A stretch of DNA of 64,000 nucleotides from Coriobacteriaceae bacterium. GTDB taxonomy: Bacteria > Actinomycetota > Coriobacteriia > Coriobacteriales > Atopobiaceae. Numbering within the stretch: position 1 is the stretch's first letter; each line of letters opens with the position of its first letter. The notes under the pieces are model-generated. The model did not search any database and was not told where the DNA came from. It saw nothing but the letters and a program-made list of their open reading frames with translations. Positions 1 through 64,000 of this stretch are shown in pieces. The stretch covers positions 1 to 64,000 of the forward strand of contig QOUO01000008.1 of NCBI GenBank assembly GCA_003862195.1, read 5' to 3'. The position numbers were made by a program, and so were the translations under genes.

Positions 1-839
1 TCGCGCTGCTCGTGGAACTCGGAGAGGCTCTTTGCCGCGACCTCGCGGAAGTCGTCGAGGGAGTCCTCGTCGGGAAGCTTGACCTCGGGAATCTGGTCGA
101 CGACGCGACGGTCCTTGTCCATGCCCATGGTGATGGCGCGACCAGGCGCCACGTACATGTGGCGCAGCTCCGCCTCGTCCAGGTCGCGGAGGTCGCGGGT
201 GTTGATCCTCTTTCCCGTGAAGAGGAAGACGGCGCGCTCGCCCATCTCGACGGCGTTGTCGGAGATGCGCTCGAGCATGCGGGCAGCCATGAGCACGCGG
301 ATGGCGGCGTCGACGTCGTCACCGTCCTCGAGGTGCGCGAACACGTGGTAGAACTCCTTGTAGAGGTCGTCCACCGGGTCGTCGAGCTCGGACAGGGTGG
401 CGGCCTTCACGATGTCGCCCTCCACGATGGCCTCGGCCAGGGCGCCGAGCACGCGGTACACGAGGTGCGCCATGGACGCCAGCAGGTCCAGCAGCTGTCC
501 GGGGACCTCGACCTTGGAGGCGCGCTTCGCGGTCTTGGCGATGTTGCGGGCGTGGTTGCTCATGCGCTGCAGGTTGAAGTCCGCGTACACGATGAACTGG
601 ATCAGGCGGAGGTCGGAGGCCACGGGCTGCTGCAGCGTGACCGTCTGGTAGGCCTCGTCCTCCAGCTCCTCGCAGCGCTGGTCGATCTTCTTGGTCGCCT
701 TCTTGGTAAGCTTGGCCTTCTCGCGGTCGCCCTCCACCAGGGCGTCGACGGCGTCGTGGAGCTCGACGTCCACGTCCCTCAGGATCGCGACGACCTCCTG
801 GCGCATCTCTACGAGCTGCTTGTCGAACTGTTCGCGCAT
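1..839 (-). CDS. phoU: PhoU phosphate regulator, right-hand part (runs off left edge)
   Basis: PhoU works with the Pst transporter to keep the phosphate-starvation response off when phosphate is sufficient. The frame opens at the ATG at 839 (MREQFDKQLVEM) and is still open at base 1, so at least 279 codons exist. Two PhoU three-helix repeats are visible, about residues 5-105 (QPVASDLRLIQFIVYAD, LQRMSNHARNIA) and 110-205 (MLERISDNAVEMGERAVF). Most PhoU proteins end near residue 220-240. Here a polar tail of 60 or more residues follows (HMYVAPGRAITMGMDKDRR), so this is a long-tailed form. It is last in the leftward pst operon, 44 bp behind pstB. The identity is seen in the sequence; the role comes from the family. 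Confidence 0.9.
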   Translation of the reverse strand, partial: MREQFDKQLVEMRQEVVAILRDVDVELHDAVDALVEGDREKAKLTKKATKKIDQRCEELEDEAYQTVTLQQPVASDLRLIQFIVYADFNLQRMSNHARNIAKTAKRASKVEVPGQLLDLLASMAHLVYRVLGALAEAIVEGDIVKAATLSELDDPVDDLYKEFYHVFAHLEDGDDVDAAIRVLMAARMLERISDNAVEMGERAVFLFTGKRINTRDLRDLDEAELRHMYVAPGRAITMGMDKDRRVVDQIPEVKLPDEDSLDDFREVAAKSLSEFHEQR

Positions 840-883
840 GGGTAGCCTCCCTCTTTCGTCTTGTGGCCTGCGGACGGCGGTGT

Positions 884-1690
884 CTAGCCGAAGCGGCCGG
901 TGATGTAGCTTTCGGTCCTGGGGTCACGGGGGCGCGAGAAGATCTCCTTCGTGTCCCCGTACTCAATCAGCGTCGCGGGCTCCCCTGCACGCTCCTGCAG
1001 GAAGAAGGCCATGTAGTCGCTCACGCGCGCGGCCTGCTGCATGGAGTGGGTCACGATGATGATCGTGACCGTGGGGGCGAGCTCCGCCATGAGGTCCTCG
1101 ACCTTCTGGACGCTCGTGGGGTCGATGGCCGAGCAGGGCTCGTCCATGAGGAGGACGTCCGGCTGCACGGCGAGCACGCGTGCGATGCACAGGCGCTGCT
1201 GCTGGCCGCCCGAGAGGGCGAGGCCGTTCTTGCCCAGCTGGCCCGAGACCTCCTTCCAGAGGTTCGCGCGCTTGAGAGACTCCTCCACGATGTCGTCCAG
1301 GTCGGACTTGGAGGTCACGCCCTGGAGGCGCGGGCCGAAGGCGACGTTCTCGTAGATGGACTTGGGGAACGGGTTGGGCTGCTGAAAGATCATGCCCACG
1401 CGACGGCGCAGGTCGACGGGGTCCACACCGGGCGCGTAGATGTCGTTGCCGTCGAGCGACATGAGGCCCTCCTCGCGCGTGCCCTCGATCAGGTCGTTCA
1501 TGCGGTTCATGCAGCGCAGGAACGTGGACTTGCCGCAACCCGACGGCCCGATGAACGCCGTGATCTTGCGCGGCGCGATGTCGAGGTTGACGCCCGTGAG
1601 CGCGTGGAAGTCCCCGTACCAGAAGTTGAAGTCCTCGACGTGAATCCCCTCGCCCTGGGGGTTCTTGGGGGCATGGCGATAGACGGTCAT
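884..1690 (-). CDS. pstB: Phosphate ABC transporter ATPase PstB
   Basis: Cytoplasmic ATPase that drives phosphate uptake through the Pst permease. The 268-residue length is usual for PstB. The ABC motifs are intact: Walker [10 protein letters not shown] near residue 46, Q-loop [10 protein letters not shown], signature [16 protein letters not shown] and Walker [13 protein letters not shown], where the CSAIDP form is typical of PstB. The switch His is in [14 protein letters not shown]. The ATG at 1690 lies one base from the end of the upstream permease gene, so the two are translationally coupled. No defect is visible. Confidence 0.97.
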
Positions 1691-1691
1691 G

Positions 1692-3686
1692 CTACTTTCC
1701 TCCCTTTTGCCTGGCGCCGCGCTTCGAGATGTGGCGTGCGAAGAGGTTGAAGGCCAGGATCATGATCATGAGCAGGAGCGCCGTTCCGTAGGCGGCTCCC
1801 ATGTTGATGCCATCGTTTGCGAGCAGGTACAGGTGGACGGGCATGGAGCGTCCCGAGTCCAGCGGGGTCACGGGCAGGTTGACGGCCTGGCCCATGGTGT
1901 AGAGCACGATGGCGGTCTCGCCGATGGCGCGGCCGATGGCCAGCACGATGCCGGTCGCGATGCGCGGGAAGGCCGCGGGGAGCACGATCTTGCTCACGAC
2001 CTGCCACTTGGAGGCGCCCAGGCCGTACGCGCCCCAGCGGATGAAGCGCGGCACGGAGCGGATGGCGTCCTCCGTGGTCCTCATGATGAGCGGCAGCATG
2101 AGCAGAGCCAGGGCGAGCGCCGCGGAGAGCATGGACAGACCGAACCCGCAGGCTTCCACGAACACGGCGTAGCCGAAGAGTCCCATGACGATGGAGGGGA
2201 CGGAGGCCAGCGTATCCGTGGCGTAGCGGATGAAATTGACCAGGCGACCCTGGTGGGCGTACTCCGCCAGGTACACGGCCGCGAGGACGGCCACGGGCGT
2301 GGCGAAGAGCGTCGCGAGCACCGTGACGTAGAGCGTCGAGACGATCGTGGGGAAGATGCCGCCCTCGGCGTTGACGCCCCTGGGCCAGCCGAAGATAAAA
2401 TTAGGGGTTATCTGCGGCGCGCCGTTGACGACCACGAAGCCGATGATGAGCACAAGGATCGCGGTGGTGACGATGCCCGCGGCAGAGAACACGCCAGTCA
2501 TGAGGCCGTCGGTCGCGTTCTTGGAGACGCGCGGCTTCTTGGCGTTGTCAAGTCGGCTCCTGATGAGCTGCGCGGAGCTCTGCTGGGCGAGAAGTGCGGA
2601 GGCGTCGGAGGCCGAGGGGCCCTCGGCAACGGAGCGCGCGTCCTTCTCGGCCACGGGCGTTGCCGGACGGGAGGCCTCGCGCTCGCGGCGCTCGCTCCTG
2701 CTGGTGATGATGCGGACGATGCCCACGAGGCCGGCGGAGATGACGTAGAGCACGACGCCCATGCCGAAGAGGGCGGCGCGGTGGAGGCCCGAGGAGTAGC
2801 CCATGTCGAGCGCGATCTGGCTCGTGAGCGTGGCCACGGGGCTCGTGATGGAATGAGGGAAGACGGGGGCGTTGCCCACGATCATGAGGACGGCCATGGT
2901 CTCGCCGATGGCGCGGCCCATGCCCAGGACGATTGCGTTGACGATGCCCACCTTGGCCGCCGGCAGGACGACCTTGTAGATGGTCTGCCAGCGGGTGGCG
3001 CCCATGGAGAAGGACGCCTCGCGCACTCCCGGGTCGACCGAGTTGAGCGCGTCCATGGAGAGCGTGGTGATGGTGGGCACGATCATGATGGCGAGCACGA
3101 GCCAGGCCGTGAGCGCGCCGAAGCCGAGGCCGCCCGAGGCGTTGGCGATGATCGGACGCAGCACCACGAGCCCGAAGAAGCCGTAGATGACCGAGGGAAT
3201 GCCAGCCAGGAGGTCGACGGCCGTGCTCACGACCCGCGTGACCCTGCGCGTCGCTATCTGCGTGAGGTACACGGCGCAGCCCACGGCGAGCGGCACGCCG
3301 ATGACGAGCGCGCCCACGGTGACGAGGGCGGAGCCTGCGAGGAGCGCCAGGATGCCGTAGTGGCCCTCGGACGGCGCCCAGGTGGACGAGAAGAACCCGC
3401 CCAGCCCGATGTCCGTGAACACCGGCAGAGACTTTGCCAGCGTGAACACGAAGATGAGGGCCACGGCGGCCACCGCGATGAGCGCGCACAGCAGGAAGAG
3501 GTCCTTGAGCAGGCGCTCCTTCACGTACGTGGCGTGGTCCATCAGCTTGAGCTCGCGCGCGCTCTTCGCGAGGGCCTCGTCCTTGTTGGGCTCGATGTCG
3601 GAAATGTGCGGCGGCCGATCGAGGCCGTCGAGGAGCTCGTCATGCTCTTCTCGCCCGCGCTCGCGTTGCTCTTCTGATCCGCTCAC
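1692..3686 (-). CDS. pstCA: Fused phosphate permease PstC-PstA
   Basis: One 664-residue protein carries both Pst membrane subunits, which are normally two genes. Residues 1-58 form a charged cytoplasmic lead. Residues about 60-335 are PstC-like: six membrane segments and the EAA-type loop [28 protein letters not shown] polar Ala/Ser/Arg linker covers about 335-390. Residues about 390-664 are PstA-like: GATRWQ is replaced by [20 protein letters not shown], followed by [15 protein letters not shown]. Both halves keep the conserved GRAIGET motif. No stop or frameshift separates them, and the frame stays open through the linker. The gene overlaps pstS by 4 bp (ATGA) and ends one base before pstB. 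The fusion is seen directly; the function is family knowledge. Confidence 0.95.
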
Positions 3687-4585
3687 TTGCCCTCACCTCC
3701 CGAGGTGGTCGACGTGGAGTCGTCGCTCCTGGCGGACTGGTCCCAATTGACCGGGATGTAGCCCGCCTCCTCGATGGTCTTGGTCATCTCGTCGGAGAGG
3801 ACGAACTTGATGTACTGGAACGAGACCCCCTGCGGGTCGCCGTTGGTGAAGAAGTAGAGGTCGCGCGAGATGGGGTACTTCCCGTTGCTCACGTTGTCCT
3901 CGGTCGCGTTGACGCCGTTGACCGTGAGGGTCTTGACCGTCGTGGTGGCGTAGTCGCTCTTGACGAAGCCGATCGAGATGTAGCCGATGGCACCCGCCGA
4001 GCGGCTCACCACGTCGCGCACCTGCCCCGTGCCGGGGAGCACCGCGGCGCTGCGGTCGAACTCCGCGCCGCGCATGACGATGGAGCGGAAGGCCTCGCGC
4101 GTGCCCGAGGCCTCGTCGCGGTTGACGAGCTGGATGGCGAGGTCGGGGCCGCCGAGCTCCTTCCAGTTCTTGATCTTGCCCGCGTAGATGTCCCTCAGCT
4201 GGTCGAGCGTGACGTTCTTGACGGGGTTGGAGTCGTTCACGATGATCGCGATGCCGTCGTGCGCGATGACGGTGGAGACCAGCTCGTGGCTCGCCTCCTC
4301 CTTTGTGAGGTCGCGGCTGGAGCTCGCGATGTCCGCCGTGCCGCTGATGACGGCCTCGATGCCAGCTGAGGAGCCCAGGCCGGACACGAGGACCTGGTTG
4401 CCGGTCTTGGCCTCGAACTTCTCCGCGGCAATCTCCGCGATGGGGAGCACGGTGGTGGAGCCCGCAACCGTGATGGTGGTCTTGCCGGAGGACGTGGACT
4501 TAGTGCCGCTCCCGCAACCCGCGAGGGCGAGCACGAGCACGAGCGGTATCAGGGCAAGGAGGCGGTGGCGCCGTGGCGTCCGCAT
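3683..4585 (-). CDS. pstS: Phosphate-binding lipoprotein PstS
   Basis: Extracellular phosphate receptor of the Pst transporter and first gene of the leftward operon. I chose the ATG at 4585 because a GGAGAGGGGGAG ribosome site precedes it and the protein then starts with a normal lipoprotein signal: basic MRTPRRHR, a hydrophobic core, and lipobox LAGC with Cys near residue 22. A PstS-type phosphate-binding pattern follows: TITVAGSTTVLPIAE near the start, the loop GLGSSAGIEAV, and later NRDEASGTREAF and GAIGYISIGFV. The length of 300 is normal. An in-frame upstream ATG at 4636 would bury the signal peptide and is less likely. Confidence 0.95.
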   Translation of the reverse strand: MRTPRRHRLLALIPLVLVLALAGCGSGTKSTSSGKTTITVAGSTTVLPIAEIAAEKFEAKTGNQVLVSGLGSSAGIEAVISGTADIASSSRDLTKEEASHELVSTVIAHDGIAIIVNDSNPVKNVTLDQLRDIYAGKIKNWKELGGPDLAIQLVNRDEASGTREAFRSIVMRGAEFDRSAAVLPGTGQVRDVVSRSAGAIGYISIGFVKSDYATTTVKTLTVNGVNATEDNVSNGKYPISRDLYFFTNGDPQGVSFQYIKFVLSDEMTKTIEEAGYIPVNWDQSARSDDSTSTTSGGEGK

Positions 4586-4772
4586 GTCTCCCCCTCTCCT
4601 CGTTGTGAAACGGGGCCCGCCGAGCCGGCTTGGCATGGCGTCCGACTGTGGGGCCGTCTGTCAGGTCATCGTACGAAATGGGCAAGCCCTATGACATTAC
4701 CTTATCTTAACTTTCAGGCATGTAGACATTCTCCCCAGTCTGGGTGACGGCGTGCTGCGTACGCCAGCGGTC

Positions 4773-4788
4773 GCGGGCGAGAAGAACG
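4773..4788 (+). repeat. Dispersed motif copy, perfect consensus GCGGGCGAGAAGAACG
   Basis: Lies in the 223-bp gap between pstS and the MalY-type gene, 21 bp outside the 3' end of the latter. This is one of three identical copies in the window; see the finding on the dispersed motif. Confidence 0.85.
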
Positions 4789-4808
4789 TGCCACGCGGAC
4801 CGACCGGG

Positions 4809-5993
4809 TCACCCCAGGTGCGCGATGCCCCGACGCAGGCGGTCCAGCCCCTCGTCCACGATCTTGCGACTCGTCGCGAAGCAGAGCCGCACGTGGCCCT
4901 CGGACCCGTCGCCAAAGAACCTGCGCCCGCCCGGGATGAGCGCGAGCCTGGCATCGCGCACCAGGAAGTCACAAAGATCTTCTCCCCCAAGGCCCGTGCC
5001 AGACACGTCGACGTAGAGCAGGTACGTGGCCTGCGGGCGATACGCCCTGAGGCCCGGAATCGCGTTGATGGCGTCGACGGCGTGGTCGCGGTTGCGCATG
5101 AGGTGATGCAGGAAATCGTCCACCCAGCCGTAGGCGCTGGTGAGCGCGGCGGTCGCCGCGACCTGCGAGATGGACGTGGCGCCGCCCATCGTGCTCAGCA
5201 CGTCGGAGTGCTCGACCACGGACGAGAAGAGCGTGGGGTTCGTGGTGTAGGCGCAGCCGATCCTGAGGCCCGCGAGGCCAAAGGACTTGGAGAACCCGAA
5301 GACGCTGACCACGCGGTCGCAGCGCCGGTTGCCCAGGCTGTAGATGCTCGCGAAGCGCGCGTCGGGGTAGATGATGTCCGACCAGATCTCGTCGTTCAGG
5401 ATCAGGAGGTCGTGCCGCTCGCAGATCGCCATGATGCGCTCGAGGTCGTCCGGCGTGTAGGTCAGCCCGTAGGGGTTGTGCGGGTTGCAGAGGCCGAGCA
5501 TCCTGGTATGCGGCGTGACGGCGGCCTCGAGCGCGCCCAGGTCCATGCGACGCGTGGCCGGGTCCATGGGCACCGGCACGGGCACCGGCGTCGCGCCGGC
5601 AGACTCGCACGCCGTACGGAAGAGGAAGTCGCACGGGTCGAACACGAGCATCTCGTCCCCCGGGCGCAGGAAGGATCGCGCCACGACCTGCATCGCACGG
5701 GCCGCGCTGTCGAGCGGGAGCACGAGCGAGGGGTCGATCTTCTCCCCTTTGCGCTCATGAACGGCCTGGCAGAAGGCCCGGCGGAACTCCGGCAGGCCGA
5801 GCGGCGGCACGTAGGGAAAGTAGCCGTCCGCGATGTAGGCGGCCATCGCGTCGCGGATCTGCGGCGCGACCGGGAAGTCCGGGTCCGCGGACGTGAGCGG
5901 GATGACGCCCTGGGGCACCTCCGCCCAGCGGTAGTTGTAGGCGCGCCGCCTGAGCACGTCGAGGTTCACGTTGTCGTCGTCAAAGTGGCCCAT
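4809..5993 (-). CDS. MalY/PatB-type PLP C-S lyase or aminotransferase
   Basis: Fold-type I PLP enzyme of the MalY/PatB group, whose members cleave cystathionine or cysteine (beta C-S lyase) or act as aminotransferases. The start at ATG 5993 (MGHFDDDNVNLDVLRRR) gives 394 residues, the usual length. Visible landmarks are the N-terminal RWAEVPQGVIPLTSADPDF, the PLP-cradling NPHNPYGLTY, NDEIWSDI (Asp to the pyridine nitrogen) and the Schiff-base Lys in FGFSKSFGLAGLRIG, with the C-terminal Arg in GHVRLCFATS. It starts 16 bp after the nucleoside hydrolase in the same direction, so they are probably co-transcribed. The substrate cannot be read from sequence. Confidence 0.88.
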   Translation of the reverse strand: MGHFDDDNVNLDVLRRRAYNYRWAEVPQGVIPLTSADPDFPVAPQIRDAMAAYIADGYFPYVPPLGLPEFRRAFCQAVHERKGEKIDPSLVLPLDSAARAMQVVARSFLRPGDEMLVFDPCDFLFRTACESAGATPVPVPVPMDPATRRMDLGALEAAVTPHTRMLGLCNPHNPYGLTYTPDDLERIMAICERHDLLILNDEIWSDIIYPDARFASIYSLGNRRCDRVVSVFGFSKSFGLAGLRIGCAYTTNPTLFSSVVEHSDVLSTMGGATSISQVAATAALTSAYGWVDDFLHHLMRNRDHAVDAINAIPGLRAYRPQATYLLYVDVSGTGLGGEDLCDFLVRDARLALIPGGRRFFGDGSEGHVRLCFATSRKIVDEGLDRLRRGIAHLG

Positions 5994-6009
5994 GCAAACG
6001 GCACCCGCC

Positions 6010-6963
6010 CTAGCGCGCCGTCGCGAGCGCCGCACCCACGCGCTGCATGAACTCCCGCAGGAAGCGCGGCGCGTCGACCGTGAGGGCAACGCGCGTCGTC
6101 TTGGGCGCAACGTTGATCAGCCGTTCGTCCCCTATCGTGCGGCCGCGCGTTGGTCCTTCGCACTCGACCTTCATGTTGATGGGCAGGCACCCCACGAGCG
6201 TCGGGTCGATGGCCACGGCCGCGGCAAGCGGGTCGTGCAGGCCACAGCCGCCCAGGTAGGGGGCGTTCTTCTCGTACGCGCCGATGTAGTGGCCGACCAT
6301 CGCCACGTAGGCACGAGCCGCGGGCGTGTCAATCTGGCGCCACTCGTCGAGCGCACGCCTGGTGAGGACCGTCTGGTGCGTGACGTCGAGCCCCACCATC
6401 GTCGCGTCCACGCCCGAGCGGAAGACCTCGTTGGCGGCCTCCGGGTCCTGGTCGATGTTCGCCTCCGTCCAGGCGTTGACGTTGCCCGGCACCGTGAGGG
6501 CGCCGCCCATGAGCACCACGTGGAGGCGGTCCTTGAGCGAGGGGTCCCTCCGGAGCGCCGCCGCGAGGTTGGTCGGGGCACCCGTCGGCACGTAGGCGAG
6601 CTCGTCCCCGTAGCGGTGCGCCGCCTCGATGATGAAGTCGACTGCCGGCTGGTCCTGCACCGGGCGCTCCGCATCCGGGATGACCACGTTGCCGATGCCG
6701 TTGGCACCGTGGATCAGTGCAGTGGACTCGCTCACCGCAAAGCCGTCGCGGCCCATGGCGTGCGGGAGTCCCGCAAAGACCGGCACCTCGGGGTGGCCCA
6801 GCAGCTCCGTCAGGGCAAGGCTGTTGCGAACGCCCTGTTCAAGCAACACGTTTCCGTACGTCCCGGTGATGCCCACAAGCTCCGCGTCCGGGCTTCCCAG
6901 CACGTAGGCGATGGCCAGCGCGTCGTCGATTCCGGTGTCCAGGTCGAGGATGATCTTCTTCAT
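6010..6963 (-). CDS. Inosine/uridine-preferring nucleoside hydrolase
   Basis: Hydrolyses ribonucleosides to base and ribose for salvage. The 317-residue protein begins MKKIILDLDTGIDDALAIAYVL, containing the family fingerprint DxDxGxDDA that holds the catalytic Ca2+. NVNAWTEANIDQDPEAA and a C-terminal GGCGLHDPLAAAVAID with the conserved Asp/His complete the active site. The ATG at 6963 has GGGAG six bases upstream. It precedes the MalY-type gene by 16 bp. Specificity (purine or pyrimidine) is not resolved. Confidence 0.92.
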   Translation of the reverse strand: MKKIILDLDTGIDDALAIAYVLGSPDAELVGITGTYGNVLLEQGVRNSLALTELLGHPEVPVFAGLPHAMGRDGFAVSESTALIHGANGIGNVVIPDAERPVQDQPAVDFIIEAAHRYGDELAYVPTGAPTNLAAALRRDPSLKDRLHVVLMGGALTVPGNVNAWTEANIDQDPEAANEVFRSGVDATMVGLDVTHQTVLTRRALDEWRQIDTPAARAYVAMVGHYIGAYEKNAPYLGGCGLHDPLAAAVAIDPTLVGCLPINMKVECEGPTRGRTIGDERLINVAPKTTRVALTVDAPRFLREFMQRVGAALATAR

Positions 6964-7057
6964 GTCAAGCTCCCGTGACGTCCGCCCTCGTTCACGTCTA
7001 GAGTATAGCCAGCAACGGCCGGCGCACGGCGGGCCCACGTCACGCAAGGGGGCGCCC

Positions 7058-7630
7058 ATGATCTGGTTCACCTCGGACCTCCACCTCGGCCACGAGAGCC
7101 TGGCCACCCAGAAGCGCGGATTTTCCAGCCTCGCGGCGATGGAGCACCTCATCATCCAGAACGTGAACGTCCGCGTGGCGCCCACGGACACGCTCTACGT
7201 CCTGGGCGACTTCTCGTTCCGCTGCACGGTGGAGCACGCGCGCGAGCTAAGGGAGAAGATCGTCTGCCGCAAGGTGCACCTGATTGCGGGCAACCACGAC
7301 AAGGACTGGTCGCGGCCCGAGGTTACCAAGACCTTCTCGCTCGACCCTCCCCTCATGCGGATGAAGACGCCGGAGGGGCAGGTCCTCGTGCTCTGCCACT
7401 ACCCGCTTCTCAGCTGGGAGGCCATGCGCCGCGGCGCCGTCATGCTCCACGGACACATCCACTCTGGCATGGGCGAGCCGGCGCCGGGCTCGTACAATGC
7501 GCGCATGCGCGAGCAGGGGATCCTGCGCTACGACGTGGGCGTGGACGCCAACGGGATGGCGCCCGTGTCGCTGGACGAGGTGCTCGCCTGGTTCGACGGC
7601 GTGGAGCCACGGGTGGGCCAGGGGCTCTGA
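7058..7630 (+). CDS. Small calcineurin-like metallophosphoesterase
   Basis: Predicted two-metal phosphoesterase of 190 residues. All five metal-binding blocks are present in order: SDLHLGH (residue about 5), LGDFSF (50), GNHDKDW (75), CHYPLL (112) and LHGHIHSG (128). The start at 7058 (MIWFTSDLHLGH) has an AAGGGGG site five bases upstream and puts the first metal ligand at the usual distance from the N-terminus. It is transcribed alone, away from the nucleoside hydrolase and toward the YfcC gene. The substrate is unknown. Stand-alone members of this size are often annotated only as phosphoesterases. Confidence 0.88.
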   Translation: MIWFTSDLHLGHESLATQKRGFSSLAAMEHLIIQNVNVRVAPTDTLYVLGDFSFRCTVEHARELREKIVCRKVHLIAGNHDKDWSRPEVTKTFSLDPPLMRMKTPEGQVLVLCHYPLLSWEAMRRGAVMLHGHIHSGMGEPAPGSYNARMREQGILRYDVGVDANGMAPVSLDEVLAWFDGVEPRVGQGL

Positions 7631-7639
7631 CAAGACGAG

Positions 7640-7671
7640 GACCCGCCTCCGCAACGCGACGGAGACGGGTC
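7640..7671. terminator. Hairpin between convergent genes
   Basis: Arms GACCCGCCTCCG and CGGAGACGGGTC with one mismatch and an 8-nt loop, located between two converging stop codons. There is no T-tract on either side, so it may act as a 3'-end stabiliser rather than a classical terminator. Confidence 0.5.
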
Positions 7672-7700
7672 CCGCAAGTGCAAGCAGTTGACGCCCTCGG

Positions 7701-9317
7701 CTACACGGCGTAGATGATCGAGCAGGCGACGCAGAGTCCTCCGCCAAAGACCAGCGTGAACGCCACGACGGGCCACACGAACTTGAGCCAGTGCGAGTAC
7801 TGCATGTCGAGCATCTGGAGCGTTGCCATGACCAGGCCCGTGGGAGCCAGGTAGAGCATGGCGTACTGGCCAAACTGATAGGCCATCACGATGATCCAGC
7901 GCGGGATGCCCACGGTGTCCGCAAGCGGCGCGAGGATGGGCATGGACAGCACGGCGAGGCCGGAGGAAGAGGGCACGATGAAGCCCAGCACGAAGAAGAT
8001 GGCGATCATGACCAGGATGAACGCGGGGCCGGACATGCCGCTGACCAGCTTGGACGAGGCAAACAGCACGGTGTCCGAGATGAGGCCCTGGTTCATGATG
8101 TAGTTGACGCCACGGGCGAGGCCGATGATGAGCGACACGCCCACGAGGCTGGAGGAGCCGTTGGAGAACGCCTCGGTAAGCTGCTTCTCTCCCATGTGGT
8201 TCTTGCCGAAGCCGGCGATGAACATGATGAGCACCGCGTCAAACAGGAAGAACGCCGCCATCTGGGGGAACCACCAGTCGAGCTTCATGACGCCGTACAC
8301 CATGATCGGGAACACCATGACGAAGAGGATCAGGATGATCCGGCGCTTGAGCGTGAAGTCCGGGACGCCCGCCTCGCCGTCGCTCACGGACCACATGGCG
8401 TCGAACTTGGCCTTGTCCTCGTACGAGTAGGAGAACGTCGGGTCGGCCTTGACCTTGCTGGCGTACCAGTGCAGGTAGATGAAGAGGCAGATGGCCGCCA
8501 CGACGCAGCCGGCCATGCGCCAGGCGAGGCCCTCGGTGAAGACGATGCCCGCCGCGTTGGACGCGATGACCGAGGAGAACGGGTTGATGGTGGAGAAGGT
8601 CGTGCCCACGGAGCTGGAGAGGAAGATCGCTCCGACGGTGACGATGGAGTCGTAGCCCAACGCGATGAACACCGGCGTGAGGATGGGATAGAAGGCGACG
8701 GCCTCCTCCTCGAACCCGATCGTGGTTCCGCCGATGACCATGAACAGCGAGCAGAAGAACACGATGGCGAACTCACGGCCCTTGGTCTTCTTCGTGAGCG
8801 CGAGGATGCCGGACTCGAAGGCGCCCGTCGCGCGGACGGTGCCGATGAGGCCACCGAGCACCAGGATGAAGACGATCACGTCCACGCCCTCGATCGTGCC
8901 GTTGACCATGGCCTGGAACACCTGGGTGACGCCCTGCGGGTTCTGCGGCAGGCGCTTGTAGGTGTTGGGGACCGAGATGGGCTTGGTGATCGAGCCGTTC
9001 TTGAACTGCTTGACGTCGATCTTGACGCCCAGGCTCTTGAGCGTCTTCTGCGTTGCGGGCTCCTCGGTCACCTTGCCGCTGGGGGACGTGATCTGGAGCT
9101 TGCCGGAGTCGCTGTCGTACGACAGCTTGGAGTAGGCGCCTGCCGGAACCAGGTAGGTGGCGATTGCCGCGACGATGGTGACCGCGAACAGGATGGTGAA
9201 CGCGGTTGGCACGTGGAAGCGTCCCTTGCGGCGGTGGCTCTTCTCGCCCGCCCCTACCGACGACGGCTCGATGGCCGCCTCGCCGGCACCCTGGCGCTTG
9301 GCGTCATGGTCTCTCAC
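7701..9317 (-). CDS. YfcC-family membrane carrier (basic amino acid/dicarboxylate type)
   Basis: Integral membrane protein of 538 residues, about 12 segments, of the YfcC group in the ArsB/AbgT-like carrier clan, commonly linked to arginine/ornithine or C4-dicarboxylate transport. The start is GTG 9317 because AAGGAG stands seven bases upstream; ATG codons further out lack a site. The N-terminal 35 residues are polar and cytoplasmic. FHVPTAFTILFAVTIVA opens the first segment, followed by a large extracytoplasmic loop (about 60-140). The re-entrant motifs GGTTIGFEEEAVAFYPIL and FIVPSSSGLAVLSMPILAPLAD are typical. The substrate is not deducible. The dispersed motif lies in codons near the N-terminus (GEKSHRR). 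Confidence 0.85.
   Translation of the reverse strand: MRDHDAKRQGAGEAAIEPSSVGAGEKSHRRKGRFHVPTAFTILFAVTIVAAIATYLVPAGAYSKLSYDSDSGKLQITSPSGKVTEEPATQKTLKSLGVKIDVKQFKNGSITKPISVPNTYKRLPQNPQGVTQVFQAMVNGTIEGVDVIVFILVLGGLIGTVRATGAFESGILALTKKTKGREFAIVFFCSLFMVIGGTTIGFEEEAVAFYPILTPVFIALGYDSIVTVGAIFLSSSVGTTFSTINPFSSVIASNAAGIVFTEGLAWRMAGCVVAAICLFIYLHWYASKVKADPTFSYSYEDKAKFDAMWSVSDGEAGVPDFTLKRRIILILFVMVFPIMVYGVMKLDWWFPQMAAFFLFDAVLIMFIAGFGKNHMGEKQLTEAFSNGSSSLVGVSLIIGLARGVNYIMNQGLISDTVLFASSKLVSGMSGPAFILVMIAIFFVLGFIVPSSSGLAVLSMPILAPLADTVGIPRWIIVMAYQFGQYAMLYLAPTGLVMATLQMLDMQYSHWLKFVWPVVAFTLVFGGGLCVACSIIYAV
9236..9251 (-). repeat. Dispersed motif copy GCGGGCGAGAAGAGCC inside YfcC N-terminal codons
   Basis: Reads on the minus strand and encodes GEKS in the non-conserved cytoplasmic lead of the carrier, so the DNA rather than the peptide may be what is kept. 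Confidence 0.6.
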
Positions 9318-9454
9318 GATTGGTCTCCTTCCCTTGTGGGGCGGACCCCGCGCCGCCCCAGATCTTCTCTGCGAGACCACGGTCGCGCGGTGGGAGAAAC
9401 CCGTGAAGCCCTAACGTGGTGGTAGCGGTGGGTATAACGTGTGAGCGAGTGCGC

Positions 9455-9476
9455 CTACACCCCAACTACACCCACA
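9455..9476 (+). promoter_or_regulatory. Tandem CTACACCC repeats, candidate operator
   Basis: Two copies, CTACACCCCAA and CTACACCCACA, lie exactly 11 bp apart, one helical turn, in the divergent gap between the YfcC carrier and the LuxR-type regulator. A TATACT box follows at 9498-9503. The arrangement suits a site for the adjacent regulator, but no consensus is known to me. Confidence 0.4.
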
Positions 9477-9556
9477 TCTACCTGCGGCAACTTGAGCTAT
9501 ACTGTCTTGGTTCTGCCAAGGGTCTTGCGACCTGCACCCCCGAAGGGACCATTGCC

Positions 9557-10516
9557 ATGTACGTGGCGCTGTTCTACTACTCGCTCTTCATACTGCTCGC
9601 CTGCGGCATGACGGCGGCCATCTGCCTCTCCGCGTACTTTGTCACGCGCCGCAGGGCGGACCTCTGCCTGGTGGCGTGTTACCTCATCTACTTTCTGGAC
9701 GCGGCCATCGTGTACCAGGACGACTTCGTGACGGGAGGGGGCGCCTTCCGCAACGCCTCGTTCTTCTATATAGGCCACCCCATCCTGAGCGCCATCACCG
9801 GCGCGGGGGCGTTCGGCTGCCTCTGGCTCTACGTGTGCGAGCGGCTCGAGGTGCGGGGCCGGGCGATGCGGGCCGTCCCCATCGCGCTGTTGCTCGTGCT
9901 CCCGCCCGTGCTGTACCAGCTCATCCCAGGCACCCAGCTGGCGGAGTTCGCGTTCTTCTTCAGCCGCGAGGTCTTCATGGGGTTCGTCCTCGCCTACGTG
10001 GCCTACCGCTTTGCCACCGCGAGCGACGCCGCACGGATGCGCATGGCACGCAAGCGCCGCGAGTTCTGGGTGATAGTCCTTCTCACCTGCCTGACGGCGC
10101 TGGAGAACGTCGCGTTTATCCTGCTGTTTGACCCGTCGAGGCTCGACGCCGGCTTCCTGTGGTTCTTCGCGGAGCGCAACATATCGGAGAACCTGCTCTT
10201 TTTGGCGATGGCCGTCATCGCGCTGCGCCAGGCGTCCCAGACGCTGCGGCTGCGCTTTGACCAGCCGCCCACGCGCGAGAGCGAGAACGTGCAGCAGTCG
10301 ATCGACGCCGTGCTGCCGCGCTTCTGCGAGCGCTACGGCCTCTCCGCGCGCGAGAGCGAGGTGCTGCGGCTGCTGGTGCTGGGCAAGGACAACCAGAACA
10401 TCGCGAGCGAGATGGGCATCGCCGCATCCACGGTGAAGGTCCACGTGCACAACGTGCTCAAGAAGTGCGGTCAACCCAACCGCCAGGAGCTGACCAAGGC
10501 GTTCTGGGCAAGGTAG
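9557..10516 (+). CDS. Membrane-embedded LuxR-type transcriptional regulator
   Basis: Predicted sensor-regulator of 319 residues. Residues 1-235 contain about seven hydrophobic segments (first LFYYSLFILLACGMTAAICL). Residues about 255-319 form a LuxR-type HTH: GLSARESEVLRLLVLGKDNQNIASEMGIAASTVKVHVHNVLKKCG. The recognition helix and the conserved Glu, Val, Leu and Lys are all present. The start at ATG 9557 is preceded by GAAGGGA. Such membrane-linked LuxR proteins are numerous in Coriobacteriia and often sit beside the transporter or enzyme they control. Here the YfcC carrier is divergent, which suggests it is the target. The ligand is unknown. Confidence 0.85.
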   Translation: MYVALFYYSLFILLACGMTAAICLSAYFVTRRRADLCLVACYLIYFLDAAIVYQDDFVTGGGAFRNASFFYIGHPILSAITGAGAFGCLWLYVCERLEVRGRAMRAVPIALLLVLPPVLYQLIPGTQLAEFAFFFSREVFMGFVLAYVAYRFATASDAARMRMARKRREFWVIVLLTCLTALENVAFILLFDPSRLDAGFLWFFAERNISENLLFLAMAVIALRQASQTLRLRFDQPPTRESENVQQSIDAVLPRFCERYGLSARESEVLRLLVLGKDNQNIASEMGIAASTVKVHVHNVLKKCGQPNRQELTKAFWAR

Positions 10517-10524
10517 CAACAGGC

Positions 10525-10540
10525 ACGGGCGAGAAGAACG
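10525..10540 (+). repeat. Dispersed motif copy ACGGGCGAGAAGAACG
   Basis: Starts 9 bp after the stop codon of the LuxR-type gene, in a 51-bp gap between two convergent genes. Confidence 0.85.
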
Positions 10541-10567
10541 GGGCCCTGGGAATGGCGGCGGTGCCCC

Positions 10568-11257
10568 CTATGCCCACTCCTCCCAGCTGTGGCCGCAGCG
10601 CTGGCACCTGTAGAGGCGCGACCAGTCCTCGGTCCCCACGCCCAGGACGTCCAGCCCGCGCAGCCCGTCGAACGGCATGAGCCCCTCCGCCACGACGCGC
10701 ACGTCCGTGGAGCCGCACTTGGGGCAGGCCACGCCGCGGCCGTCTCCCCGCACGATGGGTGCGGGCCGCGCCGCCAGGCGCGTCTGGACTTCTTGGGCGG
10801 CACGGCGACCGGAGCCGCTGCGGGTCGCGGCCGCCTCGAGCGCGTCGTCTTCCACCAGTCCGTCCAGGTCGTCCCGCTGTTGCGCGGAGAACCTCACCCC
10901 GCGGCCGATCGCGTAGCGGAACAGGCGCGTGGCAAGGTCCAGGTCCACCATGCCGGCAAAGTCCACCACCTCGTCCGCGGTGACGCGCCTGCCAGCGCGC
11001 ATGGCGGCCTCCAGCAGCTCGCCCAGCGCCTCGTCGCCCACCTCGAAGTAGAACTCCGGCACGTCGCCAAAGTCCGGCGCCGAGCCCAGCGCCAGGCAGC
11101 GGCGCACGAGCGCGTCGCCCACATCCTTCTCGTCCACCGTACCCGCGACGTCCGCGACCTTGTCCCAGGGGCCGGCATCCGCCAGGTTCCTTACGTGGCA
11201 CAGCAGCTCGTCCTTGGACCAGCCCTCGTACTGCTCGTAGAAGTGCTCCCAGGTCAT
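10568..11257 (-). CDS. Uncharacterised protein with C-terminal zinc ribbon
   Basis: I do not recognise the family. The 229-residue protein begins MTWEHFYEQYEGWSKDELLCHV. Residues about 10-120 look like acidic alpha-helical repeats (WDKVADVAGTVDEKDVGDAL, LGELLEAAMRAGRRVTADEVVDFAGMVDLDLATRLFRYA), and residues 120-165 are low-complexity Ala/Arg. The end holds a zinc ribbon, CPKCGS near 175 and CQRCGHSW near 220, i.e. two CxxC knuckles. There is no signal peptide or membrane segment. It stands alone between dispersed motif copies. A nucleic-acid or protein-binding role is possible but only inferred from the ribbon. Confidence 0.65.
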   Translation of the reverse strand: MTWEHFYEQYEGWSKDELLCHVRNLADAGPWDKVADVAGTVDEKDVGDALVRRCLALGSAPDFGDVPEFYFEVGDEALGELLEAAMRAGRRVTADEVVDFAGMVDLDLATRLFRYAIGRGVRFSAQQRDDLDGLVEDDALEAAATRSGSGRRAAQEVQTRLAARPAPIVRGDGRGVACPKCGSTDVRVVAEGLMPFDGLRGLDVLGVGTEDWSRLYRCQRCGHSWEEWA

Positions 11258-11297
11258 GTCGCGCCTCCGTCAAATCCATCCGCACACGTCGCACGCT

Positions 11298-11313
11298 GCG
11301 GGCGAGAAGAACG
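11298..11313 (+). repeat. Dispersed motif copy, perfect consensus
   Basis: Sits midway in the 79-bp gap between the zinc-ribbon gene and the end of the ThrE-type gene, both leftward. Confidence 0.85.
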
Positions 11314-11336
11314 TTACGCCATTGCGGCGGCCGCGC

Positions 11337-12776
11337 CTAGCTGTTGTAGCGCCAGTGGCGGTCGGTCAGGATGCGGGCGCACGCGAGGCCGATGGGCAGG
11401 AACGTCACGATGAGCGAGGCCCTGGTGAGCCAGATGAGGCAGTTGGTCACCTGGTAGTTGGCGAGGTAGTAGACGGCGCGGTACATGTACAGGCCCGGCA
11501 CCATGATCACGATGGACGGTACCGTGAGCGAGATGCGCGGGTAGGTGTAGCGCTTCCTGATCTCGGACGCGAGGAGCCCCGCCACCAGCGCGCCCAGCAG
11601 GGCCGCCGCCTCGGGCGGCATGGACGCGAGGTCCACCGCCTCCAGGCGCAGCGTGTTGGCCACGGCGCCGATGACGCCCGCGAGCGCCGCCATCTTGACG
11701 GGACTGTTGAACATGATGGAGAAGCCGAACACGCCGCAGAAGCTCATGGCCAGCCGCAGCAGGCACGTGACCTCGGGCGAAAGCCCCAGCGGCGCAAAGT
11801 TGTCGGGCTGCAGGTGGACGACGGTGGCGACCAGCCAGCCAAAGAGCGTCGCCACCAGGATGACCGTCAGCGCGTAGCACAGCCGCTCGATGCCACTCTT
11901 GAAGTCGAGCTTGGCGATGTCCAGCCCGCTCGTGATGAGCGGGAAGCCGGGAATCACAAACAGCATCGCGCCGATGTAGCCGGCCTCATGCGACATGGCG
12001 TTGGGCAGGAGGAAGCTCAGCGCCAGGAGCGTGAGAAGGTACGCAACGCACGCCGCGCTGACCGCCGCGCCCACGCAGGCAAAGTGCGTGATGCGGTGGT
12101 CGCCCAGCTTCCTCCTGGTGAAGTTGCCCACGCCCGCGCCCACAAACGCGCAGAGCATCTCGATGGGGCCGCCGCCCAGCAGGAACACGAAGGCCGCGCA
12201 CGCGAGCGCCGAGGCAAACCCCACCTGTGCCGGCGAGTACGACGAGCGCGTCTGGTACTCCACCTGGTCCATCAGGCGGTGCATCTCGCGGATGGTCAGC
12301 TGGGAGGCGCAGTTCTCGAAGTCCTTCATCAGGGTCTCCATGCGCCACACGCGCTCCGTGTTCACGCCGGTGGTCGGCAGCGTCACGATCAGCGTCTCGT
12401 GCTGGCCGTGGTCGACGCAGGTGCACTCGATGGTGAGGAGGCTGACGTCGGCCGAACAGACCACGCCGAGCGCCCGCGCGATGCGGTTCATGGCCTCGCG
12501 CACGCGCCAGCCGCCGGTGCCGCCGGAAAGCGTGAGGATGCCGACGCGCGCGATGACCGCCGTCTTGTCGGCAAGCTCGGCGTCCACCGCCCGCATGTCA
12601 CCGTTCCTGATGGTCTTGTGCCACCGCACCGGCATGTGGTGGGGATGGTGGAACTTGCTGCTGCTCACGACCTCGGCGAGCTCGTTCCACTCGTCGTCGG
12701 TCTCCGGCATCTCGTACACGGCAATACACTTCCAGTGGCGCCCCGCGGGGCAGACGAATCCGTTGCGGCCGTGCAC
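11337..12776 (-). CDS. ThrE-type threonine/serine exporter
   Basis: Membrane exporter with the two-part ThrE architecture in one chain: a soluble N-terminal region followed by about ten hydrophobic segments. Residues about 60-200 match the DUF1212-type domain (RVGILTLSGGTGGWRVREAMNRIA, VDHGQHETLIVTLPTTGVN). The membrane part carries GGGPIEMLCAFVGAGVGNF and a C-terminal DUF3815-like half (PRISLTVPSIVIMVPGLYMYRA). The length of 479 is normal for fused forms. The start is uncertain: GTG 12776 gives the longest frame but has no clear ribosome site, and ATG 12710 (MPETDDEWNEL) is the alternative. Substrates are inferred from the family. Confidence 0.85.
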   Translation of the reverse strand: MHGRNGFVCPAGRHWKCIAVYEMPETDDEWNELAEVVSSSKFHHPHHMPVRWHKTIRNGDMRAVDAELADKTAVIARVGILTLSGGTGGWRVREAMNRIARALGVVCSADVSLLTIECTCVDHGQHETLIVTLPTTGVNTERVWRMETLMKDFENCASQLTIREMHRLMDQVEYQTRSSYSPAQVGFASALACAAFVFLLGGGPIEMLCAFVGAGVGNFTRRKLGDHRITHFACVGAAVSAACVAYLLTLLALSFLLPNAMSHEAGYIGAMLFVIPGFPLITSGLDIAKLDFKSGIERLCYALTVILVATLFGWLVATVVHLQPDNFAPLGLSPEVTCLLRLAMSFCGVFGFSIMFNSPVKMAALAGVIGAVANTLRLEAVDLASMPPEAAALLGALVAGLLASEIRKRYTYPRISLTVPSIVIMVPGLYMYRAVYYLANYQVTNCLIWLTRASLIVTFLPIGLACARILTDRHWRYNS

Positions 12777-12845
12777 ATTCTAGGGCGATGGGCAAAAACC
12801 TCAAGCCACTGACACGAAGCGGCAAACGTCGCCATCCCGCATGAC

Positions 12846-12861
12846 GCGGGCGAGAAGGACG
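12846..12861 (+). repeat. Dispersed motif copy GCGGGCGAGAAGGACG
   Basis: In the gap upstream of the exporter gene, before the phased repeat array. Confidence 0.8.
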
Positions 12862-12916
12862 GGCGCCCTTCTCCCCAACCGCGCCCTTCCGCTTCAAAAC
12901 TAATAACACGTCCGAT

Positions 12917-13182
12917 CCCACGTTTAACCCTCCAATCTGGGGACTAAACATGGTTGCCAGCGTTGTTTTTGGTTAAACGTGGAATCAAGCGCAGTTCTTG
13001 GGATAAAGATGGAATCGAGCGCGCTAATTGCATGACTGGGAGCCTCTGGAACCTAAACGTGGAATCCAGCGTGGCAGTTTGGCTAAACGTGGAGCCTTGC
13101 GTGCTGTTTTGTTTTGATATTTATGACAGCAATGCTAAACGTGGAATTTGGCGTCTTAGTTTCCTAAACGTGGAATTTGGCG
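12917..13182 (+). repeat. Array of phased 19-bp direct repeats, consensus CTAAACGTGGAATNNAGCG
   Basis: Seven direct copies start at 12944, 12973, 13003, 13053, 13083, 13135 and 13164, plus one inverted partial copy near 12917-12929. The intervals are 29, 30, 50, 30, 52 and 29 bp, close to three or five helical turns, while the sequence between copies differs. The core TAAACGTGGAA is exact in five copies. The tract is poorer in G+C than its neighbours and fills most of the 562-bp gap between the exporter and the response regulator. It contains no convincing gene: the only open frame (12954-13256) is merely the repeats read through. Multiple protein-binding sites, as in iterons, phased operators or a transposon end, are the best reading. 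Confidence 0.75.
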
Positions 13183-13338
13183 AGGAACTCCCACCGGAAC
13201 ACGACGTTCGCAGCCGGATGCGGCAGAAGACTCGCGGCGACCCGGGCCGACGCTAGTCGCACCGCGGTTGCGCTAAGGTAGAGGCACACAACTGGGCAGC
13301 GCGGCATGCGCCGGCGCTGCCGACGGAAGGGGGACCCG

Positions 13339-14019
13339 ATGGCCAAGATCTGCCTCGTGGAGGATGACGCCGCGGTGCGCGACCAGCTCGTCCTTCTCCT
13401 CCAGCACGCGGGGCACGAGGTGAGCGCCGTCACGCGCTTCGACAACCTCCCGGAGGACATCCTCGCCGCCAACCCCGACGCCGTGATCCTGGACCTCGGC
13501 CTGCCCGGGACCGACGGCCAGTACGTGGCGCGGGCGCTCCGCCAGCAGAGCAGCGTGCCGCTCATGGTGCTCACGAGCCGCACCTCGGAGCTCGACGAGC
13601 TCATGTCCCTCACGATGGGCGCGGACGACTTCGTGCAGAAGTCCACGAACCCGCAGCTCATCCTCGCGCACCTCGACGCCCTGCTGCGCCGCGGGAAGGC
13701 GGCGGCGCCCTCGGCCACGCTCGAGGAGGGCGGACTCACGCTCGACACCGTCCGCTCGCAGGCGAGCTACGGGGGGAAGACCACCGACCTCTCCCGCAAC
13801 GAGCTCCGCATCCTCGAGCTCCTCATGAGGCGCAAGGGCGGCATCTGCTCGCGCGAGGACCTGATGGAGGCGCTCTGGACGAGCGAGGCCTTCGTGGACG
13901 ACAACACGCTGACCGTGAACGTGAATCGGCTCCGCCAGACGCTCTCGCACCTGGGACTCAAGGGTGCGGTCGTCACCTTCCGCGGGCAGGGCTACGCCCT
14001 CAGGCTGGAGCGCGCATGA
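13339..14019 (+). CDS. OmpR-family response regulator, BceR-like
   Basis: Response regulator of 226 residues. The receiver domain (1-115) has the acidic pocket VEDD, the phospho-acceptor Asp in AVILDLGLPGTDG (about residue 54), Thr/Ser in VLTSR and Lys in DDFVQKS. The winged helix (about 130-226) has the DNA-binding helix LTVNVNRLRQTLS and wing FRGQGYAL. The start at ATG 13339 follows GGAAGGGGG five bases upstream. It overlaps the kinase gene by 4 bp and lies upstream of a BceAB-type transporter, the standard order for peptide-antibiotic sensing modules. Confidence 0.92.
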   Translation: MAKICLVEDDAAVRDQLVLLLQHAGHEVSAVTRFDNLPEDILAANPDAVILDLGLPGTDGQYVARALRQQSSVPLMVLTSRTSELDELMSLTMGADDFVQKSTNPQLILAHLDALLRRGKAAAPSATLEEGGLTLDTVRSQASYGGKTTDLSRNELRILELLMRRKGGICSREDLMEALWTSEAFVDDNTLTVNVNRLRQTLSHLGLKGAVVTFRGQGYALRLERA

Positions 14020-15125
14020 GGCTCTCCGACTACCTCAGGAGCCACGCCGCGCGCGTCACGTGCTCGCTCGTCCTCCTCATCGCAATCGCCGTGCTGCTCC
14101 CGCCCCTCGGCGTCGGCCGCGACGGCGTCCTTCTCGTCCTCATCATCTGCGCGGTCCTGGAGGCCATACCCTTTGCCTGGGGGTGGCTGCGCCAGCATAG
14201 CTTCAACGAGGCGCTGTCCGCCCTCGCACGCGAGGAGGAGGACGCCGTGTCGCTCGCCAAGGACCTGCCGGAGCCGGAGTACCCGGAGGGCGAGCTCGCG
14301 TGGCAGGCCATCCAGAACGTGGTGCGCGCGGCGCAGGCGGAAAGCAACGAGGCCCAGGCGAGCGTGGAGGAGTACCGCCGCTACGTGGAGACCTGGGTGC
14401 ACGAGGTCAAGACGCCGCTCGCGGCCTGCCGGCTCATGCTCGCCAACGCCAAGAGCCCCGACAACGCCCAGCTTTCGCGCGAGCTGGGGCGCATCGACTC
14501 CTACGTGGAGCAGGCGCTCTATTACGCGCGGAGCACGTCGGTGGAGAAGGACTACCTCGTCAGGGCCGTGCCCGCGGACCGGCTAGTGAAGGATGCCGTG
14601 AGCTCGCGCGCCCGCACGCTCATCGAGGCGCACATGGCCGTCGACCTCAGCGGCCTCGCCCAGCCGGACGGCACGGTGCCCGAGCTCTACTGCGACCCCA
14701 AGTGGATGGACTTCGTCCTCGGGCAGCTCATCGACAACGCAATCAAGTACCGCGCGCAGCCCCAGGCGGACGGTCGGGCGCCCAGGCTGTCCTTCTCCAC
14801 GCGCGTGGAGGACGCCGGCACCGCGCGCGAACGGGCCGTGCTCAGCGTGAGCGACAACGGATGCGGCATCGCGGAGGCGGACCTCCCCCGCGTCTTCGAC
14901 CGGGGCTTCACCGGGCAGAACGGCCGGAGCCACCAGAAGTCGACCGGCATGGGCCTCTACCTGGTACGGACGCTCTGCCAGAAGATGGGTCTCGCCGTGG
15001 GCGTGCGCTCCCGCGTGGGCGTGGGCACCACCATAGAGATCGCCTTCCCGCGCGAGCGCTCGCGCATGCTGCGTGACGTCACCGCAGGTCAGGACAGCAG
15101 TCCCGCGAACCTTACAGAAGTGTAA
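14016..15125 (+). CDS. Sensor histidine kinase, BceS-like (intramembrane-sensing)
   Basis: Kinase of 369 residues with two close N-terminal membrane helices (about 14-30 and 36-58) and almost no external loop. This is the hallmark of intramembrane-sensing kinases that take their signal from a partner BceAB transporter. The phospho-accepting His is in ETWVHEVKTPLAA (about 130). The ATPase domain has DNAIKY, SDNGCGIAEADL and KSTGMGLYLVRTL. It starts in ATGA overlap with the regulator gene. Its last codons and stop contain the regulator's predicted binding site. Confidence 0.92.
   Translation: MRLSDYLRSHAARVTCSLVLLIAIAVLLPPLGVGRDGVLLVLIICAVLEAIPFAWGWLRQHSFNEALSALAREEEDAVSLAKDLPEPEYPEGELAWQAIQNVVRAAQAESNEAQASVEEYRRYVETWVHEVKTPLAACRLMLANAKSPDNAQLSRELGRIDSYVEQALYYARSTSVEKDYLVRAVPADRLVKDAVSSRARTLIEAHMAVDLSGLAQPDGTVPELYCDPKWMDFVLGQLIDNAIKYRAQPQADGRAPRLSFSTRVEDAGTARERAVLSVSDNGCGIAEADLPRVFDRGFTGQNGRSHQKSTGMGLYLVRTLCQKMGLAVGVRSRVGVGTTIEIAFPRERSRMLRDVTAGQDSSPANLTEV
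15112..15125 (+). promoter_or_regulatory. BceR-type operator TTACA-N4-TGTAA
   Basis: The perfect palindrome TTACAGAAGTGTAA matches the TNACA-N4-TGTAA consensus described for BceR-like regulators. It overlaps the stop codon of the kinase gene. A TATGAT box at 15172-15177 lacks a good -35, as expected for an activated promoter, and bceA starts at 15213. Confidence 0.7.
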
Positions 15126-15212
15126 GGCGGCGTAAGCCGCATCGATGGCACCCGCGCGCCCCCTCGGCCAATATGATGGGCAGCAGCCAACACCGCGACC
15201 GAAGGAGCTTCG

Positions 15213-16025
15213 ATGTCACGTCACTTCCAGGCGGCCCCGTCCGCCATCTCAGCAAACGCCAGCGCGCCGGTCCTCCAGATCTCCGCGCTCACCAAGGTCT
15301 ACGGGGGCAGGAACGCCACGACCAAGGCGCTCAACGGCATCAGCCTCTCCGTGCAGAAGGGCGAGCTCGTCGCGATCATGGGCCCATCGGGCTCGGGCAA
15401 GTCGACGCTGCTCAACTGCATCGCCACGATCGACACCCCCACCTCCGGCACCATCCGCATCGCCGGCACGGACACCGCGCGCATTTCCCGCCGCGGCCTG
15501 GCGGACTTCCGCCGCACGCAGCTCGGCTTCATCTTCCAGGACTCCAACCTGCTCGACACGCTCACCGCGCGCGAGAACGTCGCCCTCCCCCTCACGATCG
15601 GCCGCGTCCCCGCTGACCAGATCCTCGACTCGGTGGAGAAGGTCGCCCAGGCGCTCGGCATCTCGGACGTGCTCGACAAGTACCCCTACCAGATGTCCGG
15701 CGGACAGCGCCAGCGCGTCGCCTGCGCCCGCGCCCTCGTGACGCGTCCCCAGCTCGTGCTCGCCGACGAGCCCACGGGTGCCCTCGACTCCAAGAACGCC
15801 CGCCTCCTGCTCGAGAGCCTCGAGGCCATCAACCGCGCCCAGCGCGCGACGGTGCTCATGGTCACGCACGACGAGACCGCCGCATCGTTCTGCAGGAGGG
15901 TCCTCTTCATCCGCGACGGCAAGGTGTTCACGGAGATCCGCCGCGGCAACGACTCGCGCCGCGCGTTCTTCGAGAAGATCATGCAGGTCGTGGCGGTCCA
16001 GGGAGGGGTTGACGATGCTCGCTAA
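15213..16025 (+). CDS. bceA: BceA-like ABC transporter ATPase
   Basis: ATPase of 270 residues for the MacB/BceAB-type transporter. It has Walker A GPSGSGKSTLLN (about 60-68), Q-loop FIFQDSNLLD, signature MSGGQRQRVACARALV, Walker B LVLADEPTGALD and switch VTHDETAASFCRRVLFIRDG. The DETAAS phrase after the switch His is typical of this subfamily. The ATG at 15213 has GAAGGAG six bases upstream. The end overlaps the permease start by 11 bp. With the permease it is expected to protect against cell-wall-acting peptides and to signal to the kinase. Confidence 0.93.
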   Translation: MSRHFQAAPSAISANASAPVLQISALTKVYGGRNATTKALNGISLSVQKGELVAIMGPSGSGKSTLLNCIATIDTPTSGTIRIAGTDTARISRRGLADFRRTQLGFIFQDSNLLDTLTARENVALPLTIGRVPADQILDSVEKVAQALGISDVLDKYPYQMSGGQRQRVACARALVTRPQLVLADEPTGALDSKNARLLLESLEAINRAQRATVLMVTHDETAASFCRRVLFIRDGKVFTEIRRGNDSRRAFFEKIMQVVAVQGGVDDAR

Positions 16026-18087
16026 GCTCGCCTTTGGCAACATGCGCAAGCTCGTGCACGACTACGCCGTGTACTTCCTCACGCTCGTGATGGGCGTCGC
16101 CGTCTTCTACGCGTTCAACACCATCTCCGTCCAGGCGGACTTCCTGACCAACACGGTATCGGAGCTCCTCAAGCAGGTCGGCCAGATCCTGCGAGGCGTC
16201 ACGATCTTCCTCGCGGTCATCATGGGCTTCCTCATGGTCTACGCCAACAACTTCCTCATGCGCCGCCGCAAGAAGGAGCTGGGCCTCTACCAGGTCCTCG
16301 GCATGCGCGCCGGCCAGGTCAACGCCATCCTCACGCTCGAGACCCTCATGGTCGCCCTCGCCTCGTTCGTCGTGGGCATCGCGCTCGGCGCCCTCGTGTC
16401 GCAGCTCCTGCTCTTCGTCACGGCGGATATGTTCGCCACCAAGGTCACCCACTTCCGGTTCTTCTTCTCCCCACAGGCGCTCGCGCTCACCTTCGGCTGC
16501 TTCGCCCTCACCTTCCTCGTGATGATGGTCCTCAACAGCATCTCGCTCTCGCGCGTCCGCCTCGTGGACCTCATGAGCTCCGCCCGCAAGAACGAGCGGC
16601 AATTCGTGCGTCACCTCCCGCTCTCGCTCGCACTCGCGGTGGCCGGCCTTCTCCTCATGGGCTATGCCTACTGGCGCCTCACCACGCAGGGCTTCCCCCT
16701 CGGTAGCAGCTCCGACCCCGGCGCGACCACGACCAGCGACTTCCTCCTCACGACGGCCATCGTGGTCGTGGGCACCTTCGTCTTCTTCTACGGCTTCGCC
16801 GGCGCGCTCACGCTCGTGCTCGCGCGCCTCAGGGGCTTCTACTGGCGCGGCCTCCACATGTTCACGACGCGCCAGATCGCCTCGCGCGTCAACACGGCCG
16901 CCGTCTCCATGGGCATGATCTCGCTCATCCTGTTCTTCGCGATGACGTCCATGACCTCCGGCATGAGCATCTGCTCGACCCTCAACAAGATGTACGAGAA
17001 GGGCACCCCCTTTGACGCGTCCGTGACCGTCGTGGGCACCAGCTACAAGGGCAGCACCATCGACTTTGCGGGTGCGGCCAAGCGCGCCGGCGTCAGCCTC
17101 CCCTCCGTCGGCAAGACGTCCACCATGCGCCTCGCCATCGTGTCGAACAGCAGGGGCATCATGACCATCGACACGCTGCACGACATGTCCAGGCTCACGG
17201 GCAGGTCCATTCCCTCGGGCTTCGAGCACACGGTCGCCTACCAGGCCGTCTCGCTTTCCGACTACAACGCCTACCGCAAGTTCCTGGGGCTCAGGCCCGT
17301 CACGCTCGAGGACGGCCACTACCTCTACCTCTGCAACATGGACCAGCTCACGGACTTCGTCAACGCCGCGCTCGCCAAGGGCTACGCCATCAACGCCTCC
17401 GGCCACAGGCTCACGCCCGCCCGCGCCACGGCCATCGACGACGCGTCGTGCGTCCTTCTCAACGACTCCATCGGATCGAACCCGGGCACGTACGTGGTGC
17501 CGGACGCCGTCGCGGCCAAGCTCCCCAACTACACCTGGAACCTCAACGTCAAGTACAAGGTCTCGACCGAGAAGGGCGACGACGCGATCAAGCGCGTGAG
17601 GGACACGCTCGCGGCGGAAAACGACAGCCTCTACGTGTCCTCCAACACCAAGACGGAGTCCGCCGTCGAGGGCACCACCACGACCGGCCTCATCTCGTAC
17701 ATGGCCATCTACATCGGCTTCGTGCTCGTGATCGCCTGCGCCGCCATCCTCGCGATCCAGCAGCTCTCCAGCGCGTCGGACGCCGCCTCCGGCTACCGCA
17801 CGCTCAGCGAGCTGGGCTGCCCGGAGCGCACGATCTTTGGGTCGCTGCGCGCCCAGGTCACCTTTGCCTTCGCGCTCCCGCTCGTGGTCGGCCTGGCGCA
17901 CAGCATCTGCGCCACGGCCGCAGTGAACAAGGTCCTGACCACCTTTGGCTACGCGAGCATCCTCGAGAACGTGGGCCTTGGCCTCGTAATCTTCGCGCTG
18001 GTGTACGGCGGCTACCTCGTGCTCACGTACCGCCTGGCCCACCGCACCGTGAAGGGCGCCATCAGGAGCGCGCGCCACGCGCTGTAG
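16015..18087 (+). CDS. bceB: BceB-like FtsX-family ABC permease
   Basis: Permease of 690 residues with the BceB plan: an N-terminal helix (MLAKLAFGNMRKLVHDYAVYFLTLVMGVAVFYAF), FtsX-like segments including MRRRKKELGLYQVLGMRAGQV, a large extracytoplasmic domain at about residues 325-550, and four C-terminal helices with LSSASDAASGYRTLSELGCPERTI. The external domain is the sensor and target-binding part in BceB proteins. The start at ATG 16015 is set by GGGAGGGG and by the overlap with bceA. Which antibiotic it handles is not readable. Confidence 0.92.
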   Translation: MLAKLAFGNMRKLVHDYAVYFLTLVMGVAVFYAFNTISVQADFLTNTVSELLKQVGQILRGVTIFLAVIMGFLMVYANNFLMRRRKKELGLYQVLGMRAGQVNAILTLETLMVALASFVVGIALGALVSQLLLFVTADMFATKVTHFRFFFSPQALALTFGCFALTFLVMMVLNSISLSRVRLVDLMSSARKNERQFVRHLPLSLALAVAGLLLMGYAYWRLTTQGFPLGSSSDPGATTTSDFLLTTAIVVVGTFVFFYGFAGALTLVLARLRGFYWRGLHMFTTRQIASRVNTAAVSMGMISLILFFAMTSMTSGMSICSTLNKMYEKGTPFDASVTVVGTSYKGSTIDFAGAAKRAGVSLPSVGKTSTMRLAIVSNSRGIMTIDTLHDMSRLTGRSIPSGFEHTVAYQAVSLSDYNAYRKFLGLRPVTLEDGHYLYLCNMDQLTDFVNAALAKGYAINASGHRLTPARATAIDDASCVLLNDSIGSNPGTYVVPDAVAAKLPNYTWNLNVKYKVSTEKGDDAIKRVRDTLAAENDSLYVSSNTKTESAVEGTTTTGLISYMAIYIGFVLVIACAAILAIQQLSSASDAASGYRTLSELGCPERTIFGSLRAQVTFAFALPLVVGLAHSICATAAVNKVLTTFGYASILENVGLGLVIFALVYGGYLVLTYRLAHRTVKGAIRSARHAL

Positions 18088-18094
18088 CGGAGGC

Positions 18095-18110
18095 CGTCCT
18101 TCTCGCCCAT
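18095..18110 (-). repeat. Dispersed motif copy ATGGGCGAGAAGGACG
   Basis: Begins 8 bp after the bceB stop. Together with the forward copy at 18200 it brackets the bceB terminator in inverted orientation. Confidence 0.8.
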
Positions 18111-18126
18111 CGGTAGCGCAACATTA

Positions 18127-18167
18127 GAGCGGGGTCCCACACCAAGGTGGAGCCCCGCTCACGTTTT
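18127..18167 (+). terminator. Rho-independent terminator after bceAB
   Basis: GAGCGGGG pairs with CCCCGCTC, with further pairing of the inner bases, followed by ACGTTTTAT. It lies between the convergent bceB and cysteine-synthase-like genes. Confidence 0.75.
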
Positions 18168-18199
18168 ATATGGTGTCTGTCTGACGTTGACGCAGTTCC

Positions 18200-18215
18200 G
18201 CAGGCGAGAAGGACG
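18200..18215 (+). repeat. Dispersed motif copy GCAGGCGAGAAGGACG
   Basis: Lies 32 bp outside the 3' end of the cysteine-synthase-like gene. Confidence 0.8.
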
Positions 18216-18246
18216 CGGCCTCCCGGCAGCGCCCGCCGGCCAACGG

Positions 18247-19161
18247 CTACTCGTACAGGTGCTCGCTGAAGTAGCGGTCGCCCCGGTCCGGGAAGAGCGT
18301 CACGACCGTGCCGTGGTCGATCCTTGCGGCCACCTGCAGCGCGGCGTACAGCGCGGCGCCCGAGGACGAGCCCGCGAACACGCCCTCCTTGCGGGCGAGC
18401 TCGCGCGAGGCGCCGTAGGCCTGGTCGTCGCTCACCTTGATGACCTCGTCCACCAGGGACATGTCCATGGTGTCGGCCACGAAGTCGTTGCCGATGCCCT
18501 CGATGGCGTAGGGCGCGTGCTTGCCGCCGCCCATGGTGGAGCCCACGGGATCGGCCAGCACGCCGTGGACGTGGGGGTTCTTCTCCTTGAGGTAGCGCAT
18601 GATGCCGGTGTAGGTGCCGCCCGAGCCGGCGCCCGCCACAAAGTAGTCCACGTGTCCGCCCAGGTCGCGCCAGATCTCCGGCGCCGTGCTCTCGTAGTGG
18701 GCGCGCGGGTTGGCCGGGTTCTTGAACTGGCGCAGGGCCACGGAGTTGGGGATCTGCCCCAGGAGCTCCTCCATCTTGGCCTGCGCGCCCAGCATGCCGT
18801 CCTCCTCGGGCGTGTGGACGATCTTGGCGCCAAGCGCGCGCATGAGGGTCTGCTTCTCCTGGCTGAACTTGCCCGGCACCACGAAGACCACCTTGTAGCC
18901 CCTCCCCAGCGCCGCGAAGGCGATGCCCAGGCCCATGTTGCCCGCCGTCGCCTCCACGATGGTGGAGCCGGGCTTGAGGAGGCCGCTCTTCTCCGCGTCG
19001 CGAACCATCCAGACGCCCGTGCGGTCCTTGACGGAGCCCGCGGGGTTCATGAGCTCGAGCTTTGCGAACAGCTCGACGCCAGGCTTGACGCCCATGGAGT
19101 TGATCTTGAGCATGGGGGTGTTGCCCACGAGCTCTGCCATGCTGTCGTAGTAGTGGCGCAT
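18247..19161 (-). CDS. Cysteine synthase/cystathionine beta-synthase family enzyme
   Basis: PLP beta-replacement enzyme, 304 residues, that joins an activated serine with sulfide or homocysteine. The start region MRHYYDSMAELVGNTPMLKI is typical. The Schiff-base Lys is in NPAGSVKDRTG (about 43), the phosphate loop is GAGSGGTYTGIMRYLK, and a Ser in GSSSGAAL holds the pyridine nitrogen. The usual TSGNTG substrate loop reads TAGNMGLG, a form seen in the MccA/CBS-like branch rather than classical CysK. It is one base from the transsulfuration partner upstream, so the pair probably converts homocysteine to cysteine. Whether the donor is O-acetylserine or serine is open. Confidence 0.88.
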   Translation of the reverse strand: MRHYYDSMAELVGNTPMLKINSMGVKPGVELFAKLELMNPAGSVKDRTGVWMVRDAEKSGLLKPGSTIVEATAGNMGLGIAFAALGRGYKVVFVVPGKFSQEKQTLMRALGAKIVHTPEEDGMLGAQAKMEELLGQIPNSVALRQFKNPANPRAHYESTAPEIWRDLGGHVDYFVAGAGSGGTYTGIMRYLKEKNPHVHGVLADPVGSTMGGGKHAPYAIEGIGNDFVADTMDMSLVDEVIKVSDDQAYGASRELARKEGVFAGSSSGAALYAALQVAARIDHGTVVTLFPDRGDRYFSEHLYE

Positions 19162-19162
19162 G

Positions 19163-20365
19163 CTAGGCCTCCTTGGCTGCGGCGATTGCCTGATTGATGT
19201 CTGCCAGAATGTCGTCCGCGTCCTCGATTCCCACGGAGAGGCGGATCAGCCCGTCCGTGATGCCCACGCGGTCGCGCTCCTCCTTGGGGATGGCCGCGTG
19301 CGTCATCGTGGCGGGGTGGCAGACGAGCGACTCCACGCCGCCGAGGCTCTCGGCCAGAGCGACGAGGCGCGTGGAGGCGAGAAACGCGTGCGCGTCGTAG
19401 CCGGAGGCGAGCTCGAAGCTCAGCATGGCGCCGGCCCCGGACGCCTGGCGCCGGTTGACCTCGTAGCCCGGGAAGTCGGGAAGGCCCGGGTAGTAGACCT
19501 TCGCGACGGCATCGTTCTGCTGGAGCGCCCGCGCGATGACGCCCGCGTTCTTGAGGTGGCGGTCCATGCGCACGCCGAGCGTCTTGATGCCGCGGATGAG
19601 CAGGAACGAGTCGAAGGGCCCCAGCACGCCGCCCGTGGCGTTCTGGACGAAGGCGAGGCGGTCCGCCAGCTCCTGCGAGGCCACGACCGCGAGTCCCGCG
19701 ACCACGTCCGAGTGCCCGCCCAGGTACTTGGTGGCGCTGTGGACCACGATGTCCGCGCCCAACTCGAGCGGCCTCTGCAGGTACGGCGTCATGAACGTGT
19801 TGTCCACGATCGAGAGCAGGCCGTGCTCGTGCGCGATGCGCGAGACCTCCGCCAGGTCCGTCACGGTCATGAGCGGGTTGGCCGGGCTCTCGACCAGGGT
19901 CGCCGCGGTGTTGGGGCCGATGGCGGCCTCCACGTTGGCGGGGTCCGTGGTATCGACCACGCGGAACGTGAGGCCAAAGCGGTTGAACACCTGGTTGAGC
20001 ACGCGGTACGTGCCGCCGTACACGTTGGTGGGGATGATGACCTCGTCACCTGCGGAAAGGAGGCTCAGCACCGCGGTGATGGCCGCCATGCCGCTGCCAA
20101 AGGCGAAGCCGGCGACGCCTCCCTCCAGGTCCGCGATGAGCCGCTCGAGCGCGGCCCTGGTGGGGTTGCCGGTGCGCGAGTACTCCCAGCCACGGTCCTG
20201 GCCAACGCCGTCCTGCTGGTAGGTCGAGGTCTGGTAGATCGGGACGTTGACGGCCCCGGTCACGGGGTCCGTGGTGCCGCCGGCGTGGATGAGCCGGGTG
20301 GCGAACGCGGTGGTGCGGGCCTGGTCGGCCGTCTGGTTGGATGCGTGCTGCTTGGACGTAGGCAT
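19163..20365 (-). CDS. Cystathionine gamma-lyase/synthase (Cys/Met PLP family)
   Basis: Trans-sulfuration enzyme of 400 residues. The landmarks are TRLIHAGGTTDPVTGAVNVPIYQTSTY, YSRTGNPTRAALE, FGSGMAAITAVLSLLSAGDE, the Schiff-base Lys in VVHSATKYLGGHSDV and the C-terminal SVGIEDADDILADI. The ATG at 20365 follows GGGGAG with a 6-nt spacer. The downstream neighbour is a cysteine/cystathionine synthase, as in mccBA operons, which favours the lyase direction (cystathionine to cysteine). Gamma-synthase activity for methionine synthesis cannot be excluded from sequence. Confidence 0.88.
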   Translation of the reverse strand: MPTSKQHASNQTADQARTTAFATRLIHAGGTTDPVTGAVNVPIYQTSTYQQDGVGQDRGWEYSRTGNPTRAALERLIADLEGGVAGFAFGSGMAAITAVLSLLSAGDEVIIPTNVYGGTYRVLNQVFNRFGLTFRVVDTTDPANVEAAIGPNTAATLVESPANPLMTVTDLAEVSRIAHEHGLLSIVDNTFMTPYLQRPLELGADIVVHSATKYLGGHSDVVAGLAVVASQELADRLAFVQNATGGVLGPFDSFLLIRGIKTLGVRMDRHLKNAGVIARALQQNDAVAKVYYPGLPDFPGYEVNRRQASGAGAMLSFELASGYDAHAFLASTRLVALAESLGGVESLVCHPATMTHAAIPKEERDRVGITDGLIRLSVGIEDADDILADINQAIAAAKEA

Positions 20366-21013
20366 GGTCTTCTCCCCTGGCCCCGGACGTGACCGCTCGC
20401 GGGCCGGGGCGCGTGCGCCAGCCATGCAGAAGGTCGGCCCTGGGGACCGATTGGTTTCAACTTTGGTTTGTCTTGTGGAGCGCCGCGGCGACGTGCCGCA
20501 GCTATGGGTTGGGATGGGACCCTGGTTCCCGCCGGCGCGCGCTGCGCAGCCAGCCGCTAGGAACGGTCCCGGGGCGTGTTAGGAACGACAGGCACGCACC
20601 CAGTGAACCAGCAGTGCGTGTGCGTGTGAGCTTGCGAGTGCTGCCGTCGCCCTCACCTCCAATGGTGTCTTGCGCCTCAAGTAATGCCTAGCGAGTAACT
20701 AGGATATAAGCTTTATACGACCATCCCGATGGGATGTCAACGCGGATGTCGGGATTTTCTCGTCCGAAAACATGGCGGACGGGGCCCGGCAGGCTAACGC
20801 TGGATGTGGATGTAAACTGTCCACGGCGCGTGGGGATGCGGAGGCCGCTGCGGCACGGCGTGCAAGTGCCTTGCATTTGCGCAGGTAAACACCATAGGCA
20901 ACGCACGCTTGCGCGCCCGCGGGCACGTCCGGATGCGCTCCGGGCGCCGCGCAAGTACGCCTTTCTTGCCGCGGTCCCCCGCAACGGGGACCATGGCCCT
21001 CGAGGAGGTACGG
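20366..21013. other. 648-bp gap, probable leader and promoter region
   Basis: No gene is supportable in this divergent gap between the sulfur-amino-acid genes and the HTH regulator. Short inverted repeats occur (CATCCC-GAT-GGGATG near 20720-20740; GGGACC pairing with GGTCCC around 20530-20575), so the leftward transcript could have a long structured leader. I looked for T-box and SAM-riboswitch core motifs and found none that are convincing. GGAGG at about 21004-21008 is the ribosome site of the HTH gene. Confidence 0.4.
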
Positions 21014-21565
21014 ATGGACTTTGGCGATCAGATTCGCGACCTGCGCCGGCGCGAGGGCCTTACGCAGGAGCAGCTCGCGCAGCGGCTCATGGTCACGCGG
21101 CAGGCGGTCTCGAACTGGGAGCGCGGCAGCAACCTGCCGGACATCGAGACGCTCATACGCATCGCCACCACGTTCGACGTATCCCTCGACAGGCTCATCC
21201 TCGGAAGGGAAGGCAACGTGAAGACAAGTGAGAAGAACGTGGCGACGTCCCCCGCGGACGCTCGGGACGAGGCTGGCGCGGACGGCAGCCGCATGGCCAG
21301 GAAGCTCATCCGCGACGGGAGCGAGGGACGGCGCGCCCGCATGAACGTGGTGAGCCTTGCGATTGGCTGCGCGCTCATCCTGCTGGGCGCGTTCTGCGTG
21401 TTCGTGAAGGCCAACTCCGTGGAGTACGTGGACGCCTCCGGCATCCTGCACGAGAACTTCTTCCTGCTGCCGATGGCGGCGGCGTTCGTGCTTGCGGGAC
21501 TCGTCACCATCGTGGCGACCGGCGTGGTCCGCCTGGTGCGCACGTTGCGCGACCGCCGCAGGTAG
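21014..21565 (+). CDS. HTH (Xre-type) regulator with membrane anchor
   Basis: Regulator of 183 residues. Residues 5-65 form an Xre-type HTH (IRDLRRREGLTQEQLAQRLMVTRQAVSNWERGSNLPDIETLIRIA). A polar linker follows, then two membrane helices, about 115-135 (VVSLAIGCALILLGAFCVFV) and 150-172. The start at ATG 21014 follows GAGGAGG. Such proteins often bind their own promoter and respond to envelope cues. The linker carries TSEKN, encoded by a motif-like stretch. The target genes are unknown; threonine aldolase is convergent. Confidence 0.85.
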   Translation: MDFGDQIRDLRRREGLTQEQLAQRLMVTRQAVSNWERGSNLPDIETLIRIATTFDVSLDRLILGREGNVKTSEKNVATSPADARDEAGADGSRMARKLIRDGSEGRRARMNVVSLAIGCALILLGAFCVFVKANSVEYVDASGILHENFFLLPMAAAFVLAGLVTIVATGVVRLVRTLRDRRR

Positions 21566-21642
21566 GTCTGCCGCGCGGGCGTTGTCCAACCGCCTGTACG
21601 GCCCGCCCACCGCACCCCTCTTGCCGTTGCGGTCGCCATTCC

Positions 21643-22692
21643 CTACCCCAGGATGCCCGTCCCGAGCGCACGCACGAGCGCGTCCACGTCCGCGTCGGCG
21701 GTGGACCAGCTGGTCGCGAGTCTCACGACGGCGTGGCCGAGGTCGGGCTTCTCCCAGAAGCTCGCGAGCGCGACCTCGGGCAGGCGCCGCGCCTGCTCGT
21801 CCGTCAGCACGGGGAAGACCTGGTTGGTCTGCGTGGGATGCGCGAGCTCGCAGCCCGCATCCTCAAACGCGCGCGACACGCGGCGCGCCTGTGCCACGGC
21901 TGCCTGCCCGATGCGCCCGTACAGGCCGTCCTCGAACATCGCCTCGAACTGCACGCCCAGGAGCCTCCCCTTTGCCAGGAGTGCGCCGCGCTGCTTGGCG
22001 ATCGTGAAGAAGCGGCGCACGGTGCCAGGTCGCGGGAAGACGAGCGCCTCGCCAAAGAGCGTCCCGCACTTGGTCCCACCAATATAGAAGGCATCCGCAA
22101 GCTTGGCCAGGTCCGGAAGCGTCACGTCGTTCTCCGGCGCGCCGAGCGCGTAGGCCAGCCGCGCGCCGTCCACGTAGAGCCTCAGGCCATGCACGTCGCA
22201 CGCGCGGTGCAGCGCCTTGAGCTCCGCCCGCGAGTACAGCAGGCCGTACTCGTTCGGCTGGGAGATGTACACCAGCGCCGGCTGGACCATGTGGTCGCGG
22301 TTGCCGTCCTTCTCCCACAGCGTCATGCACTCGTCGAGGTCGGCCGCCGCGAGCTTGCCGTCGTGCCCCGGCAGCTCCAGCACCTTGTGCCCGTCCGCCT
22401 CGATGGCGCCCGCCTCGTGCACGCTGATGTGGCCGGACGTCACGGCGACCACGCCCTCGCACGGCGCGAGGAGCGAGAAGATCGCAACCTCGTTCACCTG
22501 GGTCCCACCTATGAGGAAGTGGACCTCGGCCTCGGGCGCCGCGCACGCCGCGCGGATGAGCTCGCGCGCATGCTCGCTGTGGCCGTCGAGCCCGTAGCCG
22601 GCGCTCTTCTCGTGGTTGGTCCGCGCGAGGCGCTCCATCACGGGGTCCGCGCATCCCTCGAGGTAATCGGACGAAAAGTCGAGCTTCTCCAT
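21643..22692 (-). CDS. Low-specificity L-threonine aldolase
   Basis: PLP enzyme that splits L-threonine or allo-threonine to glycine and acetaldehyde. The 349-residue protein starts MEKLDFSSDYLEGCADPVMERL. It has GGTQVNEVAIFSLL, the HEAGAIEADGHKV active-site His, the DGARLAYALG Asp/Arg pair and the Schiff-base Lys in FYIGGTKCGTLFGEA. The C-terminus closes with VVRLATSW. The ATG at 22692 has GGAAGGGA somewhat upstream. It is divergent from a LysR regulator with an evident operator between them, so LysR control is likely. Confidence 0.92.
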   Translation of the reverse strand: MEKLDFSSDYLEGCADPVMERLARTNHEKSAGYGLDGHSEHARELIRAACAAPEAEVHFLIGGTQVNEVAIFSLLAPCEGVVAVTSGHISVHEAGAIEADGHKVLELPGHDGKLAAADLDECMTLWEKDGNRDHMVQPALVYISQPNEYGLLYSRAELKALHRACDVHGLRLYVDGARLAYALGAPENDVTLPDLAKLADAFYIGGTKCGTLFGEALVFPRPGTVRRFFTIAKQRGALLAKGRLLGVQFEAMFEDGLYGRIGQAAVAQARRVSRAFEDAGCELAHPTQTNQVFPVLTDEQARRLPEVALASFWEKPDLGHAVVRLATSWSTADADVDALVRALGTGILG

Positions 22693-22808
22693 GGTTGGCA
22701 CATCCCTTCCGCCCCGCGCTGCGCGAGGCGCCTCCGGCGCTGCCGCCAGTCCCGTTCTGTCGCTCCATGGCCATGTCTGAGCTCGGGAACCACTATAGTC
22801 TGCCTGCA

Positions 22809-22860
22809 ATCATGATACTTCGTGCTTATAATCATGTTTGTAATGACGTTTCATCATGAT
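22809..22860. promoter_or_regulatory. Three ATCATG sites 22 bp apart, LysR-type operator
   Basis: ATCATGAT at 22809, ATCATG at 22831 and ATCATGAT at 22853: the starts are exactly 22 bp apart, two helical turns, so all face one side of the helix. They lie between the divergent threonine aldolase and lysR genes, the last ending 14 bp before the lysR start. This is the layout expected of a tetrameric LysR protein that also represses itself. Confidence 0.65.
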
Positions 22861-22874
22861 GCGGAGGCAGGTCC

Positions 22875-23774
22875 ATGGACGCAACCAAGTGCGAGGCGCT
22901 CATCGCCGCAGTCGAAAGCGGCTCGTTCACGGCGGCGGCGCGCCAGCTGGGATACACGCAGTCGGGCGTCACGCGCATGGTGGCCTCGCTCGAGTCTGAG
23001 CTGGGCTTCTCGCTCTGCATCCGCACCAAGCAGGGCGTGCGCCTCACGGAGAACGGCCGCCGCATGCTGCCCCACCTGCGCGAGCTCGTGCGCGCCCAGC
23101 GCGTGGCGGAGGAGTCCGGCGCGGAAATCCGCGGCGTCCTGTCCGGCGCGCTGACGGTCGGCTCCTACTACAGCATCTCCGCCATCTGGATGCCCACGGT
23201 GCTCAACGCGTTCGAGAAGGACTACCCCGGGATCGACGTCGCGATCAGGGAGGGAGGCAACACCGAGATGGGCCAGTGGCTCAACAGCCGCGCCGTCGAC
23301 CTGTGCTTCTGCGCGCAGCCGTCCAAGGGCACCTACTGCGACTGGATCCCGCTCTACCAGGACGAGATGGTCATGTGGCTGCCGGAGGGCCACCCCTACG
23401 CCACCGCCAAAAGCTACCCCATCCACAACCTGGAGCACGAGGCCTTCATCCACACGCTCGCCAACCACGACACGGACCAGGACCGCCTCATCCGCGAGGA
23501 GGGGCTCCGCGTGCAGGACCGCTACACCACCACCGACGGCTTCACCACGTACAACATGGTCGAGGCGGGCCTCGGCGTGAGCTTCAACCAGCGGCTCATC
23601 AGCAAGCGCTGGAACGGCCGCGTGGCCGAGGTCCCCTTCGAGCAGCCACGCCGCATCTCGCTCGGCATCGCCGTGCCCTTCCTCGCGGAGGCCTCGCCCG
23701 CGGCGCAGCGCTTCGTCACCTGCATCGAGCAGCTGATGCCCCGCCTGCGCGCACTTGCCGGCGCGTCCGCGTAG
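22875..23774 (+). CDS. LysR-family transcriptional regulator
   Basis: 299 residues. The N-terminal winged HTH (CEALIAAVESGSFTAAARQLGYTQSGVTRMVASLESELGFSL) is followed by a two-lobed effector domain from about residue 88 (GALTVGSYYSISAIWMPTVLNAF). The effector part holds VDLCFCAQPS and NMVEAGLGVSF. The start at ATG 22875 follows GGAGGCAGGTCC. It is divergent from threonine aldolase and has three phased sites at its own promoter. The effector is unknown. Confidence 0.93.
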   Translation: MDATKCEALIAAVESGSFTAAARQLGYTQSGVTRMVASLESELGFSLCIRTKQGVRLTENGRRMLPHLRELVRAQRVAEESGAEIRGVLSGALTVGSYYSISAIWMPTVLNAFEKDYPGIDVAIREGGNTEMGQWLNSRAVDLCFCAQPSKGTYCDWIPLYQDEMVMWLPEGHPYATAKSYPIHNLEHEAFIHTLANHDTDQDRLIREEGLRVQDRYTTTDGFTTYNMVEAGLGVSFNQRLISKRWNGRVAEVPFEQPRRISLGIAVPFLAEASPAAQRFVTCIEQLMPRLRALAGASA

Positions 23775-23831
23775 CACGTCCCGCCGCCTTCGGTGGGGAG
23801 TTTCGGCTGCTTGCCTCGTCTGCCCATAAAC

Positions 23832-23873
23832 GTCAGCGGATTGTAATAGCCTATCTACCGAAAATCCGTTGAC
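23832..23873. promoter_or_regulatory. Inverted repeat GTCAGCGGATT...AATCCGTTGAC upstream of ABC exporter
   Basis: 11-bp arms with one mismatch and a 20-nt interval, just upstream of the leader ORF and ABC genes. It could be an operator or the stem of an mRNA leader. Confidence 0.5.
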
Positions 23874-23889
23874 ATACCAGGAGGTAGAC

Positions 23890-23958
23890 ATGACAAGTCA
23901 GACCCGGGCGCCCTTCTCGCCCGCGACGCCGCAGGACGGAGGCCGCCGCGATGGATGA
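23890..23958 (+). CDS. Possible 22-codon leader peptide of the ABC exporter operon
   Basis: A short frame begins at ATG 23890 seven bases after a near-perfect AGGAGG site and ends with TGA at 23956-23958, overlapping the ATG of the first ABC gene in another frame. The peptide starts MTSQTRAPFSPATPQD. Its strong ribosome site and stop/start overlap suggest translational coupling or attenuation. A reverse copy of the dispersed motif lies inside it. There is no evidence beyond position, so it may be a by-product of that motif. Confidence 0.4.
   Translation: MTSQTRAPFSPATPQDGGRRDG
23909..23924 (-). repeat. Dispersed motif copy GCGGGCGAGAAGGGCG
   Basis: Reverse orientation, between the GGAGG site and the first ABC gene, 27 bp before its ATG. 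Confidence 0.7.
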
Positions 23959-25699
23959 CCTTCGCTACGTGTCGCGCTACATGCGCGGCCACCGGCTCGA
24001 GATGCTGGGCGCGGCGACGCTCATCTTCCTCGAGACCGTCTGCGAGCTCGTGATCCCCTTCCTCATGGCCAGAATCGTGGACGTGGGAATAGCGGAGAAG
24101 AACCTGGCCCTCGTGTTCGCGACCGGCCGCCAGATGCTGGTGGTCGCCGTGATCGCGGGCGTCTGCGGCTTCGCGTACTCGCGCCTGTCCGCGCAGGCGG
24201 CCATGGGCTTCGGCGCCAACCTGCGCGACGCGGAGTACGCGCACCTGCAGGACTACTCGTTCGCCAACCTGGACGAGTTCGAGTCGTCCTCGCTGGTCAC
24301 GCGCCTCACCACGGACATCACCGTCATCCAGAACGCCTTCGTCATGGGCGTCCGACCGCTCCTGCGAAGCCCGGTCATGCTCATCGCGGGCCTCGTGCTC
24401 GCCTGCGCCATGAGCGCGCGCCTCGCCGTGGTCTTCTTCGTGATCATCCCGCTCCTGGCGGTCGCGCTCGGGCTCATCGTGTGCCACGTCGCCCCGCTCT
24501 ACGCGGTGCTGCAGCAGGCGATGGACCGCCTGAACCAGACCCTGCAGGAGGACCTCGTCGCCATCCGCGCCATCAAGGCGTACGTGCGCGAGGGCCACGT
24601 GGAGAAGCGCTTCGAGGCCGTCAACGCCGACCTCGCAGACACGGCCACCCACACGTTCTCCGGCGCGGTGCTCAACATGCCCGTGTTCCAGACCGCCATG
24701 GCCCTCGCAAACGTGGGCCTGCTGTGGTTTGGCGGCCTCATGGTCGCCAAGGGCCAGATCGGCGTGGGCACGCTCACGGGCTTCATGAGCTACGTGCTGC
24801 TCATCATGAACTCGCTCAACATGATATCGAGCGTGTTCCTGCTGCTCGCGCGCGCCATCACGAGCATCGGCCGCGTCTGCCAGGTCCTGCGCGAGGAGCC
24901 CTCGATGGACCCCAACCCCGGCGGCCTCAGGCAGGTTGCGGACGGCTCGGTCGAGTTCCGCGACGTGTCGTTCAAGTACAACCCCGACGCCAAGGCCAAC
25001 GTGCTCGAGCACGTGTCCCTGCGCTTCTCCCCCGGCTCCACGGTGGGCATCCTGGGCGGCACAGGCTCCGGCAAGACGTCGCTCGTCCAGCTCATCCCGC
25101 GCCTGTACGACGCCACGGAGGGCCAGGTCCTGGTGGGCGGGCGAGAAGTGCGCAACTACGACGTCCACGCCCTGCGCGCGGGCGTGGGCATGGTGCTCCA
25201 GAAGAACGTGCTCTTCTCCGGCACCGTACGCGACAACCTGCGCTGGGGCAACCCGGACGCCACGGACGAGCAGATCCTCGCGGCGTGCCACGTGGCCTGC
25301 GTGGACGAGTTCCTTGACCGCATCGGCGGGCTCGACGCGGACCTGGGCCACGGCGGCGGCAACGTGTCCGGCGGGCAGAAGCAGCGCCTCTGCATCGCGC
25401 GCACGCTGCTTTCGGACCCCAAGGTCATCGTGTTCGACGACTCCACCAGCGCCGTGGACACCGCCACGGACGCGCGCATCCGCGCGGGGCTCGCACGGCT
25501 CACGGGCGTGACCAAGGTCATCATCGCGCAGCGCGTGAGCTCCGTCATGGACGCGGACCAGATCGTGATCCTGGACGACGGCCGCGTGCACGCGACGGGC
25601 ACGCACGCGGAGCTCCTCGCGAGCGACCCCATCTACCAGGAGCTCTATTACTCGCAGACGGCAACCGCGACGGAGGGGGACGCCAATGGCGCAGAGTAA
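23951..25699 (+). CDS. ABC exporter half-transporter, subunit 1 (degenerate catalytic site)
   Basis: 582-residue fused membrane-ATPase half. Six membrane helices occupy about 15-300. The ATPase domain has Walker A GILGGTGSGKTSL (about 370), Q-loop GMVLQKNVLFSG and signature VSGGQKQRLCIARTLL. Walker B reads VIVFDDSTSAVD, where the catalytic Glu is Asp. The partner gene keeps Glu. That asymmetry is characteristic of heterodimeric multidrug exporters with one weak ATP site. The ATG at 23951 has ACGGAGG eight bases upstream. It overlaps the next gene by 14 bp. Substrate unknown. Confidence 0.92.
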   Translation: MDDLRYVSRYMRGHRLEMLGAATLIFLETVCELVIPFLMARIVDVGIAEKNLALVFATGRQMLVVAVIAGVCGFAYSRLSAQAAMGFGANLRDAEYAHLQDYSFANLDEFESSSLVTRLTTDITVIQNAFVMGVRPLLRSPVMLIAGLVLACAMSARLAVVFFVIIPLLAVALGLIVCHVAPLYAVLQQAMDRLNQTLQEDLVAIRAIKAYVREGHVEKRFEAVNADLADTATHTFSGAVLNMPVFQTAMALANVGLLWFGGLMVAKGQIGVGTLTGFMSYVLLIMNSLNMISSVFLLLARAITSIGRVCQVLREEPSMDPNPGGLRQVADGSVEFRDVSFKYNPDAKANVLEHVSLRFSPGSTVGILGGTGSGKTSLVQLIPRLYDATEGQVLVGGREVRNYDVHALRAGVGMVLQKNVLFSGTVRDNLRWGNPDATDEQILAACHVACVDEFLDRIGGLDADLGHGGGNVSGGQKQRLCIARTLLSDPKVIVFDDSTSAVDTATDARIRAGLARLTGVTKVIIAQRVSSVMDADQIVILDDGRVHATGTHAELLASDPIYQELYYSQTATATEGDANGAE

Positions 25700-27551
25700 G
25701 GCATCGGGAGCCGCGCGCCCCAGGAACATGCGGCACACGCTCAGGCGCTTCGTCTCGTACATGGGGCACGCCAAGTTCCACATGCTCGCCGTGACCATCC
25801 TGGTCACGCTGGCGGGCGCCGGCAACCTCGCCGGCACGTACATGATCAAGCCGGTCGTCAACCGCGTCGCCGCGGGCGACATGCGGGGCTTTGTCTCCAC
25901 GGTCGCGCTCACGGCTGCCATCTACGGGGTCGCGGTCCTTTCCGCCCTCGCGTACACGCAGGTCATGGTGCACGCCGCGCAGCACATCGTGTTCGACATC
26001 AGGCGCGACCTGCTCGGACACATCATGCGGCTGCCGCTCTCGTGGTTCGACCGCACGCGCAACGGCGACGTGATGAGCTACTTCGCCAACGACGTCGACA
26101 CCATCAGCGAGGCGCTCAACAACAGCTTCGCCAACATGCTGCAGGCCGCGATCCAGACGGTCGGCACGCTCGTCCTTCTCCTCGTGCTTAACTGGCAGCT
26201 CACGCTCGTGACGCTGGCTTGCGACGCCGTCGTGGTGGCGTACACGCGCTTCTCGGGCAAGAGGTCCAAGCGCTACTTCGCGGAGCAGCAGCGCACGCTC
26301 GGCGCGCTCGACGGCTACGTGGAGGAGATGATCGCCGGCCAGAAGGTCGTGAAGGTCTTCAACCACGAGCCGGCCAACCTCGCGGGCTTCCGCAGCCTCA
26401 ACGAGGACCTGCGCCGCACGGGCACAAACGCCCAGGCCTACGCCCTCACCATGGTCCCCACCACCGTCGTGATCGGCTACGTCAACTACGCCGTGGTCGC
26501 CGTGCTCGGCGCGATCATGGCCATCCACGGGCAGACGGACGTGGGCAGCCTCGCGAGCTACCTTGTCTTCGTGCGCCAGGCCACCATGCCCCTCAACCAG
26601 CTCACGCAGCTGGGCAACTTCGTGCTGACGGCGCTCGCCGGCGCGGAGCGCGTGTTTGGCGTGATGGAGCTCGCGCCCGAGGTGGACGAGGGCAGGGTCG
26701 TGGTGCGCCACGCGGAGCCCAAGGACGACGGGGCGAGAAGTGCGGCCTCCCAGCGCCGCATGGCCACCGGCGCCGCGGGCTGGAGCTGGATCCTGCCGGG
26801 CGGCGGCATGGTGCCGCTTGCCGGCGACGTGCGCCTGGACCACGTGGCCTTTGGCTACGAGGAGGGCCAGACGGTGCTGGAGGACCTCTCGCTCTACGCC
26901 AAGCCCGGGCAGAAGATCGCCTTTGTGGGCTCCACGGGCGCGGGCAAGACGACCATCACCAACCTCATCAACCGGTTCTACGACGTACGCTCCGGCGCCA
27001 TCACCTACGACGATATCGACGTGCACGACATTCGCAAGGCGGACCTGCGCTCCACGCTGGGCATCGTGCTGCAGGACACGCACCTGTTTGACGGCACGGT
27101 GGCGGACAACATCCGCTTTGGCAAGCTGGACGCCACGGACGAGGAGGTCCGCGCCGCCGCGCGCGTGGCCAACGCGGACTCCTTCATCCAGAGGCTCCCC
27201 CAAGGCTATGACACGCGCATCACGTCCGACGGCGCCAACCTCAGCCAGGGCCAGCGCCAGCTCATCGCGATCGCGCGCGCCGCGGTGTCCGACCCGCCCG
27301 TCCTCATACTGGACGAGGCCACGTCCTCCATCGACACGCGCACGGAGGCCCTGATCGAGCGCGGCATGGACGCCCTCATGCGCGGCCGCACCGTGTTCGT
27401 GATCGCACACCGCCTCTCCACCGTGCGCAAAGCCAATGCCATAATGGTGCTGGAGCACGGCAGGATCGTGGAACGCGGCACGCACGACGAGCTCCTGGCC
27501 CAGCACGGCGAGTACTGGCAACTCTACACCGGCAAGCGCGAGCTGGACTAG
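25686..27551 (+). CDS. ABC exporter half-transporter, subunit 2
   Basis: 621-residue partner of the preceding half-transporter. The membrane domain (about 25-325) ends before an unusual insertion at about 330-375 (DDGARSAASQRRMATGAAGWSWILPGGGMVPL) that precedes the ATPase core. It has Walker A FVGSTGAGKTTI, signature LSQGQRQLIAIARAAV and Walker B LILDEATSSIDTRTE, with the catalytic Glu present. LSQGQ replaces LSGGQ, as in several heterodimeric exporters. It starts inside the end of the upstream gene. The insertion includes a GGGCGAGAAGTGCGG stretch related to the dispersed motif. Confidence 0.92.
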   Translation: MAQSKASGAARPRNMRHTLRRFVSYMGHAKFHMLAVTILVTLAGAGNLAGTYMIKPVVNRVAAGDMRGFVSTVALTAAIYGVAVLSALAYTQVMVHAAQHIVFDIRRDLLGHIMRLPLSWFDRTRNGDVMSYFANDVDTISEALNNSFANMLQAAIQTVGTLVLLLVLNWQLTLVTLACDAVVVAYTRFSGKRSKRYFAEQQRTLGALDGYVEEMIAGQKVVKVFNHEPANLAGFRSLNEDLRRTGTNAQAYALTMVPTTVVIGYVNYAVVAVLGAIMAIHGQTDVGSLASYLVFVRQATMPLNQLTQLGNFVLTALAGAERVFGVMELAPEVDEGRVVVRHAEPKDDGARSAASQRRMATGAAGWSWILPGGGMVPLAGDVRLDHVAFGYEEGQTVLEDLSLYAKPGQKIAFVGSTGAGKTTITNLINRFYDVRSGAITYDDIDVHDIRKADLRSTLGIVLQDTHLFDGTVADNIRFGKLDATDEEVRAAARVANADSFIQRLPQGYDTRITSDGANLSQGQRQLIAIARAAVSDPPVLILDEATSSIDTRTEALIERGMDALMRGRTVFVIAHRLSTVRKANAIMVLEHGRIVERGTHDELLAQHGEYWQLYTGKRELD

Positions 27552-27574
27552 GCAGATCGGGCAACGCGGGAGGC

Positions 27575-28090
27575 ATGATGGACGTGGCGACGGCACGCAA
27601 CGTGGACGCAAACGTGGACGTGGACGCGGTTGCGCAGACACTGCTGGGAGGCGACCCCCAGGTCCGCGCAGCGTACGAACTCGCGCGCCGCGCGCACGCG
27701 GGGCAGCTCGACAAGGCGGGCCGGCCCTACCTCCTGCACCCCGTGATGGTGGCGGCGGGCGTCCGCGGCCACGGCTCCACGGCCATGGCGGCCGCGCTCC
27801 TGCACGACGTGGTGGAGGACGCGGGCGTCACGCCGCAGAAGATCCGCGCGCAGTTTGGCGACGCCGTGGCGGACGCGGTCGCGCTCCTCACGCACGAAGC
27901 CGGCGTCCCCTACCAGGACTACGTGCGCCGCGTGGCGGAAAGCGGCAACGCGGCGGCCATCCTCGTCAAGCTTTCCGACCTCACGCAGAACATGAACCTG
28001 GCGCGCCTTCCGCAGGCGGGCCCGCAGGACGTGGAGCGCGTGCGGCGCAAGTACCTCCCCGCGATGCAGACGCTCCTGGCCGCGCTGTAA
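27575..28090 (+). CDS. Small HD-domain hydrolase, (p)ppGpp-hydrolase-like
   Basis: 171-residue single-domain HD protein like the hydrolase part of RelA/SpoT and MESH1. It shows YELARRAHAGQLDKAGRPYLLHPVMVA (first His), AAALLHDVVEDAGVT (HD pair and ED motif), and LVKLSDLTQNMNL, which corresponds to the VKLADRxxN block but with Ser/Leu at variable places. No synthetase, TGS or ACT domain is present. The second ATG at 27578 is an equally good start. It lies 23 bp behind the ABC exporter genes and may be in their operon. Substrate inferred only. Confidence 0.75.
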   Translation: MMDVATARNVDANVDVDAVAQTLLGGDPQVRAAYELARRAHAGQLDKAGRPYLLHPVMVAAGVRGHGSTAMAAALLHDVVEDAGVTPQKIRAQFGDAVADAVALLTHEAGVPYQDYVRRVAESGNAAAILVKLSDLTQNMNLARLPQAGPQDVERVRRKYLPAMQTLLAAL

Positions 28091-28102
28091 CGCACGCAAA
28101 CA

Positions 28103-28118
28103 ACGGGCGAGAAGCCCA
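28103..28118 (+). repeat. Dispersed motif copy ACGGGCGAGAAGCCCA
   Basis: 13 bp after the stop of the HD-hydrolase gene. The 3' end diverges from the consensus. Confidence 0.65.
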
Positions 28119-28199
28119 TGCGCCACGGGCCGCAACCCTCCCGTGCGGCGCACCCTCAGGCGGGGTGGGACCGGCGATCCGGCTCCCACCCCGTCCGCG

Positions 28200-28215
28200 C
28201 GTTCTTCTCCCCTGC
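28200..28215 (-). repeat. Dispersed motif copy GCAGGGGAGAAGAACG
   Basis: Reverse orientation, immediately before the breakpoint of the truncated oxidoreductase, so it may mark the junction of the deletion. Confidence 0.6.
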
Positions 28216-28230
28216 CTGCCGACGCCGCAG

Positions 28231-28959
28231 CGCGGCCACAAGGTCACGCTGTTCGAGAAGAGCGACAGCCTTGGCGGGCACCTCATCAGCGGCGGCGCGC
28301 ACGACTTCAAGAGCGAGGTGCGCGAGCTCAACCTCTGGTACCAGGGCGAGCTGCGTGACTGGGGCGTCGACGTCTGCATGGGCGTCGAGGCCACGCCGGA
28401 GCTGATCGACGGGCTCGAGCCCGATGCCGTCATCCTGGCCAACGGCTCCTCCCCCGTCATGCCCAAGATCCCGGGGATCGACCACCCCAAGACGCTCGGC
28501 TGCATCGACGCGCTCCTGCACGAGGAGAGGGTCGGCCGCCGTGCGGTCGTGGTGGGCGGCGGCCTCGTGGGCTGCGAGATATCGCTCGACCTCATCAACA
28601 AGGGCCACGAGGTCACCATCGTGGAGGCGCTGCCCGGCATCCTGAGCTCTGGCCCCGCCGTGCCACTGCCCAACACCATGTACCTGAGGGATGCCTTCGC
28701 GCTCCACAAGACGCCCATCCTCACCAACACGCGCATCGCCGCGGTGGAGGACGTCGGTGCCGTGGTGGAGGGACCGGACGGCAGGCAGACCCTGCCCGCG
28801 GACACGGTGATCATCGCGGTCGGCTTCAGGCCCAACCCGTCCATGGCTCCCGACCTGCGCGGTTGTGGCTACGAGGTTCACGAGATCGGCGACGAGCGCC
28901 ACGTGGGCAACATCCTCACGTCCATCTGGGACGCCTACGAGGTCGCGCACACGCTGTAG
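28231..28959 (+). pseudogene. C-terminal relic of an old-yellow-enzyme/dienoyl-CoA-reductase-type oxidoreductase
   Basis: The frame from about 28231 reads RGHKVTLFEKSDSLGGHL and continues with RRAVVVGGGLVGCEISLDL (second dinucleotide fold), TLPADTVIIAVGF and a final GDERHVGNILTSIWDAYEVAH. These are the FAD- and NAD-binding domains of enzymes such as 2,4-dienoyl-CoA reductase. The flavin TIM barrel (about 370 residues) and the first half of the FAD fold, including its GxGxxG, are absent. Upstream sequence is unrelated and no ribosome site is evident. It is read as a 5'-deleted relic, although the remaining frame is intact, so decay is recent or expression as a fragment is possible. Confidence 0.8.
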
Positions 28960-29002
28960 CGACCGACAACCAACCACCCGCAGAGGCGCATCACGCCACG
29001 AC

Positions 29003-29018
29003 GCGGGCGAGAAGAACA
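29003..29018 (+). repeat. Dispersed motif copy GCGGGCGAGAAGAACA
   Basis: In the 150-bp gap between the oxidoreductase relic and the CapA-like gene. Confidence 0.85.
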
Positions 29019-29109
29019 TGGGGCCTCGACTAGCATCGCGTTCCAGGCGGGGCCTTTGCTTAGGGTAGACTGAAGTCGCAGGTACACGGCAGGAACTTGA
29101 GGAGCGACG

Positions 29110-30453
29110 ATGACCGAGCAGCACCGTCAGGTTCGCAGGACCGCACCCGCCGGGAACCGGCAGAGGCAGACATCCGCCAGCGCGAGGCGTGGCCACCCAC
29201 GTGACGCACGCTCTTCTCGCCCGCGTGATGACCGTCGCGGGGGCCGTAGCCAGGCTCGCCGCAATGGTAAGTCGCTTGCGGCGTTGCTTGCGTGCGCCGC
29301 GGTTGTCATAGTTGCAGTCGTGATGATAGGCCATGCGTGCGCGAGGCCTACGGCGGCCCCTCAGGGCGAGAAGAGCACCACCACAACTGTGGCGCGGAAG
29401 GCATCGGGAAGCGGGCGCGTGAGCCTCTGCGCGGTCGGAGACAACCTCGCAAACCTCAACACGCTCGCGTACGCGGACTCGTGGGCGGGCACCACGGACG
29501 ACGGCACGTACGACTTCTCGCCGCTGTACAGCCACGTGAAAAAGAAGATCAGCTCCTACGACATCGCCTTCGTCAACCAGGAGACGACGCTCGGCGGCAC
29601 CAAGAAGTTTGGTTACCTGGGTTATCCCAGCTACAACACGCCGGATTCCATGGCAAAGGCCGTCGTGGGTGCGGGGTTTGACGTCGTGAACACCAACTCG
29701 AACCACACCTATGACACCTGGATCGATTCCATCAAGCACGCCCAGTCCGTCTGGGCAGGCTACCCAAAGGTCACCACGATCGGCTCGTACGCGAGCGAGG
29801 CGGATCGCAGGAACGTACGCACCGTCACCAAGAACGGCGTCACGATTGCCTTCCTCTCGTACAGCTACGGGCAGAACGGCTACCAGCAGTCCGACCTGCC
29901 CAACGACTACTACGCCGTTCCCTGGGACGCGGACGCGATGCGCCAGGACATGGCCCGCGCCAAGAAGAAGGCCGACTTTGTGGTGGTCTACCTGCACATG
30001 GGGACCGAGTACACCAACACCCCCAACGACCAGCAGATAACTGCCGCCCAGGCTTGCGCCGACGCGGGCGCCGGCATCGTGCTGTGCAGCCACGCGCACG
30101 TGATCCAGCCGCTCGCGTGGGTCAAGCGTTCGGACGGCAGCGGCAAGACGCTCGTGGCCTACGGCCTGGGCGACTTCGTGAGCGGCTACCACGTGCCCAG
30201 CTGCGTGCTTTCGGGCATGCTGAGCTGCGACATCGTGCGCAAGCCCAAGGGTGGCTTTGTCGTGAGGAACGTGGTCTGGCACACGCTGATCGAGCATGCC
30301 GAGGGGAACACGGACACCGTCTACCTCGCAAGCGACTATCCAGATAAGTTGGCCGAGAAGAACGAGCTGCTCCAGCGGCAGGCGGATCCGGGAACGTGGA
30401 TCCGCAGCAAGACGCGCGAGGTCATCGGCGACGGGTTCAAGATCGACCAGTAG
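29110..30453 (+). CDS. CapA-family metallophosphatase-like protein, membrane-anchored
   Basis: 447 residues. A basic N-terminal lead (about 1-55) is followed by one membrane helix (LAALLACAAVVIVAVVMIGHA, about 56-76), a Thr/Ser/Ala linker, then a CapA/PgsA-type domain: VSLCAVGDNL (about 103), FVNQETTLGG, NTNSNHTYD, VVYLHMGTEY and LCSHAHVIQP. These correspond to the metal-binding blocks of the calcineurin-like fold in capsule poly-gamma-glutamate proteins. The domain should face outward. No other capsule genes flank it, so its role in polymer export is only a family inference. The N-terminal codons contain two motif-like stretches (29209-29224 reverse, 29363 forward). Confidence 0.85.
   Translation: MTEQHRQVRRTAPAGNRQRQTSASARRGHPRDARSSRPRDDRRGGRSQARRNGKSLAALLACAAVVIVAVVMIGHACARPTAAPQGEKSTTTTVARKASGSGRVSLCAVGDNLANLNTLAYADSWAGTTDDGTYDFSPLYSHVKKKISSYDIAFVNQETTLGGTKKFGYLGYPSYNTPDSMAKAVVGAGFDVVNTNSNHTYDTWIDSIKHAQSVWAGYPKVTTIGSYASEADRRNVRTVTKNGVTIAFLSYSYGQNGYQQSDLPNDYYAVPWDADAMRQDMARAKKKADFVVVYLHMGTEYTNTPNDQQITAAQACADAGAGIVLCSHAHVIQPLAWVKRSDGSGKTLVAYGLGDFVSGYHVPSCVLSGMLSCDIVRKPKGGFVVRNVVWHTLIEHAEGNTDTVYLASDYPDKLAEKNELLQRQADPGTWIRSKTREVIGDGFKIDQ
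29209..29224 (-). repeat. Dispersed motif copy GCGGGCGAGAAGAGCG inside CapA N-terminal codons
   Basis: Minus-strand orientation within the non-conserved basic lead of the CapA-like protein (RSSRPRDD on the coding strand). Confidence 0.6.
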
Positions 30454-30474
30454 GCGACGGCGTGCCAGCTTGCA

Positions 30475-31371
30475 CTAGATTCCGAACTCCCGAAAGAGCT
30501 CCTCACGGTAGTTGGGGTCGCGTAGTGCCTTCTGGATCTCATCGCCTCGTCCGGCTGCCCCGAGACGAGCGCCAAGCAGCTCGAAGCGTCTTATCGCCTT
30601 GGCCTCGCCCTTGGCTATACCCCTGGCCTCGCCCTTGGCTATACCCCTGGCCTCGCCCCTAGCCTCGCCCTCCTTACGGGCCTCAGCAACGTCTTCGCGG
30701 TACTTCTCGGACCACAGCATCATGGATCGCCTCCAGACGGAACTGTCGCGCAGCCTCCTGACAGCGTCATCAACGCGTCGGACGTACTCGCTGTTGACGG
30801 TATTATCCCTTACGTAGCTCAGGAACGCATCAAACTCTTCGCCGTAGTCGCCATTCGTGCCCCTGGCGTTCACGAAGACGATCATCGTGCCATCGCCGAG
30901 CTCCATGCTCGAGTCCATGCCCTTCTCCTCGCACTTGTACGAGTATTGATATCGCTTCCAGTTGCGGTCGAACGGGTCGCCGGTACAGATGAAGATCACC
31001 ACGACGCGACCGACGGCATCGTAGCTCTGGCCCTTCTCCATCATGCTCCCCTCGACGAGCGACACGTACCGTCGCGCGCGCCGGGCGATGCCTGCCATGT
31101 GACCGTTCTGCATCTCCACGTCATAGACGTTGCCGTCCACATCCCAGACGAGAAGATCGACCACCCCGGCTCGCGCGTCCGGTCCGGCGTCCAGATACTC
31201 CTGGCGCTCCACCAGGCTGAGCTTGCTCACCTCGATAGCCCGAATCTTTAGGCCTCTGTCACAAATGCCTGCCGCTGTTTGCGGATAAGACGGACGTGCG
31301 TTGGTTAGAGCCGGGGCGCAATGGGGTAGTTCTATAGCGACGCGCAAGAGCGCCGTTGGCATGACAGGCAA
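30475..31371 (-). pseudogene. Rpn-family PD-(D/E)XK nuclease/transposase, 5'-truncated
   Basis: The frame covers most of an Rpn-type recombination-promoting nuclease: VVDLLVWDVDGNVYDVEMQNG with the PD-(D/E)XK Asp and Glu-x-Gln, then RRARRYVSLVEGSMMEKGQSYD, VIFICTGDPF, and a C-terminal Lys/Glu/Ala/Arg helix of repeats. The usual first 40-50 residues, with the D-x-x-F-K motif, are missing. Upstream of about 31250 the reading frame is unrelated and no ribosome site is seen. It abuts the next rightward gene by only 25 bp. Probably a relic; expression from an internal start would lack the N-terminal nuclease strand. Confidence 0.75.
30601..30660 (-). repeat. 24-bp tandem repeat in the Rpn C-terminus
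   Basis: Two exact copies plus a partial third of a 24-bp unit encode GIAKGEAR repeats. This is a typical slippage-prone region of Rpn family tails. Confidence 0.8.
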
Positions 31372-31396
31372 ACGCGCACACGGGAAAGGAACCGCA

Positions 31397-31771
31397 ATGG
31401 AGAAGGAACTGCTCGACTACACCACCGCAAAGGTAGACGAGATCTACGCCGCGCCCTCTGCATCGGCCGACACCAAGAAGGCTGCCCAGGCGTGGAAGGA
31501 CGCCATCGCCAAGGGAGAGGACGCGGACGCCGCGACGAACGCGTTTCTCGACGCGATAAGCGAGCACCAGACCACGATCGACAGCCTCATCGCATTTGCG
31601 AGCTCGGACAAGGCAAAGCAAATCTTTGGCGAGGACACCGCCAAGGGGATGGTCGAGCACGCCCAGGCGCGCAAGAAGGCAGGCGCAAGATTCTGCGACT
31701 GCGCGGCATGCAGGCCGTGCCACGAGCTGCTGGCCAAGTTCGGCCGCGAGGAGCCGGACGTCTACCTGTAG
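31397..31771 (+). CDS. Small acidic protein with C-terminal Cys cluster, function unknown
   Basis: 124 residues, mostly predicted helix (MEKELLDYTTAKVDEIYAAPSASADTKKAAQAWKDAI). Near the end is a compact Cys cluster, FCDCAACRPCHELL (about 100-113), four Cys within nine residues plus a His, suited to metal or redox chemistry. The ATG at 31397 follows GAAAGGA. There is no signal or membrane segment. I do not recognise a named family. It follows the truncated Rpn gene divergently and stands alone. Confidence 0.75.
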   Translation: MEKELLDYTTAKVDEIYAAPSASADTKKAAQAWKDAIAKGEDADAATNAFLDAISEHQTTIDSLIAFASSDKAKQIFGEDTAKGMVEHAQARKKAGARFCDCAACRPCHELLAKFGREEPDVYL

Positions 31772-31827
31772 GCAGGCAGCTGCCAGACAGCGCGTTGCAC
31801 GCGGACGGTCATCGCTTGTGCGGTGGC

Positions 31828-31843
31828 CGTTTTTCTCGCCCAG
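31828..31843 (-). repeat. Dispersed motif copy CTGGGCGAGAAAAACG
   Basis: Reverse orientation in the 213-bp gap between the Cys-cluster gene and the glycosyltransferase. One base differs in the AAG core. Confidence 0.65.
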
Positions 31844-31984
31844 GGGCTTCAGCAACCTCGAAGCGTTGTGCCAGGTTGGCGCCATGCCAGCCGTTGGACC
31901 GTCCGTTTAAGGCCGGTTTCCGCCCCGGCTCGTAGGCTCTTCGCAAGGCAGGCGCAAGGCCGGCCCGAGCGGAGGGAGAGCCAC

Positions 31985-32683
31985 ATGCTGAGGAACACGA
32001 GCCAGCAAAGCAAGCGCAAGTTCCAGGTCGTGGGCCAGGATCAGGCACCCCACGCAGCCGGCACCGCACCGCAGGCGGCACCCGCGCCGGACGTCGAGTT
32101 CGTGCTGCCGGCACACAACGAGGAGCGGCGGATTGGCCTCGCGGTCACGCTCCTTAAGCAGTGGCTGCGCGGCAACGCGCAGTTTGGCTGGCGTGTGACC
32201 GTTGCAGACTGCGCCAGCACGGACCAGACGCTCGCCATCGCAAGCCGGATGCAGAGGCAGGACCACGCCCACGTGGGCGTGGTCCATCTGGACGAGAAGG
32301 GCCACGGCCGCGCGCTCAAGCGCGCCTGGCTCGCGTCCGACGCGCGGGTCGTGGCGTACATGGACGTGGACCTCTCCACGGACCTGGACGCGATCCAGGC
32401 GCTGGTCACGCCGCTGCTCGCGGGCTCCGCGGACGTCGCCTACGGCAGCCGGCTCTCGCGCGGGTCGCGCACCACGCGCTGCCTCACGCGCGAGCTCATG
32501 TCGCGCTGCTACAACCTCCTGCTCAACCTTGCGTTCTCCTACCACGTGTCCGATGCGCCGTGCGGCGTCAGGCGCATGCGCGCCGCGATCCGCTCGCACC
32601 GGCTGGACGCCCAAATCGCGTCCGTGCTCCCGGGCGCGGCCTGCTACGCCAGCCCCTCGAGCACGGTGCGCATCTCCTGCTGA
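31985..32683 (+). CDS. Family 2 glycosyltransferase, apparently 3'-truncated
   Basis: 232 residues. After a low-complexity lead (1-35) comes a GT-A fold like dolichyl/polyprenyl-phosphate sugar transferases: DVEFVLPAHNEERRIGLAV, VTVADCASTDQT, EKGHGRALKRAWLASDARVVAYMDVDLSTDLDAI (the DxD metal site) and GSRLSRGSRTTRCLTRELMSRCYN. The match ends near ...SDAPCGVRRMRAAIR; the last 35 residues are unrelated and read antisense to another gene fragment. The start at 31985 follows GGAGGGAGAG. The catalytic half is intact, but the usual C-terminal region is lost, so activity is doubtful. Confidence 0.7.
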   Translation: MLRNTSQQSKRKFQVVGQDQAPHAAGTAPQAAPAPDVEFVLPAHNEERRIGLAVTLLKQWLRGNAQFGWRVTVADCASTDQTLAIASRMQRQDHAHVGVVHLDEKGHGRALKRAWLASDARVVAYMDVDLSTDLDAIQALVTPLLAGSADVAYGSRLSRGSRTTRCLTRELMSRCYNLLLNLAFSYHVSDAPCGVRRMRAAIRSHRLDAQIASVLPGAACYASPSSTVRISC

Positions 32684-32800
32684 ACGCTGTGCTCGGCGTT
32701 GGTGCCCACGACCTTCTCCGCCACCTGGCGGATGGCGTATGGGCGCGCCGCCAGATCGCCGTACTGCGGCGCGGGAGTCTGGGTACAGTAAGTACTGAAA
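32644..32800 (-). pseudogene. 3' fragment of an unidentified leftward gene
   Basis: An open frame ending at 32644 reads ARPYAIRQVAEKVVGTNAE then HSVQQEMRTVLEGLA. It looks like a genuine protein C-terminus facing the truncated glycosyltransferase, but no N-terminus, start or ribosome site is found. I do not recognise the family. It probably marks the other side of the same deletion junction. Confidence 0.4.
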
Positions 32801-32992
32801 CCATCGCGGGCCATGCCTGGCCCGCGCGCTTGATTGTGGGAGCTGGAGGCTCCGGACCCGGGGAGGTGCCACGCCATGGATGCCACGGAAGGCCATCACG
32901 AACGATTCCCGTACCTGAACCTTGGGGTGGCACCGGGCGATCAGGAAGCCCCCTGCCAGCGCTAGGCATCCCGCCTGCACCCCGCGACGCCT

Positions 32993-33008
32993 CGCCCTTC
33001 TCGCCCAG
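32993..33008 (-). repeat. Dispersed motif copy CTGGGCGAGAAGGGCG
   Basis: Reverse orientation, 25 bp from the forward copy at 33033, forming a second inverted pair. Confidence 0.65.
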
Positions 33009-33032
33009 TCACGTTTGTGCGCCCACGATCTT

Positions 33033-33048
33033 GCGGGCGAGAAGAACA
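33033..33048 (+). repeat. Dispersed motif copy GCGGGCGAGAAGAACA
   Basis: 42 bp upstream of the mgtA start codon. Confidence 0.85.
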
Positions 33049-33089
33049 CGGCCGTCGCAGACCCCATCCTGGGATTGCGAGGTGGAGCC

Positions 33090-35840
33090 ATGCGGAGGCT
33101 TGCCACAATGTTCCGTCACAACGGGCCCGCAGCGGGACGCGGATCAGAGGCCGCACGCCGCGCCCGCGCGCTCGACTGGCTGCGCCAGGTGAGCGCCATG
33201 CCGGCCGAGGACGTCCTGCGCCAGCTGGGCACGCCCGAGGGCGGTCTGGACCCGCGGCAGGTCGAGCTGTCCCGTGTGACGTACGGCTCCAACGAAGTCG
33301 CTCGCGCACGGCGCAAGCCCGCCATCGTGCGGCTGGCCCAGAGCTTTGTTGACCCCTTCAACGGCATACTGGCCCTCATCGCGGTCGTGTCGCTCTTCAC
33401 GGACGTCATCTGGGCACAGCCCGGCAAGCGCGACCCGTGGACCGTCGTGATCATCCTGGCCATGGTGGTTCTGTCCAGCCTGCTGCGCTTTGTGCAGGAG
33501 GGCCGCTCCGGCGACGCCGCGCAGGCGCTCGCCAAGACCATCCAGACCACCTGCAACGTGGAGCGCGCGGACGAGGGCCGCGTCGAGATCGGGGTCGATC
33601 AGGTGGTCGTGGGCGACATCCTGCACCTTGGCGCCGGGGACATGGTCCCCGCCGACGCGCGCGTCACGTCGTGCCGCGACCTCTTTGTGGGCATGTCCTC
33701 GCTCACGGGCGAGAGCGTGCCCCTGGAGCGCACGGCGCAGGCGGCGCCCGTTGCCGGCACGGACTCCCGCGCCGCCGGCGAGCTGCCCAACGTGCTGCTC
33801 ATGGGTTCGACCGTCGTGTCCGGCCAGGCCACGGCCGTCGTCGTGGCGACGGGCGCCAACACCATGTTTGGCGCCATATCCGGCCAGCTGGGCCAGTCGC
33901 GCCACAAGACCTCCTACGACGAGGGCATCCGCTCCGTCAGCACGCTGCTGCTGCGGCTGATGGTCGTGATGGCGCCGCTGGTCTTCGCGATCAACGGCAT
34001 CACCAAGGGCGACTGGCTGGAGGCCGCGCTCTTCTCGCTCTCCGTCGCCGTGGGTCTCACACCCGAGATGCTGCCCATGATCGTGACGACCTGCCTGGCC
34101 AAGGGTGCCGTGGACCTGAGTCACGACGAGGTCATCGTCAAGCGGTTGGACGCCATCCAGAGCCTGGGCGCCATGGACGTGCTGTGCACGGACAAGACCG
34201 GCACCCTGACCGAGGACCGCGTGATGCTGGAGCGCCACCTGGACGTGATGGGCAACGTCGACCCCAACGTGCTGCGCTACGGCTTCATGAACAGCTTCTA
34301 CCAGACGGGCGTGCGCAACCTCATGGACTCCGCCATCATCAGGCGCTCGAGCGACCTGTGTGGGACGGACGTGGGATTTGACGTGGACGCCGTCGCGTCC
34401 GAGTGGACCCTCGTGGACGAGATTCCCTTCGACTTCGAGCGCCGTCGCGCAAGCGTGGTCGTGGGTGACCGCTCGGGCCACACGCTCATGGTCACCAAGG
34501 GCGCGCTCGAGGAGGTGCTTCAGGCCTGCACGCGGGTGCGCTACGACGGCCATGTGGCACCCCTCACGAGCGAGCGCTCCGCCGAGGTTGTGGCTCGCGC
34601 CGCCGGCCTGGCCGACCGCGGCCTGCGCGTGCTGGGCGTCGCAATAGCCCAGGACCCCGCGGGCGTGCATGACCTCAGTTCCGCGGACGAGAAGAACATG
34701 ACCTTCGTCGGCTACCTTGCGTTCCTGGACCCGCCCAAGCAGAGCGCAGCCGCGGCGGTCGCGGCGCTGCGCGAGCACGGCGTGCAGACCAAGGTGCTGA
34801 CCGGAGACTCCCTGCGCGTGGCGTGCAGCGTCTGCAAGGTCATCGGAATAGACGTGACAGGCACGCTCGAGGGCTCGCAGGTCGAGCTGATGGACGACGC
34901 CCAGCTGGAAGCCAGTGTGGAGAGGACCACGGTGTTCGCAAAGCTCACGCCCGACCAGAAGGTGCGCGTGGTGCGCGCGCTGCGCGCCCGCGGCCACGTG
35001 GTGGGCTTCATGGGCGACGGCGTGAACGACGCCGGCGCCATGCGCGCGAGCGACTGCGGCGTCTCCGTCGACACCGCTGCGGACGTGAGTAAGGAGGCCG
35101 CGGACATCATCCTGCTCAAGAAGGACCTGGGCGTGCTGGAGCGCGGCGTCGTGACGGGCCGCCGCACCTACGCCAACATGAACAAGTACGTGAAGATGAC
35201 CGCAAGCTCCAACTTTGGCAACATCTTCTCGGTCCTGGTGGCCAGCGCGTTTCTCCCCTTCCTGCCGGCCACGGCCGTGCAGCTGCTGCTGCTCAACTTC
35301 ATATACGACGTGGCGTGCACCGCCATCCCCTGGGACCGCGTGGACGAGGAGGACCTGACGCGGCCGCGCACGTGGGCCCCAGGCGAGATCTCGAGCTTCA
35401 TGCGCTGGATAGGCCCTACGAGCTCCGTGTTCGACGTGCTCACGTTCGCGCTGCTGTTCCTTGTGGTGTGCCCCGCCGCCGTGGGCGGCAGCTGGTCCTC
35501 GCTCGCGGGCGACCCCGCGCGCCAGGCGCTGTTCGCCGCCACGTTCCAGTCGTGCTGGTTCGTGGAGTCCATGGCCACGCAGGTGCTCTTCGTGCACCTG
35601 GTCAGGACCAGGAAGGTACCGTTCTTCCAGAGCATGGCCGACCCGCGGGTGTGCGCGCTCGACGTCGCGGCGGTCGCACTCGCCATCGCCATCCCCAACT
35701 CCCCACTTGCGGAAGCCCTGGGCATGGCCGCGCTGCCCGTGGCCTACTACGGCTGGCTTGCGCTGGTGGTGGCGGGCTATGCCGCGCTTGTGCTGGTTGT
35801 GCGCCACCTCTACGTCAGTCGCTTCGGCAGGCTGCTGTAA
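33090..35840 (+). CDS. mgtA: Mg2+-importing P-type ATPase MgtA
   Basis: 916-residue P3B-type ATPase that imports Mg2+ across the membrane. The order is the N-terminal cytoplasmic region, helices from about residue 80 (ILALIAVVSLFTDVIWA), actuator loop LTGESVPLE, helix PEMLPMIVTTCLAKGAV with the MgtA-type PEMLP, phosphorylation site DKTGTLTEDRVM (Asp about 368), hinge VVGFMGDGVNDAGAMRASDCG, and C-terminal helices to about 905 (SNFGNIFSVLVASAFLPFLP). The ATG at 33090 follows GAGGTGGAG; the longer upstream frame lacks homology. It is single and convergent with an aldo/keto reductase. Low-Mg2+ induction is expected but no leader element was recognised. Confidence 0.93.
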   Translation: MRRLATMFRHNGPAAGRGSEAARRARALDWLRQVSAMPAEDVLRQLGTPEGGLDPRQVELSRVTYGSNEVARARRKPAIVRLAQSFVDPFNGILALIAVVSLFTDVIWAQPGKRDPWTVVIILAMVVLSSLLRFVQEGRSGDAAQALAKTIQTTCNVERADEGRVEIGVDQVVVGDILHLGAGDMVPADARVTSCRDLFVGMSSLTGESVPLERTAQAAPVAGTDSRAAGELPNVLLMGSTVVSGQATAVVVATGANTMFGAISGQLGQSRHKTSYDEGIRSVSTLLLRLMVVMAPLVFAINGITKGDWLEAALFSLSVAVGLTPEMLPMIVTTCLAKGAVDLSHDEVIVKRLDAIQSLGAMDVLCTDKTGTLTEDRVMLERHLDVMGNVDPNVLRYGFMNSFYQTGVRNLMDSAIIRRSSDLCGTDVGFDVDAVASEWTLVDEIPFDFERRRASVVVGDRSGHTLMVTKGALEEVLQACTRVRYDGHVAPLTSERSAEVVARAAGLADRGLRVLGVAIAQDPAGVHDLSSADEKNMTFVGYLAFLDPPKQSAAAAVAALREHGVQTKVLTGDSLRVACSVCKVIGIDVTGTLEGSQVELMDDAQLEASVERTTVFAKLTPDQKVRVVRALRARGHVVGFMGDGVNDAGAMRASDCGVSVDTAADVSKEAADIILLKKDLGVLERGVVTGRRTYANMNKYVKMTASSNFGNIFSVLVASAFLPFLPATAVQLLLLNFIYDVACTAIPWDRVDEEDLTRPRTWAPGEISSFMRWIGPTSSVFDVLTFALLFLVVCPAAVGGSWSSLAGDPARQALFAATFQSCWFVESMATQVLFVHLVRTRKVPFFQSMADPRVCALDVAAVALAIAIPNSPLAEALGMAALPVAYYGWLALVVAGYAALVLVVRHLYVSRFGRLL

Positions 35841-35850
35841 CACGGCCCAC

Positions 35851-35866
35851 GCGGGCGAGAAGGACG
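35851..35866 (+). repeat. Dispersed motif copy GCGGGCGAGAAGGACG
   Basis: 10 bp after the mgtA stop, in a convergent gap, just before the terminator hairpin. Confidence 0.85.
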
Positions 35867-35892
35867 GCCGCCTTCGTCCATGCCCACGCGCA

Positions 35893-35938
35893 AGAGAGGC
35901 CGGCCGCGGCTCCAACCGCGACCGGCCGCTGCCTCTCT
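35893..35938. terminator. Hairpin between convergent mgtA and aldo/keto reductase
   Basis: AGAGAGGC pairs with GCCTCTCT, with GGCCGGCCGCGG/CCGCGACCGGCC-type inner pairing. It is a strong GC stem without a long T-run and could serve both directions. Confidence 0.6.
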
Positions 35939-35952
35939 GTCGGTTGGCTTGC

Positions 35953-36852
35953 CTAGACCTCCTCGGTACCCGGCTTGCCGGAGTATCCCTTGAGCTTGCC
36001 GCCATACACCGGGAAGAAGCTGGAGTCCCCGTAGTCCTTGATCTTCTCCACGTGCTTCAGGGTCTCCATGTCCTCGGCAGAAATCTGGAAGTCGACGTCC
36101 GCGTTGCTCCTCATGTGCTCTGGGTTCGCGGTCTTGGGCAGGGTGATCATGCCAAGCTGGAGGTCGTAGCGGATGCAGAGCTGCGGCACGGTGACGCCGT
36201 ACTTCTCGGCCATCTGGGCGATCGTGGGGTTCTTGAGCGCCTCGCCGTGCGCCACGGGGCTGTAGGCCTCCATCACGATGCCCTTGGCCTGGCAGTACTC
36301 GATCAGGTCGAGCGGCGTGTTGGAGATGTGGCACAGCACCTGGTTCACCATGGGCTTGACCTCGGTGTTGTCCCAGATGTTGTCGATGTCGCCCTGCAGG
36401 AAGTTCGACACGCCGATGGCGCGAATCTTGCCGGCCTTGTACGCGTCGGTCAGCGCGCGCCAAGCCTCGAGGTTACCCTCGTAGTAGCGGTCGTCGGACT
36501 GGTTGACCTCAAGCCACGGCTGCGGGCTGTGGATGATCATCATGTCAAGGTAGTCCAGGCCCATGGCCCCGAGCGACTCGTCGATGCTCCGGGCCGCGGA
36601 CTCGTAGTCCTTGTGCTCGGCCGCAACCTTCGTGGTCACGAAGAGCTCCTCACGCGGGACGCCGGCCGTACGCATGCCCTCGCCCACGCCGCGCTCGTTG
36701 GCGTAGGCCTGTGCGGTGTCAAAGTGGCGGTAGCCGATCTCCACGGCCTCGCGCACGGCCTCGGCGGCCTTGTCGTCGTCGATGAGCCAGGTGCTCAGGG
36801 CCAGCTGGGGAACCTCGACGCCGTTGCTGAGGGTCACGTTCTTCTCGTACAT
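35953..36852 (-). CDS. Aldo/keto reductase
   Basis: NAD(P)H-dependent carbonyl reductase of 299 residues, TIM barrel. It has GYRHFDTAQAYANERGVG with the catalytic Asp and Tyr, VTTKV (Lys), IIHSPQPW (His), IRAIGVSNF, and the C-terminal coenzyme site ITLPKTANPEHMRSN. The ATG at 36852 follows GGAGG. The first codons (MYEKNVTLSN) overlap a reverse dispersed-motif copy. It is similar in length and start to 2,5-diketo-D-gluconate-reductase-like enzymes; the substrate is unknown. Confidence 0.92.
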   Translation of the reverse strand: MYEKNVTLSNGVEVPQLALSTWLIDDDKAAEAVREAVEIGYRHFDTAQAYANERGVGEGMRTAGVPREELFVTTKVAAEHKDYESAARSIDESLGAMGLDYLDMMIIHSPQPWLEVNQSDDRYYEGNLEAWRALTDAYKAGKIRAIGVSNFLQGDIDNIWDNTEVKPMVNQVLCHISNTPLDLIEYCQAKGIVMEAYSPVAHGEALKNPTIAQMAEKYGVTVPQLCIRYDLQLGMITLPKTANPEHMRSNADVDFQISAEDMETLKHVEKIKDYGDSSFFPVYGGKLKGYSGKPGTEEV

Positions 36853-37041
36853 TGCTCCTCCTTCGGTCTGTTTCCCCATCCATTCTGAGGGCGGGTCGCC
36901 GCAATAACAATTACTTAGAACACATACCGTGCCATGCAGGGAACGCATGGCAACCCTGTGTCACATGCTCACAAGCTGACGGCCCGCGCCGTGCGATAAT
37001 GGGCCACAAGCCAACGACGGCAGGATCAGAAGGGCGGACGC

Positions 37042-37878
37042 ATGTACAAGCTCGTTGCAAGCGACATGGACGAGACGTTCCTCGGGTCGGACCACGAGGT
37101 GCCCCAGGCCAACATCGAGGCGATCCGCGAGCTGCGCGAGCTCGGCTGCCTCTTCGTCCCGGCGTCGGGCCGCGCCTACGGCTCCGTCATGGAGTCCCTG
37201 GCTGCCATACCGCCCGAGCTCCTGCAGGGCTCCTACCTCATCAGCTACAACGGCGGCTGCATCAACCGCGTCGGCGACCCCAAGCCGCTCTCATACCACA
37301 CGCTCCCCCACGCCAAGGTGGACGCGCTCTACCGCTACGGCATCGCCCTCGGCTGCGTGAGCATGCACGTCTACGAGGTCTGCGGCAAGGTCTGGGCCTG
37401 GCACCTCCAGCCAGAGGAGGTCAGCTACCTGGCCGGCCACATGGGCTATGAACCCACGGACGAGCCCACGCTCGACTTCCTCGCAAACGTGCCCCTCGCA
37501 AAGATCCTCTACTGCATCCCGGACGGCGCGGACAGGCTTCGCCAGGTCGAGAAGGACATGCCCCGCGACCTCAAGGCGGGTACCTCCACGACCTTCAGCT
37601 CCGGCCGCTACCTCGAGTTCAACCCCGAGGGCGTGGACAAGGGCGCAGGCCTCCGCAAGCTGGCCGAGCTCCTGGGCATCGACCTTGCCCAGACCATAGC
37701 CGTGGGCGACGCCGCCAACGACGCGAGCATGGTCGAGGCGGCGGGCGTGGGCGTCTGCGTCGCCAACGCGCGCGACGGCCTGGACCAGGTGGCCAACTAC
37801 CGCGCCGCATCCACCAACGACGACGGCGTGCTCAAGGAGATACTGGAGAAGATCGTGCGTCCGGCCGCCGAGGCATAG
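37042..37878 (+). CDS. Cof-type HAD-IIB phosphatase
   Basis: 278-residue cytoplasmic HAD hydrolase. Motif I is SDMDETFLGSDHEV (nucleophile Asp near residue 8), motif II is VPASGR, then a C2 cap at about 85-190, motif III Lys in GVDKGAGLRKLAELLG, and motif IV GDAANDASMVEAAGVGVCVANA. Cof-type members dephosphorylate sugar phosphates, FMN or PLP. The start is ATG 37042, after GAAGGGCGGACGC. It is divergent from the aldo/keto reductase. Confidence 0.92.
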   Translation: MYKLVASDMDETFLGSDHEVPQANIEAIRELRELGCLFVPASGRAYGSVMESLAAIPPELLQGSYLISYNGGCINRVGDPKPLSYHTLPHAKVDALYRYGIALGCVSMHVYEVCGKVWAWHLQPEEVSYLAGHMGYEPTDEPTLDFLANVPLAKILYCIPDGADRLRQVEKDMPRDLKAGTSTTFSSGRYLEFNPEGVDKGAGLRKLAELLGIDLAQTIAVGDAANDASMVEAAGVGVCVANARDGLDQVANYRAASTNDDGVLKEILEKIVRPAAEA

Positions 37879-38200
37879 CGCCCGTTCGTACCGATACCTG
37901 CCTCCCGTCCACAATGGAGCTCCATTCTCAAATAATGCAACCGTGCATAATGCACGGTTGCATTAAATGACCTACCGTGAGGTTCGCAAGCGGAAGAAGC
38001 AAACCCGACGTGTCCAAGGCCTTCTACGCGAAGAACAATTTCTGGACAGTCGTCGTTTGCGGACACTGCTGCGTGCTCGGACACAGGAGTCTCCCCTATG
38101 GGCGTGAGACCGCCTGAAGGCAATCGGACCCTGCAGACGTAGTAGCCCGCCAGCTCGCCCTCAGGTATCATCAACCCGAGGCACGCCGATTGGAGACGCA
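37879..38200. other. 322-bp gap with a long perfect hairpin
   Basis: No gene is supportable. It holds the palindrome at 37934-37964 and the promoter region of the pRiA4b-type gene; TTGGAGACGC before 38201 is the ribosome site. The remainder shows nothing I can name. Confidence 0.4.
37934..37964. repeat. Perfect 14-bp palindrome AATGCAACCGTGCA-TAA-mirror
   Basis: The two 14-bp arms match exactly around a 3-nt loop. It sits 56 bp after the HAD gene stop. It has the same geometry as the hairpin at 41997-42027 but a different sequence. Confidence 0.85.
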
Positions 38201-39220
38201 ATGGACGAGAACGACCTCCTGCACGACCTTACGCTCATGCTCCTCTACCTCACATCCAAGGACAAGAAGGTCGCCGGCCGCACGCTCTCGCGCGCGAGCA
38301 AGACCTACGACGGCACCGTCCTCGACAAGCTATGTCGCGAGGGCTTCATCGACACCACGCCCGCGTCGAAGACCGCCGACCTTACACAGGAGGGCACGAA
38401 CGTTGCCGAGATGCTGGTCAAGGTGTATGGCTCTCTCGTGGGCGACTTTCAGCACGAGCTCTCCGAACGCCTCATGGATGCCCTCCCACGCACTAACGAG
38501 CCGGCCTTCCGCTTCCGCGTCGAGCTTGACCTGGGAGGTCGCCCCTGCTGGCGCGAGATCGTGGTTCCACAGGACTTTACGTTCGCCGACCTCCACGACG
38601 TGATCCAGGCGTCATTCCTCTGGTGGGACTACCACCTCTACGACTTCCATCTCACCAACAACCGCAAGAAGCTGATGCTCGCGGATCCCTCCTCCGGCGG
38701 CGTGGACTCGATGTTCGACACCGGACGTGCGTTCGAGGATGCCACGCTTACCTACCTCGATGACATCTTCCCCCGCACGAGGACTGCCATCTACTCCTAC
38801 GACTACGGCGACGGTTGGGAGCACAAGGTCAAGCTCGTCGAGACTATCAAGAGCTACCCTGGCGAGATGCCCGCGTGCACCGCCGGCGCTGGTGATGCGC
38901 CTCCCGAGGACGTCGGTGGCCCTGGCGGCTTCGATCGTCTCCTGGTAACGCTTGCTGGCCCTAAAGGCCGCGAGCGTGACGAGGCCCTTGTGTGGGCAAA
39001 GTCCCAGGGGTTCGAGCACTTCAACCTCGACAGGGTCAACGATCGCATCCGCAAGTGGCGCACAGGCGAGCTCCTCGCGGAGTGGGATGAGCTTCATCCA
39101 GACGAGCTGGATGGCTACGACCCCTTCATCGACCTTCCGCCAAGCGGCGACATGGAGGGCGGCTCCAACTCCGGCAAGCGCAAGGGCCTTGGTTCAGGCA
39201 ACCTGAGGCTGGTCCCTTAG
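38201..39220 (+). CDS. pRiA4b ORF-3-like protein with N-terminal DUF6429-like domain
   Basis: 339 residues. The first 60 (DENDLLHDLTLMLLYLTSKD, TLSRASKTYDGTVLDKLCREGFI) resemble the short DUF6429/winged-helix module. Residues about 105-310 match the plasmid pRiA4b ORF-3 domain (RFRVELDLGGRPCWREIVVP, ADLHDVIQASFLWWDYHLYDF, YSYDYGDGWEHKVKL, DVGGPGGFDRLL). The family is widespread on plasmids and in mobile regions; its function is not established. A polar Ser/Gly tail closes the protein. Flanking long hairpins and a DUF4143 ATPase nearby suggest acquired DNA. Confidence 0.85.
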   Translation: MDENDLLHDLTLMLLYLTSKDKKVAGRTLSRASKTYDGTVLDKLCREGFIDTTPASKTADLTQEGTNVAEMLVKVYGSLVGDFQHELSERLMDALPRTNEPAFRFRVELDLGGRPCWREIVVPQDFTFADLHDVIQASFLWWDYHLYDFHLTNNRKKLMLADPSSGGVDSMFDTGRAFEDATLTYLDDIFPRTRTAIYSYDYGDGWEHKVKLVETIKSYPGEMPACTAGAGDAPPEDVGGPGGFDRLLVTLAGPKGRERDEALVWAKSQGFEHFNLDRVNDRIRKWRTGELLAEWDELHPDELDGYDPFIDLPPSGDMEGGSNSGKRKGLGSGNLRLVP

Positions 39221-39645
39221 CCGCTTGCAGGCGCATAGGGCATGCGACGGATGCATTATCCGGGGCCTTCCTCCAAGATCCAAGGGCACGGGGAGAAGAG
39301 CTTCGGCTTTTGCATCGCTGGCATTCCGAAGGCCGTTGAGAACGTGCTCCACCCTTCCCTCTCATCGTTAGCCCCATCGGCAATGCCTGAAGTATCGTAA
39401 ATGCGGCCGCAAAAATTAACGGCCGCATTTACGCGCGCCCGATGTACGATTCCCTGCAAGTTACTAGGATAGCCAAGTACAGTTGACAACCCGTCCATCA
39501 GTATCGCAAGTATACATATGCATGCAAGCCGCTAGGCCAGAAGACATGGCCTCTGGCCTGCAAATCTAACGGTAGGCACAATAAGGTGTCAGCCTCCGAC
39601 CCCCCGCATCTGCCTGGTGCTCGGCTGCGCCGACACCCCCCAGCG
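39221..39645. other. 425-bp gap with a palindrome, no gene
   Basis: It contains a weak motif relative (ACGGGGAGAAGAGC near 39287), the palindrome at 39396-39433, a TTGACA box at 39483 and an A/T-rich stretch GTATACATATGCATGC near 39510. No coding frame shows family features. Confidence 0.4.
39396..39433. repeat. Perfect 14-bp-arm hairpin CGTAAATGCGGCCG...mirror
   Basis: Arms 39396-39409 and 39420-39433 are exact reverse complements around a 10-nt A-rich loop. This is the second of three such hairpins within 4.1 kb. Confidence 0.85.
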
Positions 39646-40917
39646 TCACTTACGCAAGAGCCAGCGATAGAGCGGCATTACCTCGATCTTGGCACCTCCC
39701 ACCTCGATGATTCTCTCATCATCCGAAAGCGTGACGATGACCAACCTCTTCGGCGCAAGCCTCTCGTCTGACGCAAGCGCGACAAGGCTCGACGTCTCCC
39801 GGTCAAAATCGCCCTCGTCAAGCACCAGACAAACCTGAACTGCCGCATCCTCCTGGGGTATGTAGAAGTCGACGTCGATTCTGTTCTTCGATGACTTCAG
39901 GAACCACAGCTCGTCGCCGTGCCTCCTCCTGAGGTCGCAGGCGACAGCGTTCTCCAAAAGCAGCGACTTCTTGTCAATGAGGAATAGTGCCAAGAGGCCA
40001 TTGTCCATGAAGTAGTACTTAGATGCGCCCTCGCGCTCCGAGAACTTCGCCACGTAGTTTTTCGCGTTGAACAGGAGGTATGCCTCCACGGCGTAATTGA
40101 CGTAGGAGATCACCGCATCGGTACTGCAGTTAACCCCAGTGGCCGTCACCGCCTTGCGCAGACGACCGAACGTGACGTCGCTCGTCACCGTCTCCGCCAC
40201 CTTTTTCATGAGAACCCTCAGCGCATGCAGGTTCCGTATCGCGTAGCGGGCAGCAATGTCCCCAAGCAGCACCTTCTGATAGACACTTTCTGCGTAGACC
40301 CTGCGGTTCTGGTAGTTCACGGATTCCGGCAGGCCTCCCGTCTCCAGATAAGTCTCCGCCGCCGCCCGGACCTTCCCGTTTAAACGGGTAGCGTAGAGCG
40401 CCTCCTCGTCGTGACGCACCCCCTTCGCATCAAGGTACTCCTCGAAGCTGTAGGGCATCACCTCCCGCACGAGGTAGCGTCCTCCAAGGCGTTGTGCCAT
40501 CTCGCCACTGAGCATCGACGCGTTGCTTCCGGTAATGTAGACGCACTCGTGCGCGTCCGCCATTCTGCGGGCAAAGCGCTCCCACCCAGTGATGTTTTGC
40601 ACCTCGTCAAGGAAGTAATAAGCGCGGTTGTCTGTGAGCTCGGCTGCCGTCTGGACAATGTCGTTGAAGTCGGAGAGGTCGAACTCCGCAAGTCGCTCAT
40701 CCTCGAAGTTCAGGTAGATAATCTGGTCCCATCCAACCCCCGAATCGATGAGCTCGAGCGCACGCTGGTAGAGCAGAGTCGACTTTCCCGCCCTCCTCAT
40801 TCCCACGGAGATGTAGTTAGCGCCCTCCTCGAAAAAGTAGTCGCGCTCCACGATCTGGCTGGTACGGATGACTTCGCGCTGGTCGTAAATTACCTGCTTG
40901 ATAATGCTGTGGTCCAT
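39646..40917 (-). CDS. AAA-type ATPase with DUF4143 domain
   Basis: 423 residues. N-terminal AAA domain: Walker A SVGMRRAGKSTLLYQ (about 38-52), Walker B YYFLDEVQNITGWERF and sensor VYITGSNASMLSGEMAQRLGGRY. The C-terminal DUF4143 region (about 210-423) ends in a PD-(D/E)XK-like strand-helix, KSSKNRIDVDFYIPQEDAAVQVCL. Such genes are frequent and variable in gut bacteria and archaea, and their function is unclear. The ATG at 40917 is followed by MDHSIIKQVIYDQREV. Two TATAATCGAC boxes stand upstream. It lies between long hairpins in a mosaic region. Confidence 0.9.
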   Translation of the reverse strand: MDHSIIKQVIYDQREVIRTSQIVERDYFFEEGANYISVGMRRAGKSTLLYQRALELIDSGVGWDQIIYLNFEDERLAEFDLSDFNDIVQTAAELTDNRAYYFLDEVQNITGWERFARRMADAHECVYITGSNASMLSGEMAQRLGGRYLVREVMPYSFEEYLDAKGVRHDEEALYATRLNGKVRAAAETYLETGGLPESVNYQNRRVYAESVYQKVLLGDIAARYAIRNLHALRVLMKKVAETVTSDVTFGRLRKAVTATGVNCSTDAVISYVNYAVEAYLLFNAKNYVAKFSEREGASKYYFMDNGLLALFLIDKKSLLLENAVACDLRRRHGDELWFLKSSKNRIDVDFYIPQEDAAVQVCLVLDEGDFDRETSSLVALASDERLAPKRLVIVTLSDDERIIEVGGAKIEVMPLYRWLLRK

Positions 40918-40956
40918 GGCATCGTCACGTTCCTCAGGCGCCTGGTTGGATTGTAC

Positions 40957-40998
40957 GTCGATTATAGTCGATGATATTTCTGCTGTTTGTCGATTATA
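40957..40998 (-). promoter_or_regulatory. Two TATAATCGAC boxes 32 bp apart upstream of DUF4143 ATPase
   Basis: Read on the minus strand, TATAATCGAC occurs at 40957-40966 and 40989-40998, three helical turns apart. Each contains a perfect TATAAT, so they may be tandem -10 elements or an operator overlapping the promoter. Confidence 0.55.
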
Positions 40999-41126
40999 TC
41001 CGACAGAATGCCAAGGTCATCCTCGATGTGGTTCACCTACTGCGGCCATTACGGATGAGAAAAACAGCGGATCCTTCTGAGACCTCGCCGGATACCACCG
41101 CGAAGATCGCCCCGTGGGACGATCAA

Positions 41127-41142
41127 CGTTCTTCTCGCCCCC
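41127..41142 (-). repeat. Dispersed motif copy GGGGGCGAGAAGAACG
   Basis: Reverse orientation, 145 bp upstream of the MFS relic. Confidence 0.8.
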
Positions 41143-41287
41143 GCCTTCTGCTACAGTATCGCCTACAGTTCATCGGAGGCCGCTGGCCGCAGCCAGCACG
41201 TGCCAGAGAAGATGTCGAGTGCGCTCGGAAACCCAAAAGGTGGCCGGGCGCATTTTCATGCGCTGCCACATAGTGAACGGACGGAGC

Positions 41288-42016
41288 ATGGCCGAATCCT
41301 GGCTCAAGGTCCCCCAGACCAAACTCCGCACGCCTGGGCTTCTCGCCCTACTCTCGCTCATCGCCATCATGATGCCGCTGGCGCTCGATATGTACACGCC
41401 CGCGATTCCGCACATGTCCGAGCACCTGAACACCACCGAGTCGATGGTCAACCTCACGCTCGTGGGCTACAGCCTGTTCTTCTCGATCAGCGCAATCATG
41501 ACTGCACTCGGGCCCTTTGCCTGGACGTTCGCGTCACGGTTCACCACGCCCAAGCGCTTCCTCACCACGGCACTTCTCGTCTCCCTCTTCGCCGGAGCTG
41601 CCATGGTCTTCACGGGTACCGCAAGCCCGTTCCTCTTCGCGCTCCTGTTCTGCGTGTTCGCCGTTTGCGAGGCGGCCCAGCGCCCGCTCACGGTCAACAT
41701 CCTCCTCACGCAGCAGGACGAGTGCGTGGGCACCGCGTCATCGCTCATCAACTTCATCCTGTCGGCGGCGGGAAGCCTCGGCATGCTCGTCGTGCACATG
41801 CCGGCGCCCAACTACGTGGTCGCCCTCGGCGTCACCATCGCGCTCAGCATGGCCGTCTCACTTGCGGGTTGGTTCGCGCTCCTGCGCTCCCCGATTTCGG
41901 TTAGGGGGCTTAGGTGGAGAGGGCGATGCCCCCAGGCCAGCCGATTCGTTTTCGTCATCGTACGAATCCACCAGCTCGTCCTTTTCGTGTGGCGCAAAAC
42001 CGTACGATTATCGTAA
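41288..42016 (+). pseudogene. Internally deleted MFS transporter (Bcr/CflA-like) relic
   Basis: The frame starts well: ATG 41288, then LLALLSLIAIMMPLALDMYTPAIPHMSEHLNTTESMVNLTLVGYSLFF, the first two helices of a Bcr/CflA-type drug:H+ antiporter. It then jumps to late helices (PFLFALLFCVFAVCEAAQRPLTVNILLTQQDECVGTASSLINFILSAAGS) and ends in WFALLRSP. About 150-170 residues, with the usual motif A region and central loop, are missing, leaving roughly six of twelve helices. The final 45 codons (from ISVRGLRW) read through non-coding DNA into a palindrome. It is judged non-functional. Confidence 0.8.
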
Positions 42017-42027
42017 TCGTACGGTTT
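41997..42027. repeat. Perfect 14-bp palindrome AAACCGTACGATTA-TCG-mirror
   Basis: Exact 14-bp arms around a 3-nt loop. An outer imperfect pair (CGTACGAATC near 41959 and GATTCGTGCG near 42028) extends the symmetry. Confidence 0.85.
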
Positions 42028-42077
42028 GATTCGTGCGATTTGTAGGCGCACTCTACACCACGAGGAACAACTTCGAA

Positions 42078-42093
42078 CAGGGCGAGAAGGACG
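42078..42093 (+). repeat. Dispersed motif copy CAGGGCGAGAAGGACG
   Basis: Between the MFS relic and tRNA-Val. Confidence 0.75.
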
Positions 42094-42207
42094 TGGCACC
42101 CTCGCTCGCTCCTCACCAAACAGGGTGCTCCGCGTGGACCAAGACGTGGACCATTTGTGGACCAAAAGAAAGCAGCTCAGAGACGATGCCTCTGAGCTGC
42201 GAGTTTA

Positions 42208-42282
42208 TGGTGGGCGTTAGAAGATTTGAACTTCTGACCTCTTCCGTGTCAGGGAAGCGCTCTCCCCCTGAGCTAAACGCCC
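42208..42282 (-). tRNA. tRNA-Val (anticodon GAC)
   Basis: Reading leftwards from 42282: acceptor GGGCGTT pairs with AACGCCC; D arm with GCTCAGGGGGAGAGC; anticodon stem CTTCC/GGAAG with 7-nt loop CTGACAC, i.e. anticodon GAC; T arm AGAAGTTCAAATCTTCT; discriminator A at 42211 and an encoded CCA at 42208-42210. All four stems pair, so it should be functional. Confidence 0.95.
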
Positions 42283-42424
42283 GAATGTTGTGCCGCTGGG
42301 GTTGCAGCAGTTGGTAACTCTACGGGAATGCGAAGCCAAGCGCAAGCGAAAATGCCAAGCAGACGATTTCTCCGCAAATGGCGCCTATCGATTGCCAGCC
42401 AGGGCAGGCTGCCGGCAGGAAAGC

Positions 42425-42440
42425 CGTTCTTCTCGCTCGC
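42425..42440 (-). repeat. Dispersed motif copy GCGAGCGAGAAGAACG
   Basis: Reverse orientation, 20 bp outside the 3' end of the DegV gene. Confidence 0.75.
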
Positions 42441-42460
42441 GTTGGGTCGCTTGCCGTGGG

Positions 42461-43303
42461 TTACGCGTCCTTGGAGAAGTATGCCACGGCGATGGCGCCG
42501 GGACCCACGTGCGTGCCGATGGTCGCGCCGACGGTGGTGATGGGCAGCGCGTCCACGATGCCCTCCCAGAGGTCGCGCGAGTCGCGCACGTACTTGCGCA
42601 GCATCGCCTCGCCGCCCGCGGTGCAGGCGAGCGAGAAGGGCATGGCAAAGTCGATGGGGTGCTCGTCCACGAGCTGGACCAGGAGGTTCCTCGCGTTCTT
42701 GGAGCCGCGCGCCTTGCCGAGCAGCTGGATGCTGCCGTCGGTCATCGTGACGACCGGCTTGATGGAGAGGAGCATGCCCGCCGCGGCCGCCGCCGACCCG
42801 ATGCGCCCGCCGCGCCGCAGGTATTCGAGGGTGTCGAGAAGCCCGAGCATGCGGACGCGCGACCGCGCGGCCTCGAGGCGTGACGCGACCTCCGCCGCGG
42901 GCAGGCCACGCTCCGCCAGCATGAGCGCGTACTCCACGAGCACGCGCTGCCCGATGCAGGAGTTGAGCGAGTCGACCACGTGGACGTTGGGCCGCCCCTC
43001 GGCCGCGATGCACGCGCTCTGCCAGGTGGCCGAGACCTTGGACGACAGCGTCACGACCACGACGTCCTCCCCCACGGCGGTCGCGGCGTCGTAGGCCTCC
43101 GCGAACGCGCCGGGCGACACGGCCCCGGTGCTGGGCAGCGTGTCGGACTCCACCAGCAGCTCGAAGAACCGCTCGTGCGTGAGGTCGACCCCGTCGTGGT
43201 AGACGGTGTTCCCAAACGCGACCGTCAGCGGGAGCACGGTGAGGCTTGGGTTGGGAAAGTCCACGATGTCGGACGCGGAATCCGTGATGATGCGAACTGG
43301 CAT
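42461..43303 (-). CDS. DegV-family fatty-acid-binding protein
   Basis: 280 residues. DegV/FakB proteins hold a fatty acid and, in Gram-positive bacteria, present it to the kinase FakA. Visible blocks are MPVRIITDSASDI, VYHDGVDLTHERFFELL, LPSTGAVSPGAFAEAYD, VVVVTLSSKVSATWQSA, DSLNSCIGQRVLVEYA, LDTLEYLRRGGRIGSAAA and the end GTHVGPGAIAVAYF. The ATG at 43303 has GGGGAGGGGACAG upstream. Transcribed alone; no fakA neighbour in the window. Confidence 0.93.
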   Translation of the reverse strand: MPVRIITDSASDIVDFPNPSLTVLPLTVAFGNTVYHDGVDLTHERFFELLVESDTLPSTGAVSPGAFAEAYDAATAVGEDVVVVTLSSKVSATWQSACIAAEGRPNVHVVDSLNSCIGQRVLVEYALMLAERGLPAAEVASRLEAARSRVRMLGLLDTLEYLRRGGRIGSAAAAAGMLLSIKPVVTMTDGSIQLLGKARGSKNARNLLVQLVDEHPIDFAMPFSLACTAGGEAMLRKYVRDSRDLWEGIVDALPITTVGATIGTHVGPGAIAVAYFSKDA

Positions 43304-43385
43304 GGCTGTCCCCTCCCCCGGGCGGCGCCCGGCGGCAGTAGTGGTTGCGTAACTTATGACATTTGGTATGGCGCGGCAGGCGCGG

Positions 43386-43847
43386 CTACTCGATCTTCTC
43401 GAGCGACTTGAGCACCTGCTTGAGCCACCCGTAGCAGCGGCGGCGCTCCTCGGGAGTGATGTCGGCGCTCGCCCGTTCGACCACATCGTCGATGATCCGG
43501 TCCATCTCGAGCGCGGCCTCGCGCCCGCGGGCCGTGAGCGTGACCGGCGCGCGGTACCTGGAGCCGCGCCCGGCCGATGCCGTCGCATCGTCCGTGAGGT
43601 CGCGCTCCACCAGGCCGCTCTTCTCCAGGCGCGACACGATGCGCGTCACCGCGGCGCGGTCCTGCCGCATCAGCCGCGCGATGTCCGCCTCGTGCAGGCC
43701 CTCGGGCGAGTGCGCGAGGTAGTACAGGACCATGGTGTCGGTCCCGCACAGGCCCAGCGACTCCATCTTCTGCGTCTTGATGCGGCCGACCTCCTTGTTG
43801 AGCGCGTACACCAAGCCCACGAAGTTCTCGAACCTGTCGTTGGCCAC
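43386..43847 (-). CDS. MarR-family transcriptional regulator
   Basis: 153-residue winged-helix regulator: VLYYLAHSPEGLHEADIARLMRQDRAAVTRIVSRLEKSGLVERDLTDDATASAGRGSRYRAPVTLTARGREAALEM. The wing carries a longer, Gly/Ser/Ala-rich insert than usual. I placed the start at GTG 43847 because GGGGAG lies six bases before it; in this case the ribosome site and spacer (GGGGAGAAGAAC) themselves resemble the dispersed motif. It is co-directional with DegV, 82 bp away. Ligand and targets are unknown. Confidence 0.85.
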   Translation of the reverse strand: MANDRFENFVGLVYALNKEVGRIKTQKMESLGLCGTDTMVLYYLAHSPEGLHEADIARLMRQDRAAVTRIVSRLEKSGLVERDLTDDATASAGRGSRYRAPVTLTARGREAALEMDRIIDDVVERASADITPEERRRCYGWLKQVLKSLEKIE

Positions 43848-44054
43848 GTTCTTCTCCCCCACCTTGCCGCGCGGAGCGGATTCCCGCCCCGTACGGGCCA
43901 GGCGACCCGGCGGCATCGCAGCCGCGTCGGGTCGCCTGTCACTTGTTGACGTGTCAACATATTAGCACCGTGGCCGGGAGAGGCAGCCACAGCCGCGCCG
44001 TCAACACATCGCACACATTGCGGCGCCGCATAACGCACGACGCCTGGGCGAGAA

Positions 44055-44249
44055 TTACGGCTCCAACAGGTCGGACCCGTCCTCGGGCCGCGCCGCGTCC
44101 TCGGGCTCGCCCTCGCCCTCGCCGTCCATGCCGTCGCGAACGTTCTTGACGGTCTTGCCGATGGCGCTCCCCAGCTGGGGAAGCTTGTTGGGGCCATAGA
44201 TCAGGAGCAGCGCGAAGAGCGCGACCATAAGAAGGTGATCTGGATTCAT
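44055..44249 (-). CDS. TatA/E-type twin-arginine translocase small subunit
   Basis: 64 residues: one N-terminal membrane helix (HLLMVALFALLLIYGPNKLPQLG), the amphipathic helix SAIGKTVKNVRDGMD, then an acidic tail. GPNKLPQLG is the conserved hinge of TatA/TatE. The start is MNPDHLLMV at 44249. The usual Phe-Gly FGPxKLP reads YGPNKLP. No tatC is in the window. A twin-arginine lipoprotein precursor (OppA at 61.4 kb) could be a client. Confidence 0.85.
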   Translation of the reverse strand: MNPDHLLMVALFALLLIYGPNKLPQLGSAIGKTVKNVRDGMDGEGEGEPEDAARPEDGSDLLEP

Positions 44250-44539
44250 GGTTGCCTGCCTTTCTGACGTCGCGGCGGTCCTCCGCCGGTCAAGTCAAGG
44301 GTAGGCCTCGCCTATGTATACGTAAAATACAAGTGTTGGCACCTATCCATATGCAGATTGAATCGGTTTACGAGACCTGGGGCATGGCCCTTGTCCCGCA
44401 GCCCTCGTCCCATAGCGCTTTCGCAAAACTTTTACGACCGCCTACGGAACCAAACTTGACTGTAGTAACTTTTTACATGTTGAAACCATATGCCACCCGC
44501 CCTCGCGGCGGGGCCCACCATGCCGGAAGGAAGCACCGC

Positions 44540-45250
44540 ATGAAGCTCCTCAGGAAGCGCGCCCAGCAAACATCCGAGTCGGTCTGGCTCGCCATGGTCC
44601 TCGCCTGCTCGGGAGGCCTGATGGACGCGTATTCCTTCCTGGGGCGCGGCAAGGTCTTCGCCAACGCGCAGACCGGAAACCTACTGCTCCTGGGCGTCAA
44701 CATCTCCGAGGGCGCGTGGCAGAACGTGCCGCACTACCTCTGCCCCATCGTCTGCTTTGCGCTTGGCTGCGCCATCGCGCACGAAATCCGCCTGCACAAG
44801 GGCCGCGGCATGCACTGGCGCCAGATCGTCGTGGTGGCGGAGGCCGTCCTCCTGGCCTGCGTATCCCTCATGCCGGCAAGCGCCAACCTCCTGGCCAACA
44901 GCCTCACGTCGCTCGCGTGCGGCATGCAGGTCCAGGCCTTCCGCAAGCTGCACGGACGCCCCTTTGCGACCACCATGTGCATCGGCAACCTGCGCAGCGG
45001 CACGGCGGCGCTCGTCAACTACACCCACGAGGGCAAGCGTCGCGACCTGCGCTCCGCGTTCCTGTACTACCTCATCATCCTCACGTTCGTCCTGGGCGCC
45101 ATCCTGGGCAACACGCTGCTGGGCGCGTTCTCGCTCCACGCGATCGCGGCAAGCTGCGTCTTCCTTCTGGTTGCCTTCGCCCTCATGTTTGAGGACCGCG
45201 AGCACCACGGCGAGCCCTCGCCGCAGGGCACCACGGACGAGAAGAACTAG
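44540..45250 (+). CDS. DUF1275 (YoaK-type) membrane protein
   Basis: 236 residues with six to seven helices: WLAMVLACSGGLMDAYSFLGRGKVFANAQTGNLLLLG near the start carries the family pattern (GxxDAxxF, FaNxQTGNxxxL), and GMQVQAFRKLHGRPFATTMCIGNLRS gives the second repeat. Function is not established. The ATG at 44540 follows GGAAGGAAGC. Its last five codons (TDEKN, stop) are a dispersed-motif copy at 45234-45249. The 290 bp upstream hold a TTGACT box at 44456 and no gene. Confidence 0.9.
   Translation: MKLLRKRAQQTSESVWLAMVLACSGGLMDAYSFLGRGKVFANAQTGNLLLLGVNISEGAWQNVPHYLCPIVCFALGCAIAHEIRLHKGRGMHWRQIVVVAEAVLLACVSLMPASANLLANSLTSLACGMQVQAFRKLHGRPFATTMCIGNLRSGTAALVNYTHEGKRRDLRSAFLYYLIILTFVLGAILGNTLLGAFSLHAIAASCVFLLVAFALMFEDREHHGEPSPQGTTDEKN
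45234..45249 (+). repeat. Dispersed motif copy ACGGACGAGAAGAACT forming last codons of DUF1275 gene
   Basis: The motif overlaps the final codons and first base of the stop codon, showing its preference for gene ends even when it must be coding. Confidence 0.65.
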
Positions 45251-45427
45251 CCCCCTCGCCCCGCACCGTCACTCGTGCGCGATGCGTGGTCGCTCGTGCG
45301 CGTCGCTTGGCAACTCGTTCCTACCTTCCGCAAAATATCCGATAACTTTGGCGCCCCAATGGGTAGAAGGCTCCCCGATTGGCGTGGGCGGCACCCGTGC
45401 CGCCCCGTACGGAAGGCGAGGAGCATC

Positions 45428-46588
45428 ATGTATAACTTTACGTTCCATGTACCCACCACCATTCACTTTGGCAAGGGGCAGATCTCGCACCTGGCCGACC
45501 TTGCCAACTACGGCAGCCGCGTGCTGCTCTGCTACGGCGGCGGCTCCATCAAGCGCAACGGCATCTACGACGAGGCCCTGCGCATCCTGGGCGAGGCCAA
45601 GGTCCAGGTGTTCGAGCTCGCGGGCGTGGAGCCCAACCCGCGCATCCAGACGGTCCGCCGCGGCGTCGAGCTCTGCCGCGACAACGACATCCAGATGGTC
45701 CTCGCCATCGGCGGCGGCTCCACCATCGACTGCGCCAAGGTCGTCGCGGCCGGCGCCAAGTACGATGGCGACGCGTGGGACCTCGTGCTGCACCCGGAGC
45801 TCATCAAGTCGGCACTGCCGATCTTCTCGGTCCTGACCCTTTCCGCCACTGGCTCGGAAATGGATGCGTTTGCCGTTATATCGGATATGACCAAAAACGA
45901 GAAGTGGGGCACTGCCGGCGAGGCGCTCAAGCCCACGATGTCCATTCTGGATCCCACGTACACGTTCTCGGTCCCCGCTCGCCAGACGGCCGCGGGCACG
46001 GCGGACATGATGAGCCACACCTTCGAGAACTACTTTAGCATGGATGATGGCGCCTACGTGCAGAAGCGCCTGGCAGAGGGCCTGCTCAAGACCATGATCC
46101 ACTACGGCCCCATCGCGCTCGAGCATCCCGACGACTACGACGCCCGCGCCAACCTCATGTGGGCGGCCAGCCACGCCATCAACGGCCTGGTGGGCGACGG
46201 CTGCTCCCCCGCGTGGTGCGTCCACCCCATGGAGCATGAGCTCTCCGCGTTTTATGACATAACGCATGGCGAGGGACTCGCCATCCTCACGCCGGTCTGG
46301 ATGGAGCACGTGCTGTCCGACAAGACCGTCAAGCAGTTCGCGACCTACGGCCGCAACGTCTGGGGCCTCACCGGCACCGAGGACGCGCCCGTCGCCCGCG
46401 AGGCCATCGCCCGCACGCGCGAGTTCTTTACCGACACCATGCACATGCCCGCGAACCTCCGCGCCGTCGGCATCACGGACGAGAAGAACTTCGACGTCAT
46501 GGCGCAGAAGGCCGCAGACGGCTGCAAGGGATCCTTCGTGCCGCTCTCCAAGGAGGACATAGTCGAGATCTACCGCGCCGCTCTGTAA
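45428..46588 (+). CDS. Iron-containing alcohol dehydrogenase (BdhA-like)
   Basis: 386-residue NAD(P)H-dependent alcohol dehydrogenase of the butanol-dehydrogenase type: MYNFTFHVPTTIHFGKGQI, dinucleotide loop AIGGGSTIDCAKVVA, TLSATGSEMD, and the metal ligands in GTADMMSHTFENYF (Asp), HAINGL, CSPAWCVHPMEHELSAFYDITHGEGLAIL (His residues). The ATG at 45428 follows GGAGCATC. A coding motif copy (TDEKN) lies near 46477. It ends at a strong terminator, so it is transcribed alone. Probable role: reduction of aldehydes in fermentation. Confidence 0.93.
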   Translation: MYNFTFHVPTTIHFGKGQISHLADLANYGSRVLLCYGGGSIKRNGIYDEALRILGEAKVQVFELAGVEPNPRIQTVRRGVELCRDNDIQMVLAIGGGSTIDCAKVVAAGAKYDGDAWDLVLHPELIKSALPIFSVLTLSATGSEMDAFAVISDMTKNEKWGTAGEALKPTMSILDPTYTFSVPARQTAAGTADMMSHTFENYFSMDDGAYVQKRLAEGLLKTMIHYGPIALEHPDDYDARANLMWAASHAINGLVGDGCSPAWCVHPMEHELSAFYDITHGEGLAILTPVWMEHVLSDKTVKQFATYGRNVWGLTGTEDAPVAREAIARTREFFTDTMHMPANLRAVGITDEKNFDVMAQKAADGCKGSFVPLSKEDIVEIYRAAL

Positions 46589-46638
46589 CGCATCGCGCCG
46601 CGCACCGCATTCGCGCAAGACATAGGCAAGACACATGC

Positions 46639-46682
46639 AAGCGCCCCCGGCCCAGGAACGTCCTGGTGCCGGGGGCGCTTTT
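46639..46682 (+). terminator. Rho-independent terminator after alcohol dehydrogenase
   Basis: AAGCGCCCCCGGC pairs with GCCGGGGGCGCTT, an inner CCAGGA/TCCTGG extends it, and a TTTT run follows. Confidence 0.9.
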
Positions 46683-46717
46683 CGCTCTCTATTGCGGCAT
46701 CTTGCATTTGGCTTTAC

Positions 46718-46750
46718 GGAGCGAGAAGAACCGCCGTCCTTCTCGCCCAG
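46718..46750. repeat. Inverted pair of dispersed motifs forming a hairpin
   Basis: Forward GGAGCGAGAAGAACCG (46718) faces reverse CTGGGCGAGAAGGACG (ending 46750). The arms GCGAGAAG and CTTCTCGC pair perfectly around a 10-nt loop, between the end of the alcohol dehydrogenase and the convergent small gene. Confidence 0.8.
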
Positions 46751-46767
46751 CTTTGCCTTATCTGCAG

Positions 46768-46953
46768 CTAGCGGCCGCGTGCATGGCGCCAGCCGCCTCC
46801 GCGGCGTGCGCGCCAGCCGCGGGCTGCGTGACGCCCGAAGAGCCCCCTGGACTCCATCGCGTCCGACCCGTCCCCCACCACCACGATGAGGAAGAGCAGC
46901 CCGCTGATCGCGACGAACACGAGGTTCTCGATAAACTCTGGCATGAAGTCCAT
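46768..46953 (-). CDS. Small single-helix membrane protein, unknown function
   Basis: 61 residues, MDFMPEFIENLVFVAISGLLFLIVVVGDG then a basic Arg/Gly tail. One clear membrane helix at about 9-27; the Arg-rich tail would be cytoplasmic. The ATG at 46953 follows GAAAGGCGG. No family recognised. The tail's composition (RWRARRGGGWRHARGR) could also reflect a frame shared with GC-rich non-coding DNA, so its end is uncertain. Confidence 0.45.
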   Translation of the reverse strand: MDFMPEFIENLVFVAISGLLFLIVVVGDGSDAMESRGLFGRHAARGWRARRGGGWRHARGR

Positions 46954-47173
46954 GGCTGCCGCCTTTCTTCCGGGCGCCGCTCGCGCGGTCGCCGCCCTGC
47001 TTGCAACCATATGGTCCCATCTGGGCGTCCGCGCAGCCATCGACCCCGCTTACGGGTGGCTTACTCTTTTGTAAGGTTCGGACGCGGCACGGTTTCGCTT
47101 CCGTTAGTGCGAGTCATTTTGGCGTGAGCCGCAATCCTAGATGACTCAGGCCCCAGCACGGGGTAAAATAAGA
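46954..47173. other. Gap before the toxin-like unit
   Basis: No gene. It contains a T-rich stretch near 47068 and a possible rightward promoter (ATGACT at 47141, TAAAAT at 47164, 17-bp spacer) that would start transcription inside the left arm of the inverted repeat. Confidence 0.4.
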
Positions 47174-47454
47174 ACACCAGCGGTGCCCGTCCTTTGGTTA
47201 AGGGGAACGCGGGCGGCGCGGGGTTACTTTCCTAGGGGTCCAGTGCCTGCTGGGCCCCTAGAAACTCCTCGTCATCCGTTATCTCGCTTATGATCCTGTC
47301 GCATTTCCCTCGCCTCCGCGACTATGTCGAGTATGGCTTGGGCGATGCTCGCGCAGAGCGCGATGGCCTTCAGGACTTTCAGAACTAGTTGCATGTTCAT
47401 AGGCAAACGCCCTCCTTTCGAAAGGCGCCGCCCGCGTACGGACACCGCTGGTGT
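47174..47454. repeat. Long inverted repeat flanking a 42-codon hydrophobic peptide gene
   Basis: Left segments 47174-47190 and 47207-47219 are complementary to right segments 47438-47454 (16 of 17) and 47425-47437 (13 of 13); the left side has a 16-bp insertion between the two blocks. The arms enclose the small gene at 47272-47400 plus a 11-bp-arm hairpin at 47232-47261. In the leftward mRNA the 5' leader and 3' tail would pair. Confidence 0.75.
47272..47400 (-). CDS. 42-residue hydrophobic peptide, candidate type I toxin
   Basis: The peptide starts MNMQLVLKVLKAIALCASIA, giving one hydrophobic helix (about 4-27), and ends in a charged tail (REMRQDHKRDNG). AAGGAGG stands ten bases before the ATG at 47400. 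An extended -10 (TG-A-TAGAAT, minus strand, 47462-47470) would start an mRNA whose 5' and 3' ends are complementary. The size, single helix and folded mRNA are the features of type I toxins. No homologue is recognised; a mobile-element-borne small membrane protein is the alternative. Confidence 0.5.
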   Translation of the reverse strand: MNMQLVLKVLKAIALCASIAQAILDIVAEAREMRQDHKRDNG

Positions 47455-47494
47455 GAGGGCGATTCTATCACACGCACAGGCTGCATGTTGCTCA

Positions 47495-47535
47495 TCAAAA
47501 AACGCTACCTTGCAGGTAAATGCAAGATAGCGTTT
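47495..47535 (-). terminator. Terminator of the LUD gene
   Basis: AAACGCTACCTTGCA pairs with TGCAAGATAGCGTTT (one mismatch) around GGTAAA. Read leftwards it ends in TTTTTT; read rightwards it is followed by CTTTTT after two bases, so it may work in both directions. Confidence 0.85.
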
Positions 47536-47593
47536 AACTTTTTGTTGCAACCTCGCTTAGCCGCGCACCCGCGCAGCCAGCCGGCAGAACCCG

Positions 47594-48223
47594 CTAGAAC
47601 CCCAAACTGTCGTTAATCAAAATCGCGTGCATGCGGCCGGGATGATGGCTGAAGCGCGTGATCAGAAAGTTGCAGCAGATGGTGTCCTCGGACTTACAGT
47701 CCGCGCACGCCCCCGTCCTGCGGCACGGCGTGTTGATGTCAAAGCGCTGCGCGTTGATGGGCGCCGCCACGTTGCGGGCGCGCTTGATGGCCGCGTCCAG
47801 GTCGCCGCAGACCTTGTTCATCCCAATCAGAAAGAGCACGTGCCTGGGCCCGTAGGCGATGGCACTCGTGCGGTTGGAGTTGCCGTCGATGTTCACGATG
47901 ACGCCGTCGTTCGTGATGGCGTTCGCGCTTGCCACGTACACGTCCACGTCGTAGGCGGCCAGCATGGCGGCGCGACGGTCCTCCGCCTTGTCACGGTCGA
48001 TAAAGTTGTAGTTTCCGCTGGTCAGGGCATCGTTCAGGCCAATCTGGTGCGCGGTGGCGCAGCCGCCCATCGTGACGCTCGACCCCTCGCCAATGTAGGC
48101 CAGCGCCTGCGCCAGGGCGTCCTCGCGGCTGACCGCGTACTCCGCGGTGATGTTCCTGCGGCCAAGCCCCTTGATGACGGTCTGGGCCAAAAGCTCGTTG
48201 CGCTTGCTCACGTTTGCGTCCAT
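47594..48223 (-). CDS. LUD-domain (lactate-utilisation-type) protein
   Basis: 209 residues with a LUD fold: VIKGLGRRNITAEYAVSREDALAQALAYIGEGSSVTMGGCATAHQIGL, then VYVASANAITNDGVIVNIDGNSNRTSAIAYGPRHVLFLIGMNKV, typical of stand-alone LUD proteins. A Cys cluster TPCRRTGACADCKSEDTICC near 170-190 may bind a metal or Fe-S cluster. Neighbouring lldE/lldF partners are absent, so the substrate is open. The start is MDANVSKRNELLAQ at 48223. Confidence 0.9.
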   Translation of the reverse strand: MDANVSKRNELLAQTVIKGLGRRNITAEYAVSREDALAQALAYIGEGSSVTMGGCATAHQIGLNDALTSGNYNFIDRDKAEDRRAAMLAAYDVDVYVASANAITNDGVIVNIDGNSNRTSAIAYGPRHVLFLIGMNKVCGDLDAAIKRARNVAAPINAQRFDINTPCRRTGACADCKSEDTICCNFLITRFSHHPGRMHAILINDSLGF

Positions 48224-48343
48224 GGCAACCCCTCACGTAGCACGGGCGACGCGCCTGGCGCGCCGCACTTCTCCCCTGCTACGATACTACGCGCGCGAGC
48301 GTCCGCACACGTCGAAACTCCCCACCAATCGCCCCACACCAAC

Positions 48344-48359
48344 GCGGGCGAGAAGAACG
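48344..48359 (+). repeat. Dispersed motif copy, perfect consensus
   Basis: Lies two bases before the TTATCG palindrome in the divergent gap between the LUD gene and the DUF2975 gene. Confidence 0.85.
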
Positions 48360-48361
48360 AT

Positions 48362-48378
48362 TTATCGTGTCTCGATAA
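48362..48378. promoter_or_regulatory. Palindromic operator TTATCG-TGTCT-CGATAA
   Basis: Perfect 6-bp arms, 66 bp upstream of the DUF2975-HTH gene pair. It is a likely binding site for the small HTH protein encoded there. Confidence 0.6.
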
Positions 48379-48443
48379 TTTATTATTGCAATGCGATGCG
48401 CTCCACTCTATGCTCATGCCAACGGCAACGCAAGGAGGTCGCA

Positions 48444-48923
48444 ATGGAACTGAGGAAGCTTTCCGTCTGGCTGAGGGCGATCGTCGTGTGCGCAGCGGCA
48501 TGCGGGCTCGTGATCTGTGCGGTGATCGTGCCAGAGCTCGGTCAGGCCATCGTGCACGACTACCCGGAGTTCCATGGCTGGTACGCCCCGTGGCTCGCGT
48601 TTGCCTGGCTGTTTGCCCTGCCGCTCTTCGTGGCGCTGACGCTGGTGTGGAAGCTTGCCGCAAGCATTGCATCAGACAGGCCGTTTACCAGCAAGAATGC
48701 AAGGCTCCTCAAGCTCATCTCGCAGCTGGCCGCAGGCGACGCGGCGTTCTTCCTCGTAGGCAACGTGGCGCTCTGGCTCATGGGCATGAACCACCCGGGC
48801 GTTGTGCTCCTCTCGCTCGTGGTGGTGTGCGCGGGCCTCTTCCTGGCGCTAGCCGCGGCCGCGCTGTCGCGCCTGGTCGGGCGCGCGGCGGAGCTGCAGG
48901 AGCAAAGCGACCTCACGATCTAG
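48444..48923 (+). CDS. DUF2975 membrane protein
   Basis: 159 residues, four helices: WLRAIVVCAAACGLVICAVIVP, YAPWLAFAWLFALPLFVALTLVWKLA, then SDRPFTSKNARLLKLISQLAAGDAAFFLVGNVALWLM and a C-terminal helix. The RPFTxxNARLLK phrase is the family signature. Nearly always paired with a YozG-like HTH gene, as here 9 bp downstream. AAGGAGG precedes the ATG. Molecular role unknown; it is thought to modulate the HTH partner at the membrane. Confidence 0.9.
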   Translation: MELRKLSVWLRAIVVCAAACGLVICAVIVPELGQAIVHDYPEFHGWYAPWLAFAWLFALPLFVALTLVWKLAASIASDRPFTSKNARLLKLISQLAAGDAAFFLVGNVALWLMGMNHPGVVLLSLVVVCAGLFLALAAAALSRLVGRAAELQEQSDLTI

Positions 48924-48932
48924 GGAGCGGGC

Positions 48933-49160
48933 ATGAGCGGAAGGATCGTCTTCAACATCGACGTCATGCTTGCCCGCCGCAAGATGACCGTCACGGAGCT
49001 GGCCGAGCGCGTCGGCATCACGGTGCCCAACATGTCCATCCTCAAGACGGGCAAGGCGCGGGCCATCAAGGTGAGCACGCTCGCCAAGCTGTGCGAGGCG
49101 CTGGACTGCCAGCCAGGCGACATCCTGGAGTACGTAGAGGACGAGAAGGACGAGGGATAG
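48933..49160 (+). CDS. YozG-like Xre-family HTH regulator
   Basis: 75-residue single-domain HTH: MLARRKMTVTELAERVGITVPNMSILKTGKARAIKVSTLAKLCEALDCQPGDILEYVED. The recognition segment (TVPNMSILKTGKARA) is the pattern of the DUF2975-associated regulators. It starts 9 bp after the DUF2975 stop. The TTATCG palindrome upstream is its probable operator. The C-terminus is EDEKDEG. Confidence 0.92.
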   Translation: MSGRIVFNIDVMLARRKMTVTELAERVGITVPNMSILKTGKARAIKVSTLAKLCEALDCQPGDILEYVEDEKDEG

Positions 49161-49515
49161 CAAGGCGAGAACTTCTCCCAAACCCGAGCAACTCGCCAGT
49201 CGAATCTCGGGAAATGCCACGCTCTTGCATATCTCACCTTACTACTGACAACCTACTGACAAGTACTGTTTACTACTGCCAAGCCCGCTTAGGGTGCATT
49301 TCTCCCTTGGAGTCGGCTTTCGCGCCGCAGCCGGTTTTTCGCATCATAATCATCGCCAAAGACCTCTCAACAACTCCTCATACCTCTGGTGCGAAAGCTA
49401 CCGTTCAGATGGTACGAACGTTCACGTTGAGGCCAACACCGCCAAGATGCCTATCATTAGGAGTCATGTAGCCGCCTTGTCCTCTCGGACATGGCACGTT
49501 TGACGGGAGTTGGCC
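49161..49515 (+). promoter_or_regulatory. cas9 upstream region with three CTACTG repeats
   Basis: 355-bp gap with no gene. CTACTGACAA at 49242 and 49253 and CTACTGCCAA at 49273 are phased at 11 and 20 bp. The composition shifts to A/T-richer here, marking the left border of the CRISPR island. GGGAG at 49505-49509 is the cas9 ribosome site. Confidence 0.5.
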
Positions 49516-52500
49516 ATGGCAGAACCTTACCTTGTGCTTGGACTTGATCCAGGCATCTCCAGCTGCGGATTCGCTCTTCTTGACATGAATAACCACAAGA
49601 TTCTCGAGATGGGGTCGCACCTGTTTGACGCCCCGCAGGAGAGCGATAAAAAAGTCAGCCTTGCCGTCAAAAGGCGCAATGCCCGAAGCGCTCGTCGAAA
49701 CAATCTCAGGACCAAGAACCGTCAGAAGCACTGCATGGAGCTACTGAAGGAAGCGGACCTTGTTCCCCAAGACGCCACCAAGCAATGGTTCCAGTCCGCA
49801 AAGGGCGATCGCCCCCTGCTCGAGCTGCGTTTTGCGGCGCTCGAGCGCCCTCTCACCAATCGTGAGTTTGCTCAAGTCCTCTATGCGCTCTCAGCGCGCA
49901 GGGGATATATCCCTCACGGCGAGGGTCGCATCAGCAAGATTTCCGACGTAGACACGAGCGGCACCTCTGATGCCGAGACGGGCAAGGTCCTCAAAGCTAT
50001 CGGCGAGAACAACAAACTCATGGCACAGGGACACTTCCGCACCGTAGGCGAGATGCTCTACAACCAGGGCAAGTCGCGCAACAAGAGAGGCTCCTACGAA
50101 CATTGCGTACTAAACAGCCAAATTGTGGATGAGGTCCGCGCCATCTTCCAGAGTCAACGTTCGTATCAGAACCCAATTGCCACCCAAGAGCTTGAGGATG
50201 CCTACATCGAAAACCTTACATGGGAGAAGAGAACGCTTGACCATGACGCCAAGGTCTACGCACTCGTGGGCAAGTGCGTCTACTTTTCCAACGATGAGAA
50301 TCGGGCGGCACGCGCAGACCTCTCGTCGGAGCTTTGCAATGCCTACGAGCGTCTCAAGCACCTGCGCATCGTGAACGCCGACGGCGACGAGACTGCTCTT
50401 GCCCCCGAGCAGGTCGAGGCCTACATCGCCATTCTCTTCTCTCCCGAGCCTCTTAAGGGTAAGAAGGAGAAGGTCACATACGCGCGTATCCGCAGGGATC
50501 TCGACCTCTCCGCGCGCCTCTTCTTCAAGGGAATCGACCCAGAGGACGAAAAGGACCACGAGCCATATGCCCCGAAGGCGTGGCGTACCATGCGCAAGGT
50601 CCTCTCCCCCGAACTCATGGAACGTCTCCGAAGCGACCGCACGCTTGCCGACGCCGTTGGTGAGGCGCTCACCTATGCCAGCACCGAGGACAGCCTCCTC
50701 TATCAGCTTGACAATCTTGACCTTAGCGATGAGGAGCGCAACCAGATTCTGGGTCTTCCCTTCTCGGGCAAGATCTTCAAGGGCTATGGCTCGCGATCGC
50801 TCAAGGCACTCGATATGCTTATCGACGCCTTCGAGGAGCCAGAGGTTACCACACTTGCCGAGGCGGAAGAGAGCTCCGGCCTCCTGGGCCTGCGCATGAG
50901 CGATAGCGGTACTCGCTACCCACTCCTGCCTCCGTACAGCACCTATGACAAGGAGAACAGGAACCCCGTCGTCCTGCGTGCCATGGGCCGCATGCGCCGC
51001 ATCGTTAACGCAATCATCCGCATCTACGGTGTCCCAGACGAGATTCATGTCGAGCTTGGGCGTGACCTTAAACGCTCGAAGCATGAGAAGGACCTCATCA
51101 ACAAACGCGACCGCGAGAATGAACGCAAGAACAAGCAATGGCGCGCGCAGATTGCAGAGGCGCAGGGAATCGATCCAGACGAGGTGCGCCCAAAGCTCCT
51201 CAAGAAGATTGCCCTCTGGGAGGAGCAGGACAACTTCGATATATACACCGGTCACAAGATCGAGTTCGACCGCATGATTTCCGATGACAAGTACTGTGAG
51301 ATCGACCATGTGCTCCCCTACTCGCGCACTTGCGACGACAGTCGGAACAACAAGGTGCTCGTGCTCTCCAAGTCCAACCAGGACAAGCGCGAGCGTACCC
51401 CATACGAATGGATGACCCAGGACGCACAGAAAGGCGCACCCAGCTGGGACGAGTATCAAGCGCGCGTCATCGCAAACCACCACATCTCGCCCAGAAAGCG
51501 CAGATACCTACTTAACAACAATCTCGGTCCCGACCAAGAACGAGACTTCCTCAGTCGCAACCTAAACGATGATCGCTACATGTCACGTGCGGTCAAGAAT
51601 TACCTTGAGGACTCGCTCATCTTTCCTAAAGATGGAAGGGTGAGGCACGTTATTGCCGTAGCTGGCGGCGCCACGGGAAGCCTTCGTCACGTGTGGGGCC
51701 TAAACTTTGGTGCAAACAATACCAAGGACCGTTCTGACGATCGCCACCACGCCGTAGACGCCTGCGTCATCGCAGCATGCTCCGAGGCAACCGTGCAGGC
51801 TGTCGCCAAGGCACACAAGCTTGGAGTAGAGACTTACAAGCACATGCGCGAGGACCGACTAAAGAACACACAGCCTTGGCCCACCTTCGCCGACGAAGTC
51901 ATCGCTCGCAGGGAGTTCATCATCCCAACACGCATGGTCTCTCATGGCGTCACAGGACAAGCGTTTAAGGACACCAACTACCGCTTTGTCGGCTTGACTA
52001 ATGACACCAAGAAGCTCGGTGTCCTCTATTACAAAGGGAAGTTTACCAAGGAGGGCAATTTCGTCATTGGCGACGACGGCAATGCACGCCTAGTCGACGG
52101 CATGGCTTTCCTGCGTCTTTGGCTCGATCCCACAGCAAAGAAGGGGAAGGGTAAATGGTACGCAGAGCCCGTCTACTATGCAGACATTCCCGCCATCAAG
52201 AACGGCACCTATATACCCAAGGCGGGAAAACGTGGAGTTGCAAGAATTGTATGGGAACCGATATCGCAGGTAGCACGTAACACTAAACCGCTCGTTCTAT
52301 TCCGTGGTGATGTCATTAGCATGGGTGGCCATACTGTAAGATATTGGTCTTTTAGCATCAATACATTAACCTTAAGGACAAGGGACTTAATCACCGGAGC
52401 TGAGTACAAGGGCTTCCCTACCATCAACCAATGGAGCAGAGATTCGTATCCAAAGAAGATCCAAGAGGACTGCCTTGGCCATTGCTATAAAGGGTTGGTA

Positions 52501-52521
52501 CCAAGCTCACTAGAAGACTAA
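49516..52521 (+). CDS. cas9: Cas9 nuclease, compact type II-C
   Basis: RNA-guided DNA endonuclease of 1001 residues, in the short type II-C size class. Start ATG 49516 (MAEPYLVLGLDPGISSCG) is preceded by GGGAG; a TTG at 49510 is less likely. RuvC-I Asp is D11 (GLDPG); an Arg-rich bridge helix covers about 55-85 (KRRNARSARRNNLRTKNRQK); RuvC-II Glu is E513 (VELGRD); the HNH core is C-EIDHVLPYSRTCDDSRNNKVLV with D597/H598; RuvC-III has H744-H745 and D748 (DRHHAVDACVIAA). All catalytic residues are present. The C-terminal 200 residues should read the PAM. The gene is A/T-richer than its surroundings and overlaps the convergent cas2 by 12 bp. Confidence 0.97.
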   Translation: MAEPYLVLGLDPGISSCGFALLDMNNHKILEMGSHLFDAPQESDKKVSLAVKRRNARSARRNNLRTKNRQKHCMELLKEADLVPQDATKQWFQSAKGDRPLLELRFAALERPLTNREFAQVLYALSARRGYIPHGEGRISKISDVDTSGTSDAETGKVLKAIGENNKLMAQGHFRTVGEMLYNQGKSRNKRGSYEHCVLNSQIVDEVRAIFQSQRSYQNPIATQELEDAYIENLTWEKRTLDHDAKVYALVGKCVYFSNDENRAARADLSSELCNAYERLKHLRIVNADGDETALAPEQVEAYIAILFSPEPLKGKKEKVTYARIRRDLDLSARLFFKGIDPEDEKDHEPYAPKAWRTMRKVLSPELMERLRSDRTLADAVGEALTYASTEDSLLYQLDNLDLSDEERNQILGLPFSGKIFKGYGSRSLKALDMLIDAFEEPEVTTLAEAEESSGLLGLRMSDSGTRYPLLPPYSTYDKENRNPVVLRAMGRMRRIVNAIIRIYGVPDEIHVELGRDLKRSKHEKDLINKRDRENERKNKQWRAQIAEAQGIDPDEVRPKLLKKIALWEEQDNFDIYTGHKIEFDRMISDDKYCEIDHVLPYSRTCDDSRNNKVLVLSKSNQDKRERTPYEWMTQDAQKGAPSWDEYQARVIANHHISPRKRRYLLNNNLGPDQERDFLSRNLNDDRYMSRAVKNYLEDSLIFPKDGRVRHVIAVAGGATGSLRHVWGLNFGANNTKDRSDDRHHAVDACVIAACSEATVQAVAKAHKLGVETYKHMREDRLKNTQPWPTFADEVIARREFIIPTRMVSHGVTGQAFKDTNYRFVGLTNDTKKLGVLYYKGKFTKEGNFVIGDDGNARLVDGMAFLRLWLDPTAKKGKGKWYAEPVYYADIPAIKNGTYIPKAGKRGVARIVWEPISQVARNTKPLVLFRGDVISMGGHTVRYWSFSINTLTLRTRDLITGAEYKGFPTINQWSRDSYPKKIQEDCLGHCYKGLVPSSLED

Positions 52522-52830
52522 CGTCAGCTGAGGCCCAATGTCAGGGAGATTCTTGTGGGATGACGTATCCACGAGAACCTCCCTGTTCTCGTACTGCTTT
52601 TCGGTTAACTCAATAACCGTCACTTCTCCTGCTTCGGGAAGGTTTGCACGAAGTCGTGATAGGTGCGTCTCGGCGCTGTCACGGGACAGAAGCACACGCG
52701 AATACACGCTGTACTGATCCATGTGATAGCCATCTTGTATCAGGAACTTCCTGAACAGCGCGTAGGACTTCCGCTCACGCTTACTACCAGTGGGAAGGTC
52801 AAACATCACAAGAAGGCGCATGGTCCTCAT
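52510..52830 (-). CDS. cas2: Cas2 spacer-integration subunit
   Basis: 106 residues: MRLLVMFDLPTGSKRERKSYALFRKFLIQDGYHMDQYSVYSRV, the ferredoxin fold with the catalytic-type Asp in MFDLP, and ending LTEKQYENREVLVDTSSHKN with the C-terminal strand. The ATG at 52830 follows AGGAG with a 7-nt spacer; a GTG at 52833 is the alternative. It runs 4 bp behind cas1 in the same direction, and its last 12 bp lie antisense to the end of cas9. Confidence 0.93.
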   Translation of the reverse strand: MRTMRLLVMFDLPTGSKRERKSYALFRKFLIQDGYHMDQYSVYSRVLLSRDSAETHLSRLRANLPEAGEVTVIELTEKQYENREVLVDTSSHKNLPDIGPQLTLVF

Positions 52831-52834
52831 CACC

Positions 52835-53725
52835 CTACTCCTGTTCTACGTAGGCAAGCGGAACGACCTCCGGCAAAGAAAGCAACGCATAGTTCGCAGA
52901 TTTAACCGCAGCCCTCAAGGTGTCGAACTCAAGCTCTATAGCATGTTGAACGGACGTGAGCTGTCCATCCACGAGCACCTGCAACTCAAACACCGATGCT
53001 AGCCGAGATTTCTTCTGTGGATCGAGATCCCCCTCGAGCCCCATTTCCCTCACCATCAAGTCAACGACGGGACGAAATGGCTCGATGAGGTCATCAATCA
53101 GGTTGAAGGCGTTCAAATTATTCGAGTGATGAAGACCACGAGAAACGAGCCACCCACCGGAAACGCCAGCACGACCGATACCCGCACGCAGAACTGCGTA
53201 ACCATAGTCGAGTGGCGGAGTCACAGGTCCGTCGCGACGAGTTCCCTCAGAGACGTAATGTCGGAAGTATACCGAGGCGGCCGCAGACTCCATATTCGAG
53301 CTGTCGCCTGAAAGGACACGGCTTGCGAACCTCCGCACGACGCTTCCATCTTTGCCAATAAGATCAAGAACCTTTGCTTGATTCTTAATCTTTTGGATAA
53401 CAATACGCTGCCACAAGCGCTTTTGCAGCGGCTTTGAGATAGCCAGCTGATCCTCTACGATTGCCGCGTGACGAGAATGGGCACCAAGAGGAAGCAGGAG
53501 GCCATTAGGCATGTGGTCGTCACCACAGAGCATCAAACCAATCCCTGCATCAACAATCGAAGAGAGAGCTGACGTCGTAATCTGAGCGCGATGTGTTTCG
53601 ATGATAATGACCCATATGTCCTCTAGTGGTATAGAGACGGTGTCGCCATTGTGTTCCACCAGAAGCGCTGAGTTACGCGTTGATACCTTTGCCGGATTTT
53701 GAATGCATATCGTCCGTTTTGGCAT
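52835..53725 (-). CDS. cas1: Cas1 integrase
   Basis: 296-residue integrase that inserts new spacers with Cas2. The start at ATG 53725 (MPKRTICIQNPAKVSTRN) follows an AGGGGAT site; longer frames upstream would run into the tracrRNA gene. The metal-binding residues are recognisable: Glu in SDMESAAASVYF-like GDSSNMESAAASVYFRHY, His in GLHHSNNLNAFNLIDDLIEPFRP, and the following Asp. ALLVEHNGDTVSIPLEDIWVIIIE is the N-terminal beta domain. No csn2 or cas4 is present, as in II-C. Confidence 0.95.
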   Translation of the reverse strand: MPKRTICIQNPAKVSTRNSALLVEHNGDTVSIPLEDIWVIIIETHRAQITTSALSSIVDAGIGLMLCGDDHMPNGLLLPLGAHSRHAAIVEDQLAISKPLQKRLWQRIVIQKIKNQAKVLDLIGKDGSVVRRFASRVLSGDSSNMESAAASVYFRHYVSEGTRRDGPVTPPLDYGYAVLRAGIGRAGVSGGWLVSRGLHHSNNLNAFNLIDDLIEPFRPVVDLMVREMGLEGDLDPQKKSRLASVFELQVLVDGQLTSVQHAIELEFDTLRAAVKSANYALLSLPEVVPLAYVEQE

Positions 53726-53758
53726 TGCTAATCCCCTGCTCCACGGTAAGATATTGTT
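53725..53758 (+). promoter_or_regulatory. Candidate tracrRNA promoter, overlapping the cas1 start
   Basis: TTGCTA at 53725-53730 and TAAGAT at 53747-53752 with a 16-bp spacer would start RNA at about 53759. The -35 box covers the cas1 start codon and the spacer its ribosome site on the other strand, so tracrRNA and cas1 transcription probably interfere. Confidence 0.5.
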
Positions 53759-53876
53759 GTCTAAGCAAGATGTACCAACTGGGGAGTTGAGATCGTGCGT
53801 AGACAAGGGGACCACTTAGTGGTTACCCGCAAGGTGAGCCCGCCGATGATTCGTCATCGGCGGGCGATCCTTTTTT
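53759..53876 (+). ncRNA. tracrRNA of the type II-C system
   Basis: The anti-repeat at 53769-53804 matches the CRISPR repeat in 29 of 36 positions, including the run TGTACCAACTGGGGA. After it come a hairpin ACCAC-TTA-GTGGT (53811-53823) and a terminator hairpin with 12-bp perfect arms GCCCGCCGATGA/TCATCGGCGGGC and a TTCG loop (53838-53865), then GATCCTTTTTT. This is the complete anatomy of a tracrRNA: duplex with crRNA, a short nexus-like stem and a 3' terminator. It is transcribed rightwards, opposite to the predicted crRNA strand. Confidence 0.93.
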
Positions 53877-53954
53877 GGTGGCAAGCGACAGCATTTTTCA
53901 GATTTTAGAGAGAACCGGGCGGATCACGGTGCCCAAAATCCCGTTTCCAAATTA

Positions 53955-54003
53955 TGCCTTGGCCCCGTTTCCCCTGATAGACAAGGAAAACGGGGCCAAG
54001 GCA
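53955..54003 (-). terminator. 16-bp-arm hairpin abutting the first CRISPR repeat
   Basis: TGCCTTGGCCCCGTTT (53955-53970) and its exact reverse complement (53988-54003) flank a 17-nt loop. The last base is the first base of the array. Read leftwards it follows the last repeat and would end the crRNA transcript, though only a weak T-rich tail (ATAATTT) follows. Confidence 0.65.
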
Positions 54004-55227
54004 TTGTACCAACTGGGGAAATGAGATCGCACGAAGACATTGCCATGTGTCGTTACCCCTGTTCCTTGATTGTACCAACTGGGGAAATGAGATCGCACGA
54101 AGACCTTCACGCCGTATGGGAAGCGACGCTTCATATTGTACCAACTGGGGAAATGAGATCGCACGAAGACCCTTTGCGCGAAGGAACTCGCTGTGGGGGT
54201 ATTGTACCAACTGGGGAAATGAGATCGCACGAAGACATACCTCATCGAGCCTATGATGGGCCACGTATTGTACCAACTGGGGAAATGAGATCGCACGAAG
54301 ACTCAAGCCAGAACGCGACATCGCGCCCCGCCTATTGTACCAACTGGGGAAATGAGATCGCACGAAGACCCTCTATGATTACCAAATCAAGGGGTTCTTA
54401 TTGTACCAACTGGGGAAATGAGATCGCACGAAGACCGTGTACGTGATTGTGTACGTGTCTACCACATTGTACCAACTGGGGAAATGAGATCGCACGAAGA
54501 CAATGCAGTTCCATCGCTGCACTTGCCATCGATTGTACCAACTGGGGAAATGAGATCGCACGAAGACAGAGAGCCTGATGCTCTCGATCGTGCCGTCATT
54601 GTACCAACTGGGGAAATGAGATCGCACGAAGACTAAAGCTCGCGCCCGATTCCGAGCATGAAGATTGTACCAACTGGGGAAATGAGATCGCACGAAGACC
54701 TTGATTAGCGTGTAACCGCTAGTCGTTCTATTGTACCAACTGGGGAAATGAGATCGCACGAAGACGAATAGACTTGGTAAGTTCGTCCACCGACAATTGT
54801 ACCAACTGGGGAAATGAGATCGCACGAAGACTCGTCCTCGAATGGGTTGTCTATCGTCGGGATTGTACCAACTGGGGAAATGAGATCGCACGAAGACTCT
54901 TCGAGTACGGACGCAGCAATTCGCCATATTGTACCAACTGGGGAAATGAGATCGCACGAAGACTAGTGACCTCTGGCGAGTGGCGCGGCAGGCATTGTAC
55001 CAACTGGGGAAATGAGATCGCACGAAGACTCACTGGCATGAATGCGTATTCGTCAAGCTATTGTACCAACTGGGGAAATGAGATCGCACGAAGACGATGC
55101 GGCGGTCTATCGCGTCGAGCCTGCGATTGTACCAACTGGGGAAATGAGGTCGCACGAAGACGATGCGGCGGTCTATCGCGTCGAGCCTGCGATTGTACCA
55201 ACTGGGGAAATGAGGTCGCACGAAGAC
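54003..55227 (-). CRISPR. Type II-C CRISPR array, 19 repeats and 18 spacers
   Basis: The repeats are 36 bp, the plus strand beginning ATTGTACCAACTGGGG and ending CGCACGAAGAC, with starts every 66 bp from 54003 to 54267, then 67 to 54334, and 66 to 55192. Spacers are 30 bp (one of 31). The last two repeats (55126, 55192) share an A-to-G change (GAGGTCGC instead of GAGATCGC), and the last two spacers are identical. The minus-strand repeat ends TGGTACAAT and is complementary to the tracrRNA, so crRNAs come from the minus strand. Variant repeats at the right end suggest that it is the old end and that new spacers enter near 54003, beside cas1. Confidence 0.98.
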
Positions 55228-55296
55228 TCTGTGCCTGATCTCCAGCCGTCATGATGCCCCAGTTCTCCACCTGAGCTATACAGACCTTGCGCCATG

Positions 55297-55353
55297 AAAA
55301 AACGCTTCGGAACGCGGGCGCCCCGAAGCGACAAAAGCATTAAATGCTTTTTT
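55297..55353. terminator. Tandem terminators isolating the CRISPR array
   Basis: Hairpin CGCTTCGG/CCGAAGCG (55303-55330) has A6 on its left, i.e. TTTTTT when read leftwards. A second hairpin AAAAGCAT-TAA-ATGCTTTT (55333-55351) ends in a T-run rightwards. Together they block transcription in both directions. Confidence 0.8.
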
Positions 55354-55436
55354 AGTCAAACTCAATATACCTCAGGAGTCGAGAATCCATCAACCTGTCC
55401 AGCGTACACATCGAACTTCATTTTGCTCGCCAGTAC

Positions 55437-55470
55437 AAAAGCGGGCCCGCGCGCGTGGTGCGGGCCCGCT
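55437..55470 (-). terminator. Terminator of the opp operon
   Basis: Perfect GCGGGCCCGC arms around a 9-nt loop, followed by TTTT when read leftwards, 33 bp beyond the oppF stop. Confidence 0.85.
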
Positions 55471-55502
55471 ACTGGGTCGTGACACTTACTGAGCCGTAAG
55501 GG

Positions 55503-56723
<1,221 letters not shown>

Positions 56724-56726
56724 GGG

Positions 56727-57767
56727 CTACTCCCCCTCTCGCTTGTCTGCGGCCTGCGCGGTGGGCGCGGCCGTGGGCTCGGCCGCGGTGGCCTCGCCGT
56801 CGTCGTACAGGAAGCAGCGCACGCGGCGGCCAGGCACGCCCGGAACGTCCTTGAGCTGCGGGCGCTCCTTGCGGCAGCGCTCCATGCAGCGGTTGCAGCG
56901 CGTGCTGAAGGGGCAGCCGCTCGGCATGTCGAGCGGGTTGGGCACGGTGCCGGGGATGGTGAACAGGCGCTTGGACTCGTCGTCCTCCACGCGCGGGATG
57001 GACTCCAAAAGGCCCAGCGTGTACGGGTGCAGGGGCTTCTCGAAGAGGGCCATCTTGTCGGCCTCCTCAACCACCTGGCCGCAGTACATGACGACAACGC
57101 GGTCGGCCACCTCGGACACGACGCCCAGGTCGTGCGTGATGAAGAGCACGCCCATGTTGAGCTCGTCGCGCAGCTGGTAGATCAGGTCCAGAATCTGCGC
57201 CTGGATCGTCACGTCCAGGGCCGTGGTGGGCTCGTCCGCGATGAGGAGCTCGGGCTTGCAGGCCAGCGCCATGGCGATCATGACGCGCTGGCGCATGCCG
57301 CCGGACATCTGGTGCGGGTAGTCGCGCGCGCGGTCCTCCGGGCTGGGGATGCCCACCAGGCGCAGCATCTCCACGGCGTGGGCCCACGCGTCGTTCTTCT
57401 TCATGTCCGTGTGGGCCTGGATGGCCTCCACGATCTGGTCGCCCACGCGGTAGACCGGGTTGAGCGAGGTCATGGGCTCCTGGAAGATCATCGCGATCTT
57501 GTGGCCGCGAACGTCCTCCATCTGCTTCTCGTTGAGACCCAGTAGGTTCTGGCCGTCAAACGTGATGGAGCCGCCGGCCACGTGACCCGGCTTCTGGAGG
57601 AGTCCCATGATGGAGAGGGACGTGACGGACTTGCCGGAGCCGGACTCGCCCACGACGGCCAGGATCTCGCCCTTCTCGATTGAGAAGGTCACGCCGTCGA
57701 CGGCGCGCACGACGCCACGGCGCGTGGGGAACTCGGTCACGAGGTCCTTTACCTCTAGCATCGCCAT
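56727..57767 (-). CDS. oppD: Oligopeptide ABC transporter ATPase OppD
   Basis: 346 residues. [28 protein letters not shown], Walker [40 protein letters not shown], signature [40 protein letters not shown], then the OppD Cys motif [20 protein letters not shown]. The start at ATG 57767 follows GGAGGCGATAGC. It ends 3 bp before the oppF start. Partner of OppF in powering peptide import. Confidence 0.95.
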
Positions 57768-57768
57768 G

Positions 57769-58668
57769 CTATCGCCTCCTCGACTTGGGGTCGACGGCGT
57801 CGCGGATGCCATCGCCCAGCAGGTTGAACGCGAGCACGGTGAGCGTGATTGCGAGGCCCGGGTAGATCATGGCGTGCGGCGCCTGGAAGATGTAGTTGCG
57901 GCCACGGCCCAGCATGTCGCCCCACTCGGCCTGCGGCGGCTGCACGCCCAGGCCCAGGAAGCCCAGGGCCGCGGCGTCCAGGATGGCGCTACTGATGCCC
58001 AGCGTCGCGCGGACGATGATGGACGGTGCCACGTTGGGGAGCACGTGACGGAAGATGATCTTGGCGTCGGAGTCGCCGATCACGCGCGCAGCGCTCACGT
58101 AGTCGTTCTCCTTGACGGAGAGGATCTGGCTTCGCACGATGCGCGCGTACTCGGGTATGGAGACCAGGCCAATGGCCACGACCGCCTTGTCGATTCCCTT
58201 GCCGAGCGCGGCCATGAACGTGATGGCCAGCAAGATGGACGGGACGGCCAGCAGCACGTCCATGCAGCGCATGATGACGGTATCGACCTTGCCGCCCTTG
58301 TAGCCGGCGATGGCGCCCAGCGTCACGCCCACCACGAGCGAGATGGACACGGACAGCAGTCCCACGGTGAGCGACACCTGGCCGCCCACGATGACGCGGC
58401 TAAAGATGTCGCGGCCCTGCTGGTCGCAGCCAAACCAGTGCGCGGCGCTCGGCGCGGCAAACGACTGGCTCAGGTCCTGGGCGTACGGATCGTACGGCAG
58501 GATCTGCGGAAAGATCGCGCTCAGTATGGCGAGAAGAGCGACGAGTGCGATGAAGCCGAGGCTCACCATGGCGGTCACGTTGTGCGAGAGCGAGTACCAG
58601 ACGTCGTCCCAGATGGACTCGCCCTTCTCGGCCGTGGGCTTTACGGTATCTGCAGTTGCCTCTGCCAT
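57769..58668 (-). CDS. oppC: Oligopeptide ABC transporter permease OppC
   Basis: 299 residues. Cytoplasmic lead, first helix [23 protein letters not shown], a periplasm-side loop with [24 protein letters not shown] (the OppC signature GTDxxGRDxFSR variant), then five helices and the EAA loop [26 protein letters not shown]. The start at ATG 58668 follows GAGGGG with an 8-nt spacer; another ATG at 58677 lies too close to the site. It ends one base before oppD. Confidence 0.93.
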
Positions 58669-58673
58669 GTCTA

Positions 58674-59690
58674 TCACCCCTCTTCCTTCGTGTACTTGAT
58701 GCGGGGATCGAGGAACGCGTAGATGATGTCCACGATCAGGTTGATGATGACGAAGATCACGCCGATGAGCATGACCGTGCCCTGGACTATGGGGAAGTCG
58801 GACTTGAGGATGCTGTCCACGATGAACTTGCCGATGCCGGGCCAGGCAAAGACGGTCTCCGTGAGCATGGCGCCGCCGAGGAGACTGCCCAGCTGCAGGC
58901 CGATGACCGTGGTCACGGGCAGCATGGCGTTCCTGAGGGCGTGGTGCTTGTGCACGCGGTGCGGCGTGAGGCCCTTGGCGCGGGCGGTGCGGACGTAGTC
59001 CTCGTTGAGGGCGTCGAGCATGCTCGAGCGCGTCATGCGCGTGATGATGGCCATGGAGTAGAGCGAGAGCGCGAGCGCCGGCAGGATGATGTGGCGCAGC
59101 GCGTCGACAAAGGCCTCCATGTCGCCCGAGAGGAGCGTGTCCACGAGGAAGAGGCCCGTGCCGCCCACGGGGGCGAGCAGCGGGTTGATGCGCCCGCCCG
59201 AGGGCAGCCAGTGCAGCACGCCCGAGAACAGGATGATCATGAGGACGCCGGACCAGAAGATGGGCATCGAGATTCCCACGAGCGCGAGCAGCATGCTCAC
59301 GGCGTCGATCGGGGTGCCCTTGTGCACGGCGGAGACGACGCCGAGGGCGATGCCGATGACGGAGGCGAGCACGATGGCCACGAGGGCGAGCTCGACCGTC
59401 GCGGGGAAGCGGCTCATGATCTCCTTGGTGACGGACGTGTGCGTGTAGTACGAGACGCCCAGGTCACCGTGGAGGAATCCGATGAGGAACGAGAAGTACT
59501 GCTGGATCAGGGGCTTGTTGAGGCCCATGCTGTTGCGCCAGGCGTGCATCTGCGCCTGGGTGGCGTGCTCGCCCAGGACGACGGGCGCCGGGTCCGGCGA
59601 GAAGACGTGCATGAGGAGGAAGACGACGATGCTGAGTCCCAGCAGTACCGGGATCGCCTGCAGCAGTCGCTTCACGACGTAGCGAAACAC
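58674..59690 (-). CDS. oppB: Oligopeptide ABC transporter permease OppB
   Basis: 338 residues starting at GTG 59690 ([29 protein letters not shown]), six helices, and the EAA loop [38 protein letters not shown] lies before the start with spacer AGAAGAAC, so the ribosome site region again has the GGAGAAGAACG form. Five bases separate it from oppC. Confidence 0.95.
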
Positions 59691-59795
59691 GTTCTTCTCC
59701 TCCTTTCTTTAAGAAACATAAAAATCGGTAGGACATGAAAACGGGGCCAGAGCCGCTTGGCGCGGTCGTCTGGCCCCAGGCAGAGCGCTCGGGCG

Positions 59796-61409
59796 CTAGG
59801 CCGACTTGGTGCAGTTCTTGAGGAAGGTGACCGCCGTCGGGTGGAAGACGTAGCCCTTGACGCCCTTCTTGTGGCACAGGATGTTGATGGAGTGGGAGAC
59901 GGGGATCCAGACCTGCTGGTCCGCGACCATCTTCTCGCACTCGTGGTAGACGTCGTCACGGGCGGAGCCGTTGGGGGTCTTCAGGCCCTTGGCGATGAGC
60001 TTCTTGTAGTCGGCGTTGTCCCAGCGCGCGACGTTCATGCTGTAGTCGTCGGCGGCGAGCAGGTTCATGAAGTTGTCCGGGTCGCCGTTGTCGCCGTTCC
60101 AGCCGTAGAAGCAGACGTCGTAGTTGCCCGCCTGGACCGTGGTCTTGTAGGAGGTCCAGTCGTACTGGTCGATGGTCATCTCGACGCCGACCTTCCTGAG
60201 GTAGCCCTGGAAGGCCTCGGCCAGCGCGGTGCCGCCCTTGCCGTTGTACGGACGCGGGTTGGAGTAGGTGATGCACTTGACCTTGGTGATGCCCAGGGAC
60301 GCAAGCTCCTTCTTGGCGGCGTCGGCGTCGTAGGCGGTCTGCTTGATGTCCTTGTCGTACGGGGCCATCCACAGCGGCATGACGGAGTTGGCGTAGGTGG
60401 CGTACTTCTTGTACAGGCTCTTGACGACCTCCTCCACGTCGATGGCCTTGGCGAAGGCCTTGCGGGCCTCGGCGGTCTTGAAGGTGTCGGACTGGGTGTT
60501 GAACGCCATGTAGTTGATGTTCATGCCGTCGAACTTGTCCACCACGTCGCCGTTCTTGGTGACCTGGTCAACGTCGGCCTCGTCCACGCCGTCGATGATG
60601 TCGGCCTCGCCGTTGGCAAGCGCGGTGACGCGGGTCGAGGACTCCGCGATGAAGCGGAAGACGATGTTCTTGGCCTTGCCAGCGTGCTCCTTGTCCCAGT
60701 AGCCGTCAAAGCGCTTGAGCTTGATGTCGGAGTTCTTGGTCCAGCTCACAAAGCTGTAGGGGCCGGTGCCGACGGGATGCTCGTTGGTGTTGCCCTTCTC
60801 GATTGCCTTGGGGGAGACGATGGGCGACGCCATGCACATGGCCAGGTTGGCCAGGAACGCGGAGCTCACGGCGCGGAGCTTCATGACCACGGTGTAGTCG
60901 TCCGGGGTCTCGATGCTCTCGATGCCGGTGCCGTCGGCCTTGGAGCCAAAGGTGAACGCGGCGTACGGCATGTCGTCCGTGCGGTCGGGCTCGAGCTGGC
61001 GGCCGATGGACTTCTTGACGGCGGCGGCGTTGAAGTCCGCGCCGTCCTGGAACTTGATGCCCTTACGCAGCTTGAACGTGTAGGTCAGGCCGTCGTCGGA
61101 CACGTCGTAGGACTTGGCCAGGCCGGGCTCGACCTCGCAGTTCTTGGCCTTGTACTTGAGCAGGTTCTCGTAGATCTGCACCATGACCTTCGCGGACTCG
61201 CCGTCGTCGATGTAGGCGGGGTCGAGGCCACGGGGATCCGCGCCCTGCGCGAAGGTGATGGTGAAGTCACCGGAGCCGGAGCCGGAGCCGCTCGCGTCGC
61301 TCGCGCGCTTGGAGCCGCAGCCGACCATGGATGCAAAGGCGCTCGAAGCCGTGACGGTGGCCATGGCCTTCACGAACATCCTTCGTGACATTTCCGCTTT
61401 GCTTGACAT
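59796..61409 (-). CDS. oppA: Peptide-binding lipoprotein OppA with Tat-type signal
   Basis: Substrate-binding protein of 537 residues (SBP_bac_5 family). The signal reads MSRRMFVKAMATVTASSAFASMVGCGS: a twin-arginine SRRxFxK pattern, a moderate hydrophobic core and a Cys lipobox. A Gly/Ser linker follows, then ITFAQGADPRGLDPAYIDDGESAKVMVQIYENLLKY, YTFKLRKGIKFQDGADFNAAAVKKSI and GTGPYSFVSW, all family landmarks. The start is ATG 61409 after GGAAGGGG; an internal ATG at 61391 would start exactly at the Tat motif. First gene of the opp operon, 105 bp before oppB. Confidence 0.93.
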   Translation of the reverse strand: MSSKAEMSRRMFVKAMATVTASSAFASMVGCGSKRASDASGSGSGSGDFTITFAQGADPRGLDPAYIDDGESAKVMVQIYENLLKYKAKNCEVEPGLAKSYDVSDDGLTYTFKLRKGIKFQDGADFNAAAVKKSIGRQLEPDRTDDMPYAAFTFGSKADGTGIESIETPDDYTVVMKLRAVSSAFLANLAMCMASPIVSPKAIEKGNTNEHPVGTGPYSFVSWTKNSDIKLKRFDGYWDKEHAGKAKNIVFRFIAESSTRVTALANGEADIIDGVDEADVDQVTKNGDVVDKFDGMNINYMAFNTQSDTFKTAEARKAFAKAIDVEEVVKSLYKKYATYANSVMPLWMAPYDKDIKQTAYDADAAKKELASLGITKVKCITYSNPRPYNGKGGTALAEAFQGYLRKVGVEMTIDQYDWTSYKTTVQAGNYDVCFYGWNGDNGDPDNFMNLLAADDYSMNVARWDNADYKKLIAKGLKTPNGSARDDVYHECEKMVADQQVWIPVSHSINILCHKKGVKGYVFHPTAVTFLKNCTKSA

Positions 61410-61469
61410 GGGCAATCCCCTTCCGGTAAGCGGTCGGGCGGTGCCAACGCCGCCCCTCCCGCAGGGCGA

Positions 61470-61483
61470 GTCCTTCTCGCCGC
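61470..61483 (-). repeat. Dispersed motif copy GCGGCGAGAAGGAC
   Basis: Reverse orientation, 61 bp upstream of the oppA start, preceded by an AGGGCGAG half-copy. Confidence 0.65.
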
Positions 61484-61642
61484 AATCAGTACGGTTACAC
61501 ATGTCTGTGACATACCTGTTTCATGCCTTAAAATTGGTTATCAAATTGGCGATAAGTTTTCTTGTACGAAACATTTGGAATGTTTCCGCGGTGAAACGAC
61601 TATTGATGCCCACCGTTGCAAGTTTTCAGCATCCTATGCCAT

Positions 61643-61658
61643 GCGGACGAGAAGAACG
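61643..61658 (+). repeat. Dispersed motif copy GCGGACGAGAAGAACG
   Basis: In the oppA-FHA divergent gap; identical to the copy that forms the first codons of the kinase gene at 62836. Confidence 0.8.
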
Positions 61659-61838
61659 ACCACGTCCGGGCCGCATCCCCACCAAGGCGTCGAGTGTTAT
61701 CGAATACTCCGCTCGCCCATACACGTGCCGCCCGCGCCATGGAGCGCCGCAGTGCCGTAAAATGGTGGTTGCTTACGTACGGCTTAAGGGAGGGACGTTG
61801 CCCCTCCTTACAGGACGATAAAGGGGGCGAACCGCGCC

Positions 61839-62831
61839 ATGGAGCTGCCAAGCCACACGCTGTATGCCGACCTCAAGAACTTCGGCCGCATCTCCAACCG
61901 CGACGCGGCGCTCGCGCTCTTCGACCCCGAGGCCCGCTACGGCGAGCTCACCATCCGCAGCCGCGCCCTGAACGACCGCTCGTTCATCTCGCGCGAGATC
62001 GTGCACGCGCGCCCCGGCCAGTACGGCGTCGAGTGCTTCCAGGACTTCCCCACCTCGGTGCGGGCACTCTGGTCCGTGCTCCTTGCGCGCCACGGCGGTG
62101 GTGACGCCGGATGCCACGCGCTTCTCGCCCACTACACGGGCTCCGCGGCAGAAAAGATGCGCCGCGCCGTGGCCGATACCGGCGGCGACGCCAACCTGTA
62201 CGCCAACACGATCCAGAAGCTGTCGGTCGAGCCCGGCCTCACGGACGAGCGGCGCGGCCAGCTCTGCCTCATGCTCTTTGTGGTGACGGGCTGCCTGGGC
62301 AGCCCCGGCCCCGCCATCGGCATCGTGGACGACTTCGCGACGGAGGCGTTCTCGCTGGGGCTCGGCACCATAGAGACGAGCGTGGGCCCGGGCTTCGCGC
62401 GCGCGGTCAGGCCTTCGGAGCGCGGCGTTCAGCTGGGGCTCCTGCGCATCCTGGACGGCGTGGCGCAGCCGCCGCTACTGGCGCTCTCGCTCGCGCCGGA
62501 GGGCACCGTCATAGGCGCGCTGGCCACCACCCCCAACGCCATCACCAACGTGGACGTCGACGTGTCCCGCGAGCACCTGCGCATCTATCGCAGGGGCGGC
62601 ACCTGGTGGGCGCAGGGCCTGGGCTCCACCAACGGCACAACGCTCATATCCGGCGACACGCGCAAGACGAGCGTGATAGAGCCGCCGCGCGCGGAACGAA
62701 AGCCCGGCGTCACGTACGGCCCGGTAAAGATAACCAACAGTGACACGCTCTGCCTTGGCGCCACGACCAGGTTCCTGGTCCTGCGCATCGCGGGGCCGCA
62801 CGCGCAGCACGACGCGAAAGGGAACGAATAG
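61839..62831 (+). CDS. FHA-domain protein
   Basis: 330 residues. Residues 1-215 are a helical region I do not recognise (YADLKNFGRISNRDAALALFDPEARYGELTIRS, RALWSVLLARHGGGDAGCHALLAHYTGSAAEKMRRAV). Residues about 228-310 are an FHA domain, with SREHLRIYRRGGTWWAQGLGSTNGTTL giving the phosphothreonine-binding Ser-x-x-His and the Asn of GSTNGT. FHA domains bind phosphothreonine peptides, and the next gene, one base downstream, is a Ser/Thr kinase, so the protein is probably its substrate or scaffold. Confidence 0.85.
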   Translation: MELPSHTLYADLKNFGRISNRDAALALFDPEARYGELTIRSRALNDRSFISREIVHARPGQYGVECFQDFPTSVRALWSVLLARHGGGDAGCHALLAHYTGSAAEKMRRAVADTGGDANLYANTIQKLSVEPGLTDERRGQLCLMLFVVTGCLGSPGPAIGIVDDFATEAFSLGLGTIETSVGPGFARAVRPSERGVQLGLLRILDGVAQPPLLALSLAPEGTVIGALATTPNAITNVDVDVSREHLRIYRRGGTWWAQGLGSTNGTTLISGDTRKTSVIEPPRAERKPGVTYGPVKITNSDTLCLGATTRFLVLRIAGPHAQHDAKGNE

Positions 62832-62832
62832 C

Positions 62833-64000
62833 ATGGCGGACGAGAAGAACGGCCCCCTCGGTCGGCTCGAGGTAATCGAGTTCGACCAGTTTGACACGTC
62901 GTTTGCCGTGGACCCCGCGGACGAGGGCAACGCCCGCCGCCGCTACATGACGCTCCTGGCGGAACCCGCCTCCCCCGGCGGGACCAGCCGCCACACCTCC
63001 TACGCGGAGGTCCTGCACGTGCGCAACACGGAGGACGAGTACTTTGCCCTCAAGCGGCTGCGCCCCGTGCCGGCCGACCAGGACGCGCTCAACCGCCGCG
63101 GGCGCGAGGCGGCGCTGTTCGAGGAGTACCGCAACATGCTCGCGGTGTCGCAGCTGCAGGGCTTCCCGCGCGTGTACGGCTACGGCGTCACGCACGAGGG
63201 CGACCCGGGCATCCTCATGGAGTGGGTGCAGGGCAGGAACCTGCTCGAGGCACGGCGGGAGGGCCTCCTGGCCCAGCGCGAGGACGGCGGCGTCGAGGCC
63301 ACCACGGTCGCGGCGGTGGGGCTCTCCGTGCTGCAGGCGCTCGCCTCCACCACGTGCCTTGAGGGTACTTTTGTGCACCGCGACCTCTCGCCGCGCAACC
63401 TCATGGTGCGCGTGCCCGAGGGCCACCACGGCACCCTGGACCCCAGCGCGCTGGAGTGCTGCGTGATCGACCTGGGCAGCGCCCTGTACATGCGCCCGGA
63501 CGAGGCCACGTTCACCGCGACCATGGACGTGTGGAGAAGCGCGACCCCCGAGTACGCCCCGCCCGAGATGCTGGCCATTAGCGACCGCAGCTACATGCGA
63601 GCGAGGCGCTCCCCCAAGATCGACGTGTACGCGCTCTGCAGCGTGCTGTACGAGCTGTACTGCGGGCACACCCCCTACCGCCTGTGCGACCGCCCGACGG
63701 AGGACCCCCTCAAGATCAAGACGGCCGAAAGCCCCGAGCCGCTCTCCGCGCGCCAGCCGGAAGAGCAGCCGCTGGTGGACGCCATCATGTCCGGCATCGC
63801 CGCGGACCAGGACGCCCGCCCGGACGCGCTCGCGCTCTTTGGGCAGCTGGCGCGCTGGCAGCGCCAGGCGACGGGCCGCTCCGTCGAGCTGCGCGACGGC
63901 CTGACCCCCGCGCACGTGGTGGGCACGCGCCTGTGGACCGAGCGCCCCACGCCCACGCCCGCCGCGCCCGCCAGCCAGGCGCCCGACTCCGCCACCGGCA
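62833..64000 (+). CDS. Ser/Thr protein kinase, 5' part (runs off right edge)
   Basis: At least 389 codons from ATG 62833 (MADEKNGPLGRLEVIEF). The kinase lobe shows YFALKRLRP (ATP-binding Lys), the catalytic loop FVHRDLSPRNLMV (HRD with Asn), CVIDLGSAL in place of DFG, the activation-segment end ATPEYAPPEM, and KIDVYALCSVLYELYCGHTPY. A Pro/Ala/Thr-rich linker begins at about 375, suggesting further domains beyond the edge. It follows the FHA gene by one base. The first codons are a perfect copy of the motif variant GCGGACGAGAAGAACG. Confidence 0.9.
   Translation, partial: MADEKNGPLGRLEVIEFDQFDTSFAVDPADEGNARRRYMTLLAEPASPGGTSRHTSYAEVLHVRNTEDEYFALKRLRPVPADQDALNRRGREAALFEEYRNMLAVSQLQGFPRVYGYGVTHEGDPGILMEWVQGRNLLEARREGLLAQREDGGVEATTVAAVGLSVLQALASTTCLEGTFVHRDLSPRNLMVRVPEGHHGTLDPSALECCVIDLGSALYMRPDEATFTATMDVWRSATPEYAPPEMLAISDRSYMRARRSPKIDVYALCSVLYELYCGHTPYRLCDRPTEDPLKIKTAESPEPLSARQPEEQPLVDAIMSGIAADQDARPDALALFGQLARWQRQATGRSVELRDGLTPAHVVGTRLWTERPTPTPAAPASQAPDSATG
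62836..62851 (+). repeat. Dispersed motif copy GCGGACGAGAAGAACG forming first kinase codons
   Basis: Encodes ADEKN directly after the initiator Met. The upstream gap is a single base, so the motif could only be accommodated inside the coding sequence. Confidence 0.7.

Follow-up and report, generated by a model that had tools for sequence, protein, structure and literature searches.

Three perfect hairpins, H1, H2 and H3, lie within 4.1 kb of the analysed window, a stretch of 64,000 nucleotides that is part of contig C123 of a Coriobacteriaceae genome (2.42 Mb in 155 contigs), and analysis of the genome and its relatives revealed that the frequency of such hairpins is unexceptional and ordinary for the genus. 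We consider H1-H3 to be gene-end hairpins, most likely weak, T-poor transcription terminators working in both directions, with a probability of roughly 0.6. The novelty of the interval would lie in the AAA_14/DUF4143 ATPase gene and the arrays found upstream of such genes, not in the hairpins.

Geometry and surroundings of the three hairpins

H1 (37933-37965; arms of 16 bp, loop of 1 nt) is located 54 bp past the stop codon of a HAD-type (Cof-like) hydrolase gene (37042-37878, + strand; family scan), whose best matches in relatives showed 28-32% identity. H2 (39396-39433; arms of 14 bp, loop of 10 nt) lies between two convergent genes, encoding a pRiA4b ORF-3-like protein with DUF6429 (38201-39220, + strand; family scan) and an AAA_14/DUF4143 ATPase (39646-40917, - strand; Pfam scan), at 175 and 212 bp from their respective stop codons. 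H3 (41997-42027; arms of 14 bp, loop of 3 nt) overlaps the end of a broken Bcr/CflA-like MFS frame (41240-42016, + strand) that matches profile positions 7-64 of 385 only. The ATPase scored 105.9 bits against AAA_14 (cut-off 27) and 42.6 bits against DUF4143 (cut-off 28.1); of 396 class genomes, 19 contained this gene (E <= 1e-80) and 16 the pRiA4b-like gene (E <= 1e-30).

The preliminary description had recorded three exact hairpins with 14-bp arms, unrelated in sequence and devoid of a terminator T-run. All three are present and exact, and only the extent of H1 had to be revised, from 14-bp arms at 37934-37964 to the 16-bp arms given above. The three sequences do differ, apart from AATGC..CCG, which by eye is common to the arms of H1 and H2. 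Likewise, no classic T-run follows any of the stems on either strand: the 8 bases past the stem contain 2, 0 and 3 T on the + strand, and 3, 3 and 1 T on the - strand, for H1, H2 and H3, respectively. The GC content of the hairpins was 0.42, 0.50 and 0.39 in the same order, and their predicted RNA folding was more stable than that of shuffled sequences in all six foldings (both strands, three sites; z -2.7 to -6.4). H3 is further surrounded on the + strand by a second helix of 12 bp, between 41958-41969 and 42028-42039, with one G-U pair. A terminator scan of positions 36900-42500 called five sites, with H1, H2 and H3 not among them, and an Rfam scan of positions 36800-43000 at E <= 1 gave a tRNA as the sole match.

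Membership in a family of repetitive extragenic palindromes was rejected, as H1 and H3 matched only themselves in their own genome and H2 only one relative. A search of 140 family genomes turned up no relative of either H1 or H3, and hence no material for a covariation test of these two. Weak matches to the H3 flank in four other of these family genomes (E 0.001-0.008) looked by eye like unrelated and mostly coding sequence. Integron attC sites were also set aside, since their length and bulges, as we understand them, do not fit.

Perfect hairpins at gene ends in the genome and the genus

Perfect inverted repeats (arms of at least 12 bp, loops up to 14 nt) were counted in 46 stretches of the own genome including the window (674,573 bp, 28%), a non-random sample that includes contig starts and selected places of interest (C25, C90, C123), and in 400,000 bp of G002, a relative assembled in one contig, for comparison, with a single Markov run per genome as control. 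Each species was represented by one genome, and the gene calls underlying hairpin positions, 3' ends and upstream repeats came from a simple codon-usage script. The own sample contained 48 such repeats, 25 of them with arms of at least 14 bp (H1-H3 counted), and the G002 sample 24, 14 of them with arms of at least 14 bp. The Markov controls yielded 0 in G002 and 2 in the own sample, both with 12-bp arms. The idea that H1-H3 are chance palindromes is thus refuted for practical purposes and retains hardly any probability: 2 simulated repeats stand against 48 observed, and arms of at least 12 bp were never produced in eight first-order Markov simulations of the window. Most repeats were intergenic (46/48 in the own sample and 22/24 in G002), and 27/48 and 10/24, respectively, were located no more than 100 bp from a predicted gene 3' end.

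When one mismatch and G-T pairs were allowed and all 457 qualifying gene 3' ends among those sampled in the genus were scored, 215 carried a hairpin whose score exceeded the 95th percentile of controls taken within genes, with a median arm of 14. The 8-base tails of these 215 hairpins contained 2.7 T on average, and 102 of them contained two T or fewer; gene ends in the genus thus commonly bear long hairpins that lack a clear T-run. H1, H2 and H3 ranked between 67th and 113th of the 457 by this score. The occurrence of three hairpins in 4.1 kb had a probability of about 0.02 per 64 kb and 0.57 per whole genome, values that assume uniform scatter and were computed post hoc, after the cluster had been seen. 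T-poor long perfect hairpins are a usual gene-end feature of this genus, and as such they should not be taken on sight as marks of insertion.

From the exact pairing, the preliminary description had deduced a recent origin or active maintenance and had suggested insertion edges or protein sites, naming similar hairpins after ordinary operons as the sign of plain terminators. The survey largely produced that sign, in the intergenic share, the proximity to 3' ends and the 215 of 457 gene ends given above; because similar hairpins stand at many ordinary gene ends, neither a recent origin nor special protein sites are needed. Two results speak against a flat terminator verdict. GC content was under 0.56 in 10 of the 48 own-sample repeats, H1-H3 all included, and only two of these ten (H1 and H3) were within 100 bp of a 3' end, compared with 25 of the 38 others (p = 0.013); in addition, H2 lies far from both stop codons. 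This low-GC group, other members of which stand beside accessory-type genes, leaves room for a second, non-terminator class of hairpins.

The terminator reading is favoured by the position of H1 shortly past a stop codon, of H3 across one and of H2 between convergent genes, whereas the absence of a T-run, the remoteness of H2 from both stops and the lower frequency of low-GC repeats near 3' ends count against it. In such terminators, pairing of the A-rich end of one arm with the T-rich end of the other would leave little of a T-run outside the stem. Transcription of the HAD gene would stop at H1, H2 would form the boundary between the convergent pRiA4b and ATPase genes, and H3 that between the broken MFS frame and transcription leaving a nearby tRNA-Val gene. 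The closeness of the three would be explained by the accretion of small accessory genes in this zone, next to a tRNA-Val integration hotspot.

The need for a U-tract is disputed, since of two titles referenced in a review (PMC12288462), one calls it dispensable and the other required. H1-H3 resemble the I-shaped (U-tract-less) terminators of mycobacteria in having a stable hairpin past a stop codon and a T-run that is short or absent, but they come from another actinobacterial class, H2 is far from the stops, and termination by H1-H3 is a prediction. The same review describes the I-shaped form as the predominant intrinsic terminator of Mycobacterium tuberculosis, and also states that intrinsic terminators are scarce in mycobacteria, where Rho-dependent termination dominates (PMC12288462). 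Most predicted termination hairpins, according to another paper, are found no further than 80 bases from the stop codon, and they often form clusters (PMC8355165); H2 would be an exception to this 80-base rule. Our literature search found no report on hairpins in Coriobacteria or islands in Olsenella.

Two further hairpin types were noticed in the same samples. The sequence GGGCGAGAAGGACG recurs in intergenic DNA, often as one arm of gene-end hairpins and also as single arms (window positions 12848, 18095, 35853, 42080 and 46735; L013 10219, L022 3954, L102 3481 and L066 10074), and seems to be a terminator sequence preferred in the genus. G002 contains clusters of perfect hairpins with CTGACAG/CTGTCAG and paired changes in the outer stem (L066 19151-19552, L070 66-166 and L075 14063-14169).

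The tRNA-Val locus and the relative of H2

An intact tRNA-Val(GAC) gene was detected at 42208-42282 (- strand) by tRNA search and Rfam. It is directly followed by a T-run hairpin (42172-42200, - strand) that is conserved with copies in the own genome and relatives, and further downstream by three GTGGACC (GGTCCAC) repeats (42135-42164, - strand), which we take to be possible integrase arm sites. The 3' end of this tRNA gene, together with the stretch downstream of it, was aligned with nine further sequences, copies or candidate copies, of the own genome and relatives. A profile of nine rows, with the candidate at 39.5 kb itself left out, identified a copy, now decayed, of the tRNA-Val 3' end with its downstream hairpin at 39536-39601 (- strand; E 8.3e-6 within the window). 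Judged by its sequence, this attachment remnant marks an old integration hotspot, and it places the ATPase gene, the broken MFS frame and H3 between the intact tRNA and the remnant. As in known tRNA-gene integration hotspots, an intact tRNA gene, a decayed 3'-end copy 2.6 kb away and accessory genes between them are found together; the locus differs in that the remnant is far decayed and that no integrase-like frame was noticed by eye in the translations of 39536-42208.

H2 has a single relative, at 4196-4245 of stretch L039 on the own contig C25, with 80% identity over 50 bp, and each of the two lies about 100 bp beyond a tRNA-Val copy. The homology reaches the hairpin and then stops (score beyond it 109, versus up to 169 for shuffles). 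Comparison of the 14 stem pairs revealed 8 unchanged, 2 compensated (T-A to A-T and G-C to A-T) and 4 non-standard on the aligned strand, three of the latter becoming G-U pairs when the opposite strand, which runs towards the tRNA, is read; on that strand the C25 stem is also followed by a T-run. The comparison fits a maintained H2 structure, so that the maintenance suggested in the preliminary description is hinted at for this hairpin by two compensated pairs. As support for a terminator it is limited to covariation in a single homologue, in which part of the outer stem is disrupted.

These data also bear on the view that H1-H3 are structural edges of inserted DNA, either arms of attachment sites or ends of integrated elements. 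The decayed tRNA-Val copy, the shared distance of H2 and its relative from a tRNA-Val copy with homology ending at the hairpin, and the location of H3 on the same side, at a distance of about 180 bp from the end of the tRNA, all agree with it. We nevertheless regard it as quite improbable: the tRNA-Val profile found no attachment-like sequence near H1, an H2-type hairpin occurs at only 2 of 10 aligned tRNA-Val places (H2 and its relative), and hairpins of this kind also occur commonly at a distance from tRNA genes. The accessory nature of the segment noted in the preliminary description holds, and H2 does lie at the edge of the attachment remnant, but since it is the decayed tRNA-Val copy that marks the old hotspot, the term insertion edge fits the surroundings of H2 only.

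To the right of the tRNA, a DegV-type gene is conserved, with 78 and 83% identity in G001 and G002. The tRNA-Val gene is inverted relative to DegV compared with both relatives (42208-43588 against L052 and L053), indicating that the locus has been rearranged, unless this is an assembly effect. An AAA_14 gene lay beside tRNA-Val or its attachment copy at four of the eight places compared, namely in the window (39536-42282), on the own contig C25 (L039 4027-5578) and on contigs C26 and C4 of G001 (listed with L052 6661-7373 and L055 7286-8398), as if this gene were a frequent cargo of the tRNA-Val hotspot.

Repeat arrays upstream of AAA_14/DUF4143 genes

Two palindromic sites, a putative operator, precede the ATPase gene of the window at 40956-40973 and 40988-41005 (- strand), about 32 bp apart. 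Their core TCGANTATA, picked post hoc from the upstream sequences, had 41 matches on both strands in 3,040 bp (160 bp before the start at 19 loci), where a full palindrome scores twice because both strands are counted, and 1 match in the other 76,719 bp. The core was found upstream of 16 of 19 class members, the window gene counted; in the remaining three, variant palindromes were seen by eye (GTTCTGTATACAGAAC-type in L124, GTCC/GGAC half-sites in L138 and near matches in L135). The upstream palindromic sites are conserved across the class.

Repeats upstream of AAA_14 genes were also frequent in the genus. Among 23 AAA_14 loci, taken from 33 rows with 10 weaker matches left out, including near-orthologues from three genomes and with start codons chosen by rule, 12 contained some 11-mer at least three times in the 170 bp ahead of the gene, versus 14 of 500 genes and 10 of 394 control genes whose free upstream DNA measured 120 bp or more. 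At least four copies were found at 7 of the 23 loci, versus 1/500 and 0/394 in the controls. The spacing was near multiples of 11 bp (22-24, 33-34, 46) in 8 of the 12 arrays. The window gene has just two 11-mer copies, and 4 of the 23 loci have no repeat. In the arrays inspected (40956-41005; L122-L139, L220-L246), position is conserved and sequence varies between subfamilies, with TGTCGA and GTTCTG types among the others.

The arrays are iteron-like. They share with the phased operator arrays of self-regulating genes the palindromic or direct copies upstream of the gene, often 22-24 or 33-34 bp apart; they differ in that the site sequence shifts between AAA_14 subfamilies, and the sites, which concern 40956-41005 and not H1-H3, are putative. 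We infer that AAA_14/DUF4143 genes may be autoregulated via these upstream sites. The literature searched contained no report of arrays upstream of DUF4143/AAA_14 genes; an entry for an AAA 14, DUF4143 gene appears in the table of one paper.

H1-H3 might themselves be protein sites, that is, operators of accessory genes comparable to these arrays and to the hairpins of a Fic-like gene. In favour of this, the link to gene ends is looser among the low-GC repeats. One of these ten, L019 4259, belongs to the repeat array preceding another AAA_14 gene; a second, L088 15801, consists of a doubled palindrome located 40 bp ahead of a gene start; and a further two stand on either side of the Fic-like gene in L096. 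Near-copies of CGTACGAAT were also seen by eye around H3. Such a role is unlikely, as the next gene start is 235 bp from H1 and none is faced by H2 or H3, the ATPase gene already has its own upstream sites, and no hairpin like H1, H2 or H3 was seen by eye at other pRiA4b and DUF4143 loci. The terminator reading remains the preferred one for H1-H3.

Among the other loci compared, perfect repeats of at least 11 bp do occur at 6 of 15 with pRiA4b and 5 of 18 with DUF4143, but these repeats are, by eye, unlike H1, H2 and H3, and hairpins travelling with either gene were rejected. A search of the genome contigs for pRiA4b gave 80 loci; the hairpin counts refer to the 15 above. The pRiA4b relatives L109 and L110 have hairpins about 120 bp past the matched part. 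The perfect hairpins in L096 (12952-12993 and 14309-14350) are related to each other through CTGTTATTAGA/TCTAATAACAG arms and flank the gene at 13096-14286, which we take from its translation to be Fic-like. Elsewhere in the window, a long open frame at 49510-52521 presumably encodes Cas9, judging by its translation.

It is an even bet, in our estimation, that the AAA_14/DUF4143 genes of the class are small mobile accessory genes, many with a private, helically phased upstream array whose site sequence switches by subfamily, as if each ATPase recognised and controlled, or assembled on, its own array; some low-GC perfect palindromes, perhaps H1-H3, may be such sites. If this is true, a widespread ATPase family, whose DUF4143 is scarcely named in the literature searched, would gain a testable DNA target, and the natural array variants might let its protein-DNA code be read.
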